From: Lachnospiraceae bacterium
GTDB taxonomy: Bacteria; Bacillota; Clostridia; Lachnospirales; Lachnospiraceae
Length of the DNA stretch: 48,489 nt
Reading direction: 5' to 3'
Assembly (NCBI GenBank): GCA_024681985.1
Contig: JAIKZU010000004.1
Coordinates: 1-48,489, forward strand
Both the position numbers and the translations under genes were made by a program. This document shows, in pieces, positions 1 to 48,489 of the stretch; positions within the stretch are counted from its first letter, which is position 1; every line of letters begins with the position of its first letter. Under the pieces are notes generated by a model. It was not told the origin of the DNA. It searched no databases and worked only from the letters and a program-made list of their open reading frames with translations.

Positions 1-435
1 GTGGTGCTGGCCCAGGACGGAAAGTCCGTGATCCGGCTGACGGTATATGTAAACGGCGAGTTTTTATACTCCATCCAGGGGGATGGGATGATCTTTGCCA
101 CGCCCACGGGTTCCACGGCTTACAACCTTTCCGCCAACGGACCCATCGTGGATCCGAAGATGGAAGTGATCCTTATGACGCCCATCAATCCCCATACTTT
201 AAATTCCAGAAGCAGTATCGTTTTGGACACCCGGGATGAGATCTCCATCGAGATCACGCCCCGGCGATCCACGGCAAAGGAAGCCGCCACGGTACTCTTT
301 GACGGAAGCTTTCCCTATGAGGTGGAGCCGGGAGATAAGCTCATTGTGAAGAAAAGCCAGTACAAGACAAAGATGATCTTTATCAAGCAGATGAGTTTTT
401 TGGAGCGTATGCGAAATAAGATGCAGGAAAACTGA
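1..435 (+). CDS. nadK: NAD kinase, C-terminal part (5' truncated by window edge)
   Basis: Protein contains DGMIFATPTGSTAYNLSANGPIVDP...TPINPHTLNSRSSIVLD, typical of the NAD kinase C-terminal domain; followed by recN as is common in Firmicutes. Confidence 0.93.
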   Translation: MVLAQDGKSVIRLTVYVNGEFLYSIQGDGMIFATPTGSTAYNLSANGPIVDPKMEVILMTPINPHTLNSRSSIVLDTRDEISIEITPRRSTAKEAATVLFDGSFPYEVEPGDKLIVKKSQYKTKMIFIKQMSFLERMRNKMQEN

Positions 436-511
436 TTCCGATGAAACCGCTCTTGCTATTATTCATGCATTTGATAGAATGAATCTTGGAAAGAGTATCG
501 GAAAGGAAGAA

Positions 512-2191
512 ATGCTAGAAAGGTTACATGTAAAAAATTTTGCACTGATCAAAGAAGAGGAGATCAGCTTCGGCAGCGGATTAAATGTATTATCCGGTGA
601 GACCGGAGCCGGAAAGTCCATCATCCTGGGGGCTTTGGGATTAGCCCTGGGAGGAAAAGCAGACCATGATGTGCTGCGGGACGAGAATACGGAGGCTTTG
701 GTGGAGGCGGTGTTTTCCGTAAGTGAAGCCGAAGAAGAGATCCTCCGGGAAATGGATCTGTCCGTATATGATCACGAAGTGATCATGTCTCGAAAGATCA
801 CCGGTGAGCGCTCCTCTGCAAAGATCAACGGAGAGACTGTGCCGGCTGCCCGTATGCGGGATGTAGGCGCTTTTCTTTTGGACATTTACGGCCAGCATGA
901 AAACCAGTCTCTGTTGAACCGAAAGAAACATCTGGATCTTCTGGACGAATTTGCCAAGGGGACTTTGTCGGAGGTAAAAAAGGATCTGCAGGATGTCTAC
1001 ACTACCTATACGGCAAAGAAAAAAGAATACGAAAACGCCAATACGGATGCATCGGATCGTATCCGGGAGCTAGACTTCCTGACCCACGAGGTGGAGGAGA
1101 TCCAAAATGCTTCCCTTAAGCCGGGGGAGGATGAGCAACTGGAGGAGGCGTTTAAAAAACTCGTAAACGGTCAAAAGATCGCAGATGCCATCGGTGAAGC
1201 TTACAGCCTCACCGGCGGGATGGATGCGGCATCGGACCGGATCGGCAGGGCCCTTCGGGAGCTCTCCCCCGTAGAGGAATATGATGAGGACTTAAAACAG
1301 TTGGTATCCGTGCTCAGAGACGCGGATGGGATCTTAAGTGATTTTAACCGACAGATCGCCGATTATCGGGATCGGTTCGATCACTCCGAAGAAAGCTTCC
1401 GGCAGACGGAAGACCGCTTAAACGAGATCAATCATTTAAAGAGCAAATTCGGGAATACCATCGAAGAGGTTCTTCGGTCCATGGAGGAAAAAACCGAACA
1501 GATCGAAAAGCTGCAGAATTACGATGCCTATCTGGAAAACCTGAAAAAGGAGCTGGATGCAGCGGAAGAAAAGGTAAAAAGCCTTTCTTCCCAGCTTACC
1601 GTCTTACGGCAGCAGGCTTCGGTGAATCTGTGTGCACTGGTAAAGGATGCTCTGTTGGATCTGAATTTCATGGATGTCTGTTTTGATATGGCTTTTTCAA
1701 AAACGGAGGGCTATACCGCAAACGGTGTGGATGTGGCGGAGTTTATGATCTCCACCAACCCCGGGGAGCCGGTGCGGCCGCTGGCGGCCATCGCTTCCGG
1801 AGGTGAACTCTCCCGGGTGATGCTGGCCATAAAGACCATCCTGGCTCAAAGCGACTCCATCGATACCCTGATCTTTGATGAGATCGACGCCGGTATTTCC
1901 GGTCGCACCGCACAGGCGGTATCGGAAAAGATCTATCTGGTCTCCCGTGCCCATCAGGTGATCCTCATCACGCACCTGCCCCAGATCGCGGCTATGGCGG
2001 ATCATCATTTCCTCATTGAAAAGGATGTGGTGGAGGGTAGCACTGTTTCCTCCATTCAGGAACTGTATGCGGAACAGATCACATCGGAACTGGCCCGCAT
2101 GGTGGGAGGAGTGGAGATCACCAATGCCACCTTGGAAAATGCCAGGGAACTGAAAGAATTGGCTGATGAGAAAAAACAGACCATGAATTAA
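512..2191 (+). CDS. recN: DNA repair protein RecN
   Basis: MLERLHVKNFALIKEEEISFGSGLNVLSGETGAGKSIIL (Walker A), C-terminal SGGELSRVMLAIK and DEIDAGISGRTAQAV. ATG at 512 preferred over the longer ORF start at 479. Confidence 0.95.
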   Translation: MLERLHVKNFALIKEEEISFGSGLNVLSGETGAGKSIILGALGLALGGKADHDVLRDENTEALVEAVFSVSEAEEEILREMDLSVYDHEVIMSRKITGERSSAKINGETVPAARMRDVGAFLLDIYGQHENQSLLNRKKHLDLLDEFAKGTLSEVKKDLQDVYTTYTAKKKEYENANTDASDRIRELDFLTHEVEEIQNASLKPGEDEQLEEAFKKLVNGQKIADAIGEAYSLTGGMDAASDRIGRALRELSPVEEYDEDLKQLVSVLRDADGILSDFNRQIADYRDRFDHSEESFRQTEDRLNEINHLKSKFGNTIEEVLRSMEEKTEQIEKLQNYDAYLENLKKELDAAEEKVKSLSSQLTVLRQQASVNLCALVKDALLDLNFMDVCFDMAFSKTEGYTANGVDVAEFMISTNPGEPVRPLAAIASGGELSRVMLAIKTILAQSDSIDTLIFDEIDAGISGRTAQAVSEKIYLVSRAHQVILITHLPQIAAMADHHFLIEKDVVEGSTVSSIQELYAEQITSELARMVGGVEITNATLENARELKELADEKKQTMN

Positions 2192-2213
2192 AAAACACAT
2201 ATCCTGATCTCGG

Positions 2214-2242
2214 TTGACATGCTCTTTTTCTTTCGCTAAAAT
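2214..2242 (+). promoter_or_regulatory. Sigma-A type promoter for guaB (TTGACA-N17-TAAAAT)
   Basis: TTGACA at 2214-2219, TAAAAT at 2237-2242, exact 17-nt spacer, upstream of the guaB RBS (AAAGGAAGG). Confidence 0.75.
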
Positions 2243-2268
2243 AACCCTAATTATCAAGCATTCACTAA

Positions 2269-3753
<1,485 letters not shown>

Positions 3754-3765
3754 AACAAAACGGGA

Positions 3766-3800
3766 TAAAAAGTCTTCGGTAAGAACCGGAGACTTTTTTT
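3766..3800 (+). terminator. Intrinsic terminator after guaB
   Basis: AAAGTCTTCGGT-aaga-ACCGGAGACTTTTTTT, 12-bp stem with one G-U pair plus T-run. Confidence 0.88.
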
Positions 3801-3887
3801 GGATTATCTGTCTCCAATGGATGCAAATAATAGTCAAAAGGGATAAAATAAAGTGGATAAAAGGATGACTATTTTTGGAGAAGAGAT

Positions 3888-4319
3888 ATGAGCAGATTTT
3901 TTAAAAATACAACCCAGGTAGTGACGGTGCTGGGACTCATCGCGGTATTTTGCGTGTTGATGATCATAGGGCTCTATGCAAGAGATTATGACTTAAAGGT
4001 GGAGGACGGGAAGCTGCAGTTCGTGTCGGAGATCGGCATCGCCACCCCCATGGTCCTAAGCTTAAACAATACGGACCCCGGCAAGATCACTGCCCAGACC
4101 CAAAAACTCCCCTCCGTGGACGGCTATCAGTTCCGGGTTTCCGGGAATTCCGCCTTCTTTTTGGCAAAGACCTATCGTTCCCAGATCGGGGGACATACAG
4201 AGGCAAACCTGAAAAAGGGAAAGACCTATTATTTTCAGGTCCGTGCCTACAAGGAGAATGAAGCCGGACGGGTGGTATATGGCAAATGGGGCGCAAAGAG
4301 AAGTATCGCGGCGAAGTAG
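3888..4319 (+). CDS. Small membrane-anchored protein with fibronectin-III-like C-terminal region
   Basis: N-terminal TM segment (VVTVLGLIAVFCVLMIIGLYA); C-terminal YYFQVRAYKENEAGRVVYGKWG resembles an FN3 strand pattern. RBS GGAGAAGAG. Confidence 0.6.
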   Translation: MSRFFKNTTQVVTVLGLIAVFCVLMIIGLYARDYDLKVEDGKLQFVSEIGIATPMVLSLNNTDPGKITAQTQKLPSVDGYQFRVSGNSAFFLAKTYRSQIGGHTEANLKKGKTYYFQVRAYKENEAGRVVYGKWGAKRSIAAK

Positions 4320-4340
4320 CCGCTTTGAGAGGTTTTACAA

Positions 4341-5135
4341 ATGGAATTTCGACCATGTATCGACATACATAACGGCAAGGTCAAGCAGATCGTCGGCGAG
4401 AGTTTAAATGACGCCGAAAATAAAGCACAGGAGAACTTCGTCTCGGAAAGGGATGCGGATTTTTTTGCAAATTTCTACAAAGAGGAGGGCCTTTTGGGAG
4501 GTCATGTCATCCTCTTGAATAAATCGGATTCCCCTTATTACGAGGAGACAAAGGCGCAGGCCCTAAAAGCCCTTCGCGCTTATCCCAAAGGACTCCAGGT
4601 GGGAGGGGGCATCACCCCCGCCAATGCCCGGGAGTTTTTGGATGCGGGGGCATCGCACGTCATCGTTACTTCCTACGTTTTTTCCGACGGCAGGATCGAT
4701 TACGACCACTTAAGAGAAATGGTGGACTGCGTGGGCAGGGAGCACCTGGTATTGGATTTAAGCTGTCGGAAGAAGCATGTGAACTATTATGTGGTGACGG
4801 ATCGGTGGCAGAAGTTTACGGAGGAGAAGGTCACGTTGGATTTCCTCCGGGAGATGTCCGCTTACTGCGATGAGTTTTTGATCCATGCGGTGGACGTGGA
4901 AGGCAAGGACCAGGGTGTGGAAAAGGATCTGATCCGGCTGTTATCTGACTGGGACGGCATTCCCATCACCTACGCCGGAGGCGTAGCTTCCTACGAGGAT
5001 ATCGAGCTGATCAGGGAGCAGGGCTCCGGTCGCATCAACGTTACCGTCGGGTCTGCTCTGGATCTCTTCGGCGGAGATCTAAACTACGAGACGGTACTTC
5101 TGATGTGCAAGGGATATGTGCCCCGGGCGGATTAG
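4341..5135 (+). CDS. hisA: Phosphoribosylformimino-5-aminoimidazole carboxamide ribotide isomerase, eukaryote (HIS6)-type
   Basis: RPCIDIHNGKVKQIVG...QVGGGI...VIVTSYVF...LVLDLSCRKK...EFLIHAVDVEG...YAGGVAS...VGSALDLFGG, closely resembling fungal HIS6 block order and motifs. Confidence 0.9.
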   Translation: MEFRPCIDIHNGKVKQIVGESLNDAENKAQENFVSERDADFFANFYKEEGLLGGHVILLNKSDSPYYEETKAQALKALRAYPKGLQVGGGITPANAREFLDAGASHVIVTSYVFSDGRIDYDHLREMVDCVGREHLVLDLSCRKKHVNYYVVTDRWQKFTEEKVTLDFLREMSAYCDEFLIHAVDVEGKDQGVEKDLIRLLSDWDGIPITYAGGVASYEDIELIREQGSGRINVTVGSALDLFGGDLNYETVLLMCKGYVPRAD

Positions 5136-5224
5136 GATATCCCGGTACGGCAGCAGAAGACCTATGCTGGAGTGGAAAAAGGAAGGCTTCTTGCCATGGT
5201 GACGGAATTATAAAAAGTGAAGGG

Positions 5225-6124
5225 ATGGTGAACTTTTTGAGATTTATAAAGATGCAGGGGTGCGGTAACGATTATGTGTATATCGACTGCACCAAAGAAA
5301 CAGTGAATGATCCAAAGGAGGCAGCGGTCTTTTTGAGCGACCGCCATTTTGGCGTTGGATCCGACGGCTTGATCCTCATCAAACCATCGGATGTGGCAGA
5401 TTTTGAGATGGAAATGTACAATTCCGACGGCTCCCGGGGGGAGATGTGCGGAAACGGGATCCGTTCCGTGGCCAAGTACGTATATGACTTTGGGCTGACG
5501 GACAAAAAACAGATCACCATTGAGACCCTGGCCGGGATCAAGACCCTGGCGCTCAACGTATCCGAGGGAAAGGTGGATACGGTTCGGGTGGATATGGGAG
5601 CTCCCATCTTGGAAGCGGCGCAGATCCCCGTTACCTATCCGGAAAAGGAGTTGATCAATAAACCACTGGAGGTGGACGGTACCATCTATCATGTCTCCTG
5701 TGTGTCCATGGGCAATCCCCACTGTGTCACCTTTTTGGAGGAGGATGTGCGGCAGCTTCCTCTGGATCGGATCGGACCCAAATTTGAAGCGCACAAGATC
5801 TTTCCCAAGCGGGTAAATACGGAGTTTGCAAATATCATCGACCGAAAGCATATCCGCATGCGGGTATGGGAGAGGGGAGCCGGAGAGACTTTAGCCTGCG
5901 GTACCGGCGCATGCGCCACGGCGGTGGCTGCCGTCTTAAACGGCCTGACAGAAGATACGGTGGATGTGGAATTATTGGGAGGTCATTTGGAGATCACCTA
6001 TGACCGGGTGGCAAACACCGTTTATATGACCGGACCTGCCAAGGTGGTGTTCACCGGTGAGATCGATCTGCCGGAGTCTTTCGAAAAAGACGATGTAAAG
6101 ATCTATTCAAGAAATAGTTTTTAA
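5225..6124 (+). CDS. dapF: Diaminopimelate epimerase
   Basis: FIKMQGCGNDYVYIDC, NSDGSRGEMCGNGIRSVAKY, ERGAGETLACGTGACATAVAA. ATG at 5225 preferred over the ORF start at 5105, which overlaps hisA. Confidence 0.95.
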   Translation: MVNFLRFIKMQGCGNDYVYIDCTKETVNDPKEAAVFLSDRHFGVGSDGLILIKPSDVADFEMEMYNSDGSRGEMCGNGIRSVAKYVYDFGLTDKKQITIETLAGIKTLALNVSEGKVDTVRVDMGAPILEAAQIPVTYPEKELINKPLEVDGTIYHVSCVSMGNPHCVTFLEEDVRQLPLDRIGPKFEAHKIFPKRVNTEFANIIDRKHIRMRVWERGAGETLACGTGACATAVAAVLNGLTEDTVDVELLGGHLEITYDRVANTVYMTGPAKVVFTGEIDLPESFEKDDVKIYSRNSF

Positions 6125-6142
6125 AATGATATCGATCTAAGA

Positions 6143-6190
6143 GAAAAATCCTTGTAACCGCGAGATAACGCGGTTTTCAAGGATTTTTTA
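6143..6190 (+). terminator. Intrinsic terminator after dapF
   Basis: AAAAATCCTTG...CCGCG-agataa-CGCGG...CAAGGATTTTTT extended stem plus T-run. Confidence 0.9.
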
Positions 6191-6228
6191 TGGTAATTGT
6201 CAAAACACTATGATAAAATAATAACATT

Positions 6229-6246
6229 GTTGCACTATTGTTGCAG
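6229..6246 (+). promoter_or_regulatory. Direct-repeat regulatory element GTTGCAC-TATT-GTTGCAG upstream of the 6294 operon
   Basis: Two GTTGCA half-sites with 11-bp period; the longer perfect repeat is ATTGTTGCA twice. Nearly the same 18-mer occurs at 45738-45755. Confidence 0.5.
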
Positions 6247-6293
6247 GAAGTGAACTACAATCACACTGTAATTTGCTTTTGTGGAGGCAGATC

Positions 6294-7625
6294 ATGAAGC
6301 GAAAAAAAACATCTGAGGCCGTTGAATTCAAGTCGGTTTATGAAGTTCTACAGGTGGACGAGGAAACAGATCCGGAAGGATTTAGACCCTACGATGCGAA
6401 GGATTTGGTTGAAGGCATTAAAGTGTATGACTTTATGTTGAACACAGTCAACAGTGGACTGGATGATTATGTGAGGGCTTATGAAAAAGATCCCTCCGAT
6501 CGGACTACAATCCAGGCAGCGTATACTTTTAAGATAGATGTCCTGGCCGGCATGGCCAAGACCTTCCGTCCCCTTTCCGCATACGGAAGAGACCGTCTGG
6601 GAGAGGTCAAAAAATGCAGTCGGGAGTATGCGTCATTTGTGGCACCCTTGATCACAAATATCACGCCGGATAAAGCGGAGTCCTTTTCAAAAGTCCTGAC
6701 CGAGGATATGAGAGAGGACGTGGAAGTCGGCAAAGTGAAAGCTCTCGGTGCGGTTCGTTACAGAGACGGGAAACTGTACGGAGCAGGGGCCATCGTATAT
6801 AAAGTAGAATACTCGCCCATCATCGGCGGAAATGTGGGCAGGATCCTTTGGCTGTATGTGCACGAGGATTTTAGAGAACAGGGAGTCGGAGATCACCTGA
6901 TGGCCGAACTCCTGGGCAGCATGTTGGAAAACGGGATCGAACATGTCACCATTGACGGGCTCACCGGGGATGAGATCGAATTGGATCGCCTGAAGGCATA
7001 TCTCATGTCCTCCTGGATGTTCGATCTGGAGACCACGCTGAATACGGATGCGTTGATTCGGGTAGGGAATATTAAGAACCTCAGCAAGTTCAAGGATCTG
7101 GTCAAAGGTGTCAAATCCCTTTCCGAACTTAAGGACGGAGAGAATTCCAACGGAGTGAAAAACGCACTTAAGCGTATGGGACGCCCCGGCTACCTTTCCG
7201 ATAAGCTTTTAAAAACGGATTATATCGACCCTGAGCTGAGCTTTTACCTGGGCACGGAGACTACCGTTACGGCGCTCCTTTTAGCCCACAGGCTCCCTTC
7301 GGGCAAAATACGTGTGGAGTATCTGAACTCCGAAGACGGTTCCTTTGAACCACAGCAGAAACTGATCTCAGCCTTTTTCAAAAAAACGTCTATTCAATGC
7401 AGCGAAGAAACCCTGCTTTACATACCCGTTGATTCGGCAGAAAATGCGATCTTTATTGAAGAGATCTGTCCGATCCAGTTGGGACAGTACATGTTGGAGG
7501 GGCTTTTAGCTCCCCGCATCGGTTCCGATGAGGATATCGATGCAAAGATGGTGGCAGCACTGTTAGAATTTGATGAAGATGAAATAGAGGAACTGGATGG
7601 TATGATCAAGGCCGCAAAGGAATGA
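6294..7625 (+). CDS. GNAT-family acetyltransferase domain protein with additional C-terminal domain
   Basis: ILWLYVHEDFREQGVGDHLMAELL contains an RxxGxG acetyl-CoA loop (REQGVG). RBS GGAGG 6 nt before the ATG at 6294. Confidence 0.65.
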   Translation: MKRKKTSEAVEFKSVYEVLQVDEETDPEGFRPYDAKDLVEGIKVYDFMLNTVNSGLDDYVRAYEKDPSDRTTIQAAYTFKIDVLAGMAKTFRPLSAYGRDRLGEVKKCSREYASFVAPLITNITPDKAESFSKVLTEDMREDVEVGKVKALGAVRYRDGKLYGAGAIVYKVEYSPIIGGNVGRILWLYVHEDFREQGVGDHLMAELLGSMLENGIEHVTIDGLTGDEIELDRLKAYLMSSWMFDLETTLNTDALIRVGNIKNLSKFKDLVKGVKSLSELKDGENSNGVKNALKRMGRPGYLSDKLLKTDYIDPELSFYLGTETTVTALLLAHRLPSGKIRVEYLNSEDGSFEPQQKLISAFFKKTSIQCSEETLLYIPVDSAENAIFIEEICPIQLGQYMLEGLLAPRIGSDEDIDAKMVAALLEFDEDEIEELDGMIKAAKE

Positions 7626-7647
7626 AATGAGAGGGAGGTAACCGATC

Positions 7648-8808
7648 ATGAAGGAAAAGCTGAATGAGAGCTTTATGCTGGATGAGAGTTTTATCCAGGA
7701 AGAGGAATTTGAGCAAAAGCAGGAGAACGAGTATGCGGACAATCTCCAGATGAATCTGCAAAAACAGCAGGACAATCTGCAGCAGAACGCCCAGAAGTCA
7801 GGGACACTGCAGGCAACTCCTCAGGAGATGGTAGAGCAGAAGATCAGTGATTCCTTCCCGATCACCAAGGAAAATGTCAATACGCCCGAAGGTCCCGTTC
7901 CGGTGGAACCTCAGCCTGTTGTTCTCGAAAGAAAGTATGAAGCTATACTCGGTAAACTGGATAAAGACTACAACAATGTTATGGAGACTTGGGGTTATTA
8001 TCAGAGGATGGAAGAAACCCGTGAACCTTTGAAGTTTCGCATTAAGCAATTGGAGATTGTGGATACCAACGCCAGTCGGTATACTCGTTGGAAGATTGGC
8101 TTCTTCATGAACAAGAAGAGTGAGAAATTTGCACGCTTCCAGCAGATCAGTGACATGAAGAATTTTGCGAGAGCCAAACTCAAGCAGCTCAGAGCAGAAT
8201 ATAAGATAGAGCAGGAAAAAGAAAAAGAGAATATATCCCATAAGGGAAAAATAGATTATGAATTCGTTGATCGTACGGGGGAACTGATAAACAGTCGTCC
8301 TTTACCGGCCAAAATGCTGTTTCAGCTAACCGGTGGCATTATCGCCGGATTGCAGAAACTCGGCAGGAAAATATTTGCACTTCAAGCCGATTCCAATTAT
8401 AGAGAAAACAGTTTTATTGTTAAAAAGAACGATTTTGCGGAAAAGACAAGGGATTTCCTCCTGTTAAGATTCAAGAAGGACAGCGTAGCCGCCAAGAATA
8501 AAAGGATCGAGAACGAAGACGATAGAAATGAATTAAATGACTACGGCAGTGACCAGGAATTCATGGACTACGAACAGATCTATGATACCTATGAGAGTCT
8601 TGTAAAGAACAAGGAAGTTCTTTTGGCTGAATACCAAAAGAGAAATAAAGACAGCGCAAAGATAGAGGCGCTTCAGCAGATGATCGAAAAACAGCAGGAT
8701 GAAATCGATGCCTATAACAAGAACGTGGAGGATGAGCGTTTTATCCTGACGACGAACATTTCTGATGAACTTGATCAGAAGATCAAAAAAGTAAGATTTA
8801 AAAAGTAG
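7648..8808 (+). CDS. Hypothetical Gln/Glu/Lys-rich coiled-coil protein
   Basis: Open 386-aa frame in operon context, Q-rich N-terminus and long charged helices, no recognised domain. Confidence 0.6.
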   Translation: MKEKLNESFMLDESFIQEEEFEQKQENEYADNLQMNLQKQQDNLQQNAQKSGTLQATPQEMVEQKISDSFPITKENVNTPEGPVPVEPQPVVLERKYEAILGKLDKDYNNVMETWGYYQRMEETREPLKFRIKQLEIVDTNASRYTRWKIGFFMNKKSEKFARFQQISDMKNFARAKLKQLRAEYKIEQEKEKENISHKGKIDYEFVDRTGELINSRPLPAKMLFQLTGGIIAGLQKLGRKIFALQADSNYRENSFIVKKNDFAEKTRDFLLLRFKKDSVAAKNKRIENEDDRNELNDYGSDQEFMDYEQIYDTYESLVKNKEVLLAEYQKRNKDSAKIEALQQMIEKQQDEIDAYNKNVEDERFILTTNISDELDQKIKKVRFKK

Positions 8809-8813
8809 GGATT

Positions 8814-9518
8814 ATGATTGAATTATCACATTTGAATTATGCCACCATTATTCTGGATATCAGTGCCGTTATCCTGGTATACGGAATCTTGCGGCAGACC
8901 AGGATCATGAGAAAGAGCAGGCTGGAATCGGACAGCCTGTTCTTTGGCATGTTGATACTAACGGTGGTCATGGCTTTATCCGACATCGTGGGATACATCA
9001 CCGAGGATAAACCGGGTTGGATCCTGATCAATATCCAGATCATATCCATGACCATCTTTTATATCGCTTTTATATTTTTAGCCATGCGGTGGTTTGATTA
9101 CTGCACTTTCCGGTTCCGGGACAAGGGACGGGTGAAAAAGATCGGGATGCAGCCTGCGCTGATCCCCGGAGTACTGACCTTTGGCCTCATCTTTCTCAAC
9201 CAATCCACCGGGATCATCTTTTCCGTGGATGAAGTGGGAGGATACCACCGGGAGGCTCTGTTCATTCCCATGTACATCGTGATCGTAGCTTACCTGGCCA
9301 CAGGTTTTTACTACATTGCCAGATACCGTACCAGTGATAAAAAGGTGCTGATCCCCATGTGGCTCTATGTCATGCCCATTGTGGTCAGTTCATTTATCAC
9401 CTTTGTGGTGGGAGAGGTTTCCATGGCTGCTTTGGGAACGGCCATTACCATCGCCTTTACCCACCTTGGTACCATGAACGAAGTGGCGGAGATCAGTATG
9501 AAGGAGAGTGTGCAGTGA
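8814..9518 (+). CDS. 7TM membrane protein (sensor-type, no output domain)
   Basis: About seven hydrophobic segments; resembles the N-terminal sensor half of the neighbouring 7TM proteins; ends before any GGDEF-like domain. Confidence 0.65.
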   Translation: MIELSHLNYATIILDISAVILVYGILRQTRIMRKSRLESDSLFFGMLILTVVMALSDIVGYITEDKPGWILINIQIISMTIFYIAFIFLAMRWFDYCTFRFRDKGRVKKIGMQPALIPGVLTFGLIFLNQSTGIIFSVDEVGGYHREALFIPMYIVIVAYLATGFYYIARYRTSDKKVLIPMWLYVMPIVVSSFITFVVGEVSMAALGTAITIAFTHLGTMNEVAEISMKESVQ

Positions 9519-10576
9519 TGTTTTTGGATGAGATTCATGTAACATTTTATGCGGATGTCGCTGCCGCCATGCTTTCCCTGGGTGTGCTGGTGCTTTGCAG
9601 CAGAGGCATCATCAAAGATGACTTTTTAGGTGGTCTTTTCCGTCTGCTGTTGGTGGTGTCCATTTGCCTGTCGGCCATCGATGCGGCCACCTATGCCAGG
9701 AAATATCATGAGTTTCCCGGCGCTTACCCTCTGGCCATGGGATTACAGACACTTCTGGAATTGGTCTTAAACTTTATCATATTCTTATGGCTTCTCTACG
9801 CCAACTATAAGATCTATCGCAGTCGCGACAGCATCAAGCGAAAGTTTTATCAGTTTATGATCCCTCTCTTCGTACTCATGGGAGTGGATATCATCAACGT
9901 TTTTACCGGAATCCTTTTCTACTACGACGAGCACGTGATGTATCATACCACCTGGCTTGTGATCCCATACTATTTGATCCGGTACTTTTATTTCTTTTCC
10001 ATTGTCATTCAGATCGCCCTTCACAAGAGGCATAACAGGAATCTTAAATTTTTTGACCTGGGTGGTTTTATCATACCGGTGCTGGTGGGCGGACTCGTAA
10101 CGAATTTAAGTCCCTATTCCGTTATGGCGTTAGGCTTTGCCATCGGTCTTTGCAATGAATATGCGGGCATCATTAACGAACGGAGCTTTATGGACCGACA
10201 GACGGGATACTTTAACAGATTCTATCTGAGATATTTAAAAAATGATATCGACCGGGAAGTTTTCTCCCCCAGGAGCGGCATCATTTTTCGACTGACGGAT
10301 CCGGAGGACATGGGGGATTTTGCTGAGATCCTGTCTTCCCTCCTTCCCAAGAAATGCGAGGTGATCCGTTACAACGAGGATACAGTGGTAATGCTGGCAG
10401 AGACCGCGAACAAGGGCGGCCTCCATATGATGTCGGAGGACGTGAACCTGGCAGTGGAGAAGTTTAACACAGACCATAAGGACAGAACTCTGTCGGTATC
10501 TATGGATACGATCAGCAAGAAGAAAAAAGAAACCTCCAAGGGCTTTTATGAGATGTTGATCAGAAGGATAGGGTGA
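9518..10576 (+). CDS. 7TM membrane protein with heavily degenerate GGDEF-like C-terminus
   Basis: ATG overlaps the upstream stop (TGATG). DRQTGYFNRFYLRYL corresponds to the GGDEF-domain DxLTGLxNR start; the RxGGDEF position reads VIRYNEDTVVML. Confidence 0.6.
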   Translation: MFLDEIHVTFYADVAAAMLSLGVLVLCSRGIIKDDFLGGLFRLLLVVSICLSAIDAATYARKYHEFPGAYPLAMGLQTLLELVLNFIIFLWLLYANYKIYRSRDSIKRKFYQFMIPLFVLMGVDIINVFTGILFYYDEHVMYHTTWLVIPYYLIRYFYFFSIVIQIALHKRHNRNLKFFDLGGFIIPVLVGGLVTNLSPYSVMALGFAIGLCNEYAGIINERSFMDRQTGYFNRFYLRYLKNDIDREVFSPRSGIIFRLTDPEDMGDFAEILSSLLPKKCEVIRYNEDTVVMLAETANKGGLHMMSEDVNLAVEKFNTDHKDRTLSVSMDTISKKKKETSKGFYEMLIRRIG

Positions 10577-10608
10577 CCCTAAAGACGGCTTTGTGAAGGA
10601 AAATAATT

Positions 10609-11463
10609 ATGAATGTGTTTGAGATATCTGACGAGAATTTAGAAGAGTTCGCCGAGATCCTGGGCATGGACATGATGGACGACATGCAGAGGTCTTTCTA
10701 TCGTGGATACGGCACCAGTGGTGAGGACGGAAACATCAACGGTGTCCTGGTCTACGAGGTAAAGGGCCTGGAAGACGACGACCGGGATACTTTAAGCCAG
10801 ATGCTTTTGGTGAAAGCGGATAATGAGGAATCCTACGAAAAGCTCCATGAGATCTACCGGGAGGAAGGCGTGGAAGATGAGGAGATCGTGGAGACCTTTT
10901 ATGAGTTTGAGGACGCTGCCATGGCCGACTCCTGTGAGAAGGCAGGTTTTTCCAAGGGCAAAAAGGAAAGCCAGATCATCCGGCTCAAACTGAAGGACGC
11001 TTCTGCTCTCGATTTTGTCAATAAGATCAAAAAGGTACCGGACTACATCGTGGGGCTGGAAAAACTGTCGGTGACCCAATACCGAGCAGGTGTAAAGAAC
11101 TGTATCTTCAACGGACAGACCGGTATCCTGGAAGACTTAAGTTATCTTTCCATGGGATGGTTCGATACGGGGATCTCCTCCTGTACCATTACGGACGAGG
11201 AGGTAAACGGATTCTTTTTCATCCGTACCACACCTTCGGGAGTGATCGTCCCGGTACTTTTGTATGCATACGGACCCGATTACATTAAGAACCTGGCGCT
11301 TATGATCGCCCATAGTGTAAAGGAGGCGGAGAAGCGATATCCGCCGGATACCGAGATCGTCATTCATCGTGCCAGAAAAGCCTCGGCGGAGCTGACCAAA
11401 AAGCTCATGCCCCGGATCAAGGGGATGGAGGCATTCTTTGGCGAAAGAATGGAAAATAAATGA
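10609..11463 (+). CDS. Hypothetical protein, GNAT-like, possible paralogue of the 6294 product
   Basis: Similar overall layout to the 6294 product, but no RxxGxG loop visible. Confidence 0.45.
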   Translation: MNVFEISDENLEEFAEILGMDMMDDMQRSFYRGYGTSGEDGNINGVLVYEVKGLEDDDRDTLSQMLLVKADNEESYEKLHEIYREEGVEDEEIVETFYEFEDAAMADSCEKAGFSKGKKESQIIRLKLKDASALDFVNKIKKVPDYIVGLEKLSVTQYRAGVKNCIFNGQTGILEDLSYLSMGWFDTGISSCTITDEEVNGFFFIRTTPSGVIVPVLLYAYGPDYIKNLALMIAHSVKEAEKRYPPDTEIVIHRARKASAELTKKLMPRIKGMEAFFGERMENK

Positions 11464-11547
11464 TCGCTGCCGGGAGAGAATACGAAAGATACAGGAGATC
11501 ATAATGCGTCCCGGAGGAATGGGTTTAAAAAAGGAGAGGGAAATAAA

Positions 11548-12603
11548 GTGATTAACAGTGAAACCATGATCATCACTACGGAAGTTGTAAGCGTCATTTT
11601 TTTGGCCGTCATATTGTGCGGATCCCTGTTCGGATACTACGGAAGAGACAAGGCGGCGTTTTTTTACCGGTGCTGTCTCATCACCACCATCATAGGACTT
11701 TTGACCGATGCGTTCAGTTATGTGATCGATGGTCGGGTGAACGAGACCCTTTTGATCCTGATCAATATGGTCACCTATATTACCTGGGTTTTGATCGTCT
11801 TGTTCTTTGCCCTTTATACCATCGCCATGATCGAAAAACGAGTGGTGGTTCGGAAGTGGACCGTGGTGCCGGTTGCGGTTATTACGGGGCTTTTGATCCT
11901 GGCATGTGTCGTCGGTTCTTTTAACGGAGCGCTTTTGTATCTGGAGGACGGATACTTTGAGGAAGGCCCCTGGGGCAATGCCATCAGCATTTGGCTTTGC
12001 GTCTGCACGGTCTATGTGTACGGGGTTTTGTTCTATTACAGAAAGGCTCTGGAGCGAAGCGCTCTGGTTGCCATCGCCGCATTTTTGTTCTTCCCTTTTT
12101 TGGATACGCTGGTCTCTTTGTGTCTGGAGATCGACTACTCTTATCCCATCCTGTCGGTGGCACTCATGGTGGTATATGTGGTCGTTCAGGAAAAGACCGT
12201 TTCAGAAGACAACATCCGAAAAAAAATATATGAAGAAGATTCCTATTCTGATCCGGTGACCCGGGTGAAAAACCGCAGAGCATTTGATGACATCATAAAA
12301 GCGGATGTTCGGGGCAGGGCAAAGGGCGTGGCCTGTTTTAAACTCCAGGATCTTTCAGATGAGAATGCAGGCAGGTTCGCGAAGCTGATGAGAGAGGTCT
12401 TTGAAGGCGGGGATATATTCCGGATCTCCGAGGATGAATTTCAGGTGTTTACGTATAAGACCGGTCGGGAATATTTGGAAAAGAAGATGCATCGTATGAG
12501 AGAGATCTTAAAGGAAGAGGGGATTGAATCCTCCTTCGGTTATGCATACGACGAAGAGGCCGCTCTTTCGGATATGACAGAAAGAGCCCGGGCAGAGGTA
12601 TAG
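11548..12603 (+). CDS. 7TM membrane protein with degenerate GGDEF domain
   Basis: SDPVTRVKNRRAFDD and FRISEDEFQVF (GGDEF replaced by SEDEF); GTG start with AAGGAGAGGG RBS. Confidence 0.65.
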   Translation: MINSETMIITTEVVSVIFLAVILCGSLFGYYGRDKAAFFYRCCLITTIIGLLTDAFSYVIDGRVNETLLILINMVTYITWVLIVLFFALYTIAMIEKRVVVRKWTVVPVAVITGLLILACVVGSFNGALLYLEDGYFEEGPWGNAISIWLCVCTVYVYGVLFYYRKALERSALVAIAAFLFFPFLDTLVSLCLEIDYSYPILSVALMVVYVVVQEKTVSEDNIRKKIYEEDSYSDPVTRVKNRRAFDDIIKADVRGRAKGVACFKLQDLSDENAGRFAKLMREVFEGGDIFRISEDEFQVFTYKTGREYLEKKMHRMREILKEEGIESSFGYAYDEEAALSDMTERARAEV

Positions 12604-12611
12604 GAGGTAAA

Positions 12612-13697
12612 ATGGATCTGATCATCATTTCTGCGGACATCGTAAGTTTTGTTTTTCTCTTTGTCCTTTTATGCGGTTCACTGTTTGGATCAAAGGATGG
12701 TGGACAAAGTACGATATGGTTCAGTTGCTGCCTTTTGGTGGGGCTCTTGGGCACTGTGGCGGATGCTGTGGGGTATCTGACCGTAGATCCTTCCGAAAGC
12801 GGCAGCGGGATCCTCTTTGCCTGTATGATGTCCTATATTCTGTGTGCGGGGGAGTTTGCGGTATTTACTTTTTATTTCTTTTCCGTACTTAAGACCAGAG
12901 CGACCCTTCCCAAGTGGGCCATCCTTCCGGTGCTTTTGATCAGTGTGGCGGATAGCATTCTCTGCATACTGGGCACTGTAAACGGAAAAATGCTCTACGT
13001 GGAAGAAGGCATCGTCATAGACGGTGATTGGGCGGTTTATCCCAGTATTCTGCTGTTTTTGGGCATACTGTATCTATATTATGTGTTGTCCTCTTATCGG
13101 AAGGCATTAAGCCCCAATCAGGTATTGGCTTTCGGAGGATTCCTGTTCTTCCCCATTTTGGATTCCTGGATCACTCTCTTTAGTCCGGATATGGACTTTA
13201 CCTATCCTATCATCGCGCTGGCTTTTCTGGTGATCTACGTGATCGTCCAGGAGCATGCGGTGGCAGAGGAGATCCTGCGCCAAAAGGTTTCCGAAGAGGA
13301 TGCCCATGTGGATCCTCTGACACGTTTCAAAAACCGCCGTGCCTACGAGGAGGCACTGGAGGCGGAGAGGCGGGGCAGAGCAAAGGGCGTACTGTATTGC
13401 ACCGTCAATCACATAGATGAGATCAGAGAAAAAGACGGGCCGGAAGCGGTGGATCGGCACGTGGTCAGGTTCGCTGATCTCATGGGAGAGAACTTCCCGA
13501 AAGCGGAGATATGCAGGATTTCCGAGAAAGGCTTTGCGGCTTTTTTGTATAAGATGAGTGAAGAAGCCATGGAAAAGAAGGTTCGTGTTTTTAAAGAGAT
13601 CCTGGAGCAGAACGACGACATGGCATCCTTTGGATTTGTATACAGCGAAGAGGCACCCTTGATGGATATGGTCAGGGATGCCCAGCAGAAGATATAA
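12612..13697 (+). CDS. 7TM membrane protein with degenerate GGDEF domain (tandem paralogue of 11548-12603)
   Basis: Shares ILCGSLFG/LLCGSLFG, YVxVQExxV and DPLTRFKNRRAYEE with the upstream gene; signature reads CRISEKGFAAF. Confidence 0.65.
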   Translation: MDLIIISADIVSFVFLFVLLCGSLFGSKDGGQSTIWFSCCLLVGLLGTVADAVGYLTVDPSESGSGILFACMMSYILCAGEFAVFTFYFFSVLKTRATLPKWAILPVLLISVADSILCILGTVNGKMLYVEEGIVIDGDWAVYPSILLFLGILYLYYVLSSYRKALSPNQVLAFGGFLFFPILDSWITLFSPDMDFTYPIIALAFLVIYVIVQEHAVAEEILRQKVSEEDAHVDPLTRFKNRRAYEEALEAERRGRAKGVLYCTVNHIDEIREKDGPEAVDRHVVRFADLMGENFPKAEICRISEKGFAAFLYKMSEEAMEKKVRVFKEILEQNDDMASFGFVYSEEAPLMDMVRDAQQKI

Positions 13698-13737
13698 GGG
13701 CGGATCGAGCATTTTTTTCGGCCCGGAGAGATGAAAT

Positions 13738-16700
13738 ATGGAACAAAAGAAAAAAAGTATCATAGTGTTGCATCTGCTTTTTCTGGCTGCCATCGCCCTG
13801 TGGCTGATCGTAGTCTTGTTAAGAGCGGCCCTGACCGAGGGTGATCAGATCGCTTATCGTTCGGGAGATGTATTTTTGTGCGCCGACGGCTGGTATGACG
13901 ACGAGGGAAATAAGTGCAATATCGAAAAGTACGTCTTTACAAGGGCCGATGTAGGTAAGGAAAAAGTTTTTCATTACAAAGTGCCGGAGGGGGTCAGTTT
14001 TGAAGGAGATACGGCACTTTGCTTTTTTAGCAGAGGGATGAACTTCCGCATCTATTCCACGGCGCAAAAAGACAGCCCCTATTACGGTCTGGAAGGTTCC
14101 GGATCCCAGGAGATCTTTGCCTACGATCAGAAAGCAGCAAGACTTTCCGGCACCGATATCGGTCTTACGGTGCATGTGGCACCCCTTCGGATGACGGACA
14201 AGCAAAGCGAGATCTCCATCGCCATCACTCCCACAGAGTATTCCGCATTCATCCTGCAGATCCGTATTCAAAAGGCATCTGATTTCATCACCGGTTCCAT
14301 CATGTCCGTAATGCCACGTTTTATAGGCAGTGTGTTTATCCTGTTTTTCGGCATTTCCATCATGGTCTACACCTTTTTCGCTGTGGATGACAAACGGGAT
14401 ACCAAGGTGGGGCTTTATGCCTGGGGTATGTTTTCTGTGGCCCTGGGAATTCTTCTTTTGATCCAGTCCCAAATGATACAGATCTTAACCGGTCGACCGG
14501 AGTTTTGGACGACGCTGAAGTATGCACTGGTATTGATCAGCTGTTATTTCATCGCATTGCTCTGTGATTATATCACGCGGGCGCCTCATAAGCGGTACTC
14601 CCATGTGATCGGATATATCGTGGTGACCCTTTTGATCGTCGAGACTCTGGGATCCCTGTTTAACGTATTGTCCTTTTACCGGCTGTGGTATCTGTCGGCT
14701 ATCATTAATGCCTTTAACGGTTTGGCTGCCATCCGCTATCTGATCATGGAGATCAAGTATAACAAGTGGCATAAAAAAGAGGGGATTTCCGTTTTCCTTT
14801 TGGTGATGATCCTGGCGGAAATGACGGCGCTGACTGCGGATCTGGCCATATATGCCGCAGCTTCCAGACATATGACGGATTGGGGAAGACTGACCCGTAT
14901 CGTCTATATTGCGTTTATCTTTATCATGATCATCGCGCTTCTTCGTTTTTCCATCATTCGAAATCGGGAGGTTGGATTGGTCAATAAATACCGGAGTGAA
15001 TCCCGGGCAAAGAGCAGTTTCCTGGCCAATATGTCCCACGAGATCCGAACGCCCATCAATGCAGTGTTGGGTATGAACGAAATGATACTTCGGGAAAGCC
15101 ACGAGGAGGAGATCATCACCTACGCCGCCAATGTAAAGGCCGCGGGAAATAACCTTCTGGGGATCATCAATGATATTTTGGACTTTTCGAAGATCGAAGC
15201 GGGGAAGATGGAGATCGTTCCCGTGGATTACGATATGTCCTCCGTGATCAACGATCTGGTGAATATGATCCAGACCAAGGCGGATGCAAAGGGCCTTGAA
15301 CTGATCTTAAAGATCGATCCGAACATACCGAAGCTGTTAAATGGCGACGAGGTGCGGATCAAGCAGGTGATCACAAATATTCTCTCCAATGCGGTGAAAT
15401 ATACGGAAAAAGGCAGCGTGACCTTCGGTATTTCCTCCGAAAAGAATCCCTATGACGCGGACTCCGTTATCCTGGATGTTTACGTGGAGGATACGGGAAT
15501 CGGTATCAAGCGGGAGGATTTAGATAAGCTCTTCTCCGAGTTTGAGCGGATCGAGGAGGAACGGAACAGAAACGTGGAAGGCACAGGCCTTGGTATGACC
15601 ATCACCCGCCGGCTTCTCCAAATGATGGGAAGTTCTATGAATGTGGAAAGCGAATACGAAAAAGGTTCCAAGTTTTCCTTCCGTCTGGGACAGCGTGTGG
15701 TCAGATGGGATCCTCTGGGTGATTATGAGAAATCCTACCGCAGTGCTTTGGCACAGCGCAGCAAGTATAAAGAAAAGTTTGTGGCTCCCGACGCAAAGGT
15801 TCTCATGGTGGATGACAGTGAGATGAACCGGGTAGTATTCCAAAGCCTGATCAAAAAGACGTTGATACAGATCGACCTGGCGGCTGACGGAAATGAAGGA
15901 CTTTCCAAGCTCCGAAAGAAGAAATACGACATCGTATTCCTTGATCATCTGATGCCCGGAAAGGACGGTATTGAGACTCTTCGAGAGTTGAAGGATGACC
16001 CCGGTAATCCGAATCTGAAGACCCCCATGATCTGCCTGACCGCAAACGCCATCTCCGGTTCCAGAGAAAAATATATAGCCGCAGGTTTTCATGACTATAT
16101 TTCCAAGCCCATCGATCCGGATGCCTTGGAAAACCTGCTGATGGCGTATCTGCCGGAGAATCTGGTGAAAAGTACGGCGGATGAAAAAGAGGAGCCTGTA
16201 ACTGCATCTGCCGATACGGAGGTTCCCGCGGAGCTTTTGGCTCTGCAGGGATCGGAATTGATCGATATCGAAAGCGGCATGAAGCATGCCGGCTCTGCGG
16301 ACGCCTATCTGGCAACCTTAAAGATCTACCATGATTCTTTGGATACAAATGCCGAGATACTAAAGCAGGCTTTGGAGGGGGAGGACTTTAAAAACTACAC
16401 CATCAAAGTCCATGCCTTAAAGAGTTCCCTTCGCACCATCGGTGCCGAAGCTCTGGGAGAAGAGGCCCAAACGCTGGAAGAGGCAGGAAAGAAAGAAGAT
16501 GTTGCGCTCATCCGCGCCCATGGAGAGGACTTTATCCAAAGGTGCAAGAGTTTAAGAGATGCCCTGACGCCTGTTTTTGAAAAAGAAGAAGAAAAAGAGG
16601 AGAAACCTCAGGCAGATCCGGAACTTCTGGCGGAGGTTTATGAGGCGTTAAGAAATGCCGCGGAAGAGATGGATTCCGACGAATTGGAAGCGGCCTTTGC

Positions 16701-16812
16701 CCGACTGGAGGAGTATGCGATTCCTGCGACGGATGCAGATCTTTGTAAGGAATTAAAAGCAGCATCGGCCGCCTTTGACTATGAGAAGATCACGCAACTT
16801 TTGCAGACGTAG
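13738..16812 (+). CDS. Hybrid sensor histidine kinase: 7TMR-DISM-like sensor, HisKA/HATPase, receiver, Hpt
   Basis: SSFLANMSHEIRTPINAVLGM (H box), QVITNILSNAVKYTEKG (N box), VEDTGIGI, VLMVDDSEMNR...FLDHLMPGKDG...YISKPID (REC), KVHALKSSLRTIGA (Hpt). Confidence 0.92.
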   Translation: MEQKKKSIIVLHLLFLAAIALWLIVVLLRAALTEGDQIAYRSGDVFLCADGWYDDEGNKCNIEKYVFTRADVGKEKVFHYKVPEGVSFEGDTALCFFSRGMNFRIYSTAQKDSPYYGLEGSGSQEIFAYDQKAARLSGTDIGLTVHVAPLRMTDKQSEISIAITPTEYSAFILQIRIQKASDFITGSIMSVMPRFIGSVFILFFGISIMVYTFFAVDDKRDTKVGLYAWGMFSVALGILLLIQSQMIQILTGRPEFWTTLKYALVLISCYFIALLCDYITRAPHKRYSHVIGYIVVTLLIVETLGSLFNVLSFYRLWYLSAIINAFNGLAAIRYLIMEIKYNKWHKKEGISVFLLVMILAEMTALTADLAIYAAASRHMTDWGRLTRIVYIAFIFIMIIALLRFSIIRNREVGLVNKYRSESRAKSSFLANMSHEIRTPINAVLGMNEMILRESHEEEIITYAANVKAAGNNLLGIINDILDFSKIEAGKMEIVPVDYDMSSVINDLVNMIQTKADAKGLELILKIDPNIPKLLNGDEVRIKQVITNILSNAVKYTEKGSVTFGISSEKNPYDADSVILDVYVEDTGIGIKREDLDKLFSEFERIEEERNRNVEGTGLGMTITRRLLQMMGSSMNVESEYEKGSKFSFRLGQRVVRWDPLGDYEKSYRSALAQRSKYKEKFVAPDAKVLMVDDSEMNRVVFQSLIKKTLIQIDLAADGNEGLSKLRKKKYDIVFLDHLMPGKDGIETLRELKDDPGNPNLKTPMICLTANAISGSREKYIAAGFHDYISKPIDPDALENLLMAYLPENLVKSTADEKEEPVTASADTEVPAELLALQGSELIDIESGMKHAGSADAYLATLKIYHDSLDTNAEILKQALEGEDFKNYTIKVHALKSSLRTIGAEALGEEAQTLEEAGKKEDVALIRAHGEDFIQRCKSLRDALTPVFEKEEEKEEKPQADPELLAEVYEALRNAAEEMDSDELEAAFARLEEYAIPATDADLCKELKAASAAFDYEKITQLLQT

Positions 16813-16878
16813 GGGAACGGCAACCAAAGAAACTAATGGCTGGAAGTGGAGCCCTTCGAAATAGCCATTGGAAAATAA

Positions 16879-18114
16879 ATGAAAGAAAGTGAAGAGGAAA
16901 TGTTTAGAGTAAATCAGGATTATCAAAAGTTACCCGGAAGCTATCTGTTTTCAACCATTGCAAAAAAGGTGAAAGCCTATCAAGATGCAAACCCCGATGC
17001 GGCCATTATCCGCCTGGGTATCGGCGATGTGACCAGACCCCTTTCCAAGAGCGTCATTGACGCACTGCATGTGGCAGTGGATGAGATGGGGGACGAGAGC
17101 ACCTTCCGGGGATATGCGCCAGATCTGGGATATGATTTTTTGCGGGAGGCCATCGTAAAAATCGACTATGCAAAGCGGGGCTGTGATATTGCAGCGGATG
17201 AGATCTTTGTGTCGGATGGCGCAAAATCCGATTCCGGAAATATCCAGGAGCTTTTTTCAAAGGACTGTCGGATCGCCGTGTGTGATCCCGTGTATCCCGT
17301 ATATGTGGATTCCAATGTGATGGGAGGCCGCTGCGGCACCTATGATGCCGACAAAGAGCAGTGGAGCGACATCATCTACATGCCCACCACGGCGGAAAAC
17401 GGCTTCGTGCCGGAGTTCCCGAAGGAGACGCCGGACGTGATCTATCTGTGCCTGCCCAATAACCCGACAGGAACGACGATCCCAAAAAGCGAGCTGCAAA
17501 AATGGGTGGACTATGCAAACAAAAACAAAGCCCTCATCATCTATGATGCGGCTTATGAGGCTTATATATCAGAGTCTGATGTAGCTCATTCCATCTATGA
17601 ATGTGAGGGCGCAAAGACCTGCGCCATCGAGATCCGAAGCTTCTCAAAGAACGCGGGCTTTACGGGACTTCGTCTGGGCTTTACCGTGGTTCCGAAGGAA
17701 CTTGTTTTTGACGGTGTATCCGTAAACGGCATGTGGGCACGCCGCCACGGCACCAAGTTCAACGGTGCACCTTACATCGTACAGCGCGCGGGAGAAGCGG
17801 TATATTCCGAAGCCGGACAAAAAGAGATCCGGGAATTGGTGGGCTACTATATGCAAAACGCTGCTCTGATCCGCAGTGGCTTAGCGGATGCGGGCTATGA
17901 AGTATATGGTGGCGTGAACGCTCCCTATATCTGGCTGAAGACTCCGAACCAGATGACCTCCTGGGAGTTCTTTGACTATCTGTTGGAAAAAGCCAATGTG
18001 GTGGGGACACCGGGATCCGGATTCGGTCCCAGCGGAGAGCATTATTTTAGACTTACCGCCTTCGGCACTGTGGAGAATTCCAAGATCGCCTTAGAGCGCA
18101 TCAAGGCACTGTAG
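16879..18114 (+). CDS. dapL: LL-diaminopimelate aminotransferase (alternative start 16900, MFRVNQDYQKLPGSYLF)
   Basis: NQDYQKLPGSYLFSTIAKKV, RLGIGDVTRPL, LPNNPTGT, RSFSKNAGFTGLRLGFTVVPKEL. Confidence 0.92.
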   Translation: MKESEEEMFRVNQDYQKLPGSYLFSTIAKKVKAYQDANPDAAIIRLGIGDVTRPLSKSVIDALHVAVDEMGDESTFRGYAPDLGYDFLREAIVKIDYAKRGCDIAADEIFVSDGAKSDSGNIQELFSKDCRIAVCDPVYPVYVDSNVMGGRCGTYDADKEQWSDIIYMPTTAENGFVPEFPKETPDVIYLCLPNNPTGTTIPKSELQKWVDYANKNKALIIYDAAYEAYISESDVAHSIYECEGAKTCAIEIRSFSKNAGFTGLRLGFTVVPKELVFDGVSVNGMWARRHGTKFNGAPYIVQRAGEAVYSEAGQKEIRELVGYYMQNAALIRSGLADAGYEVYGGVNAPYIWLKTPNQMTSWEFFDYLLEKANVVGTPGSGFGPSGEHYFRLTAFGTVENSKIALERIKAL

Positions 18115-18128
18115 GATGTCGGGATGTC

Positions 18129-19019
18129 ATGAAGCGGATCTATCTGGATTTTGAAAAAACATCTTTGGATCAAGAAGAGCAGGAATTTCTGTCTGCATTC
18201 ATCCGTGATATGCAAAGCGAAGGTTTCGAAATGCAGCATACAGGGGCGGTTCCCATGCCTGAAATACAGGCCATGGGTACCGTCTCTTTGCATGGGACGG
18301 AGGATGTGACGGTGGCGATCTGTGACGATCCAAAGCGGCTGCAGGCCTTTAAAGAGCGTGGGATCCCTGTCATCGGCTACGAAGCAGGCACCGGGAAGCA
18401 TCTGGATGCCAAGTGGATCCTTTTGTCTTTGGAGGGGGCAGATGCGGATTATGTAAAGAAGGTATACTGCCGCACCAAAGGCCTGCCCCTTACGATCTTA
18501 GAAACAGAGCGTACCCTCATCCGGGAGATCTGCATGGAGGATATGGATGCTCTCTTTCGGGTCTATGAGGGAGAGCATATCACAGACTATCTGGAACCTC
18601 TGTATGACAGACCGGTAGAAGAGGCCTACGAAAGAAACTACATCGAAAAGATCTACGGCTTTTACGACTATGGCATGTGGGTGGTCTTCGACAAGGCCAC
18701 CGGAGAGCTCATCGGTCGGGCCGGGGTGGAAAGCCGCGGGGCTTACGAAAGCGCTTCCTGCGCCGAAAAAGATCGGTGGATGTATGCGCCGGACACGGTG
18801 GAGTTCGGATTTGTCATCCGGGAAGATCATCAGCACTTAGGGTATGGTACTGAGGTGGGCCGCGCCATCCTTTCCTACACCAAAAATGTTCTTCACAAAC
18901 GTGTGGTCTTTGCCAAATCCCATCCCGCCAACACCGCAGCCCATAAAGCATTGCGGTCAATTGGGTTTAGGGAACACGGTAGCATTGGTGACGATCGAAT
19001 TTTTATAATTTATATTTAA
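18129..19019 (+). CDS. GNAT-family N-acetyltransferase
   Basis: C-terminal VEFGFVIREDHQHLGYGTEVGRAILSY...SHPANTAAHKALRSIGF; QHLGYG acetyl-CoA loop. Confidence 0.75.
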   Translation: MKRIYLDFEKTSLDQEEQEFLSAFIRDMQSEGFEMQHTGAVPMPEIQAMGTVSLHGTEDVTVAICDDPKRLQAFKERGIPVIGYEAGTGKHLDAKWILLSLEGADADYVKKVYCRTKGLPLTILETERTLIREICMEDMDALFRVYEGEHITDYLEPLYDRPVEEAYERNYIEKIYGFYDYGMWVVFDKATGELIGRAGVESRGAYESASCAEKDRWMYAPDTVEFGFVIREDHQHLGYGTEVGRAILSYTKNVLHKRVVFAKSHPANTAAHKALRSIGFREHGSIGDDRIFIIYI

Positions 19020-19080
19020 TAAAGAAAACGAATAAGGTATAATTGAACCTATCCGATTTACACTAAATTTCGGAGGAGAA

Positions 19081-19212
19081 GTGGCAAAAGGCAGCGAGGA
19101 CCTGATTTTTCGTCGGTACTTAATGAACGAAGTGAATTTAGCACCGCTACGGAAAATCAAGAACGAGAGTGTGCCGAGCGGTTTTGCCCACTTCGACGAC
19201 GAAAACAAGTAA
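19081..19212 (+). CDS. Putative 43-aa small protein (VAKGSEDLIFRRYLMNEVNLAPLRKIKNESVPSGFAHFDDENK)
   Basis: GTG start preceded by GGAGGAG with short spacing, 24 nt upstream of the ATPase gene; too short for the supplied ORF track. Confidence 0.5.
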   Translation: MAKGSEDLIFRRYLMNEVNLAPLRKIKNESVPSGFAHFDDENK

Positions 19213-19236
19213 ACAATAAATATAACGAGGAAAATT

Positions 19237-20598
19237 ATGGTAACCAGAACATCCGAATTAAAACAATTACAGAAACTATACGAGAGCGCCGGTAATCAGC
19301 TCGTCCTGCTAAGCGGCACTGCCCGCAGCGAAAAAGAGCGCCTCATCACCGATTTCTGCAAAGACAAAAAGCACTTCTATTTCCGTGCCCGAAACATCTC
19401 CGGCACAGAACAGCTGCAGCAGTTTAAAACCCAGGTCCAACACACCTACGACATCAAACTCCAAAAGGACAGCTACGACGAATGCTTTACCCGCATGAAG
19501 TCCGGCAACGCCTCCAAACTGGTGGTGGTCATCGACGAATTTCAGACCTTGCTCAAAAACGACGGGGCATTTTTTGAAAGTGTGCTGCGTTTGAAAAACC
19601 GACAGCTCTACCCGGGACCGGTGATGATCCTGTTGGCGAATTCCTCGCTGAGCTTTACGAGACGCACCATGGCGGATATGCTGGGGGACGGCTATGACGC
19701 CATCGACAGTGTGGTGGAGCTGAAGGATTTTTCTTTTTTGGATATCGTCCGCGCCTGTCCGGGATACAGTCTGTATGACACGGTATGTGTGTATGGCATC
19801 GTGGGAGGCATCAGCGCCTACCTGTCCCGATGGGACAGCACAAAGAGCGTTAAGGATAACGTGTGTCATCTGATCTTAAACCCTTACGGTGCTCTGTTTA
19901 CGGAAGCGGAGGATTTTATCGGGACGGAACTTCGGGAACTGTCGGTGTATGATACGATTCTTTATGCCATGGCATCCGGCAACGAAAAGCTAAACGACCT
20001 GTATAAAGCCACGGGTTACTCCCGGGCAAAGATCTCCGTATATTTAAAGAACTTGGCGGCCTTTGATGTGATCGAAAAGGTGGTCTCCTTTGAGACCGGA
20101 GGTTGGGAAAATGCAAAAAAAGGCATCTACCGCATCAAGAATCCTTTTATCCGTTTTTGGTTCCATTTCATCTATCCTCACCAGTCCGAACTCTGGACTT
20201 TGGGAACGGATGACTTTTATGAGAACTATATCGAAGGGGAGCTGCGCAGTTATCTGACCCCTTATTTTTCCAAGGTCTGCACAGAGTACCTGGAACTTTT
20301 GAACCGGGTGGGCAAGACCCCCATTCCCATCACGAAGATGGGAACTTGGATCGGGAAAGAGGGCACCATCGATATCGTGGGCATGAGCGAAGAGGGAGAG
20401 TGCGTCACCGGTATCTGCAACTGGGAAAAGATCCGCATGATGTACGATGATTATCAGGATCTGCTCTATGCCATGAAGCAGGCCCGGATCCATGCAAAGG
20501 TGACCTATCTGTTTTCCGCAACGGAATTTGATGTGCGCTTAAAGGAACTGGCAAAAAGAGAACCCACCTTAGAACTGGTGGATATGAAGGAATTGTAG
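19237..20598 (+). CDS. Archaeal-type AAA ATPase/DUF234-like protein with degenerate Walker A
   Basis: N-terminus like PF01637-type ATPases, VVVIDEFQTLL Walker B; P-loop position reads LLSGTARSEKERLI; C-terminal RIKNPFIRFWFHFIYPHQS region typical of DUF234-type proteins. Confidence 0.7.
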   Translation: MVTRTSELKQLQKLYESAGNQLVLLSGTARSEKERLITDFCKDKKHFYFRARNISGTEQLQQFKTQVQHTYDIKLQKDSYDECFTRMKSGNASKLVVVIDEFQTLLKNDGAFFESVLRLKNRQLYPGPVMILLANSSLSFTRRTMADMLGDGYDAIDSVVELKDFSFLDIVRACPGYSLYDTVCVYGIVGGISAYLSRWDSTKSVKDNVCHLILNPYGALFTEAEDFIGTELRELSVYDTILYAMASGNEKLNDLYKATGYSRAKISVYLKNLAAFDVIEKVVSFETGGWENAKKGIYRIKNPFIRFWFHFIYPHQSELWTLGTDDFYENYIEGELRSYLTPYFSKVCTEYLELLNRVGKTPIPITKMGTWIGKEGTIDIVGMSEEGECVTGICNWEKIRMMYDDYQDLLYAMKQARIHAKVTYLFSATEFDVRLKELAKREPTLELVDMKEL

Positions 20599-20610
20599 GA
20601 AAGACTGGAT

Positions 20611-22737
20611 ATGGGAAAATCCTTGTTTATCGCGGAGAAACCCTCCGTGGCTCAGTCCTTTGCCGATGTCATGGGAGAAAAACTGACCCGGCGGGACGGC
20701 TACCAGGAAGGGGAAAATGTCATCGTCACCTGGTGTGTGGGACATCTGGTGGGGATGAGTTATCCGGAAGTATATGATGAAAAATTAAAACGGTGGACCA
20801 TGGACACCCTGCCCTTTCTGCCGAAGGAATACAAATACGAAGTGCAGCCCAATGTAAAAAAGCAGTTTTCCATTGTAAGCTCTTTGTTAAACAGGGATGA
20901 TGTGGATACCATCTACGTCTGCACCGATGCCGGACGGGAGGGAGAATACATCTATCGTCTGGTGCGGCAGGAGGCAAAGGTCCATGACAAAGATGAGCGG
21001 AGAGTCTGGATCGACTCCCAGACGGAAGAGGAGATGAAGCGGGGGATCCGGGAGGCCAAGCCCTTAAGTGCCTATGACAACCTTTCTGCCGCTGCTTATA
21101 TCCGGGCAAAGATCGATTACTCCATGGGTATCAATTTTTCCAGGGTGTTGTCTTTAAAATACGGCCGGACCATGGCCTCTTTTTTGAATGAGAAATTCTG
21201 CTCCGTGGCAGTGGGGCGGGTGATGACCTGTGTACTGGGCATGGTGGTAAAGCGGGAACGGGACATCCGTGAGTTCGAAAAAACCCCTTTTTACCGGGTG
21301 ATCTCCGACGGATCCGTGATGGATGCAAGGCTGCAGCTGGAATGGAAGGCTGTGGAGGGGACGAAGTATTACAACAGTCCGCTTTTGTACAAAGAAAACG
21401 GTTTCAACGAAAAGGGCAGTGCCCTAAAGCTGATCTCCGAGGTCTCCGGCATACCGGCAGAAGAGCTGGACTTTGACGAGGAAGAAAAGGCAAAGGTATC
21501 CTGCGAAGCCGTCATTGAAAAGGTGGAAAAAAAGACGGAAAAAAAGAATCCGCCGCTTTTGTACAACCTGGCGGAGATCCAGAACGACTGCTCCAAGCTG
21601 TTTAAGATCTCTCCGGAGCAGACCCTGGAACAGGTCCAGTCCTTATACGAAAAGAAAATGGTCACCTATCCCCGAACGGATGCCAGAGTGTTGTCCTCCG
21701 CTATTGCAAAGGAGATCGACAAAAACATCCGGGGCCTGGGGGGACTTTCCATGATGAAGCCCTTTGTGGATGAGATCCTGGAAAAGGGCAGCTTCAAGGG
21801 CCTGGAAAAGACCAAGTATGTCAACGACAAACAGATCACGGATCACTATGCCATCATCCCTACGGGCCAGGGCTTAAACGCGCTTCGCTCCTTAACAGCT
21901 TTGGAACTGAAGGTGTATGAGATCATCGTCCGCAGGTTTTTGGCCATTTTTTTGCCGCCGGCGGTATTTGAAAAGATCTCTCTGACCGTTGATTGCAGAG
22001 GAGAGAAGTTTTTCGCCTCCGAAAAGTATGTAAAGGAAGAGGGATATCTCTCGGTGATGCACTATACCTTCTCCAAGAAAAAGGGGGAGGAAAAGGCCGA
22101 GGAAAAAAAGGAAGATTCTAAAGGAACAGACAGCTCGGAAGAAACGGAAGAGGAAGAAGAGGAACTGAAAAACACCGCTCTTCGTCAGATCGCTCCTAAT
22201 CTGAAAAAAGGGGTGGCCATGCAATTTGAAAAGATGTACGTCAAGGAAGGGGAGACCTCCCCGCCGAAGCGTTTTACTTCCGGCTCCATGATCCTGGCTA
22301 TGGAAAATGCAGGGAATCTCATCGAGGACGAGGAGTTAAGAGAGCAGATCAAAGGCAACGGCATCGGCACCTCCGCCACCCGGGCGGAGATCATCGCCAA
22401 GCTGGAGCGGGACCGGTACATCGCTTTAAACAAAAAGACCCAGGTCATCACCCCCACCCTGTTGGGAGAGATGGTGTATGACGTGGTATTCTTTTCCGTG
22501 CGGCAGCTCTTAAATCCGGAGCTTACCGCCAGCTGGGAAAAGGGTTTGAGTTACGTGGAGGAGGGAAGTGTCACCTCCGAGGAATACATGGAAAAATTGG
22601 AGGCCTTTGTTACCAAGTACGTAAATTCCGTTAAGGGATTAAACAACGCCTACAGTTTAAACCGGTATTTTCATAATGCTTCCCAGTATTATACAAAGAA
22701 TACGAAAAAGACAAAGACCAAAGAAAAGAAAGAGTAA
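20611..22737 (+). CDS. topB: DNA topoisomerase III (type IA)
   Basis: KSLFIAEKPSVAQSFADV (Toprim), CTDAGREGEYIYR, MVTYPRTDARVL catalytic Tyr region, GIGTSATRAEII. Confidence 0.93.
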   Translation: MGKSLFIAEKPSVAQSFADVMGEKLTRRDGYQEGENVIVTWCVGHLVGMSYPEVYDEKLKRWTMDTLPFLPKEYKYEVQPNVKKQFSIVSSLLNRDDVDTIYVCTDAGREGEYIYRLVRQEAKVHDKDERRVWIDSQTEEEMKRGIREAKPLSAYDNLSAAAYIRAKIDYSMGINFSRVLSLKYGRTMASFLNEKFCSVAVGRVMTCVLGMVVKRERDIREFEKTPFYRVISDGSVMDARLQLEWKAVEGTKYYNSPLLYKENGFNEKGSALKLISEVSGIPAEELDFDEEEKAKVSCEAVIEKVEKKTEKKNPPLLYNLAEIQNDCSKLFKISPEQTLEQVQSLYEKKMVTYPRTDARVLSSAIAKEIDKNIRGLGGLSMMKPFVDEILEKGSFKGLEKTKYVNDKQITDHYAIIPTGQGLNALRSLTALELKVYEIIVRRFLAIFLPPAVFEKISLTVDCRGEKFFASEKYVKEEGYLSVMHYTFSKKKGEEKAEEKKEDSKGTDSSEETEEEEEELKNTALRQIAPNLKKGVAMQFEKMYVKEGETSPPKRFTSGSMILAMENAGNLIEDEELREQIKGNGIGTSATRAEIIAKLERDRYIALNKKTQVITPTLLGEMVYDVVFFSVRQLLNPELTASWEKGLSYVEEGSVTSEEYMEKLEAFVTKYVNSVKGLNNAYSLNRYFHNASQYYTKNTKKTKTKEKKE

Positions 22738-22748
22738 AGGATAAACAT

Positions 22749-23426
22749 ATGGAAAACGCAAAGATCAGTGCAATGTATGACCTGAAGGAAACCATTGCAA
22801 AGGAACTTTTTGAAGGAAAGACCTATCCCTGGGAAGTGTTAAAGGAGATCGGGGAGTTCATCTTAAAGCTGGGTCCCACCTTGGATCCGGCCGTCTTCGA
22901 AAAAAAAGGAGAAAATATCTGGATCGCAAGATCCGTTACCGTGGCGCCTACAGCGACTTTAAACGGCCCCCTCATCATCGATGAGGACACGGAGGTCCGC
23001 CCCGGGGCTTTTATCCGGGGGAATGCCATCATCGGAAAAAACTGTGTTATCGGCAATTCTACGGAGATCAAAAACGACGTGATCTTTAACAATGTGCAGG
23101 TGCCCCATTACAACTATGTGGGAGATTCGGTCTTAGGCTTTCATTCCCATATGGGTGCAGGCTCCATCACTTCCAACGTAAAGAGTGATAAGACTTTGGT
23201 GGTGGTAAAAGATGCATTTGCCAAGGAATCCATTGAGACTGGACTAAAGAAGTTCGGTGCCATGCTGGGAGACTATGTGGAAGTGGGATGCAACAGTGTC
23301 TTAAATCCGGGAACCGTCATTGGTCCCCGCTCCACCGTATATCCTGTGTCCATGGTACGGGGTGTCATTCCGGCGGACTGCATTTACAAGAATAAGAGTG
23401 AATTTGAGATCGTGCCGAAAGAGTAA
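22749..23426 (+). CDS. Left-handed beta-helix (hexapeptide-repeat) nucleotidyltransferase/acyltransferase-like protein
   Basis: Repeated hexapeptide pattern (IWIARSVTVAPTATLNGPLIIDEDTEVRPGAFIRGNAIIGKNCVIGNSTEIKN...). Confidence 0.75.
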   Translation: MENAKISAMYDLKETIAKELFEGKTYPWEVLKEIGEFILKLGPTLDPAVFEKKGENIWIARSVTVAPTATLNGPLIIDEDTEVRPGAFIRGNAIIGKNCVIGNSTEIKNDVIFNNVQVPHYNYVGDSVLGFHSHMGAGSITSNVKSDKTLVVVKDAFAKESIETGLKKFGAMLGDYVEVGCNSVLNPGTVIGPRSTVYPVSMVRGVIPADCIYKNKSEFEIVPKE

Positions 23427-23450
23427 AAAAGGGGACGTACCCTGTCCCCC
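23425..23450 (-). terminator. Intrinsic terminator for the minus-strand gene at the convergent junction
   Basis: GGGGAC-gtaccct-GTCCCC stem; on the minus strand followed by TTTTTT. Confidence 0.7.
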
Positions 23451-23453
23451 CCT

Positions 23454-24497
23454 TCAGATCCGCTTGCTTAAGAAAGCCATGAGTTTTCGGATCAGCACAA
23501 AGTCCCCCTGGATCTCTTCCACGGCCTTGCGGTTCTCCTCGGAGAAGCCCACCAGGATATTGTGGTTGGCCTCTGCCAGATAGTCCATGATACCGTCGAT
23601 GTTGGTCTTTGTGTTCTTCGGGCATTTGATGTACTGTCGTTTCTCTCCGGTGATGTAAAGGGTGTAGGAAATGGAAAAATGATGCCATAGGAATTTGTGC
23701 AGGGTGGAGTATTTGTAGATCCAGATGATTTTTTGGATGGGCACCACAGCCACTCCGTAACCGGAGGTCTCAATAAAAAAGTGTTCCGTAATAAACATAT
23801 CCTCGGTGGCCAGCTGAGGGAGAGTCAACAGTTCTTCCTCCGCGACAGCGAGGATTTTTTTCGGGTTACCGTAGGGGGCCAGCTTGCGGATGGCGGGACT
23901 AAAGTCCGGACGGATGATGTATAAAAGGTCCAAAAGAATGCAGACCACGGAATACAACACCGCCAGTTCAATAAACAGCCGCAGCAGATTGATACGGATG
24001 CCGTTTCCTGCGGGTTCCGAGAGCATATAAGAGGACATGATATTGTGGATCCCCTCCGACGTCCAGGAAAGATCATCTGCCAGATGGGAGAGAAGCTTTT
24101 GCTCGGAAGTGGCATTATGGATGATCTGTCCGATGACATTTAATTCCTCAATCTCAGGCAATCCCTGCTGGCAGGTCTTCGGTCGAAGGAGCACCACCAC
24201 ACAGTCATCTCCGTACATGGTGTAGTAGAAGTACCCGATATCAAAGCCCAAGATACTCTTTTTATAGCCGGTGAAATACAGTTGGTGCAGATCCAACCGG
24301 ATGTACTGGCTGCGGACATCATACAGCTTTGCAAAGGAATCTCCCTCCGTCACGGCGGTGGGAAACATCATGTTTACGATGGGAAAAAAGAAGGAGATGG
24401 CGGCTAAAAGCAGCAAAAATAAAAGCGGAGAAACAAGTCTCCTGCTGTAAAAAGAACGGATGCTTTTGGATATGTAATTCCGGTAATCGTTGTTCAT
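23454..24497 (-). CDS. Membrane protein of unknown function
   Basis: MNNDYRNYISKSIRSFYSRRLVSPLLFLLLLAAISFFFPIV, second TM LFIELAVLYSVVCILLDLLYII. Start at 24497 with AGGTGGC RBS preferred over the ORF start at 24539. Confidence 0.65.
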   Translation of the reverse strand: MNNDYRNYISKSIRSFYSRRLVSPLLFLLLLAAISFFFPIVNMMFPTAVTEGDSFAKLYDVRSQYIRLDLHQLYFTGYKKSILGFDIGYFYYTMYGDDCVVVLLRPKTCQQGLPEIEELNVIGQIIHNATSEQKLLSHLADDLSWTSEGIHNIMSSYMLSEPAGNGIRINLLRLFIELAVLYSVVCILLDLLYIIRPDFSPAIRKLAPYGNPKKILAVAEEELLTLPQLATEDMFITEHFFIETSGYGVAVVPIQKIIWIYKYSTLHKFLWHHFSISYTLYITGEKRQYIKCPKNTKTNIDGIMDYLAEANHNILVGFSEENRKAVEEIQGDFVLIRKLMAFLSKRI

Positions 24498-24513
24498 GAA
24501 GCCACCTCGATGA

Positions 24514-24542
24514 ATAGTGAACGCAATCAATACGTTCACTAT
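24514..24542. promoter_or_regulatory. Perfect inverted repeat ATAGTGAACG-N9-CGTTCACTAT, putative repressor operator
   Basis: 10-bp perfect arms with 9-nt spacer in the divergent intergenic region, about 16 nt upstream of the minus-strand start codon. Confidence 0.6.
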
Positions 24543-24574
24543 ATCATTTCGGATTTTATAATGAAATAGAGTAT

Positions 24575-24602
24575 TTGAAGAAAAAGAGAAATGTGCTAAA
24601 AT
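24575..24602 (+). promoter_or_regulatory. Promoter for hslO (TTGAAG-N16-TAAAAT, extended -10 TGC)
   Basis: TTGAAG at 24575-24580; TGCTAAAAT with TAAAAT at 24597-24602. Confidence 0.5.
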
Positions 24603-24664
24603 TATATGACTGCTTATGTTAAAAAATAAACAGAGTAAATTAATAGGACAAACGGGAGCTAATC

Positions 24665-25573
24665 ATGGCAGATTATGTGGTACGCGCGACAGCTGCGAAG
24701 GAGCAGATTCGCGCATTTTCCATCACAAGTAAAGAGATGACGGAGTATGCGAGAAAAGCGCATGACACGAGCCCGGTGGTGACGGCGGCTTTGGGCAGGA
24801 CCATGGCGGCGGCTTCCATGATGGGTACCATGATGAAAAGCCCTACGGACGTGATGACCATACAGCTCATGGGAGCAGGTCCCATGAAATCCCTTACGGT
24901 GACATCGGATGTAGCTGGGAATGTTAAGGGCTTTGCAGCCAATCCCCAGGTGATCCTTCCGGCAAAGAATGGCAAGCTGGATGTAGGTGGTGCCATCGGC
25001 ATGGGGGTGCTCCGTGTCATTCGGGATCTGGGATTAAAAGAACCCTATGTGGGCACTGTGGAGCTTAAGACCGGTGAAGTGGCGGAGGATCTGACTTACT
25101 ATTTTGCTACCTCCGAGCAGACCCCTTCCTCCGTGGGACTGGGGGTTCTGATGACCCCTGACAATACCGTGGATGTGGCAGGAGGATTCATCGTGCAGCT
25201 GATGCCGGATACGACCGACGAAGTCATCGACCGGCTGGAGGAGAATATCAAGAAACTGGAACCGGTGACCACCATGCTAAAAAACGGCATGACTCCGGAG
25301 GATATGCTCTCCACCGTGTTGGAAGGACTGGAGCTTTGCATCACGGATAAGAGCAATGTGGGATTTGTCTGCGACTGTTCCAGGGAGCGGGTGCACAGGA
25401 GCTTGTCCGCGTTGGGCGTTGAGGACTTAAACAGCATCCTCGAGGACGATAAGCCGGTGGAGGTGCGATGCCAGTTTTGCAACAAGGATTACCAGTTTTC
25501 ATTGGATGAGATACGCAAGATCCTTTCCGCGCGAAAGGAAAAAATATCGTCTTCCGGGGGAGAGGAACAATGA
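24665..25573 (+). CDS. hslO: Redox-regulated chaperone Hsp33
   Basis: DYVVRATAAKEQIRAFSITSKEMTEYARKAHDTSPVVTAALGRTMAA and C-terminal zinc centre CDCS...CQFC. Confidence 0.95.
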   Translation: MADYVVRATAAKEQIRAFSITSKEMTEYARKAHDTSPVVTAALGRTMAAASMMGTMMKSPTDVMTIQLMGAGPMKSLTVTSDVAGNVKGFAANPQVILPAKNGKLDVGGAIGMGVLRVIRDLGLKEPYVGTVELKTGEVAEDLTYYFATSEQTPSSVGLGVLMTPDNTVDVAGGFIVQLMPDTTDEVIDRLEENIKKLEPVTTMLKNGMTPEDMLSTVLEGLELCITDKSNVGFVCDCSRERVHRSLSALGVEDLNSILEDDKPVEVRCQFCNKDYQFSLDEIRKILSARKEKISSSGGEEQ

Positions 25574-27504
25574 AGGATGGATTTATAAAGACAGCCGCTG
25601 TCACACCCCGGGTGAGTGTGGCCGGTGTGGATGAAAATGTGCAGGTGATCAAAAGCTATATGGAGCTTGCCACCGACGAGCATGTGAAGGTCTGTGTGTT
25701 TCCTGAGCTTTGCATCACCGGATATTCCTGTGGAGATCTGTTCTATCAGGACAGGCTTCTGTTAGATGCAGCAAAGGGGCTTATGACCCTTCGGGATGCC
25801 ACCCGGGACCTGGAAGGTCTCTTTTTTGTGGGACTTCCCTTTTTGCATCGGGACAAGATCTACAACGTAGCGGCAGCCCTTTCCGGCGGAGAGGTGCTGG
25901 GTCTCGTACAAAAGACCCATGTGCCTGCTTATAACGAATTTTACGAAAGCCGGCAGTTCACCGCCGGTTTCGCGGACACCGAAGAAGCCATACTTCCCGA
26001 TGGAAGCAGAACTTATATTGGGACGAAGCTTTTATTTCGGTGTGAGAATATGAAGCAGCTTACGGTGGCGGCGGAGATCTGCGAGGATCTGTGGGTTGCA
26101 AACCCTCCCAGTATCGCCCATACCGCAGCAGGGGCGACTTTAGTGGTAAACCTTTCCGCCAGTGATGAGCTTACAGGCAAGCGGGCCTACCGAAAGACAT
26201 TGGTAGAGACCCAGTCTGCCAGACTTTATTGTGGATATGTATATGCGGGAGCGGGAGCGGGAGAGTCTACCCAGGATGTGGTCTACAGCGGCCACAGCAT
26301 GATCTGTGAAAACGGCAGGACCCTGATGGAAAGCGAACCTTTTTCCGATGGCATGATCCTGTCGGAGATCGATCTGGACATCATCTCTTTCCGTCGGAGG
26401 AACACCACCACTTATGGGACGGTGCCTCCGGGAGACTATCATATATCCACCTTTCATCTTTCGGAAGAAGAGACGCAATTGAGTAGGTCCATAGACCCCA
26501 TGCCCTTTGTGCCCGATGATGATACAGACCGGAGAGCCCGTTGCGAGGAGATCCTGGACATTCAGTCCTTCGGCCTCGTAAAGCGCTTGGATCATACAAA
26601 GTCAAAAAAGGCAGTGGTGGGTATATCCGGTGGTCTGGATTCCACTTTGGCACTGTTGGTGACGGCCCGTGCCTTTGACATTTTGGAACTTTCCCGAAAG
26701 GGGATCATCGCTGTCACCATGCCGGGCTTCGGCACCACGGATCGGACCTATCAAAATGCCCTTTCCATGGTGCATGCTTTGGGAGCTACCCTGATGGAAG
26801 TGGATATCAAAGCTTCCGTGCGGCAGCATTTTTCGGATATCGGACAGGATGAAGATGTCCATGATACCACTTACGAAAACGCCCAAGCCAGGGAACGGAC
26901 CCAGATCCTCATGGATCTGGCCAATAAAGAGGGCGGCCTGGTGGTGGGCACCGGGGACCTTTCGGAACTGGCTTTGGGCTGGGCCACCTACAATGGCGAC
27001 CATATGTCCATGTACGGCGTGAACGCCTCCGTTCCGAAGACGCTGGTACGGCATTTGGTAAAGTATTACGCCGATGTCTGCGCAGCTTCGGATGATACTT
27101 TAAAAAATGTGCTTTACGATGTTTTAGACACTCCGGTCTCCCCGGAGCTTCTTCCTCCAGAGAACGGACAGATCGCCCAAAAGACGGAGGAGCTGGTGGG
27201 ACCTTATGAACTGCATGATTTCTTCTTGTATCACATGCTGCGTTTGGGGCGTACGCCGAAAAAGATCTTTCGTCTGGCAAGGATCGCCTTTGCAGGCACC
27301 TATGATGCATCGGAGATCCTAAAGTGGCTGGAGACATTTTACAGACGTTTTTTCGCACAGCAGTACAAACGGTCATGTCTGCCGGACGGACCGAAGGTGG
27401 GAACGGTTTCCCTTTCTCCCAGAGGAGATCTCAGGATGCCGTCGGATGCCGTGGCAGATCAATGGATAAAGGAAATTGAGGAACTTAAATCTTTGGGGAA
27501 ATAG
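25570..27504 (+). CDS. nadE: Glutamine-dependent NAD+ synthetase
   Basis: N-terminal nitrilase domain (ICEDLWVANPPS), synthetase domain VVGISGGLDSTLALLV, GTGDLSELALGWATYNGDHMSMYGVN. ATGA overlap with hslO. Confidence 0.95.
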   Translation: MKDGFIKTAAVTPRVSVAGVDENVQVIKSYMELATDEHVKVCVFPELCITGYSCGDLFYQDRLLLDAAKGLMTLRDATRDLEGLFFVGLPFLHRDKIYNVAAALSGGEVLGLVQKTHVPAYNEFYESRQFTAGFADTEEAILPDGSRTYIGTKLLFRCENMKQLTVAAEICEDLWVANPPSIAHTAAGATLVVNLSASDELTGKRAYRKTLVETQSARLYCGYVYAGAGAGESTQDVVYSGHSMICENGRTLMESEPFSDGMILSEIDLDIISFRRRNTTTYGTVPPGDYHISTFHLSEEETQLSRSIDPMPFVPDDDTDRRARCEEILDIQSFGLVKRLDHTKSKKAVVGISGGLDSTLALLVTARAFDILELSRKGIIAVTMPGFGTTDRTYQNALSMVHALGATLMEVDIKASVRQHFSDIGQDEDVHDTTYENAQARERTQILMDLANKEGGLVVGTGDLSELALGWATYNGDHMSMYGVNASVPKTLVRHLVKYYADVCAASDDTLKNVLYDVLDTPVSPELLPPENGQIAQKTEELVGPYELHDFFLYHMLRLGRTPKKIFRLARIAFAGTYDASEILKWLETFYRRFFAQQYKRSCLPDGPKVGTVSLSPRGDLRMPSDAVADQWIKEIEELKSLGK

Positions 27505-27528
27505 ACTTAAATACTTAGGAGTTGGAAA

Positions 27529-29565
27529 ATGAAGGACAGAAAGAGTATCGGCGTCTTTGTTGCAAACAGTCATACGGATCATCCCGGAAAGATCATCAAG
27601 GGGATCTATCAGTATTTCAGTAAGCAGGACGTGGATGTTCACTTTTTTTTGGGAACGGAAGTAGCGGGGTTTCATGACAAGGGAGACGATCAGTCGGACA
27701 GTTTAAATTTCGATTATCAGTATCTCTCCTTATACGATTATGCCAAATTCGAAAAATTTGACATGATCCTCATCGGGTTGGGTACCATATCCACCTTCCA
27801 GCGGATGTTGGACAAGCAGCTGTTTTTGGAACAGTTCGATCCTACGCCGATCTTGGTTTTGGAAGATGTGACAAAGCCGAAGACGGGCTTTAATCTGATC
27901 ATCGACAACTACGGCGGCATGAAGCAGATCGTGGAGCATCTGATCCTTGAACACGGCAGAAAAGACATCTGTTATCTCAGCGGCCCGGAGGAAAACTATG
28001 ACTCCCAGCAGCGTCTAAAGGCTTATCTGGACACCATGATCGAGAACGGCCTTTTGGTGACGGATGAGATGATCGAATATGGGGATTATTCGGAGCAGGT
28101 GGACGAACAGGTGAATAACCTGTTTGCCAATAATGAACGCGTGGAAGCAGTGGTATGTGCCAATGACGATATGACCCGTTCCGTATACCGCTATTGTGAA
28201 AATCACGATCTGGTGGTGGGCAAGGACGTTTTAGTCACCGGATTCGACAATGTCAGCTGGGCCTGGGCGGCGCAGCCGGGACTGACTACCGTAAAGCAGA
28301 AGAGTACCACTATGGGACGTATCGCCGCAGAACTGGCGCTGCGCTACTTAAACGGTGAAGAGGTGCAACCGGAGGCTATCGGCACCTCCATCATCACCCG
28401 ACATTCCTGCGGTTGTACTTCTGCCAGAAACCGGGCCACGGAAAAAGAAGAAACCAACGTATACTCGGCATTAAGTGAGTCCAGACGGATCTGGAACCAT
28501 GCCGTGGCGGGACCTTTGCATCTTAGAGAGATGATCCAGACCACGGACAATGAGCATGCATTTTTCTCTACCATTGCACGGCAACTGATCCGCATGGGTA
28601 TCAAATCCTCCTTTATGTTCCTTTTGAAGGAGCCTATGCTAAATGAAAAAGGTAAGCCCTGGAAACTGGATGAGGAACTTTATGTGGTATTCCGCCAATA
28701 CGGCGAGACCTTCCATATCCACGGGGTGGAGGAAGCGAAAACAGTAAAGGTGGGAGAGGGACTGATCCCCAAGCGGCAGTTCAGGGATGACGGACCGCAC
28801 AGTTATTTTTCCTTCCTTCTGTTTGACGGGAACCGACAGTATGGCATACTGACGGTGGAGATCGAGCCGGAGAATGTCTCCGTGTTCTACCTCTATGCAT
28901 CCCAGATCGGTATCGCATTCCACTTTAGAGAGCTGTCCTTCCAAGCAGAGGAAGACAAAGAAAAACTGCAGGAGCAGAATGCCCTGTTAAACTATTCCGC
29001 TTCTTCGGATGCGCTGACGGGACTTTTAAACCGCCGGGGTGTACTGGAGCAGATGCAGCGGTTGAACCTGACCAACGAAGGCAAACAGGCCTGCATCTTC
29101 ATCGGGGATCTGGACCATTTGAAGCAGATCAACGACACCTTCGGACATGCGGAGGGAGATTTTGCCATCAAGGCGGCATCGGAGCTTCTTCGTCGCGTGA
29201 TCGGCGGAAGCGAACCTTTGGGACGTATCGGCGGCGATGAGTTTTTGGGTATGTTCTTGATCGAGGACGGAGAGGATCCCCAGGAGGTCATCAAGAAAAA
29301 GATCTCCGATGCAAAGCTGTCGGCGGAACTGTTTAATACGGTCTCCGGTAAGCCTTATTATCTGGGAGTGTCCATTGGTGCGCATGCCTTTGTGTGCTCA
29401 CCGGATGTGGTGGTCTCCAATCTCATCAAAGATGCGGACCGTCAGCTTTACATTGCAAAAAAGAGCAGGAGGGAATCTGTATGCCGGGAAGTTCCGGTTA
29501 CGGAAGACCGAGAGGATTTTCATATAGATGACACCGTGCTTTACGATACGGAGGACGATGATTAA
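27529..29565 (+). CDS. LacI-type ligand-binding domain fused to an intact GGDEF (diguanylate cyclase) domain
   Basis: SIGVFVANSHTDHPGKIIKGIYQYF..., VTGFDNVSWAWAAQPGLTTVKQ, then SDALTGLLNRRGVLEQM and GRIGGDEFLGMF. Confidence 0.88.
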   Translation: MKDRKSIGVFVANSHTDHPGKIIKGIYQYFSKQDVDVHFFLGTEVAGFHDKGDDQSDSLNFDYQYLSLYDYAKFEKFDMILIGLGTISTFQRMLDKQLFLEQFDPTPILVLEDVTKPKTGFNLIIDNYGGMKQIVEHLILEHGRKDICYLSGPEENYDSQQRLKAYLDTMIENGLLVTDEMIEYGDYSEQVDEQVNNLFANNERVEAVVCANDDMTRSVYRYCENHDLVVGKDVLVTGFDNVSWAWAAQPGLTTVKQKSTTMGRIAAELALRYLNGEEVQPEAIGTSIITRHSCGCTSARNRATEKEETNVYSALSESRRIWNHAVAGPLHLREMIQTTDNEHAFFSTIARQLIRMGIKSSFMFLLKEPMLNEKGKPWKLDEELYVVFRQYGETFHIHGVEEAKTVKVGEGLIPKRQFRDDGPHSYFSFLLFDGNRQYGILTVEIEPENVSVFYLYASQIGIAFHFRELSFQAEEDKEKLQEQNALLNYSASSDALTGLLNRRGVLEQMQRLNLTNEGKQACIFIGDLDHLKQINDTFGHAEGDFAIKAASELLRRVIGGSEPLGRIGGDEFLGMFLIEDGEDPQEVIKKKISDAKLSAELFNTVSGKPYYLGVSIGAHAFVCSPDVVVSNLIKDADRQLYIAKKSRRESVCREVPVTEDREDFHIDDTVLYDTEDDD

Positions 29566-29568
29566 CAG

Positions 29569-31254
29569 ATGTTGGATTGGATAAAAGAAAAACTTAAGAT
29601 CGTAGGGATCATACTGTTGATCCTTTTGGCACTCTACATCGTGCTGTCCGTGTATTTTATGAAGCACTTCTATCTGCACAGCACCGTTAACGGTGTGCCT
29701 TCGAACGGTGCCTCTGTGGAAAAGGTCAAAGAATCCATCGGAGATGCAGCGAAGGATTATTCCCTTACGGTGGTGGATGAGGCCAACGACAAAGAGTATT
29801 CCATCGATGGGGAGGATCTGGGACTGGAGACCTCCTTTGCGGACGGAAAGCTGGAGTCTTTGATCGAGGACCAAAACGGCTTCAAGTGGATCTACTACCT
29901 GTTCAAAGGAAAGAAATATTTTTCCGATACGGTGGTCACCTTTGATGCGACGGCACTGAAAAAGATGGTGAACGAAATGGAACCCGTCACCACTACGGAT
30001 TACATCGAGACCAAGGATGCCACCTGTGAATTCGACGGGAATTCCTATGTCATCGTGGAGGAAGTGTACGGTACCAACATTGACAAAGAAGCCTTTCTGG
30101 CAGCCCTTGCCACAAAGATCGAATCCATGCAGACGGTGGTGGGCTTAGAGGCAGACAAATGTTACGTGCAGCCTAAGATACTCTCCGATTCGAAAGAGTT
30201 AAAACAGCGGGTGTCCGAGCTGAACAAGCGTCTGGACATGAATATCAATTATACTTTGGGTGGAAAAGTGGAAGTGGTCCCTCGGGAGACCATCGCCACC
30301 TGGATCTATCCGGACGAAAAGGGAAATATCGCCTATGACGGGGATGCCATTGCCGCCTTCGTGGCAGAAATGGGCAAAAAATACAATACCTTCGGTCAGG
30401 CAAAGACCTTAAATACATCCTGGGGGACCACGGTGACGGTACCGGGGGGTACCTACGGATGGAAGATCGATGAAGAGGGAGAGACGGAGCAGCTCATAGC
30501 GGATCTGGAAAAAGGAGAGGATGTATCCCGCGACTTCGTGTATAAATACACAGCCAATTCCCACGATGGAAATGATTACGGCAACAGCTATGTGGAGATC
30601 AACCTCACCGCCCAGCACCTCTACCTCTATGTAGACGGCAGCTGCGTCTTGGATACGGATTTTGTCTCCGGTAATACCTCCAAGGGAAACGGCACCCACG
30701 TGGGAGCATACTATGTGATGTATTGTGAAAAAAATGCCACCCTCCGGGGAGATAACTATACCACCCCCGTCAGCTTCTGGATGCCCTTCCACGGCAATGA
30801 GGGGATGCATGATGCCACCTGGCGTTCGGCCTTCGGCGGCCAGTTGTACAAGACAGGCGGTTCCCATGGCTGTGTGAACCTGCCTTATTCCGCGGCACAG
30901 ACCATCTTCGGATATGTTTCCGATGGCTTCCCGGTTTTGGTTTACGAGCTTCCGGGAACCCAGAATCTGCGGTACGAGCGGGAAGTGGCAGAGACCGCCA
31001 TGACCGCCATCGATCAGATCGGGGAGGTATCACTTGACAAAAAACCTTCCATCGATAATGCCAGAGCCGTGTATGACGGATTAAACGACGAACAGAAATC
31101 CTTTGTCACCAATTATGATGTGCTGGTGCAGGCGGAGCAGACCTACCAGGCGCTGTTGGATGAAAAGGAAAAGAAAGATAAAGATAAAACGAAAAAAGAA
31201 AAAGAAGTCGAAGAGGAAGAAGACGGGGAAGACGAGGAAGAAGCGGATGAGTAG
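29569..31254 (+). CDS. L,D-transpeptidase (YkuD) with N-terminal TM, peptidoglycan-binding-like region and charged C-terminal tail
   Basis: GGSHGCVNLPYSAAQTIF catalytic motif; N-terminal TM; tail KEKKDKDKTKKEKEVEEEEDGEDEEEADE. Confidence 0.88.
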   Translation: MLDWIKEKLKIVGIILLILLALYIVLSVYFMKHFYLHSTVNGVPSNGASVEKVKESIGDAAKDYSLTVVDEANDKEYSIDGEDLGLETSFADGKLESLIEDQNGFKWIYYLFKGKKYFSDTVVTFDATALKKMVNEMEPVTTTDYIETKDATCEFDGNSYVIVEEVYGTNIDKEAFLAALATKIESMQTVVGLEADKCYVQPKILSDSKELKQRVSELNKRLDMNINYTLGGKVEVVPRETIATWIYPDEKGNIAYDGDAIAAFVAEMGKKYNTFGQAKTLNTSWGTTVTVPGGTYGWKIDEEGETEQLIADLEKGEDVSRDFVYKYTANSHDGNDYGNSYVEINLTAQHLYLYVDGSCVLDTDFVSGNTSKGNGTHVGAYYVMYCEKNATLRGDNYTTPVSFWMPFHGNEGMHDATWRSAFGGQLYKTGGSHGCVNLPYSAAQTIFGYVSDGFPVLVYELPGTQNLRYEREVAETAMTAIDQIGEVSLDKKPSIDNARAVYDGLNDEQKSFVTNYDVLVQAEQTYQALLDEKEKKDKDKTKKEKEVEEEEDGEDEEEADE

Positions 31255-32299
31255 CTGGGAAGATAATGTGCGGCGCACCACCCCCTATGTCTTTGGCGAA
31301 CAGCCCAAGGCAAAGGATATTATCAAATTAAATACCAACGAGAATCCCTATCCCCCTTCGCCGAAGGTGGAAGAGGTATTGCGTTCCTTTGATTGCTCCC
31401 TGCTTCGGAAATATCCGGACCCCCTGATCTCGGAGCTTACCAATGCCTTGGCGGCGGAATACCATCTGCCGGCGGATCGGATCTTTGTGGGGGTGGGCAG
31501 CGATGACGTTTTGGCCATGAGCTTTCTGACCTTTTTCCACGGGAAAAAGCCTGTTTTGTTTCCGGATATCACCTACTCCTTTTATGATGTATGGGCAGAT
31601 CTTTTTGAGATCCCTTATGAATGCCCGGCCCTAAAGGATGATCTTTCCATATGCAAAGAAGATTATCTAAAAGAAAACGGCGGTATCGTTATCCCCAATC
31701 CCAATGCGCCTACGGGACTTTTATGTCCCCTTTCGGATCTGGAGGAGATCGTCAAAATGAATCCCGCTTCCGTGGTGATCATCGATGAGGCTTACGGAGA
31801 TTTTTCCGGAGAGTCCATGCTGCCTCTGACGGAAAAATACGATAACCTTCTGGTGGTGATGACTTTTTCCAAATCCCGCTCCTTGGCAGGCAGCCGCATC
31901 GGATTTGCCTTTGGAAGCAAAAAACTCATCGCCCGACTGCAGGACATCAAGTTTTCCTTTAATTCCTATACCATGGATATGCTCTCCATCAAGGTGGGTG
32001 TGGCAGCCCTTTCGGACAGGGACTATTTCCGCAGCCGTGTGGAAGAGATCATTGCCACCCGGGAGTGGACGAAAGAGGAACTGCAAAAGCTTGGGTTCTC
32101 GTTTCCGGATTCTAAAACGAATTTCATTTTTGCCACCCATGAGAAGGTGCGGGCAGAGGTGATCTTTGAAAAACTAAAAGAAAAAAATATCTATGTGCGG
32201 TACTTTAACAAACCGAGGATCGATAACTATCTTCGGATCTCCATCGGCACCAAAGAGGAGATGGAGCACTTGATCACGGTACTGAAAGAGATATTGTAG
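31247..32299 (+). CDS. hisC: Histidinol-phosphate aminotransferase-like PLP enzyme
   Basis: IKLNTNENPYPPSPKV, FVGVGSDDVLAM, IPNPNAPTGLL, IIDEAYGDF, TFSKSRSLAGSRIGFAFG. ATG at 31247 overlaps the upstream stop. Confidence 0.87.
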   Translation: MSSWEDNVRRTTPYVFGEQPKAKDIIKLNTNENPYPPSPKVEEVLRSFDCSLLRKYPDPLISELTNALAAEYHLPADRIFVGVGSDDVLAMSFLTFFHGKKPVLFPDITYSFYDVWADLFEIPYECPALKDDLSICKEDYLKENGGIVIPNPNAPTGLLCPLSDLEEIVKMNPASVVIIDEAYGDFSGESMLPLTEKYDNLLVVMTFSKSRSLAGSRIGFAFGSKKLIARLQDIKFSFNSYTMDMLSIKVGVAALSDRDYFRSRVEEIIATREWTKEELQKLGFSFPDSKTNFIFATHEKVRAEVIFEKLKEKNIYVRYFNKPRIDNYLRISIGTKEEMEHLITVLKEIL

Positions 32300-32311
32300 A
32301 AAGGTTTATTT

Positions 32312-32812
32312 ATGGACGCACTTGTTGAATTTTTTACAGCCACCCTGGGACAGTATGTTTCCGCCGAGGTGGTGGTGTTTCTCATTTCCATGGTTCCTAT
32401 CTTAGAATTGAGAGGCGGGCTTTTGGCGGCATCTCTTTTGCAGATCCCCATTACCAAGGCCATTCCCATCTGTATCATCGGAAACATCATACCCATTCCC
32501 TTCATACTTTTGTTTATCAAAGCCATCTTCAAATGGATGAAGAACCACAACATTCTAAAAGGCGTGGTGGAGCGCATCGAAGAACATGCCATGAAACGGA
32601 GCGGACAGGTATCCAATGCGGAGTTTATCGGACTGATGCTCTTTGTGGGGATCCCGCTGCCGGGTACCGGCGCATGGACCGGATCCCTCATCGCATCCCT
32701 TTTGGACGTGGATTTTAAAAAGGCAGTCATTGCCGAACTTTGCGGCATCGCCATCGCAACGGTGATCATGAGTATCGTATCCTACGGGCTTTTGGGTTCC
32801 GTCATCCGCTAA
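32312..32812 (+). CDS. Small multidrug-export (COG2426-type) membrane protein
   Basis: VVVFLISMVPILELRGGLLAASLLQIP...GIPLPGTGAWTGSLIASLL matches the family pattern. Confidence 0.8.
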   Translation: MDALVEFFTATLGQYVSAEVVVFLISMVPILELRGGLLAASLLQIPITKAIPICIIGNIIPIPFILLFIKAIFKWMKNHNILKGVVERIEEHAMKRSGQVSNAEFIGLMLFVGIPLPGTGAWTGSLIASLLDVDFKKAVIAELCGIAIATVIMSIVSYGLLGSVIR

Positions 32813-32837
32813 AGAAACTGACCAAAACAGAACGTAT

Positions 32838-34058
32838 ATGGCAAAACGAAAAAAGACGAAAAAAAACAGAACCCTGATCTGGAGCATATTGATCCTGCTT
32901 TTGGCCGGCGCCCTTGCCACCGGTATCTATTTCCGTGTGGATGAAGCGCTTATTGCGCTGATGACGGATGAGAAGGGCAGCACGGAAGTCCTGGCAAAAA
33001 AGCAGACACAGGATAAGTCCGGATCCGATGGGGATAAAAAGACCAAGACCAAAGACGGAAAAAAGAAGACCGAAGCAAAAGACGATAAAGCAAAAACGAA
33101 AAAAGACAAAACAAAGACCGAGGAAAAAGACACCGTTGTTGTCCTCACTGGGGACATCGAACTGTCCTCTTATGTGCAGAAGAACTACGATGCGGGAGGG
33201 ATCGAACAGGTGGTTTCCGCCGGTCTTCGTCAGTATTTAACGGATGCGGACATCCTGGAAGTAAATAACGAATTTGCATTTTCCACCCGTGGCACCCCGG
33301 CGCCGGATAAACAATATACCTTTCGGGTAAACCCCTCTTATGTTTCCGTGCTGACGGATCTGGGAGTGGATGTGGCCGGTCTGGCAAACAACCACAGCTT
33401 AGACTACGGAAAGGAAGCCTTGACGGATACCTTTACCACCCTGTCGGATGCGGGCATCGCATACACGGGAGCGGGAAATGATCTTGCCGATGCGTCAAAG
33501 CTTGTCATCAAGGAAGCAAACGGTAAAAAGATCGGCTTTCTGGCCGCCAGCCGGGTGATCCCCGTGGGTTCCTGGAATGTGGAAAATTCCCGACCGGGCA
33601 TTTTTACCTGCTACGATACCACGGCGCTTATAAATGCCATAAAGGAGGCCAGGCCGAAGGTAGACGTGTTGTTCGTCTGTGTGCACTGGGGCACGGAGCA
33701 TACGGATGTGCTGACGGATTATCAAAAGGCCAACGGGCGTGCTTATATCGACGCCGGGGCGGATGCCGTCATCGGTGCCCACCCGCATGTGCTGCAGGGG
33801 ATCGAATACTACAACGGAAAGCCCATCTTTTACAGCCTGGGGAATTTCATTTTCAATCAGAACATCAACTCCACCATGGCGGTGCAGTTTACCATATCTC
33901 CAAAGAATGAGATCAGGATCCGGCTCCATCCGGCCACTGCGGTAAACGCCACCACCTCCTATGCCACGCCGGAGAAATCCGAAGCCATCTTTTCGTATCT
34001 GATGAGCATTTCTCCCGGCGTTTCCATCGACAAAGAGGGGAACATGACGCCGAAGTAA
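32838..34058 (+). CDS. CapA-family (poly-gamma-glutamate capsule biosynthesis-like) protein
   Basis: VVLTGDIELSS, LGVDVAGLANNHSLDYG, VCVHWGTEHTD, DAGADAVIGAHPHVLQGIEYYNGKPIFYSLGNFIFN. Confidence 0.88.
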   Translation: MAKRKKTKKNRTLIWSILILLLAGALATGIYFRVDEALIALMTDEKGSTEVLAKKQTQDKSGSDGDKKTKTKDGKKKTEAKDDKAKTKKDKTKTEEKDTVVVLTGDIELSSYVQKNYDAGGIEQVVSAGLRQYLTDADILEVNNEFAFSTRGTPAPDKQYTFRVNPSYVSVLTDLGVDVAGLANNHSLDYGKEALTDTFTTLSDAGIAYTGAGNDLADASKLVIKEANGKKIGFLAASRVIPVGSWNVENSRPGIFTCYDTTALINAIKEARPKVDVLFVCVHWGTEHTDVLTDYQKANGRAYIDAGADAVIGAHPHVLQGIEYYNGKPIFYSLGNFIFNQNINSTMAVQFTISPKNEIRIRLHPATAVNATTSYATPEKSEAIFSYLMSISPGVSIDKEGNMTPK

Positions 34059-34110
34059 TGTAAATTGACACATAATTTCCACAAATTTTTCTTTTGGGAT
34101 GAAAAAAAGA

Positions 34111-34120
34111 GTGGTAAAAT
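34111..34120 (+). promoter_or_regulatory. Extended -10 element (TGGTAAAAT) of a putative promoter for the 34.2 kb operon
   Basis: GTGGTAAAAT, intergenic, about 50 nt upstream of the likely GTG start; -35 poorly conserved. Confidence 0.4.
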
Positions 34121-34168
34121 AAGAGTTGTTTCATTTCTTTGCGTGGATGTATGAGGCGGGGTTCGACA

Positions 34169-34705
34169 GTGTATGTGCAGATAATTAGCGAAGATCCCTC
34201 TTCGCAGGAAGAAAAACAGAAGACAAAAGCGCTGTTGGCTCTGTTGAAAAAGGAACAGCCGGACTTAAGATGTGAGGTTGTTACGAAGCAGAAAGAGAAG
34301 CCCATCCGTGTACAGTGTTTCGGAGAATTCGAAGTCTTTGGACGGGAAGGTCCCGTTACCTTTAAGCGGGCCCGCACAAAGGAACTTCTGGCGGTTTTGG
34401 TATGTCATCGGGGCAGCATGCTGACCATGGGAACCATTATGTCCATCCTTTGGGAGGACGGAGAGGATTCCGATTCCGATCGCAGTTACCTGCGTACGCT
34501 GATCAGTGATCTGAAAAAGACCTTCGCCGAGAACGGCGCTGACGATACCATCATTAAAAACTATAACAGTATCGGCTTGAATACCGGCAGCATCCAGTGT
34601 GATTATTACGATTTTCTGGACGGAAAGGTAGAAGCGGTCAAAAGCTATAACGGACAGTTCATGAAACAGTATTCGTGGGCCGAATATGAGATATCTTGGA
34701 TATGA
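34169..34705 (+). CDS. Stand-alone winged-helix (OmpR/SARP-like) DNA-binding protein
   Basis: IRVQCFGEFEVFGREGPVTFKRARTKELLAVLVCHRGSMLTMGTIMSILWEDGEDSDSDRSYLRTLISDLKKTF resembles SARP-type wHTH domains. GTG 34169 has GAGGCGGGG upstream; ORF track start is TTG 34139. Confidence 0.65.
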   Translation: MYVQIISEDPSSQEEKQKTKALLALLKKEQPDLRCEVVTKQKEKPIRVQCFGEFEVFGREGPVTFKRARTKELLAVLVCHRGSMLTMGTIMSILWEDGEDSDSDRSYLRTLISDLKKTFAENGADDTIIKNYNSIGLNTGSIQCDYYDFLDGKVEAVKSYNGQFMKQYSWAEYEISWI

Positions 34706-35205
34706 ATAAAAAAAAGGCAGCAAACTTCCTTACGGGGCTGATCATCGTTTTGATGTTGGTGGTCGCGGTTCTCGTGATCCTTAAGGTGAGAGGCGTTCCG
34801 AAACTGAATCTAGACCCCGGACGCGAAGAGAGGAAGGAAAAAAGAGAAGCGACCCAGGAAAACCTCATGGGAGAGTGGGTTGCCCCGGATGACGAGGATT
34901 TTGTCATAGACATCTGGCGGGACGAAAAAGGAATGTTCCGCGCCATCGTCAACCAAACAGACGAAGAAGGGACCGTGCTCTATTGGGAGATGTCCGGTGT
35001 ATGGAATGATTCCATGGGAGGTTTTTCTTATACCAAGGGCACCAAAAAGCAGGTTACCTACGATATAGACGGAAACGTGACGCAGGAGGTCATCTATACG
35101 GACGGCACCGGGAAGTTTACCGGTGACGGTGAGGGGCTGAAATGGAAAGATGACAAAGAGAAAATCGCTTCAAAGATAACATTTACCTATTCAGGAGAGT
35201 ATTGA
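34702..35205 (+). CDS. Single-TM protein with extracytoplasmic beta-rich domain
   Basis: MNKKKAANFLTGLIIVLMLVVAVLVIL TM; ATGA overlap with the upstream stop. Confidence 0.6.
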   Translation: MNKKKAANFLTGLIIVLMLVVAVLVILKVRGVPKLNLDPGREERKEKREATQENLMGEWVAPDDEDFVIDIWRDEKGMFRAIVNQTDEEGTVLYWEMSGVWNDSMGGFSYTKGTKKQVTYDIDGNVTQEVIYTDGTGKFTGDGEGLKWKDDKEKIASKITFTYSGEY

Positions 35206-35223
35206 CCAGGAAGGGAGATAATT

Positions 35224-37092
35224 ATGAACAATACGCAGCTGTATCCTTTTGAGAGAAACCGCTACTATCCGAGAAAGCGTATGTCCAGCGGAGACTTCAC
35301 CGCTGAGCAGACCTACATGAACAACAAACGCCGTTTCTTAAACGGTCTGATGTTTGGTTCCGGCGTGGTCTGCGGACTTGGAGTTTTCTCCCTGGATGAT
35401 CTTTCCTTCATGGTGGAAAGCGGTGTGGCCATTGATGGCATGGGTCGTGAGATCGTGGTGGAGACTTCACAGGTGAAAAAACTCTCCGCCATTGAAGGCT
35501 TCGATTCCCTGCGCACCAATCAGGTCAGCCTTTGCCTGCGCTACAAGGAAGACGATGTACACAAAGTATACTCCGTAGATCAGGACGATCCCACGGCGGA
35601 GTTCCAGTATAACCGTGTGAGAGAAGGATATACCCTGTTTTTGATCGATCAGGAAGATATCCCGGGAACCTACGACATGGAGAATGAATTCCTGTTAAGT
35701 TCCGTTCTCTATTCCAGCGCGAATTACATGGTGACCTATCGGATGCCCGCATCCGCCTGCCGCGGTCATGTGATCAAAGGGGAAGTCATCGTGGAAAAAC
35801 TCTCCGATGAGGATGTGAGCCTGACCTATTCTGCCAGACTGCAGACACCGGCCTTTTTATCCTCCGAAGGAAAGAACATCCTTCCGGTGGAGATCACGGA
35901 TCTGACCCTTAATCAGGGAGAGACCAGAGTCATCGAATACTGGATGGAGACATTGGATTCTCCCGTCAATACCACGAACATCATCATCGAAAGCGGTTCT
36001 GCCAGTGCCTTTGAAAACGACGTGGCAGCGGAGATCTTTGCCAACTTCATGATGGAGATCGTACTGACGGACTTAAAGCCCAGACAGCTTGTAAACCGTG
36101 AGATCGGCCGTATGAACCTGGAAATGAAGAACATCGGCGGACAGGGGGATTACATCCGTCTGGCTGATTTCACCCTGGTACGTACCGAGAGTGCCTACAT
36201 CATCGAGGAAGTGATAGAGACTACCGTAAAGCAGTATGTGGCAGCTCCCGCCCAGGACTTAAAGAGAGGTGATTACCTCGAGTATTTCGTAAAAGAAGCG
36301 GATATCCGTGCACCTAAGCTGGATATGAACCTTCCCCTTTTACACAGTGATTTTGCAGCTCCCGCCAAAACCGGCGGTCCCCAGATCGCTACGGGAACCT
36401 TAGAGATCCCTCTGGGTGACGACGCCAGAAAAGGCGATATCTTCTATTCCGGCGAGATCCTGCATGGATTGGGCCCCGGCAATGTTTACGTGGAAGTCGG
36501 CTACGAGATGATGTCCGACGAAGGTTTAGTGGGCTCCTCCGCAAAGAGCACCATCTACGGAAACCCGGAGATCTTCGGACATGAGGTAAATTCCGTAGTG
36601 AAGGCACAGACCGCAGTGCGCGTCTTAAACGACAAGGGAAGCTTTGTGGTGGGCGCAAAGATCTTAGACACCGTGGATTACCTGATCCTGACCTATCGCT
36701 GGGTTGCCATCCGCTTCCAGTCCGGAGAGGACTTAGAGCAGGATGTGGACGTCACCGGCATCAGTATTTCACCCGAGATGCCTACCGTTCGCATGTTGAC
36801 AAAGGAAAGCCATTACTTCGGCGTTCGCTTCGAGGGTACGGCACCCGTATCCGTCTCCTACGAACTGACGGAGGAGAACGCCGGCGATATCACGGCGGAC
36901 GGCGTATATACTGCGCCTGCCAAAGCCGGTGTATATGAGATCCGTATCTACTGCACCGATATGCCCAAGGTATGTACCTACGCCTATGCGGTGGTGGAGA
37001 AGAAGGGTATGGAAGACACTGCCGAAGATCCGAAGATCGCAGAAAAGTTGGGACTTTCCCAGGGCACAAATCTCGGTAACGTAATCAAATAA
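35224..37092 (+). CDS. Phage-tail/contractile-injection-associated-like protein of unknown function, Ig-like C-terminus
   Basis: LYPFERNRYYPRKRMSSGDFTAEQTYMNNKRRFLNGLMFGSGVVCGLGV resembles the N-terminal signature (E-R-x-x-Y-F...DF..EQ.Y...K.R..N...G.GVVCGL) of proteins in contractile tail-like loci; C-terminal DITADGVYTAPAKAGVYEIR is Ig-like. Confidence 0.55.
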   Translation: MNNTQLYPFERNRYYPRKRMSSGDFTAEQTYMNNKRRFLNGLMFGSGVVCGLGVFSLDDLSFMVESGVAIDGMGREIVVETSQVKKLSAIEGFDSLRTNQVSLCLRYKEDDVHKVYSVDQDDPTAEFQYNRVREGYTLFLIDQEDIPGTYDMENEFLLSSVLYSSANYMVTYRMPASACRGHVIKGEVIVEKLSDEDVSLTYSARLQTPAFLSSEGKNILPVEITDLTLNQGETRVIEYWMETLDSPVNTTNIIIESGSASAFENDVAAEIFANFMMEIVLTDLKPRQLVNREIGRMNLEMKNIGGQGDYIRLADFTLVRTESAYIIEEVIETTVKQYVAAPAQDLKRGDYLEYFVKEADIRAPKLDMNLPLLHSDFAAPAKTGGPQIATGTLEIPLGDDARKGDIFYSGEILHGLGPGNVYVEVGYEMMSDEGLVGSSAKSTIYGNPEIFGHEVNSVVKAQTAVRVLNDKGSFVVGAKILDTVDYLILTYRWVAIRFQSGEDLEQDVDVTGISISPEMPTVRMLTKESHYFGVRFEGTAPVSVSYELTEENAGDITADGVYTAPAKAGVYEIRIYCTDMPKVCTYAYAVVEKKGMEDTAEDPKIAEKLGLSQGTNLGNVIK

Positions 37093-37108
37093 CAGGGGGA
37101 TTCTCGCA

Positions 37109-37957
37109 TTGGAATATCACTCACAGGGTATGAGGCTTTCCGAGGTGCAGTTGATCTCGGAAAACGAATACGGACGGGTTACGGTCTGCGAAGATCTCTC
37201 ATCTTCGGAACGTACCAGATATGCGGTGTATATTACGGATGATCACGAGATCATCTCTAAACTGCATCGCGTATACCACAATGCCACGAATATTCCTTCG
37301 GATACTGAAATTTCTTATTTTTCGGACCAAGGACATTTTCTGGTGGTATTTCCGTACGTGCCTGCCAGAGAATTATTAAAGTTTTATATGGGATCCACTA
37401 TGCCGATTCCGGAATGCGAGGAAGTGTTCAAGAACTATGTCATCACCTGTATGACATCCAATCTTCCATGGCCGGTTTTATATTTGGCATTATCCCAGTC
37501 ACAGGTGAATGTGGCCCGGGACGGTTCCGTTTATCTGTCTTATTCTTTCGATCTCTCCGGACTGAATGAAGAGATCAAGGAGGGAGACTGTGTTGCTCTA
37601 TGCGTCCGGGATCTGATGGACATGCTGTCTCAGAAGCCTGCCAATATCCGCTGGGATCTTAGGGAACTTCTGACGAAGCGCAGCAAACGGGCAGTATTTA
37701 CGAGATTCACCGAGCTCTATCGGGACATAGAGGTGGCTTCCGGCAGAAATCGTAAGGGAGGCTTTTTCCGTCGTATTCTTCTTTGGTTTTCCGACAACAA
37801 AGACCAGTTGTTCCGGTTTTTTTTGACCATCAGCATCATTTTGGTGATCTTTACCATTGTCACATTTTTGACCAATGCCATTTTCGGAGATGTTCCATGG
37901 CTTCGGTTGTTCATTCGTAGCTTTGAGCGTATAGGCACCCAATCATTGACGGAGTAG
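37109..37957 (+). CDS. Pseudokinase-like domain with C-terminal TM segment
   Basis: FLVVFPYVPARELLKFYMG (hinge-like) and LYLALSQSQVNVARDGSVYLSYSFDLSGL (catalytic-loop-like, no HRD/DFG); TM LFRFFLTISIILVIFTIVTFL. TTG start. Confidence 0.45.
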   Translation: MEYHSQGMRLSEVQLISENEYGRVTVCEDLSSSERTRYAVYITDDHEIISKLHRVYHNATNIPSDTEISYFSDQGHFLVVFPYVPARELLKFYMGSTMPIPECEEVFKNYVITCMTSNLPWPVLYLALSQSQVNVARDGSVYLSYSFDLSGLNEEIKEGDCVALCVRDLMDMLSQKPANIRWDLRELLTKRSKRAVFTRFTELYRDIEVASGRNRKGGFFRRILLWFSDNKDQLFRFFLTISIILVIFTIVTFLTNAIFGDVPWLRLFIRSFERIGTQSLTE

Positions 37958-37961
37958 TTTT

Positions 37962-40424
37962 ATGAGTAAATTTGGAAATCGGATTATTCTTTTTGCTTGC
38001 GGCATCTGGGCTTTGCTCATCTTTGGCATCACCGGCGCACTGCATTTGAATCCAAATGAGAGAGCGGTGTATTCCATGTCCAGCGACAGTGTAAATTTCA
38101 TGGATTACACCTATGTCAGCGACAATACCTACGGCGTAGGAAATATCTATCAGATCGACAAAACCGGAAAAGTGAAAAAGATCTACCAGACCGGCGGACG
38201 GAACTACGTGGCGGGATGGAGCGTGCTTCATCTGGCCACAGACGGCAATGAAGGCCGTTCCGGTGGAGATTTCTACGCTATTTTAAAAGGCGGAGAAAAT
38301 GAGATGGGGTATGCTTCCTACCGGATCGTGGCCTACACGGACAATCTGGGCACGGATACCATGTCCCCGGCCTTCTATATTCACAGTTTTACCAAGGTGA
38401 CGGGCTTTTCCTACGAAGAGGGAATATTCTATATCACTGCGGTGACCAATAACCGACAGGAAGTATTGCTCTACAGTTTCAATGAGACGGAAATGATCCC
38501 CATTGCGGGTATAGATACCAACAAAAGTGAGAAACTGGCGGCGGGAGCTACTGAGTTAAGCCCCATCAGTTCCGAACGAAATTCTTCCGGACAGCTCTTC
38601 TCCGATGCAGAGTATGCCAATTCCATGCTCTATGTACGTACAGACGAGCAGGAAGTCGGTGAGTACTTTGCGGTGGATGAAGAGAAACAGCGGATCTTTG
38701 ACACCCGTCAGGAAGGTATTTTGGATCGGCTGACAGCAGAGGGCGTATCCCTTGTGACAGTGATCGCTCTCATCATCGTAGGCTGCGTGATCCTGCTCAT
38801 CGTCGGTATCGTCTTGGAACACCGCCGTCGCATCGTATATCGGGTGGTGGTGGTAGAAGCCCTGGTGGCTGCCGTATTTATCATATTTATCGCCTTTACC
38901 TGTCTACAGGGACAGGATTCGGCCACACGGGAATTCGTGCGAAGTGAACGACGCATCCTGACGGCCTTCGGTGATGGCACTCCTACGGATTTTGCTACGG
39001 AAGAATTCTTTACATCTTCCGAATATGACGCTTATTACAGCGCTATGCAGACTTTGGCGGAGGATCCCGGAGCTGTGGCGGATATCATGGATATCTGTGT
39101 GACGGAAGGTACCACCGGCGATATCGTTTTGAACCTGAAAGGTAATTCAAACCTGACCGCCGGTTATGTATACGGAGAGACGGCACAGCGTATTGCTACT
39201 GCGCAGGACGGAGTTTACAGTTCCTACGGCAAGCTGGGCGGAGAAAAGGTAATGTTCGTTTCCGCACCGGTTTCCGCAGCGCCCCAGTATCGGGTCTTGT
39301 GTGTGGCAAAGGTGCTGACACCGCTGGAGTACCTCTTCAGATTTGACCGCCTGCTGTTGCTTTTGGCCTTTGTGACATTTGTTCTGGTGGCGATTTTAGT
39401 AGCCCGTCTGATCATATACGATAGCCGCGTGCTTTTGCAGGTGAGCGAAGCATTGGAGATGCTGGGACTGACCGGAGATACCGAGGTGATCCCCGAAGGA
39501 CTTCCCGGGTATGATACCCGTCGGATCTGGGCCAGTATCAATGAGATCAGCAGGAGCTTAAAAGAAGCGAACCGCTTCGGTTATCTGACCTATGAGGCCT
39601 ACTATCGGTTCGCACCGAAACGGATCGAAACCATTTTAGGAAAGAATGCCATTACGGAAGTGGACGTGGGAGATACCCGCAGGGTCTACGGAACCGTGGC
39701 ATTTATTCATACACCCACATCCGTCGGGTTAGACAGAACTTCTCTCAAAGAAAAGAATCTGTTTTTGGAAAATGTGAGCAAATATGCTTCCGCTACGGAT
39801 GGTATCATCGTATCCGCTGAATCAGATCTTTCCGCGGTGCGGCTACTCTTTACCGATGAGAACCACAACAGCATCCGTTTCGGAACGGATCTGGCCCAGG
39901 AAGCCTATGCGGAATCGCCCGAGCAGCGACCTACCATCATCTTACATTACGGTGATTATGTTTACGGCGTGGCAGGTACCGATACCATTGCTTATACCTT
40001 CCTGTCCGGTGAGGACGAATTTGCCATCGAAGGATGCGCCAAGTGGCTGGGAAGCCTGGGCGTGACCATGGCCATCACCGAAAATGTTATGGAGCGGGAA
40101 AAGGGTGCATGGGATGTTCGTTACATCGGATTCATCTTACCCAACAGTCAGGATCGGGAACATCGCATTAAGCTCTACGAAGTATTGGATGCCCAGGACC
40201 AAAGTTCCCGTATCGACAAGCGTCGCATGGCGGAAGATTTCGACAGCGCACTAAAGCTTTTTTACGAGAGCGACTTCTATTTTGCCAGAAATGCCTTTAC
40301 GGATATCCTTAGGGAAGCGCCCACAGATGATGTGGCAAAGTGGTATCTGTTTGAATGTGAGCGACTGTTAAACGAGCAGGCATCCCCGGATTTTGTGGGA
40401 GAACTGCATTTTGACCAGAACTAG
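37962..40424 (+). CDS. Multi-TM protein with C-terminal degenerate class III nucleotidyl cyclase homology domain and TPR-like tail
   Basis: YYRFAPKRIETILGKNAITEVDVGDTRRVYGTVAFIHTPTSVG corresponds to the class III cyclase motif YxRFVPxxFLxxLGKxxIxEVxLGDxxxxxMTVLFSDIR; tail LKLFYESDFYFARNAFTDILREAPTDDVAKWYLFECERLL. Confidence 0.7.
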   Translation: MSKFGNRIILFACGIWALLIFGITGALHLNPNERAVYSMSSDSVNFMDYTYVSDNTYGVGNIYQIDKTGKVKKIYQTGGRNYVAGWSVLHLATDGNEGRSGGDFYAILKGGENEMGYASYRIVAYTDNLGTDTMSPAFYIHSFTKVTGFSYEEGIFYITAVTNNRQEVLLYSFNETEMIPIAGIDTNKSEKLAAGATELSPISSERNSSGQLFSDAEYANSMLYVRTDEQEVGEYFAVDEEKQRIFDTRQEGILDRLTAEGVSLVTVIALIIVGCVILLIVGIVLEHRRRIVYRVVVVEALVAAVFIIFIAFTCLQGQDSATREFVRSERRILTAFGDGTPTDFATEEFFTSSEYDAYYSAMQTLAEDPGAVADIMDICVTEGTTGDIVLNLKGNSNLTAGYVYGETAQRIATAQDGVYSSYGKLGGEKVMFVSAPVSAAPQYRVLCVAKVLTPLEYLFRFDRLLLLLAFVTFVLVAILVARLIIYDSRVLLQVSEALEMLGLTGDTEVIPEGLPGYDTRRIWASINEISRSLKEANRFGYLTYEAYYRFAPKRIETILGKNAITEVDVGDTRRVYGTVAFIHTPTSVGLDRTSLKEKNLFLENVSKYASATDGIIVSAESDLSAVRLLFTDENHNSIRFGTDLAQEAYAESPEQRPTIILHYGDYVYGVAGTDTIAYTFLSGEDEFAIEGCAKWLGSLGVTMAITENVMEREKGAWDVRYIGFILPNSQDREHRIKLYEVLDAQDQSSRIDKRRMAEDFDSALKLFYESDFYFARNAFTDILREAPTDDVAKWYLFECERLLNEQASPDFVGELHFDQN

Positions 40425-40460
40425 GGACAAAAATCGAACTTTTATACCAAGGGGTAGTTT

Positions 40461-41702
40461 ATGAACCTACGTAACATACTTATAAATGTCCTTCGGACCA
40501 AAATACTGCCCATCTTTACACGGATGCAGCTTCTGTTAAACCCCCGGTTCATGGCCGGACGTATAACAGAATTTGTCCGCGGGTTTATCCAGAAGGTCTT
40601 AGACATCCGTCCACGGCACAAGGACGATTATTATCCCATTGGCCGTTGGCTGGTTTCCAAGCGACTGGCCTATGCCGTGGTGATCGTCGCTGCAGTTCTC
40701 TGTATCGTCTATATCGTCAGCCAGAAGAACGCGCTGTTTCCCAGCTTGAACGATGACCATATCAAAACCTATAACTACAATTCCATTTTGCTGAAATACG
40801 CCAAAGGAAAAGTTCGCATTCGCGGAAAATCCGGGTGGCTGGCTTATGAAGGAGAAGTTTCGGATGCCGCCTGTAACGGCAAGGGAACCCTCTTTAATCC
40901 TGAAGGTACGGTGATCTACGAAGGAAACTTCGAATCCAGTATGTACGAAGAGGACGGCACCCAGTATTATGATTCCGGCGCTTTACACTACGAGGGCAAG
41001 TTCCACGAAAACGAATACTCCGGCGAAGGTAAACTGTTCAGGGAGACCGGAAGCCTCGAATATGAAGGAGACTTTTTCCATAATGCCAAGGAAGGAAGCG
41101 GCATCCTCTACAACCTAAGCGGTGAGGAGATCTACAACGGACAGTTCACCCAGGATGAGATCAATTACTCCTATATGGTGGGTAAATCCGCAGCGGAGAT
41201 GGCTGCTATTTACAGCGGTGAGCGGACGCTTTACGAGGCGGAGACGGAACGTGTCCGTGTCATGGATGAGATAGGTGTCATGACCGAGGAGATTCAGGAT
41301 GAATCCTCCGTGGATGATATGGCCACTGTCAGTGCCGTTTACGTCATGGACAATACCATCCGTATCGGCAATCAGGATTACAATAGTTTCGATGGTTTGG
41401 AACAAGCTTTGGGAGAAGCTACTTACGTGGGTGATTCCTATGCCACCCTGCCGGAGCTTATGATCATCAACCGCTTAAACGAAGCTTCCAGCGTCAGTGT
41501 CATGAACGGTGTGGCGGAAGTAGTAGAGAACGAAGTCTACACGGAGTACACGGAAGTGGCTTCCTATGATACGGATTACGTGGTATATCTGCATTCCTAT
41601 GAACGGGACGGTCTGGTCTACAACTTCGTATCCATGCCGGAGGATGAAAACTTCTCCTTCTATTACATCCTGCAGAGAAATGCCAGCGATGACGCTGCAT
41701 AA
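40461..41702 (+). CDS. Single-TM MORN-repeat protein
   Basis: Repeats YEGEVSDAACNGKGTLFNPEG/YEGNFESSMYEEDGTQYYDSG/YEGKFHENEYSGEGKLFRETG/YEGDFFHNAKEGSGILYNLSG; TM LAYAVVIVAAVLCIVYIV. Confidence 0.8.
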   Translation: MNLRNILINVLRTKILPIFTRMQLLLNPRFMAGRITEFVRGFIQKVLDIRPRHKDDYYPIGRWLVSKRLAYAVVIVAAVLCIVYIVSQKNALFPSLNDDHIKTYNYNSILLKYAKGKVRIRGKSGWLAYEGEVSDAACNGKGTLFNPEGTVIYEGNFESSMYEEDGTQYYDSGALHYEGKFHENEYSGEGKLFRETGSLEYEGDFFHNAKEGSGILYNLSGEEIYNGQFTQDEINYSYMVGKSAAEMAAIYSGERTLYEAETERVRVMDEIGVMTEEIQDESSVDDMATVSAVYVMDNTIRIGNQDYNSFDGLEQALGEATYVGDSYATLPELMIINRLNEASSVSVMNGVAEVVENEVYTEYTEVASYDTDYVVYLHSYERDGLVYNFVSMPEDENFSFYYILQRNASDDAA

Positions 41703-41732
41703 CGGATACGTTATGAATGAATAGGTTAACTG

Positions 41733-41775
41733 CACATCCATTTTCCTGTGAGAAAATGGATGTGTTGCTTTTATG
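41733..41775 (+). terminator. Perfect 13-bp hairpin plus T-rich tract between the MORN gene and the ABC exporter
   Basis: CACATCCATTTTC-ctgtga-GAAAATGGATGTG followed by TTGCTTTTATG. Confidence 0.7.
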
Positions 41776-41812
41776 TGAGGGAAAGAACCCTTTTTTGAAA
41801 AAGAGGAGGTCA

Positions 41813-43990
41813 ATGCCCCGAATGTCAGAAAACCCCCGGATCAAAAATAAAGGCGTGGCGAAGGTTCCTGTGATCATGCAGATGGAAAGCAGGGAATGCG
41901 GAGCGGCGTGCCTGTCTATGGTGTTGGCCTATTACGGCAGGTGGGTGCCTTTGGAGCAGATGCGCAGGGAGTGCGGTGTTTCAAGAAGCGGTGTCAGTGC
42001 CGGCTCCATCCTCCGGGTTGCCAGGGATCACGGCTGTGAAGCAAAGGGCTACACCTTAGAGACAAAGAATCTGCGTGCGTGCATACACTTTCCCTGCATC
42101 ATTCATTGGGAGTACGAGCATTTTGCAGTGCTCTGCGGCTTTAAGGGAAAGCACGCCGTGCTCATCAATCCCCGGAAGGGCATGATCCGACTGGACTTAG
42201 AGACTTTTGAAAAAAACTTTTCCGGTCTGTGCCTGGATATTTATCCCGGTAGGGATTTTCAAAAGGCAGGGAGCAGACACAGTGTCTTTTCTTTTATCAA
42301 AGACAGACTAAAGACCATGATACCGGCGGTTTCCGTACTGACGGTGGTGATGGTATTAAATTCCCTTTTCGGTTACATCGATCCCCGGATCAATCAACGA
42401 TTTTTGGATACGGTTCTGACTGCAGGAAGCGCGGAGAGACTTTATGCTTTTATCCGTCTGGCAGCACTCATAGCTTTTCTGGAGATCTGTGTGGCTTTTG
42501 CCCAGCGGATCTTTCGACTGCTGATCTCCGGCACCCTCTTCGAAAGGGAGAGCACTTCTTTCATGAAAACGCTGATGAGTCTTCCAGAGCGGTTTTACGA
42601 CCAACGGAGATCCACGGAGCTTCTTGGGCGGTTTTCCCGCAGTACCAATGTCTCTTTGGCCATTGTCAATACCTTTGCGCCTCTTTTGGTACAGTCGGTG
42701 ATGATGGTTTTCTTTCTCACGGTAATGGTACGATCCTCTTTGCTTTTGTCGGCAGTGGGACTTTGCACCGTGATCATTAATCTAGCAGTCACCCGATGGA
42801 TGGCACAACGGCGAACGGAATACGCCAGGGTGATGATCAACGATACCTCGAAGCTTAACAGCGCCACCGTTACGGGGATCGAGATGATGGAGACCCTGCG
42901 GGCTTCCGGGGCGGAAGAAGGATATCTAAAGCGCTGGAAGGGCTACCAAAAGGATATGTTTGACCGGCAGAGCGAGTTCGCAAAAAAGGATCTGTTCCTT
43001 TCCGTATGGCCTGCCTACCTTTCCGTGTTTGCCAATTATCTGGTGATGATCATCGGTGTGTACTTAACCATGCAAGGCAGCTTTACCTTGGGACTGATGA
43101 CTGCCTTCGGCGGTTATCTGTCTGCATTTTTCATGCCGGCCAATACCCTGATCGACACCGGAAAGAACATCTTTGAGATGCGGGTGGACATGGAACGCAT
43201 CCGGGATGTAACGGATTACCCGAAGGATCCGTTTCTGGAAGAAAAAACGGGACGATATAACGGAAGGCTTTCGGGAGAGGCGAGCCTTACAAGTGTCAGT
43301 TTTTCCTATGACAAAGGAGACGACCCGGCGGTAGCGGAGGTTTCATTGCGGATCACCCCCGGAAAGCGGATCGCCCTGGTGGGAAAGAGCGGCTGCGGAA
43401 AGACCACTCTGCTAAAACTTATGACGGGGATCTATCAGCCGGATGCCGGAGACATCACCTATGACGGTCATGCCCTTTTGGATATTTCCCATAAAGCTTA
43501 TACGGACAGCGTTGCCATCGTATCCCAGGACACCCGTCTTTTTGATGAGAGCATCTTGGAAAATATCCGTCTCTGGGACGAGAGCATTCCCGAAAAAAAG
43601 GTGGAGGAGGCGGCAAAAGCGGCAGCCATCCATGAAGAGATCCTGACCATGGAGGGAGGATATGCGCATCGTCTCTCAGATCGGGGATATAACCTTTCCG
43701 GAGGACAGCGGCAGCGGATAGAAATTGCCCGGGCTTTGGCAAAGGATCCGGCTCTCTTGCTTCTGGATGAAGCCACTTCAGCTTTGGATGCCCGGACGGA
43801 AAAGCAGATATTCGATTCTGTAAAAGAGAGAAAAATCGCCTGTATCATCGTATCCCATCGCATATCCGCCGTTAGGGATTGTGATGAGATCCTGGTGATG
43901 GAAAAAGGAAGAATCGTTGCCCGGGGAGCGCATGCAGCCCTTTTGGACAACTGTGAAGCATACAAAGAACTGATCGCCGATGAATCATAG
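41813..43990 (+). CDS. Peptidase-containing ABC exporter (C39 peptidase + TMD + NBD; NHLM/PCAT-type)
   Basis: VIMQMESRECGAACLSMVLAYYGRW, HWEYEHFAVLCGF; GKSGCGKTTLLK, LSGGQRQR, LLLDEATSALD. Start placed after RBS GAGGAGG. Confidence 0.9.
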   Translation: MPRMSENPRIKNKGVAKVPVIMQMESRECGAACLSMVLAYYGRWVPLEQMRRECGVSRSGVSAGSILRVARDHGCEAKGYTLETKNLRACIHFPCIIHWEYEHFAVLCGFKGKHAVLINPRKGMIRLDLETFEKNFSGLCLDIYPGRDFQKAGSRHSVFSFIKDRLKTMIPAVSVLTVVMVLNSLFGYIDPRINQRFLDTVLTAGSAERLYAFIRLAALIAFLEICVAFAQRIFRLLISGTLFERESTSFMKTLMSLPERFYDQRRSTELLGRFSRSTNVSLAIVNTFAPLLVQSVMMVFFLTVMVRSSLLLSAVGLCTVIINLAVTRWMAQRRTEYARVMINDTSKLNSATVTGIEMMETLRASGAEEGYLKRWKGYQKDMFDRQSEFAKKDLFLSVWPAYLSVFANYLVMIIGVYLTMQGSFTLGLMTAFGGYLSAFFMPANTLIDTGKNIFEMRVDMERIRDVTDYPKDPFLEEKTGRYNGRLSGEASLTSVSFSYDKGDDPAVAEVSLRITPGKRIALVGKSGCGKTTLLKLMTGIYQPDAGDITYDGHALLDISHKAYTDSVAIVSQDTRLFDESILENIRLWDESIPEKKVEEAAKAAAIHEEILTMEGGYAHRLSDRGYNLSGGQRQRIEIARALAKDPALLLLDEATSALDARTEKQIFDSVKERKIACIIVSHRISAVRDCDEILVMEKGRIVARGAHAALLDNCEAYKELIADES

Positions 43991-45719
43991 AGGAATGACC
44001 ATAAAAAAGCATATGGAAACAGAGCCCCTAAAGGTCCGGGACCTGTTGCGGTTTCGGCTGGAAAGTATTGCGCCTGTGGATGCTTTTGTGTTTGTTCTCT
44101 GTTCTCTGGTGGCGCTGGGACTGTCTCTTTTGGTGCCGGTGATGATCCGGGCCTTGACGGGGGAGGTGCTGGAAAGGGGAAGCCTTCTTTTGCTTATGGG
44201 AGTGGGAGTGGTGCTCCTTTCTTCCGCTCTGTTTGAAGAACTCATAAAGATCCCCAAGTCTCTGGCGGGACTTCGTCTCCGGAGAAAGACCAAAAACGCT
44301 TTGGAGGAAACTCTTATGCGTCGGGTCCTAAACCTGCCCATCGATGTGGCAAAACGTTATCCGGTGGGAGAATTGAAAAAACGAATGGAGGATGCGGCAG
44401 AACTTTCCGATGTGGGGATGGATACAGCCATTGCTTTAAGCACCGGGATCTTTACCGCAGCCGCTTTTTTTATCCAGATGCTGCATTTTGAAGTCCATTT
44501 GGTGGCACCGGCTTTTTTGATCCTGGGAGTGACCATAGTCCTTACGGTAATCAATGCCCGTGCCCTCACCGGACAGAAAGCAAAGATCCAGCGGTCGGAA
44601 GCGGATCTAAGCGGTGTGGAGCTGGAGATGCTTTCCGCCCTGACAAAACTCAAGCAGACCGGAGCCGGAGAGAGAGCATACCACCGTTGGGAAGAAAAGT
44701 TTTTAAAAAATGTAAAGGATACCTATGCGCCCCCGGTTTTCCTTCGCGTCATGCCGGTGTGCATCACCGCCGTTAAACTTTTAGGTACGTTGCTTTTATA
44801 CGCGGCAGCAGCATCATGGGGCACGAAGACTGCGGACTATCTGGCGTTTTTGGCTGCTTACGGCGGCATGACCGCCGCTCTTTTGTCCCTTACGGAGTTG
44901 TCCGGAAAGATCGCGGAGATCCCCTCGCTATATGAGATGGCCTCTCCCATTTTAGATGTGGCACTACCGAAGGAAGCAGAACGGCCACCGGTAGAACCTC
45001 TTAAGGGAGACATTAGCATACGGGATTTAAGCTTTTCCTATGTGCCGGGGATCCCGGTGATCCGGGGACTGAATCTGGATATATCTGCCGGCGAATGCAT
45101 CGGTATTGCCGGGGCTACGGGCTGCGGAAAGACCACCCTGGTCCGTCTGCTTTTGGGACTTTTGACCCCTTCGGAGGGGAGCATCGCCTATGACGGTGCC
45201 GATATGAAAAATCTGGATAAAACTACCCTTCGCCGACAGATGGGGACGGTGATGCAGGACGGATTTTTGATGGCGGACGATATCCGCTCCAATGTGGCGC
45301 TGACCCGGCCGGAAGCTTCAGATGAGGAGATATGGGAAGCTCTGGATGCCGTGGGGATGAAAGACTATATCGAAGAGCTGCCACCGGGACTGGATACCCA
45401 AATCTACGAAAACGCCGGCGGTTTTTCCGGAGGGGAAAAAGCCAGACTCATGATCGCCCGGGCACTTTTGAACAAGCCGAGGATCCTGCTTTTGGACGAG
45501 GCCACAGGACCTTTGGATGTCAGGACGGAGCGAAGGGTGATGGATGCCGTCAAAGGTTATGGGGGAACAAAGATCATCGTGGCGCACCGCCTGTCAGCCT
45601 TAAAAAACTGCGACCGGATCTGTTATATGGAAAAAGGTTGCATAAAAGAGTGCGGAACCTTTGAAGAATTAGTGCAAAATGACAGAAAATTTGCTAGAAT
45701 GGTAAAAGGGCAATTTTGA
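43980..45719 (+). CDS. Second ABC exporter subunit (TMD+NBD), probable heterodimer partner
   Basis: GATGCGKTTLVRLLLG, FSGGEKARLMIARALL, LLLDEATGPLD, IIVAHRLSAL; start overlaps the upstream gene (alternative ATG 43995). Confidence 0.85.
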   Translation: MNHRGMTIKKHMETEPLKVRDLLRFRLESIAPVDAFVFVLCSLVALGLSLLVPVMIRALTGEVLERGSLLLLMGVGVVLLSSALFEELIKIPKSLAGLRLRRKTKNALEETLMRRVLNLPIDVAKRYPVGELKKRMEDAAELSDVGMDTAIALSTGIFTAAAFFIQMLHFEVHLVAPAFLILGVTIVLTVINARALTGQKAKIQRSEADLSGVELEMLSALTKLKQTGAGERAYHRWEEKFLKNVKDTYAPPVFLRVMPVCITAVKLLGTLLLYAAAASWGTKTADYLAFLAAYGGMTAALLSLTELSGKIAEIPSLYEMASPILDVALPKEAERPPVEPLKGDISIRDLSFSYVPGIPVIRGLNLDISAGECIGIAGATGCGKTTLVRLLLGLLTPSEGSIAYDGADMKNLDKTTLRRQMGTVMQDGFLMADDIRSNVALTRPEASDEEIWEALDAVGMKDYIEELPPGLDTQIYENAGGFSGGEKARLMIARALLNKPRILLLDEATGPLDVRTERRVMDAVKGYGGTKIIVAHRLSALKNCDRICYMEKGCIKECGTFEELVQNDRKFARMVKGQF

Positions 45720-45737
45720 GAAAATCCCTATCCGGAA

Positions 45738-45755
45738 GTTGCACTTGTGTTGCAG
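45738..45755 (+). promoter_or_regulatory. Direct-repeat regulatory element GTTGCAC-TTGT-GTTGCAG upstream of the leader-peptide gene
   Basis: Same architecture and 16/18 identity to 6229-6246; 11-bp period. Confidence 0.5.
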
Positions 45756-45798
45756 TGGCTGTGATAGGATGTGCATAGAATTAAGGAGGAGAAGTGCC

Positions 45799-46134
45799 AT
45801 GAAACAGATGGAGCGCTATATTAAAACCTTAACCCCCGAATTGCAGGCAAAGATGCGGGGGGCAAATACCGTAGAGGATGTCTTTCGTATAGCCCGACAG
45901 GAAAACATGGAACTTCCCGAGGAAGCGTTGGATTCCATATACGGTGGTTGCGGCACTTCCTATACATGGAAATACGAAGAATACTATAAATGCAGGATCT
46001 GTGACAGCAAGGTCAGCTTAAAGTCTGTGGGACATGATGGATTTCCCGATGTGTACTATTGCCCGAACTGCCTGACCACAAAGGACGAGACCGAGGTATA
46101 CCACTTCAGCCGCTCGTGGCAGGAGATCAAGTAA
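45799..46134 (+). CDS. Nif11-like double-glycine leader peptide precursor with Cys4 (CxxC...CxxC) zinc-ribbon-like core
   Basis: Leader MKQMERYIKTLTPELQAKMRGANTVEDVFRIARQENMELPEEALDSIYGG, then 61-aa core CGTSYTWKYEEYYKCRICDSK...VYYCPNCLTTK...; RBS AAGGAGGA 8 nt before ATG. Confidence 0.75.
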   Translation: MKQMERYIKTLTPELQAKMRGANTVEDVFRIARQENMELPEEALDSIYGGCGTSYTWKYEEYYKCRICDSKVSLKSVGHDGFPDVYYCPNCLTTKDETEVYHFSRSWQEIK

Positions 46135-46164
46135 GACGAGACATACAGATAGAGGAGAATTCCT

Positions 46165-48489
46165 TTGAAACATATGGGTTTTGGAAAAATATATAAGCGG
46201 ATCATCAGCATTATGCTTGCAGTTGCGCTGCTCTCGGGCAGCTTTTCTTCGACTTCATACGCAGCGGTGACCATTTCCCACAGTGAAAAGTCTACGAGCC
46301 TGGATCTTTTAATGGAAGTTGCTTCCGCAAACCTGGCCGTCTATGGTATGCAAACCACCAAAGAAAATGTTAAAAAAGCTCTTTTGGCAGCAGGCTATGA
46401 ACATGATCTTTTGCTCATCAGCGAAGACGAACGGGAGTCTTTTGAGGCATCTCTCACGGGATGGATCACTGTCGACAGTGACACAGAAGAGGATTCAGAG
46501 ATACCTCCCGCTAAGGTGGATCAGATTACTTCTGTTACCATTAACGATATCATCAATAAGCTGGTGGATCAGTACAATACCGCAAACGGTTGGGATATTG
46601 CGACAAAAGAACCCTTGCAGATCACTGATCCGGAGACGGGGAAGGTATCCCAGGGTTCCACCACAGCCAAGTATGTCACCTTTGATGCGGCCAAGGGATT
46701 ATCCTATGCCGGTTCGGTGCTGACCACCGGATATACCTACGGGGGGATGATGGTTGAGTATGTCCGTGAGAAGGATCCTTCCGTCAGAGTCATGTATAAC
46801 GACGATATCCTTTCGGCCATCAAGGAAAAAGTGACCACGGACACACCGGACGCCTCCATGTCGGATATCCTTTCTGCCGTACATGAGCAGGCACAGCTTG
46901 TCAGAGATACATATTCCAGCGGCACGGACAAGGACTACATAACCGAGTTTTTAGGCAAGCATGCCGTGACATATTTTGAATACACCGATGGCGGAGTCGA
47001 CGAAAGCAAGGTCCCGGCGGGAACCCTTTTTATCGGGACTTTTCTCATCGATGCCCAGACGGTAAATGACGTGTATTACCGTTACGCAAAGGACAGCATG
47101 GGCATGGCGAACCAGCCCATCATGTATTACAAATCCGAACTGGATGAAGGTCACTGGAAAGATATCGTTTCCGCAGTGGGACTGACGGATATCCTGCCTG
47201 CATCCGCCAACGTGGAAACTGCTGATCTGATGCGCCGCAACATCACCTGCGTCATCGGAAGTGACGGTATTCCCAGATACCCGGATGACGGAACGGAAGC
47301 GGATATCTTTACCATGTCAAATCCCTACGACATGGCGCAGGTACCGGAACTTTTACCTCTAAAGACACTTTTGGATTCCGGTGCCGTAAGCCAGAATACT
47401 TCCGATATATCCAACCGCTATGCGGCAGATGCGTTGTTCCGTTTTTTTAATTATGACGGATGCGGCGATAACGATTCCATGATGATCATCAGGAACAAAG
47501 CTTATCGGGATTATCTTTACGACCATTCGGATGCGGAGACCATCAAAAAAACCACCGGACCCAATCCCATCAAGCGGGCGGTGCCGGTAAACATCACACA
47601 GGAAGAGATGGATTACATCGTTTCCATGACCACACAGCAGTTAAAGCTGGAGTGTAACATGCCCCAGTGCGAGGATAAATACGCAGGGCACGGAGATGCT
47701 TTTTATGATCAGATCCTTGCCTGGGCAGAGTACTACGGGAACGATAAGTTCAAGATCAATAATACCTACGGTGGGAACGTATCCCATCCCTACATCTTTC
47801 CCATTGAGGATATGGCAGCCTCCGAATGGGAATTGGATAACCGGAGAGCCGATTGGAAGAACCCCCAGAGTTATATGATCATCATCAACGGCAAGATCGG
47901 AACCGATGATCAGAAAGCTTTTGTTGACAGATGGCTGAAAGACAGCACATATTTGGCTCCGGACAATATAACCTATACAATGAGCGGACAGTTTGCTGCC
48001 AATCACGGTGATAACATCAACGATATGTTTTACGCCTATACCGGGCTGAACTATTGGGGCGGAGATACTTCAACAAAATTCGAACTAGGCAGTAAATGGA
48101 ATGAGTTCTCCATCATGATCTACCACTTCATGGATTGGATGCGAAATATGTACGACATCCGAGACGAGGAAACGGATAAGACAGACCAGACTTTACGGGA
48201 ATTAAATGCGCTCTATCGTCAGAAGAGAGATATCGCAAATACAGTAGATGAAGAGGAAGAAGGAGAGGATGAGGAAAGCGAAGAAGCCAAAGCAGCCAGA
48301 GCAGCCAGAGCTACGGCCAGGGAAAATGCCAAGAACGAAGCAGATACGCTGATGCGGCTCATGAGCCGTGTGGATGCCACCCGGCGGGCTCGGATCTATT
48401 ACAACCTGGTCTACAATGAAAAGAATAACTACATCGTGGGACCCACGCTGCCCTACTTATTAAACCTTTTGGAAAACGGTATCGGCCCC
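46165..48489 (+). CDS. Large signal-peptide-bearing exported protein of unknown function (3' truncated by window edge)
   Basis: TTG start with GAGGAG RBS; (M)KHMGFGKIYKRIISIMLAVALLSGSFSSTSYAAVT signal peptide; open to the window end (775 codons). Not in the ORF track, presumably because no stop is reached. Confidence 0.75.
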   Translation, partial: MKHMGFGKIYKRIISIMLAVALLSGSFSSTSYAAVTISHSEKSTSLDLLMEVASANLAVYGMQTTKENVKKALLAAGYEHDLLLISEDERESFEASLTGWITVDSDTEEDSEIPPAKVDQITSVTINDIINKLVDQYNTANGWDIATKEPLQITDPETGKVSQGSTTAKYVTFDAAKGLSYAGSVLTTGYTYGGMMVEYVREKDPSVRVMYNDDILSAIKEKVTTDTPDASMSDILSAVHEQAQLVRDTYSSGTDKDYITEFLGKHAVTYFEYTDGGVDESKVPAGTLFIGTFLIDAQTVNDVYYRYAKDSMGMANQPIMYYKSELDEGHWKDIVSAVGLTDILPASANVETADLMRRNITCVIGSDGIPRYPDDGTEADIFTMSNPYDMAQVPELLPLKTLLDSGAVSQNTSDISNRYAADALFRFFNYDGCGDNDSMMIIRNKAYRDYLYDHSDAETIKKTTGPNPIKRAVPVNITQEEMDYIVSMTTQQLKLECNMPQCEDKYAGHGDAFYDQILAWAEYYGNDKFKINNTYGGNVSHPYIFPIEDMAASEWELDNRRADWKNPQSYMIIINGKIGTDDQKAFVDRWLKDSTYLAPDNITYTMSGQFAANHGDNINDMFYAYTGLNYWGGDTSTKFELGSKWNEFSIMIYHFMDWMRNMYDIRDEETDKTDQTLRELNALYRQKRDIANTVDEEEEGEDEESEEAKAARAARATARENAKNEADTLMRLMSRVDATRRARIYYNLVYNEKNNYIVGPTLPYLLNLLENGIGP

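What the first reader, a model, noticed from the sequence alone, without database searches (positions are those of the whole stretch)
6229..6246. Shared 18-bp direct-repeat element links the 6.3 kb signalling operon with the leader-peptide gene 39 kb away
Seen: GTTGCAC-TATT-GTTGCAG at 6229-6246 and GTTGCAC-TTGT-GTTGCAG at 45738-45755, both intergenic, same strand and 11-bp period. In both cases a -10-like hexamer begins 9 nt after the second half-site (TACAAT at 6256, TAGGAT at 45765). Two readings: (a) a direct-repeat operator for a helical-phase-binding activator, of which LytTR-type sites are one precedent; (b) a near sigma-54 -24/-12 promoter (TTGCAC-N5-TTGCA against the consensus TGGCAC-N5-TTGCA, one mismatch in the GG). 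Either reading would put the sensor cluster and the exported peptide in one regulon.
Basis: partly seen in the sequence, partly recalled or inferred. Interest (0 to 1): 0.72.

Follow-up and report, generated by a model that had tools for sequence, protein, structure and literature searches.

The report
Shared operator of an injection-system regulon
The two matching 18-base elements are promoter-linked binding sites, repeated at about six places in this gut bacterium's genome and in its relatives, most likely for a small regulator of the Streptomyces antibiotic regulator (SARP) type encoded between them, which would switch on a phage-tail-like injection machine, an exported peptide and their partner genes together.

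Summary
GTTGCAC-N4-GTTGCAG occurs exactly twice in the 2.24 Mb genome, both times intergenic and in this window. A looser form with the -10 included, TTGC-N6-RTTGCA-N10-TANNAT, has 5 sites in this genome and 17 more in three of seven congeners; reversed controls give 0. It is absent from the four congeners that lack a close orthologue of window gene 34151-34705, a short winged-helix protein whose model best matches the SARPs AfsR and EmbR. The geometry (direct repeat, 11-bp period, 8-9 bp before a -10) is that of SARP operators. Among 80 loci picked only by relatives of that regulator, a perfect heptad repeat with a -10 lies just downstream of the gene in 12 loci at period 11 and in 0-1 at every other period from 8 to 19. 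Regulated genes include contractile-injection-system parts, a Nif11-like peptide behind an NHLM-type exporter, GNAT proteins and large proteins of unknown function. The one-regulon idea is therefore supported. The sigma-54 reading is not: no rpoN was found in eight congeners and the -24 GG is never present. The LytTR reading is not either. Binding itself is inferred, not shown.

The parts
6229..6246 (+). Operator 1: heptads GTTGCAC / GTTGCAG, 4-bp spacer (11-bp period)
   Evidence: consensus
6256..6261 (+). -10 element TACAAT of operator-1 promoter
   Evidence: Fixed N10 after the second TTGCA in 23/23 genus sites
6294..7625 (+). GNAT-domain protein, first gene of operon 1
   Evidence: PF00583 E 2.5e-7; G007 homologue (34% id) also preceded by the element
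7648..8808 (+). Protein of unknown function, operon 1
   Evidence: No Pfam match; co-directional, 22 nt downstream
8814..9518 (+). Predicted membrane protein, operon 1
   Evidence: no significant family; similar protein directly under the element in G002
9521..10576 (+). Predicted membrane signalling protein, operon 1
   Evidence: no Pfam; homologue in the element-driven G002 operon
10609..11463 (+). Protein of unknown function, operon 1
   Evidence: Homologues in G002/G007 clusters
34151..34705 (+). Candidate regulator: short SARP/OmpR-type winged-helix protein without receiver domain
   Evidence: PF00486 E 5.5e-7; AF2 pLDDT 90.8; best structural matches EmbR and AfsR; orthologue only in motif-bearing congeners
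35224..37092 (+). CIS13-like contractile-injection-system protein, near the regulator
   Evidence: NF053767 E 6.3e-24, below the curated cut-off
41717..43990 (+). Peptidase-C39 NHLM-type peptide exporter
   Evidence: TIGR03796 E 3e-218, below the curated cut-off; PF03412
43980..45719 (+). Second NHLM-type ABC exporter subunit
   Evidence: TIGR03797 E 2e-126, below the curated cut-off
45738..45755 (+). Operator 2: heptads GTTGCAC / GTTGCAG, 4-bp spacer
45765..45770 (+). -10 element TAGGAT of operator-2 promoter
45799..46134 (+). Nif11-like double-glycine leader with Cys-rich core peptide
   Evidence: G007 homologue (52% id) matches PF07862 E 0.001, below cut-off, and carries the element upstream
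46174..48489 (+). Large predicted exported protein, next gene; runs off the contig into G000:C116, then Pvc16_N gene
   Evidence: Pvc16_N

Best explanation
Each 18-bp element is the two-heptad operator of a SARP-like (OmpR-type winged helix) activator. Two protomers bind side by side on the 11-bp direct repeat in the -35 region, 8-9 bp before a sigma-A -10, and recruit polymerase to a promoter with no usable -35. The binder in this genome is most likely the receiver-less protein encoded at 34151-34705, inside the injection-system cluster. It would switch on together the contractile-injection-system locus, the Nif11-like exported peptide and dispersed operons of GNAT proteins and large proteins of unknown function. 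Shown computationally: the element, its geometry, its conservation, and its association with this regulator family. Inferred: binding, activation, and which paralogue binds.
For: Fixed architecture in 23 genus sites. Phylogenetic match: element in G000, G002, G006, G007 and absent in G001, G003, G004, G005, the same split as the >60%-identical regulator orthologue. Loci chosen only by regulator similarity: 15 TTGC-N7-TTGC-N11-TANNAT hits in 1.23 Mb against 0 in controls, mostly right after the regulator stop codon. General perfect-heptad test downstream of the gene: 12 loci at period 11, 0-1 at other periods. G022 has the element on both sides of a regulator-family gene and G128 just after one. 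Reverse test in 391 class genomes: only two hits outside this genome, with identical sequence; one is at the same place as in the contig fetched as L175, next to the regulator gene, and the other lies at a contig end. The AF2 model ranks EmbR and AfsR first by Z, 13.5-14.2 over 130-133 residues, against 10.6 or less for PhoB-type domains. SARP operators are direct repeats 11 bp apart with the 3' repeat 8 bp from the -10 (PMC10936776). Close relatives with helix SNLRNLIsDLKkTL carry the same half-site.
Against: No binding, transcription or start-site data. G002, G006 and G007 hold further paralogues of the family, and G000 at least one more full-length one (C156), which could bind instead. No BTAD domain by Pfam in any of 20 members. 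The element is not directly upstream of the regulator gene in the window. All genus genomes are incomplete MAGs, and the 4-versus-4 split could follow one clade. The specificity correlations are modest (p 0.005 and 0.03).
Confidence: 0.76

Rival explanations
1. The element is the operator of a different member of the same family (a receiver-bearing REC-wHTH paralogue, such as the G000:C156 gene or the 201-203 aa short paralogues), and 34151-34705 has another target.
For: Several paralogues per genome; one short paralogue sits in the GNAT/large-protein loci in G002, G006 and G007; full-length relatives elsewhere stand beside the same half-site.
Against: Only the 34151 orthologue tracks the element across all eight congeners. 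Its recognition-helix core matches those next to GTTGCA sites; the C156 paralogue and the C25/C139 gene have different helices.
Confidence: 0.18
2. Sigma-54 -24/-12 promoters.
For: TTGCAC-N5-TTGCA is one mismatch from the -24/-12 consensus.
Against: No Sigma54_CBD gene in 8/8 genus genomes nor in G009, G128, G166, although the same search rings in E. coli and B. subtilis. T in 23/23 sites where the GG requires G, and a sigma-A -10 at fixed spacing.
Confidence: 0.01
3. LytTR-type operator.
For: LytTR sites are also direct repeats and contain GTT; LytTR genes exist in the genus.
Against: 11-bp period; LytTR gene number runs opposite to the element; the element is linked to SARP-like genes instead.
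Confidence: 0.03
4. Chance resemblance of two intergenic sequences.
For: A loose window-only scan finds no excess.
Against:: large excess over controls, fixed spacing, conserved before orthologues.
Confidence: 0.01

Closest known systems
SARP regulators and their operators (AfsR/afs box; EmbR fold)
   Same: Two direct repeats with 11-bp period, 3' repeat about 8 bp from the -10, overlapping the -35 region (PMC10936776); wHTH fold, top structural matches.
   Different: No BTAD domain detected; half-site GTTGCA instead of the afs box; Clostridia rather than actinomycetes; targets are an injection-system regulon rather than antibiotic genes.
OmpR/PhoB-family response regulators (pho box)
   Same: Winged helix PF00486; 7+4 bp direct repeat replacing the -35 (pho-box geometry from general knowledge); full-length relatives here have receiver domains.
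   Different: The window protein has no recognisable receiver; its model is closer to EmbR/AfsR than to PhoB.
BTAD or GerE regulators next to extracellular contractile injection systems (Geller et al. 2021, PMC8213781)
   Same: That survey lists BTAD as an eCIS shell domain and proposes adjacent BTAD or GerE genes as regulators.
   Different: No operator is given in the passages read; the present regulon reaches unlinked loci and includes an NHLM-exported peptide.

Membership tests
SARP family regulator | OmpR-type winged-helix DNA-binding domain | tested here: met
   PF00486 E 5.5e-7; EmbR Z 14.2, AfsR Z 13.5-13.8
SARP family regulator | Bacterial transcriptional activation domain (BTAD, PF03704) | tested here: not met
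   Not matched in any of 20 family members at E 0.1; residues up to 184 still align with EmbR/AfsR beyond the wHTH
SARP family regulator | Direct repeats 11 bp apart, 3' repeat 8 bp from the -10 | tested here: met
   definition from PMC10936776
OmpR/PhoB response regulator | Receiver domain plus Trans_reg_C | tested here: not met
   Window protein: Trans_reg_C only. In alignment A1, 14/20 members match Response_reg and 14/20 match Trans_reg_C
Sigma-54 promoter | GG at -24 and an rpoN gene | tested here: not met
   T instead of G in 23/23; no Sigma54_CBD in 8 genus genomes
LytTR regulon | About 9-bp repeats one per two helical turns, bound by a LytTR protein | tested here: not met
   Period 11 bp; LytTR genes do not track the element
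Extracellular contractile injection system (regulated locus) | Sheath, tube, AAA ATPase and Pvc16-type genes | tested here: met
   G006: sheath, tube; AAA on another contig. G000: Pvc16_N C116, sheath C40; CIS13-like in window. Not found in G002 (incomplete)
Any of these | Protein-DNA binding and promoter activation | not testable with these tools
   Needs experiments

The most novel reading that the evidence does not exclude
A receiver-less SARP-like protein is the master activator of an injection-system regulon in rumen Lachnospiraceae, and its signal input is carried by separate proteins: a lone pseudo-receiver and a membrane HATPase that lie in an element-driven operon (in G002 together with the regulator). 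That would be a split, self-reinforcing two-component-like switch.
Probability: 0.35. Interest if true: 0.75.

Novelty: new variant of a known kind. Interest (0 to 1): 0.62.

Why it matters
Geller et al. describe the signals that activate or repress eCIS regulators as unknown. This gives a concrete operator, a candidate regulator and a target list that can be tested at once. It also offers a rule (heptad direct repeat, 11-bp period, just downstream of the regulator gene) for finding the targets of a large, widespread regulator family in Clostridia and other gut lineages; no description of that operator was found in the papers searched.

Tried and rejected
Sigma-54 and LytTR readings. Chance. 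The loose 3-mismatch window scan was uninformative. Own-genome single-mismatch hits were mostly inside coding sequence and dismissed. In the family scan many hits are one conserved coding sequence, TTGCAGAAGAATTGCAG..., and were dismissed. Paper searches for this regulator family in Clostridium with direct repeats and for injection systems in Lachnospiraceae gave nothing relevant. NCBIfam gave no specific name for the regulator.

Full report
The observation. GTTGCAC-N4-GTTGCAG occurs nowhere else in the 2.24 Mb assembly and the reversed pattern does not occur at all. Loosening the pattern and adding the -10 (TTGC-N6-RTTGCA-N10-TANNAT) gave five sites in this genome, none in the control; one further site has a single mismatch. 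The same pattern gave 6, 3 and 8 sites in congeners G002, G006 and G007, and none in G001, G003, G004 and G005. Aligned, 23 genus sites show T-GTTGCA-N-T-N-TT-GTTGCA-N10-TAnnAT with a partial extended -10. The sites lie before genes on the same strand; the few that overlap a listed reading frame do so only at the start of that frame, where the true start codon probably lies further in.

Conservation at orthologues. The element is kept upstream of the G007 homologues of both window genes: the Nif11-like peptide (52% identity) and the GNAT protein (34%). It is also kept upstream of a large exported protein in G000, G002 and G007, and of a sensor operon in G002, G006 and G007.

Which regulator. 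The period of 11 bp and the 8-9 bp distance to the -10 are the published SARP operator geometry (PMC10936776) and also fit OmpR-type sites. The window encodes one such protein at 34151-34705: Trans_reg_C (PF00486, E 5.5e-7), no receiver. Its AlphaFold model (pLDDT 90.8) matches EmbR (Z 14.2) and AfsR (Z 13.5-13.8) best, ahead of PhoB-type domains (10.6 or less, over about 90 residues). Orthologues with 61-66% identity exist only in the motif-bearing congeners; the other four have only a 36-37% identical full-length relative.

Independent tests of the link. I fetched 80 loci from the public genome collection by similarity to the regulator alone. In 1.23 Mb, TTGC-N7-TTGC-N11-TANNAT occurs 15 times against 0 in controls, mostly within about 150 bp after the regulator stop codon. 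Asking only for any perfect 7-bp direct repeat followed by a -10 in the 260 bp downstream, period 11 appears in 12 loci and every other period from 8 to 19 in at most one. Half-sites differ between lineages (TTGCAC, TTGCGG, GATGTGC, TGTTATA, TGTCAC), as expected if specificity drifts while geometry stays. In unselected family genomes, G022 has the element on both sides of a regulator-family gene and G128 just after one. In 391 class genomes a strict form was found in only two genomes other than this one, with identical sequence. One of them has the same contig number and position as the locus fetched as L175, where the element lies beside the regulator gene; the other is at a contig end. Regulators nearer in sequence to the window protein are more often next to TTGC sites (p 0.005), and the recognition-helix core agrees, modestly (p 0.03).

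What is regulated. The peptide gene follows an exporter pair whose best family matches are the NHLM peptidase/permease models (TIGR03796, TIGR03797), with a peptidase C39 domain in the first. A CIS13-family match (NF053767, E 6e-24) lies next to the regulator. The window contig continues into C116, where Pvc16_N follows; a sheath gene is on C40. In G006 the element precedes the Pvc16_N gene, followed by sheath and tube genes; an AAA ATPase gene lies near another element. Other targets are operons of GNAT proteins and large proteins with no known domain. In three congeners a membrane HATPase protein lies under the element, with a pseudo-receiver gene before it where read (G002, G007), and in G002 the regulator gene follows in the same direction, which suggests positive feedback.

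Rejected readings. Sigma-54: no rpoN in the genus and no GG at -24. LytTR: wrong period and opposite distribution.

Limits. No binding or transcript data exist. The genomes are incomplete MAGs, so absences are soft and the four-to-four split may be one clade. Paralogues could be the real binder. BTAD was not detected, so I call the protein SARP-like rather than a SARP. Geller et al. (PMC8213781) list BTAD among eCIS-associated domains, which fits.

Noticed in passing
window 45799-46134: Nif11-like double-glycine leader followed by a core with two Cys pairs resembling a zinc ribbon (CRIC...CPNC), next to NHLM-type exporters; an unusual exported peptide.
   Followed up: partly
L133 3086-3433 and 2115-3065; L135 4068-5024: Lone degenerate receiver (115 aa) and membrane HATPase_c protein in an element-driven operon of congeners.
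   Followed up: partly
L127, L128, L131, L135: Repeated pairs of a GNAT-domain gene and a large (900-2100 aa) protein with no known domain, candidate injection-system partners.
   Followed up: partly
L190 and L203 upstream of the regulator gene: TGTTGGA-N4-TGTTGGA repeats with the same geometry upstream of a different subgroup of the regulator family; possible autoregulation.
   Followed up: no
G000:C102:21-52: TTGGAC-N5-TTGGAG-N10-TAAAAT, a possible operator of a paralogue in this genome.
   Followed up: no
L221 10495-10600 (Clostridioides difficile HC132): GATGTGC-TTTA-GATGTGC with a TATATT -10 just after a family regulator gene and before a 779-aa predicted sensor gene.
   Followed up: no

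What the first reader, a model, noticed from the sequence alone, without database searches (positions are those of the whole stretch)
35224..37092. Contractile-injection/phage-tail-associated-like protein in an operon with no tail structural genes in view
Seen: N-terminus LYPFERNRYYPRKRMSSGDFTAEQTYMNNKRRFLNGLMFGSGVVCGLGV, long beta-rich body and Ig-like C-terminus. From recollection of the family, this signature is common in loci for contractile injection or tail-like particles. In this window it is grouped instead with a wHTH protein, a pseudokinase, a pseudo-cyclase and a MORN protein. It could be the edge of a Gram-positive contractile injection locus, or a repurposed surface apparatus.
Basis: partly seen in the sequence, partly recalled or inferred. 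Interest (0 to 1): 0.7.

Follow-up and report, generated by a model that had tools for sequence, protein, structure and literature searches.

The report
Baseplate protein of clostridial injection system
The gene makes an outer baseplate part of a phage-tail-like syringe in a gut/rumen Lachnospiraceae bacterium; the rest of the syringe genes lie on the next two contigs, and the neighbouring dead-kinase, dead-cyclase and MORN membrane proteins travel with this syringe and may tie it to the cell's own membrane.

Summary
Window 35224-37092 encodes a 622-aa protein whose N-terminus matches NCBIfam CIS13 (contractile injection system, CIS), below that model's curated cut-off. No tail genes are in view only because the contig ends at 48489. 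Unique exact 141-base overlaps join it to contig C116 (Pvc16_N, PAAR) and then C40 (sheath, tube, VgrG-like spike, gp25, baseplate proteins, Tail_P2_I, STAS, probable AAA+). The sheath lies about 18 kb downstream. In 15 related genomes the homologue shares a contig with a CIS sheath (12) or Pvc16_N (3 more).

The protein has a phage receptor-binding-protein-like N-terminal part, a variable middle, and a C-terminal half, ending in an Ig-like domain, almost as conserved as the N-terminus. It is followed by a single-pass pseudokinase, a four-pass pseudo-cyclase and a single-pass MORN protein, found in 71/71, 60/60 and 59/59 close relatives with enough contig. I infer a TssK-like foot that docks the baseplate on the cell's own membrane module. 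Identity is near certain; the docking role is about even odds. I found no description of this module in the open papers searched. Verdict: new variant of a known kind.

The parts
35224..37092 (+). CIS13/Cis19-type baseplate-peripheral protein (622 aa): N-terminal shoulder-like docking part (about 1-142), variable middle (143-380), conserved C-terminal half (385-595) ending in an Ig-like domain (509-595)
   Evidence: NF053767 6.3e-24; 7b5h Cis19/All3314 profile match E 0.038; 4l92 phage 1358 RBP Z 9.2 and Big_2 Z 11.6; conservation by region
34139..34705 (+). winged-helix regulator-like protein, 188 aa
   Evidence: Trans_reg_C PF00486 5.5e-7; homologues upstream in sister genomes G005 and G006
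34696..35205 (+). 169-aa protein with one N-terminal TM segment, unknown
   Evidence: hydropathy; homologues in G005 and G007
37109..37957 (+). pseudokinase with a C-terminal single TM segment, 282 aa
   Evidence: kinase fold, Z up to 12.9 over about 200 residues; HRD and DFG aspartates absent in the family; TM 237-255
37962..40424 (+). four-TM sensor-like protein with HAMP and class III pseudo-cyclase domain, 820 aa
   Evidence: cyclase profile match E 2.6e-8 to 5mbh; first metal Asp absent in the family; TM pattern
40461..41702 (+). single-TM MORN-repeat protein, 413 aa
   Evidence: MORN PF02493 E 1.5e-4, a score just under the cut-off; 59 of 59 close relatives with room
46165..48489 (+). 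secreted protein (sec880 family), 3' part continues on contig C116; homologous to the gene before Pvc16_N in related CIS loci
   Evidence: sec880 profile 2.6e-30; continuation on C116 3.5e-72
48349..48489 (.). 141-base contig end identical to the start of contig C116 and found nowhere else in the assembly; C116's end is likewise shared only with C40, which carries the sheath and baseplate genes
41717..45719 (+). two NHLM-type bacteriocin-export ABC transporters inserted in the operon (41717-43990 and 43980-45719); probably cargo or accessory, role unknown
   Evidence: TIGR03796 3.1e-218 and TIGR03797 1.8e-126, both below the equivalog cut-offs; same order in sister G007 contig C16
45739..46134 (+). 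short protein with a GG-type leader-like N-terminus and a Cys-rich C-terminus, possible substrate of the transporters
   Evidence: sequence; homologue in G007 beside the same transporters

Best explanation
Shown or near certain (about 0.93): the gene is the CIS13/Cis19-type peripheral baseplate protein of a Clostridia contractile injection system whose core genes continue on contigs C116 and C40. Inferred from fold and family: it sits as trimers at the rim of the baseplate, its N-terminal shoulder held by the Cis12/Tail_P2_I components, as Alg19 and TssK are. Inferred (about 0.5): its conserved C-terminal half does not bind a changing outside target. It docks on the cell's own membrane proteins encoded next to it: the single-pass pseudokinase, the four-pass pseudo-cyclase sensor and the single-pass MORN protein. 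The baseplate would then be held under the membrane of the producing cell, and the sensor's outer domain or the dead kinase and cyclase domains would relay a signal that permits firing, in the manner of a T6SS or of the membrane-linked CIS of Anabaena, haloarchaea and Streptomyces.
For: Physical linkage to CIS core genes by unique exact overlaps (annotation). The homologue shares a contig with a CIS sheath in 12 related genomes and with Pvc16_N in 3 more. Pvc16_N occurs in 20 of 195 related genomes and the pseudokinase in all 20 of them (in G013 only as a fragment at a contig edge), and in only one other at good score, the fragmented G005 (hypergeometric p about 2e-26, ignoring relatedness). 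Module order CIS13-pseudokinase-pseudocyclase-MORN-TolC-like holds in 71/71, 60/60, 59/59 and 54/54 close relatives with enough contig. In a second arrangement (G112, G155, G162) the gene follows the Tail_P2_I gene directly, the usual place of the tail-fibre or CisA gene (PMC12237407). The fold of residues 22-345 resembles the phage 1358 receptor-binding protein, which Alg19's shoulder also resembles, along with TssK (PMC13314943). The C-terminal half is 59-62% identical on average against 65% for the N-terminus and 36% for part of the middle, unlike a host-range tip. The three module proteins have predicted TM segments. Precedents for accessory membrane proteins: TssK head to TssL/M (PMC6300606), Hbor_38620 (PMC11566945), CisA (PMC12237407), Cis13 TM helix (PMC8894136).
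Against: No interaction was shown; docking is inferred from gene order, conservation and analogy. The whole-protein model is only fair (pLDDT 73, pTM 0.38). The Cis19 match is weak (E 0.038) and Cis19/Alg19 act as crown or tail fibre, not anchor. The NCBIfam match is below the curated cut-off and covers only the N-terminus. A conserved tip could also mean a constant outside receptor. A full-length homologue in G132 and C-terminal-half homologues near trxA in another family have no CIS genes or module nearby, so the C-terminal half has a use outside this setting. The pseudo-cyclase gene is not next to the others in G091 and G110. Membrane topology is from hydropathy only.
Confidence: 0.55

Rival explanations
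1. Ordinary extracellular CIS: the protein is a short trimeric tail fibre like Alg19, its C-terminal Ig-like half binds a receptor on a target cell after the particle is freed by lysis, and the membrane proteins are only regulators of expression or lysis.
For: N-terminal profile match to Cis19/All3314, whose AlgoCIS counterpart Alg19 is the cell-binding fibre; phage RBP-like fold and Ig-like end; a wHTH gene upstream and a STAS gene in the core.
Against: The C-terminal half is nearly as conserved as the docking end; membrane proteins are in every close locus with room.
Confidence: 0.27
2. Cell-suicide CIS as in Streptomyces: free particles in the cytoplasm contract at the cell's own membrane under stress; the sensor module recruits them, this protein being the contact, and the result is lysis rather than attack on neighbours.
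For: CisA precedent: a membrane protein needed for firing, encoded at the tail-fibre position (PMC12237407); here a sensor-like module sits beside the baseplate gene.
Against: Streptomyces CIS lacks fibre-like baseplate proteins, whereas this one has an RBP-like protein; no lysis gene was identified here.
Confidence: 0.13
3. Not part of a working CIS: a repurposed surface apparatus that kept a fibre-like protein.
For: Orphan homologues without CIS genes in G132 and in the family of G126/G177.
Against: The window's contig joins directly to a full set of CIS core genes, and orthologous loci do the same.
Confidence: 0.03

Closest known systems
CIS13 family contractile injection system protein (NCBIfam NF053767)
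   Same: N-terminal 135 residues align with the model's first third (E 6.3e-24); same kind of gene cluster.
   Different: Below the equivalog cut-off (84.9 vs 370 bits); the long middle and C-terminal half are not covered.
Cis19 of Anabaena tCIS (All3314, PDB 7b5h) and Alg19 of AlgoCIS
   Same: Same N-terminal motif at the same position; Alg19's shoulder is RBP-like (PMC13314943), as this model is.
   Different: 622 against over 1400 residues; profile match only E 0.038; those act as crown or tail fibre.
TssK of type VI secretion systems
   Same: Works-like comparison: RBP-type shoulder on the baseplate plus a C-terminal head that contacts a membrane complex (PMC6300606).
   Different: No match to any Pfam model, TssK included, at E up to 1; the membrane proteins here are not TssJLM but pseudokinase, pseudo-cyclase and MORN proteins.
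CisA of Streptomyces CIS and Hbor_38620 of haloarchaeal T6SS
   Same: Conserved membrane proteins encoded with a CIS and needed for, or correlated with, membrane docking (PMC12237407, PMC11566945).
   Different: Those are single membrane proteins; here it is a three-protein module plus secreted partners. No sequence comparison was made.

Membership tests
Contractile injection system (eCIS/T6SSiv-type) locus | contractile sheath gene in the cluster | tested here: met
   PF04984 on G000 C40, joined to the window through C116
Contractile injection system (eCIS/T6SSiv-type) locus | tube, VgrG-like spike, gp25 and baseplate J-type genes | tested here: met
   PF06841, PF04717, PF04965, PF04865 and PF09684 on C40
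Contractile injection system (eCIS/T6SSiv-type) locus | Cis15-type AAA+ ATPase | tested here: met
   The truncated C40 protein matches no family itself but is homologous to the G006 843-aa protein, which carries AAA PF00004 5.1e-28
Contractile injection system (eCIS/T6SSiv-type) locus | Pvc16-type and PAAR/DUF4280-type proteins | tested here: met
   PF14065 on C116; PAAR-like homologue across C116/C40, family DUF4280 in G086
CIS13_fam (NF053767) | whole-protein score above the equivalog cut-off | tested here: not met
   84.9 against 370 bits; so related by the N-terminal domain, not filed as an equivalog
Cis19/Alg19 crown or tail-fibre protein | RBP/TssK-like shoulder at the N-terminus | tested here: inconclusive
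   Profile E 0.038 to 7b5h All3314; 4l92 RBP Z 9.2, 141 residues, 4.8 A, a middling score on a fair model
Cis19/Alg19 crown or tail-fibre protein | trimer attached to Cis12 in the assembled particle | not testable with these tools
   needs a particle structure
TssK (T6SS) | sequence match to the TssK family | tested here: not met
   no Pfam family at E up to 1
TssK (T6SS) | C-terminal head binds the membrane complex | not testable with these tools
   inferred only from gene order and conservation
Active protein kinase (gene 37109-37957) | catalytic HRD and DFG aspartates | tested here: not met
   no Asp among the commonest residues at the HRD position and Asp in only 3 of 72 sequences at the DFG position
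Active class III adenylate cyclase (gene 37962-40424) | first metal-binding aspartate | tested here: not met
   position 583 is H in the window and mostly S, A, N or G in the family
EssB/YukC of type VII secretion | sequence match to PF10140 | tested here: not met
   own genome, which holds the pseudokinase gene, has no PF10140 match

The most novel reading that the evidence does not exclude
Monoderm Clostridia carry a type VI-like, membrane-docked contractile injection system whose membrane complex is built not from TssJLM but from catalytically dead signalling domains (a pseudokinase, a pseudo-cyclase sensor and a MORN protein), with secreted TolC-like partners, and this baseplate protein is its TssK-like connector.
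Probability: 0.4. Interest if true: 0.82.

Novelty: new variant of a known kind. Interest (0 to 1): 0.55.

Why it matters
Contractile injection systems of Bacillota are known from gene surveys, but how a thick-walled cell would dock or fire one is open. Here a fixed set of membrane proteins with dead enzyme domains accompanies the baseplate gene in every close relative with enough sequence, so the anchoring question becomes directly testable by deletion, pull-down and cryo-tomography in culturable Butyrivibrio or Lachnospiraceae strains.

Tried and rejected
Phmmer of the single protein against the PDB found nothing; only the family profile gave the Cis19 hit. Pfam gave no domain for the protein. 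The EssB/YukC idea for the pseudokinase was tested by family search: no PF10140 match in the own genome and only two sub-cut-off matches in 56 genomes of the order, so dropped; the VIA-align list did not show EssB, which excludes nothing. The viral structure library returned mostly Ig-like/Big_2 matches and added no more. The secreted sec880 family matched nothing convincing in the PDB. One fetch from genomes failed on a region length. Paper searches for Lachnospiraceae, rumen, MORN or pseudokinase together with contractile injection found no description of this module, but only open-licence papers are searched. A TolC-like conduit for the CIS tube was considered and dropped as speculation: no evidence, and from general knowledge a TolC channel is narrower than a CIS tube.

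Full report
What is there. Pfam has no domain for it. NCBIfam matches residues 8-142 to the CIS13 contractile injection system family at 6.3e-24, but below the curated cut-off.

Where the tail genes are. The window is a whole contig, G000:C9, of exactly 48489 bases. Its last 141 bases are the first 141 of contig C116, and the last 141 of C116 are the first 141 of C40. Each stretch occurs only at those two ends in the assembly, so the contigs are neighbours in the assembly graph. C116 carries the rest of the 46165 protein, a second protein of that family, Pvc16_N, a further CIS protein and the start of the PAAR-like gene. C40 carries sheath, tube (PF06841), VgrG-like spike parts (PF04717), gp25 (PF04965), two large baseplate proteins (TIGR02243; one also PF04865), Tail_P2_I (PF09684), a STAS protein and the start of a homologue of an AAA+ protein. 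The sheath gene begins about 18 kb after the end of our gene. 'No tail genes in view' is therefore a contig-end effect.

Related genomes. Of 195 related genomes, 26 have a match, four of them to the C-terminal half only. In G086, G047, G135, G091, G092 and G110 a CIS sheath lies 7-13 kb downstream on the same contig; in G155, G162, G112, G023, G029 and G062 it lies 10-16 kb upstream, and in G112, G155 and G162 our gene follows Tail_P2_I directly. G082, G190 and G060 have Pvc16_N on the same contig. G132 has a full-length homologue with no CIS genes in 40 kb, and G126 and G177 have the C-terminal half alone near trxA. One scan of named genomes found 447 relatives; the 80 kept are mostly Lachnospiraceae and Butyrivibrio from rumen or gut.

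The module. In those 80 loci the order is CIS13-like, pseudokinase, pseudo-cyclase, MORN, TolC-like, secreted sec880, Pvc16_N. Counting only loci with enough contig, the pseudokinase is present in 71 of 71, the pseudo-cyclase in 60 of 60, MORN in 59 of 59 and the TolC-like gene in 54 of 54. More distant loci vary: no adjacent pseudo-cyclase in G091 and G110, and no TolC-like gene seen in the module of G112, G162 and G092. Across the 195 genomes, Pvc16_N is in 20 and the pseudokinase in all of those (in G013 only as a fragment at a contig edge) and, at good score, in one more, the fragmented G005 (hypergeometric p about 2e-26, which ignores relatedness). Weak pseudokinase hits (E above 1e-6) in six further genomes were not counted; they are likely other kinases, by inference.

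Dead enzymes. The pseudokinase model has the kinase fold over residues 1-216 (Z up to 12.9). The HRD and DFG aspartates are lost throughout the family, Asp remaining at the DFG position in 3 of 72. The cyclase domain is found by profile against photoactivated adenylyl cyclase at 2.6e-8, after a HAMP domain; the first metal aspartate is lost. Hydropathy gives one C-terminal TM segment in the pseudokinase, four in the cyclase protein and one in the MORN protein. By inference the pseudokinase and pseudo-cyclase domains are cytosolic and the MORN domain is outside.

Our protein. The model is fair (pLDDT 73, pTM 0.38). Residues 22-345 align with the receptor-binding protein of lactococcal phage 1358 (4l92, Z 9.2, 4.8 A over 141 residues), and 509-595 with Big_2 and other Ig-like domains (Z 11.6). 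The family profile's best PDB match is All3314 of Anabaena tCIS (E 0.038), which is Cis19, the crown protein (PMC8894136). Alg19 of AlgoCIS, the counterpart, has an RBP- and TssK-like shoulder held by Alg12 (PMC13314943). In T6SS, TssK binds the baseplate by its shoulder and TssL/TssM by its head (PMC6300606). Among 92 homologues the mean pairwise identity is 65% for residues 1-142, 36% for 143-284, 43% for 285-356, 59% for 385-500 and 62% for 510-595. A host-range tip would be expected to vary most at its end; this one does not. I therefore favour a constant partner, and the membrane module is the nearest candidate.

Known precedents. CIS that act at the producer's own membrane exist: tCIS, held by Cis12 and by the TM helix of Cis13 (PMC8894136); haloarchaeal T6SS with the membrane protein Hbor_38620 (PMC11566945); Streptomyces CIS needing CisA, encoded at the tail-fibre position (PMC12237407). 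Bacillota CIS are recorded in surveys (PMC8213781) and are the nearest relatives of the haloarchaeal ones (PMC11566945). I found no account of this module in the papers searched.

Limits. Docking, trimer formation and signalling are inferences. The genome is a fragmented assembly, 87% complete. The 80 loci are the closest relatives, not a random sample. The conservation argument has no matched set of true tail fibres as control.

Noticed in passing
window 41717-46134: Two NHLM-type export ABC transporters and a short protein with a GG-type leader-like end (ELPEEALDSIYGGCG) and Cys-rich tail sit inside the CIS operon; sister G007 has the same set on contig C16, plus two further genes (390 and 475 aa, the latter possibly a peptide-modifying enzyme, by eye only).
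   Followed up: partly
G000:C140 (L150), G007:C16 (L148 14987-18688), L033 5160-7217: A family weakly matching TolC/outer membrane efflux proteins (profile E 0.002, top hits all TolC) in monoderm Clostridia, in the CIS module of close relatives; in the window's genus it is enlarged, and in the window's genome it is off the window on contig C140.
   Followed up: partly
L153 12044-12721, L156 12111-12797, L154 14680-16377: Orphan homologues: the C-terminal half alone in G126 and G177, and a full-length 565-aa homologue in G132, with no CIS genes nearby; G126 and G132 have trxA close by, and G132 and G177 a DivIVA-like gene (by eye).
   Followed up: partly
L147 1-4977 and window 46165-48489: The secreted sec880 family is doubled in the window's genus (two consecutive genes before Pvc16_N), single in most other loci.
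   Followed up: no
G001-G004 (same genus): Four genomes of the genus lack the baseplate gene, the pseudokinase, Pvc16_N and the TolC-like gene together, which suggests gain or loss as a block, though these genomes are 82-88% complete.
   Followed up: no
L053 572-1177: A second homologue of the upstream wHTH protein lies downstream of the AAA+ gene at the other end of the CIS core in G006 (E 1.2e-20).
   Followed up: no

What the first reader, a model, noticed from the sequence alone, without database searches (positions are those of the whole stretch)
45799..46134. Nif11-like double-glycine leader fused to a Cys4 zinc-ribbon-like core, next to a C39 ABC exporter and with no visible modification enzyme
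Seen: a 50-aa leader ending IYGG and a 61-aa core with C1 plus CRIC-(19)-CPNC. Established: Nif11-type leaders with GG motifs are processed and exported by C39 peptidase ABC transporters, usually for ribosomally synthesised modified peptides. Here no LanM, radical SAM, YcaO or similar enzyme is in the window, and the core looks like a metal-binding knuckle instead of a lanthipeptide or TOMM core. Inference: this may be a secreted, possibly Zn-binding, unmodified peptide or small effector.
Basis: partly seen in the sequence, partly recalled or inferred. Interest (0 to 1): 0.78.

Follow-up and report, generated by a model that had tools for sequence, protein, structure and literature searches.

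The report
Exported zinc-ribbon peptide with relocated maturase
A gut Lachnospiraceae genome encodes a small precursor whose leader is that of an exported, usually enzyme-modified peptide and whose payload looks like a tiny zinc-binding protein; its likely radical-SAM modifying enzyme lies elsewhere in the genome, and the gene sits inside a phage-tail-like injection gene cluster.

Summary
In detail: 111 aa, 50-aa leader ending IYGG, 61-aa core with C1 + CRIC-x19-CPNC, directly after a C39 ABC exporter pair. It is conserved (45-52% identity) in two related genomes. The leader is Nif11-type, shown through relatives: Pfam Nif11 matches 19 of 20 family members but not this one. About 30 precursors from several genera combine such a leader with a Cys4 zinc-ribbon-like core; one genome alone has about 20. 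All 30 keep the C39 recognition residues (-4, -7, -12), and 28 have a fifth Cys within four residues of GG. Both syntenic relatives have a radical-SAM/SPASM gene directly upstream of the exporter. This genome carries its orthologue (71% identical) on another contig, and the window exporter's N-terminus retains what looks like a fragment of it. In a class-level sample of 292 genomes, strong hits to precursor and enzyme fall in the same four genomes. In this clade the cassette sits within an extracellular contractile injection (eCIS) locus; elsewhere it does not. Best reading: a radical-SAM-modified, exported zinc-ribbon miniprotein, a new variant of the Nif11-class RiPP. Zn binding, modification and function are not shown.

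The parts
45799..46134 (+). precursor gene, 111 aa (Nif11-type leader + Cys5 zinc-ribbon-like core)
45783..45789 (+). ribosome-binding site AAGGAGG
   Evidence: sequence
45799..45948 (+). leader, 50 aa, ends IYGG; L-12, L-7, I-4 as needed by a LahT-type C39 peptidase
   Evidence: motif rules from PMC6363468
45949..46131 (+). core, 61 aa: C51 (codon 45949), C65 (45991), C68 (46000), C88 (46060), C91 (46069); conserved VGHDGFPDVY between the two CxxC pairs
41717..43990 (+). ABC1: C39 peptidase + permease + ATPase (NHLP-type exporter)
41720..41788 (+). N-terminal extension of ABC1 resembling residues 27-49 or so of the radical SAM enzyme: probable remnant of a deleted maturase gene
42167..42169 (+). 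ABC1 Asn151 at the place of the C39 catalytic Asp (Cys61 and His135 kept; Asp in five relatives)
43980..45719 (+). ABC2: permease/ATPase without peptidase (NHLP-type)
40461..41702 (+). 413-aa membrane/MORN-like protein, syntenic; in L008 the radical SAM gene follows it
46165..48489 (+). start of a large secreted protein (continues on C116); first of two such genes before the eCIS structural genes

Best explanation
45799-46134 encodes a precursor of the Nif11 class. The 50-aa helical leader is read by a dedicated radical SAM/SPASM enzyme (encoded in trans here, in cis in relatives), which modifies the core; my guess for the target is the extra Cys just after GG. The core is a small Cys4 zinc-ribbon-like miniprotein. 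The C39 domain of ABC1 cuts after GG, and the ABC1/ABC2 pair exports the 61-aa product. Shown: the gene, its conservation, leader homology, GG plus C39 recognition residues, exporter linkage, and enzyme presence, synteny and co-occurrence. Inferred: modification, cleavage, export, metal binding. Unknown: biological role. Expansion to about 20 variable cores in one genome suggests a diversifying secreted peptide (competition or signalling).
For: A leader profile built without the eCIS-type members finds all three of them at 2e-13, 4e-9 and 1.5e-6; best of 900 shuffles 0.04. Pfam Nif11 matches 19/20 members, and several zinc-ribbon Pfams match cores. 30/30 precursors keep hydrophobic -12, -7 and -4; 28/30 have a Cys within the first four core residues. 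rSAM directly before ABC1 in L008 and L009; orthologue in this genome on C207 with matching composition. ABC1 N-terminal remnant: score 56 against a maximum of 48 in 30,000 shuffles, and apart from itself its five best hits among 2,341 ORFs are these rSAM enzymes, though each weak (E 0.02-0.27). rSAM next to such precursors in G019 and, in another family, G697. Class sample of 292 genomes: rSAM E<1e-50 and precursor E<1e-10 in the same four, two of them outside the training set (chance about 2e-5, relatedness ignored).
Against: Core homology between the eCIS-type and the other cores is not detectable by sequence (E 5.5 or none); only the Cys layout is shared. The AlphaFold model of the core is poor (pLDDT about 30-55). 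P0001 itself matches no Nif11 model. The C39 Asp is Asn here. G656 has precursors without a close enzyme, and G422 has one without a strong enzyme hit. The enzyme family also occurs with a probable LanM and a different Nif11 peptide (G294), so it is not exclusive to zinc-ribbon cores.
Confidence: 0.62

Rival explanations
1. One reading: a secreted Zn-binding miniprotein that needs no modification. The radical SAM enzyme on C207 serves another peptide or is a leftover.
For: The enzyme is gone from the locus here, leaving only a fragment. G656 has two such precursors in a STAS-HlyD-ABC1-ABC2 operon with no enzyme. Zinc-ribbon cores are plausible without modification.
Against: The enzyme is kept intact in this genome and co-occurs with the precursors in other genomes. 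No other precursor was found in this genome with the family profiles, although an unrelated substrate would be missed. The G656 cores lack the extra Cys near GG.
Confidence: 0.22
2. The Cys residues are not metal ligands: the radical SAM enzyme cross-links them (thioether, sactipeptide/ranthipeptide-like) and the CxxC pattern only looks like a zinc ribbon.
For: The enzyme's nearest solved relatives by sequence include SkfB and SuiB, and the sactipeptide maturases StsB and AlbA appear among its weak family hits.
Against: Non-eCIS cores keep CPxCG...CxxCG with zinc-ribbon Pfam matches. Loop length varies (14-27) while both CxxC pairs are kept, as in zinc ribbons.
Confidence: 0.1
3. An intracellular zinc-ribbon protein or a structural/regulatory part of the eCIS, with a fortuitous GG.
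For: The gene lies in the eCIS locus. Ordinary intracellular zinc ribbons are weak hits of the family profile.
Against: Leader homology to Nif11 leaders, C39 motif 30/30, exporter adjacency; relatives with the same architecture have no eCIS sheath (G296, G305, G019).
Confidence: 0.06

Closest known systems
Nif11-class (N11P) RiPP precursors, TIGR03798/PF07862 (Haft 2010, PMC2887384); prochlorosins (ProcA); LahA peptides of Lachnospiraceae C6A11 (PMC6363468)
   Same: Nif11-type leader, GG, C39/NHLP exporter; paralogue expansion with constant leader and variable core; one enzyme for scattered precursors (inferred here)
   Different: Cores are Cys4 zinc-ribbon-like miniproteins of about 35-70 aa; a radical SAM enzyme instead of LanM in most; P0001 itself is below every Nif11 model threshold
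Nif11/NHLP peptides with a radical SAM as sole maturase (TIGR04064 type, Haft 2011, PMC3023750; TIGR04103)
   Same: Nif11 leader with an rSAM/SPASM enzyme and the same type of exporter
   Different: This enzyme family scores far below every peptide-maturase equivalog cut-off; zinc-ribbon cores are not mentioned in the passages read
NHLP exporter pair TIGR03796/TIGR03797; PCAT1, ComA and LahT C39 transporters
   Same: Domain order, C39 domain, two-ABC arrangement; near full-length match to PCAT1 (1.6e-86)
   Different: Below the equivalog cut-offs; C39 Asp replaced by Asn; no HlyD-like gene adjacent in the window, unlike G296, G305 and G656
eCIS loci (Pvc16, PAAR/DUF4280, sheath, gp19 tube, gp25, AAA+)
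   Same: Structural gene set downstream
   Different: I know of no described eCIS locus with a RiPP-type precursor, exporter and radical SAM cassette; the full-text searches made found none

Membership tests
Nif11-class RiPP precursor (TIGR03798 / PF07862) | leader matches the curated model | tested here: inconclusive
   P0001 no match; L009 19.7 bits against 23.8 and L008 14.9; 19/20 family members match Pfam Nif11 at E<=0.05; a G019 leader passes TIGR03798 at 39.7 against 32.3; leader profile links the eCIS-type leaders
Nif11-class RiPP precursor (TIGR03798 / PF07862) | GG-type cleavage site with C39 recognition residues | tested here: met
   I-4, L-7, L-12; 30/30 family members (rules from PMC6363468)
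Nif11-class RiPP precursor (TIGR03798 / PF07862) | linked NHLP-type exporter | tested here: met
   ABC1 and ABC2 directly upstream
Nif11-class RiPP precursor (TIGR03798 / PF07862) | post-translational modification of the core | not testable with these tools
   enzyme present in trans; no mass data
NHLP exporter (TIGR03796/TIGR03797) | score over the equivalog cut-off | tested here: not met
   726 against 853 and 423 against 709: relatives, not formal members
NHLP exporter (TIGR03796/TIGR03797) | C39 Cys-His-Asp triad in ABC1 | tested here: not met
   Cys61, His135, Asn151; Asp in five relatives
Radical SAM/SPASM peptide maturase | CxxxCxxC and SPASM cysteines, N-terminal leader-binding domain | tested here: inconclusive
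   rSAM and SPASM matches in 8/8, motifs in the alignment; conserved N-terminus of about 85 aa but no RRE/PqqD model match and no usable structure model
Zinc ribbon | two CxxC knuckles with zinc-ribbon family match | tested here: inconclusive
   met for several G296-type cores; the P0001 core has the knuckles only; fold model poor
eCIS (genomic setting) | sheath, tube, gp25, Pvc16, PAAR and AAA+ genes | tested here: met
   (the AAA+ match is in the L008 genome; in this genome that gene is cut by a contig end)

The most novel reading that the evidence does not exclude
A class of exported, radical-SAM-modified, metal-binding zinc-ribbon miniproteins, diversified from one Nif11 leader. The radical SAM enzyme modifies the extra Cys after GG, and in one clade the peptide has been recruited to work with an extracellular contractile injection system.
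Probability: 0.15. Interest if true: 0.85.

Novelty: new variant of a known kind. Interest (0 to 1): 0.62.

Why it matters
Most known RiPP cores are short and unfolded before modification (own knowledge). A family whose cores look like folded Cys4 miniproteins, with one enzyme in trans and about 20 variable cores in one genome, would be a natural library of secreted metal-binding scaffolds and a new substrate type for radical SAM enzymes. Its place inside an eCIS locus gives a testable link between peptide export and a contractile injection machine in gut Lachnospiraceae. It also shows that absence of a modification enzyme in a window is weak evidence: the enzyme can be encoded elsewhere.

Tried and rejected
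AlphaFold of the precursor (3 sequences) gave pLDDT 56; leader helices plausible, core unreliable, and the PDB fold search of it found nothing. AlphaFold of the radical SAM enzyme (2 sequences) gave pLDDT 44 and was not used. A core-only profile from G296, G305 and G019 does not find the eCIS-type cores, so core homology is not claimed. Weak profile hits in G434, G316, G173, G175 and G114 look like ordinary intracellular zinc ribbons and were dropped. Contamination as the source of contig C207 was considered and rejected: GC 0.484 against 0.493, tetranucleotide correlation 0.949, within the spread of window pieces. The DNA-level comparison of the ABC1 extension with the enzyme gene found nothing; the remnant claim rests on protein similarity and position only. 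The promoter/terminator scan found nothing beyond shuffles for promoters. Literature: no paper in the held library with Nif11 plus zinc ribbon or zinc finger, nor contractile injection system with Lachnospiraceae and radical SAM; subscription papers are not covered.

Full report
Observation. The ORF is as described, with a good ribosome site, normal codon use and orthologues at the same place in two other Lachnospiraceae genomes (L008, L009 = G007). Invariant among the three are GGC at the cleavage site, both CxxC pairs and VGHDGFPDVY between them.

Leader. Relatives supply the link. A search of 397 Lachnospiraceae genomes with the three-sequence profile found G296, which carries about 20 peptides with leaders such as MREELLKGLTEEQIKKVKACKNAEEILALAKEEGVQLSDEQLEAVSGG followed by CPxCG...CxxCG cores, and G305 with one. 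A leader profile from G296, G305 and G019 finds the three eCIS-type leaders far above shuffles. Pfam Nif11 matches 19 of 20 members, and a G019 leader passes TIGR03798. The residues that the LahT C39 peptidase needs (PMC6363468) are present in all 30 precursors compiled.

Core. Zinc-ribbon families match many of the cores, and the family profile resembles RPB9/TFIIS ribbons weakly. The eCIS-type cores share only the Cys layout, not detectable sequence similarity. 28 of 30 cores have an extra Cys in the first four residues. The two exceptions are the G656 peptides, whose genome has only a distant enzyme (32% identity) in a different cluster. This is a hint, on few genomes, that the extra Cys is what the enzyme acts on. 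G422 has such a Cys without a strong enzyme hit, so the rule is not strict.

Maturase. In L008 and L009 a 475-487-aa radical SAM/SPASM protein lies directly upstream of ABC1; in L008 it follows the MORN-like gene. In the window that slot is empty, but the genome has the orthologue on contig C207, beside secG, rnr and smpB. The first 24 residues of the window's ABC1 align with residues from about 27 to 49 of the enzyme (AHPFSCEKMDVLLLCEG against AIPLTDEEFDLMLLCDG). No shuffle of 30,000 reached the score, and a search of 2,341 ORFs returned these enzymes as the best five hits after self, each on its own weak (E 0.02-0.27). I read this as the remnant of a copy once in cis; it is an inference from a 23-residue match and its position. 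Beyond Lachnospiraceae, G697 has enzyme and precursors side by side, as has G019 within the family. In the class-level sample the strong hits to the two families fall in the same four of 292 genomes. Because G000 and G305 were in the profile, only G656 and G697 count as independent (1 in about 42,000 by chance, relatedness ignored).

Exporter. ABC1 and ABC2 are NHLP-type by best match but below the equivalog cut-offs. The catalytic Asp of C39 is Asn151 here and Asp in five relatives. A Cys-His-Asn triad works in other cysteine proteases (papain; own knowledge), but activity here is untested.

Setting. C9 joins C116 by an exact 141-base overlap, and C116 continues into C40 by a shared PAAR stretch. 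Together they give two large secreted proteins, Pvc16, PAAR, sheath, tube, spike/OB protein, gp25, baseplate-like proteins and STAS, with an AAA+ gene in the L008 genome. The sheath is present in G000, G007 and the L008 genome and absent from G296, G305, G019 and G294. The peptide cassette is thus independent of eCIS and lies inside that locus in one clade. Whether the two work together or are only co-regulated is open; partner-switching genes (STAS, PP2C, RsbW-like, ECF sigma) accompany both the eCIS locus and several exporter operons (most named from sequence by eye, STAS by Pfam).

Verdict. Not an artefact, and not an ordinary intracellular zinc ribbon. It is a Nif11-class exported precursor of a variant with zinc-ribbon-like cores, most likely modified by a radical SAM enzyme in trans. 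Modification chemistry, metal and role need experiments.

Noticed in passing
window 42167-42169: C39 catalytic Asp of ABC1 is Asn (AAT) while five relatives keep Asp.
   Followed up: partly
window 41720-41788: N-terminal extension of ABC1 looks like a remnant of a deleted radical SAM gene.
   Followed up: yes
L035-L041 (genome G296): About 20 scattered precursors with near-constant Nif11-type leader and variable zinc-ribbon core; reminiscent of prochlorosins.
   Followed up: partly
L058:12199-12456, L060:4332-4637, L134:7526-7816: Small protein with LSDDELDMVSAAG or a similar motif near its end, near the radical SAM/exporter operon in three genomes; a possible second substrate or regulator.
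   Followed up: no
L058, L059, L060, L123, L134, L104: Partner-switching regulators (STAS, PP2C-like, RsbW-like, ECF-sigma-like) repeatedly next to NHLP-type exporter operons and also in the eCIS locus.
   Followed up: no
L009:3088-4257: 390-aa protein with a weak PI3/PI4-kinase match just upstream of the radical SAM gene; HipA-like proteins lie near the G296 enzyme too (L058:12507-14106).
   Followed up: no
L124 (G656:C11): Separate cluster with Cys-rich Nif11-type peptides, radical SAM genes, a YcaO-like gene and an exporter.
   Followed up: no
L059 (G294:C5): Nif11 peptide beside a probable LanM and the same radical SAM enzyme family: a mixed maturation cluster.
   Followed up: no
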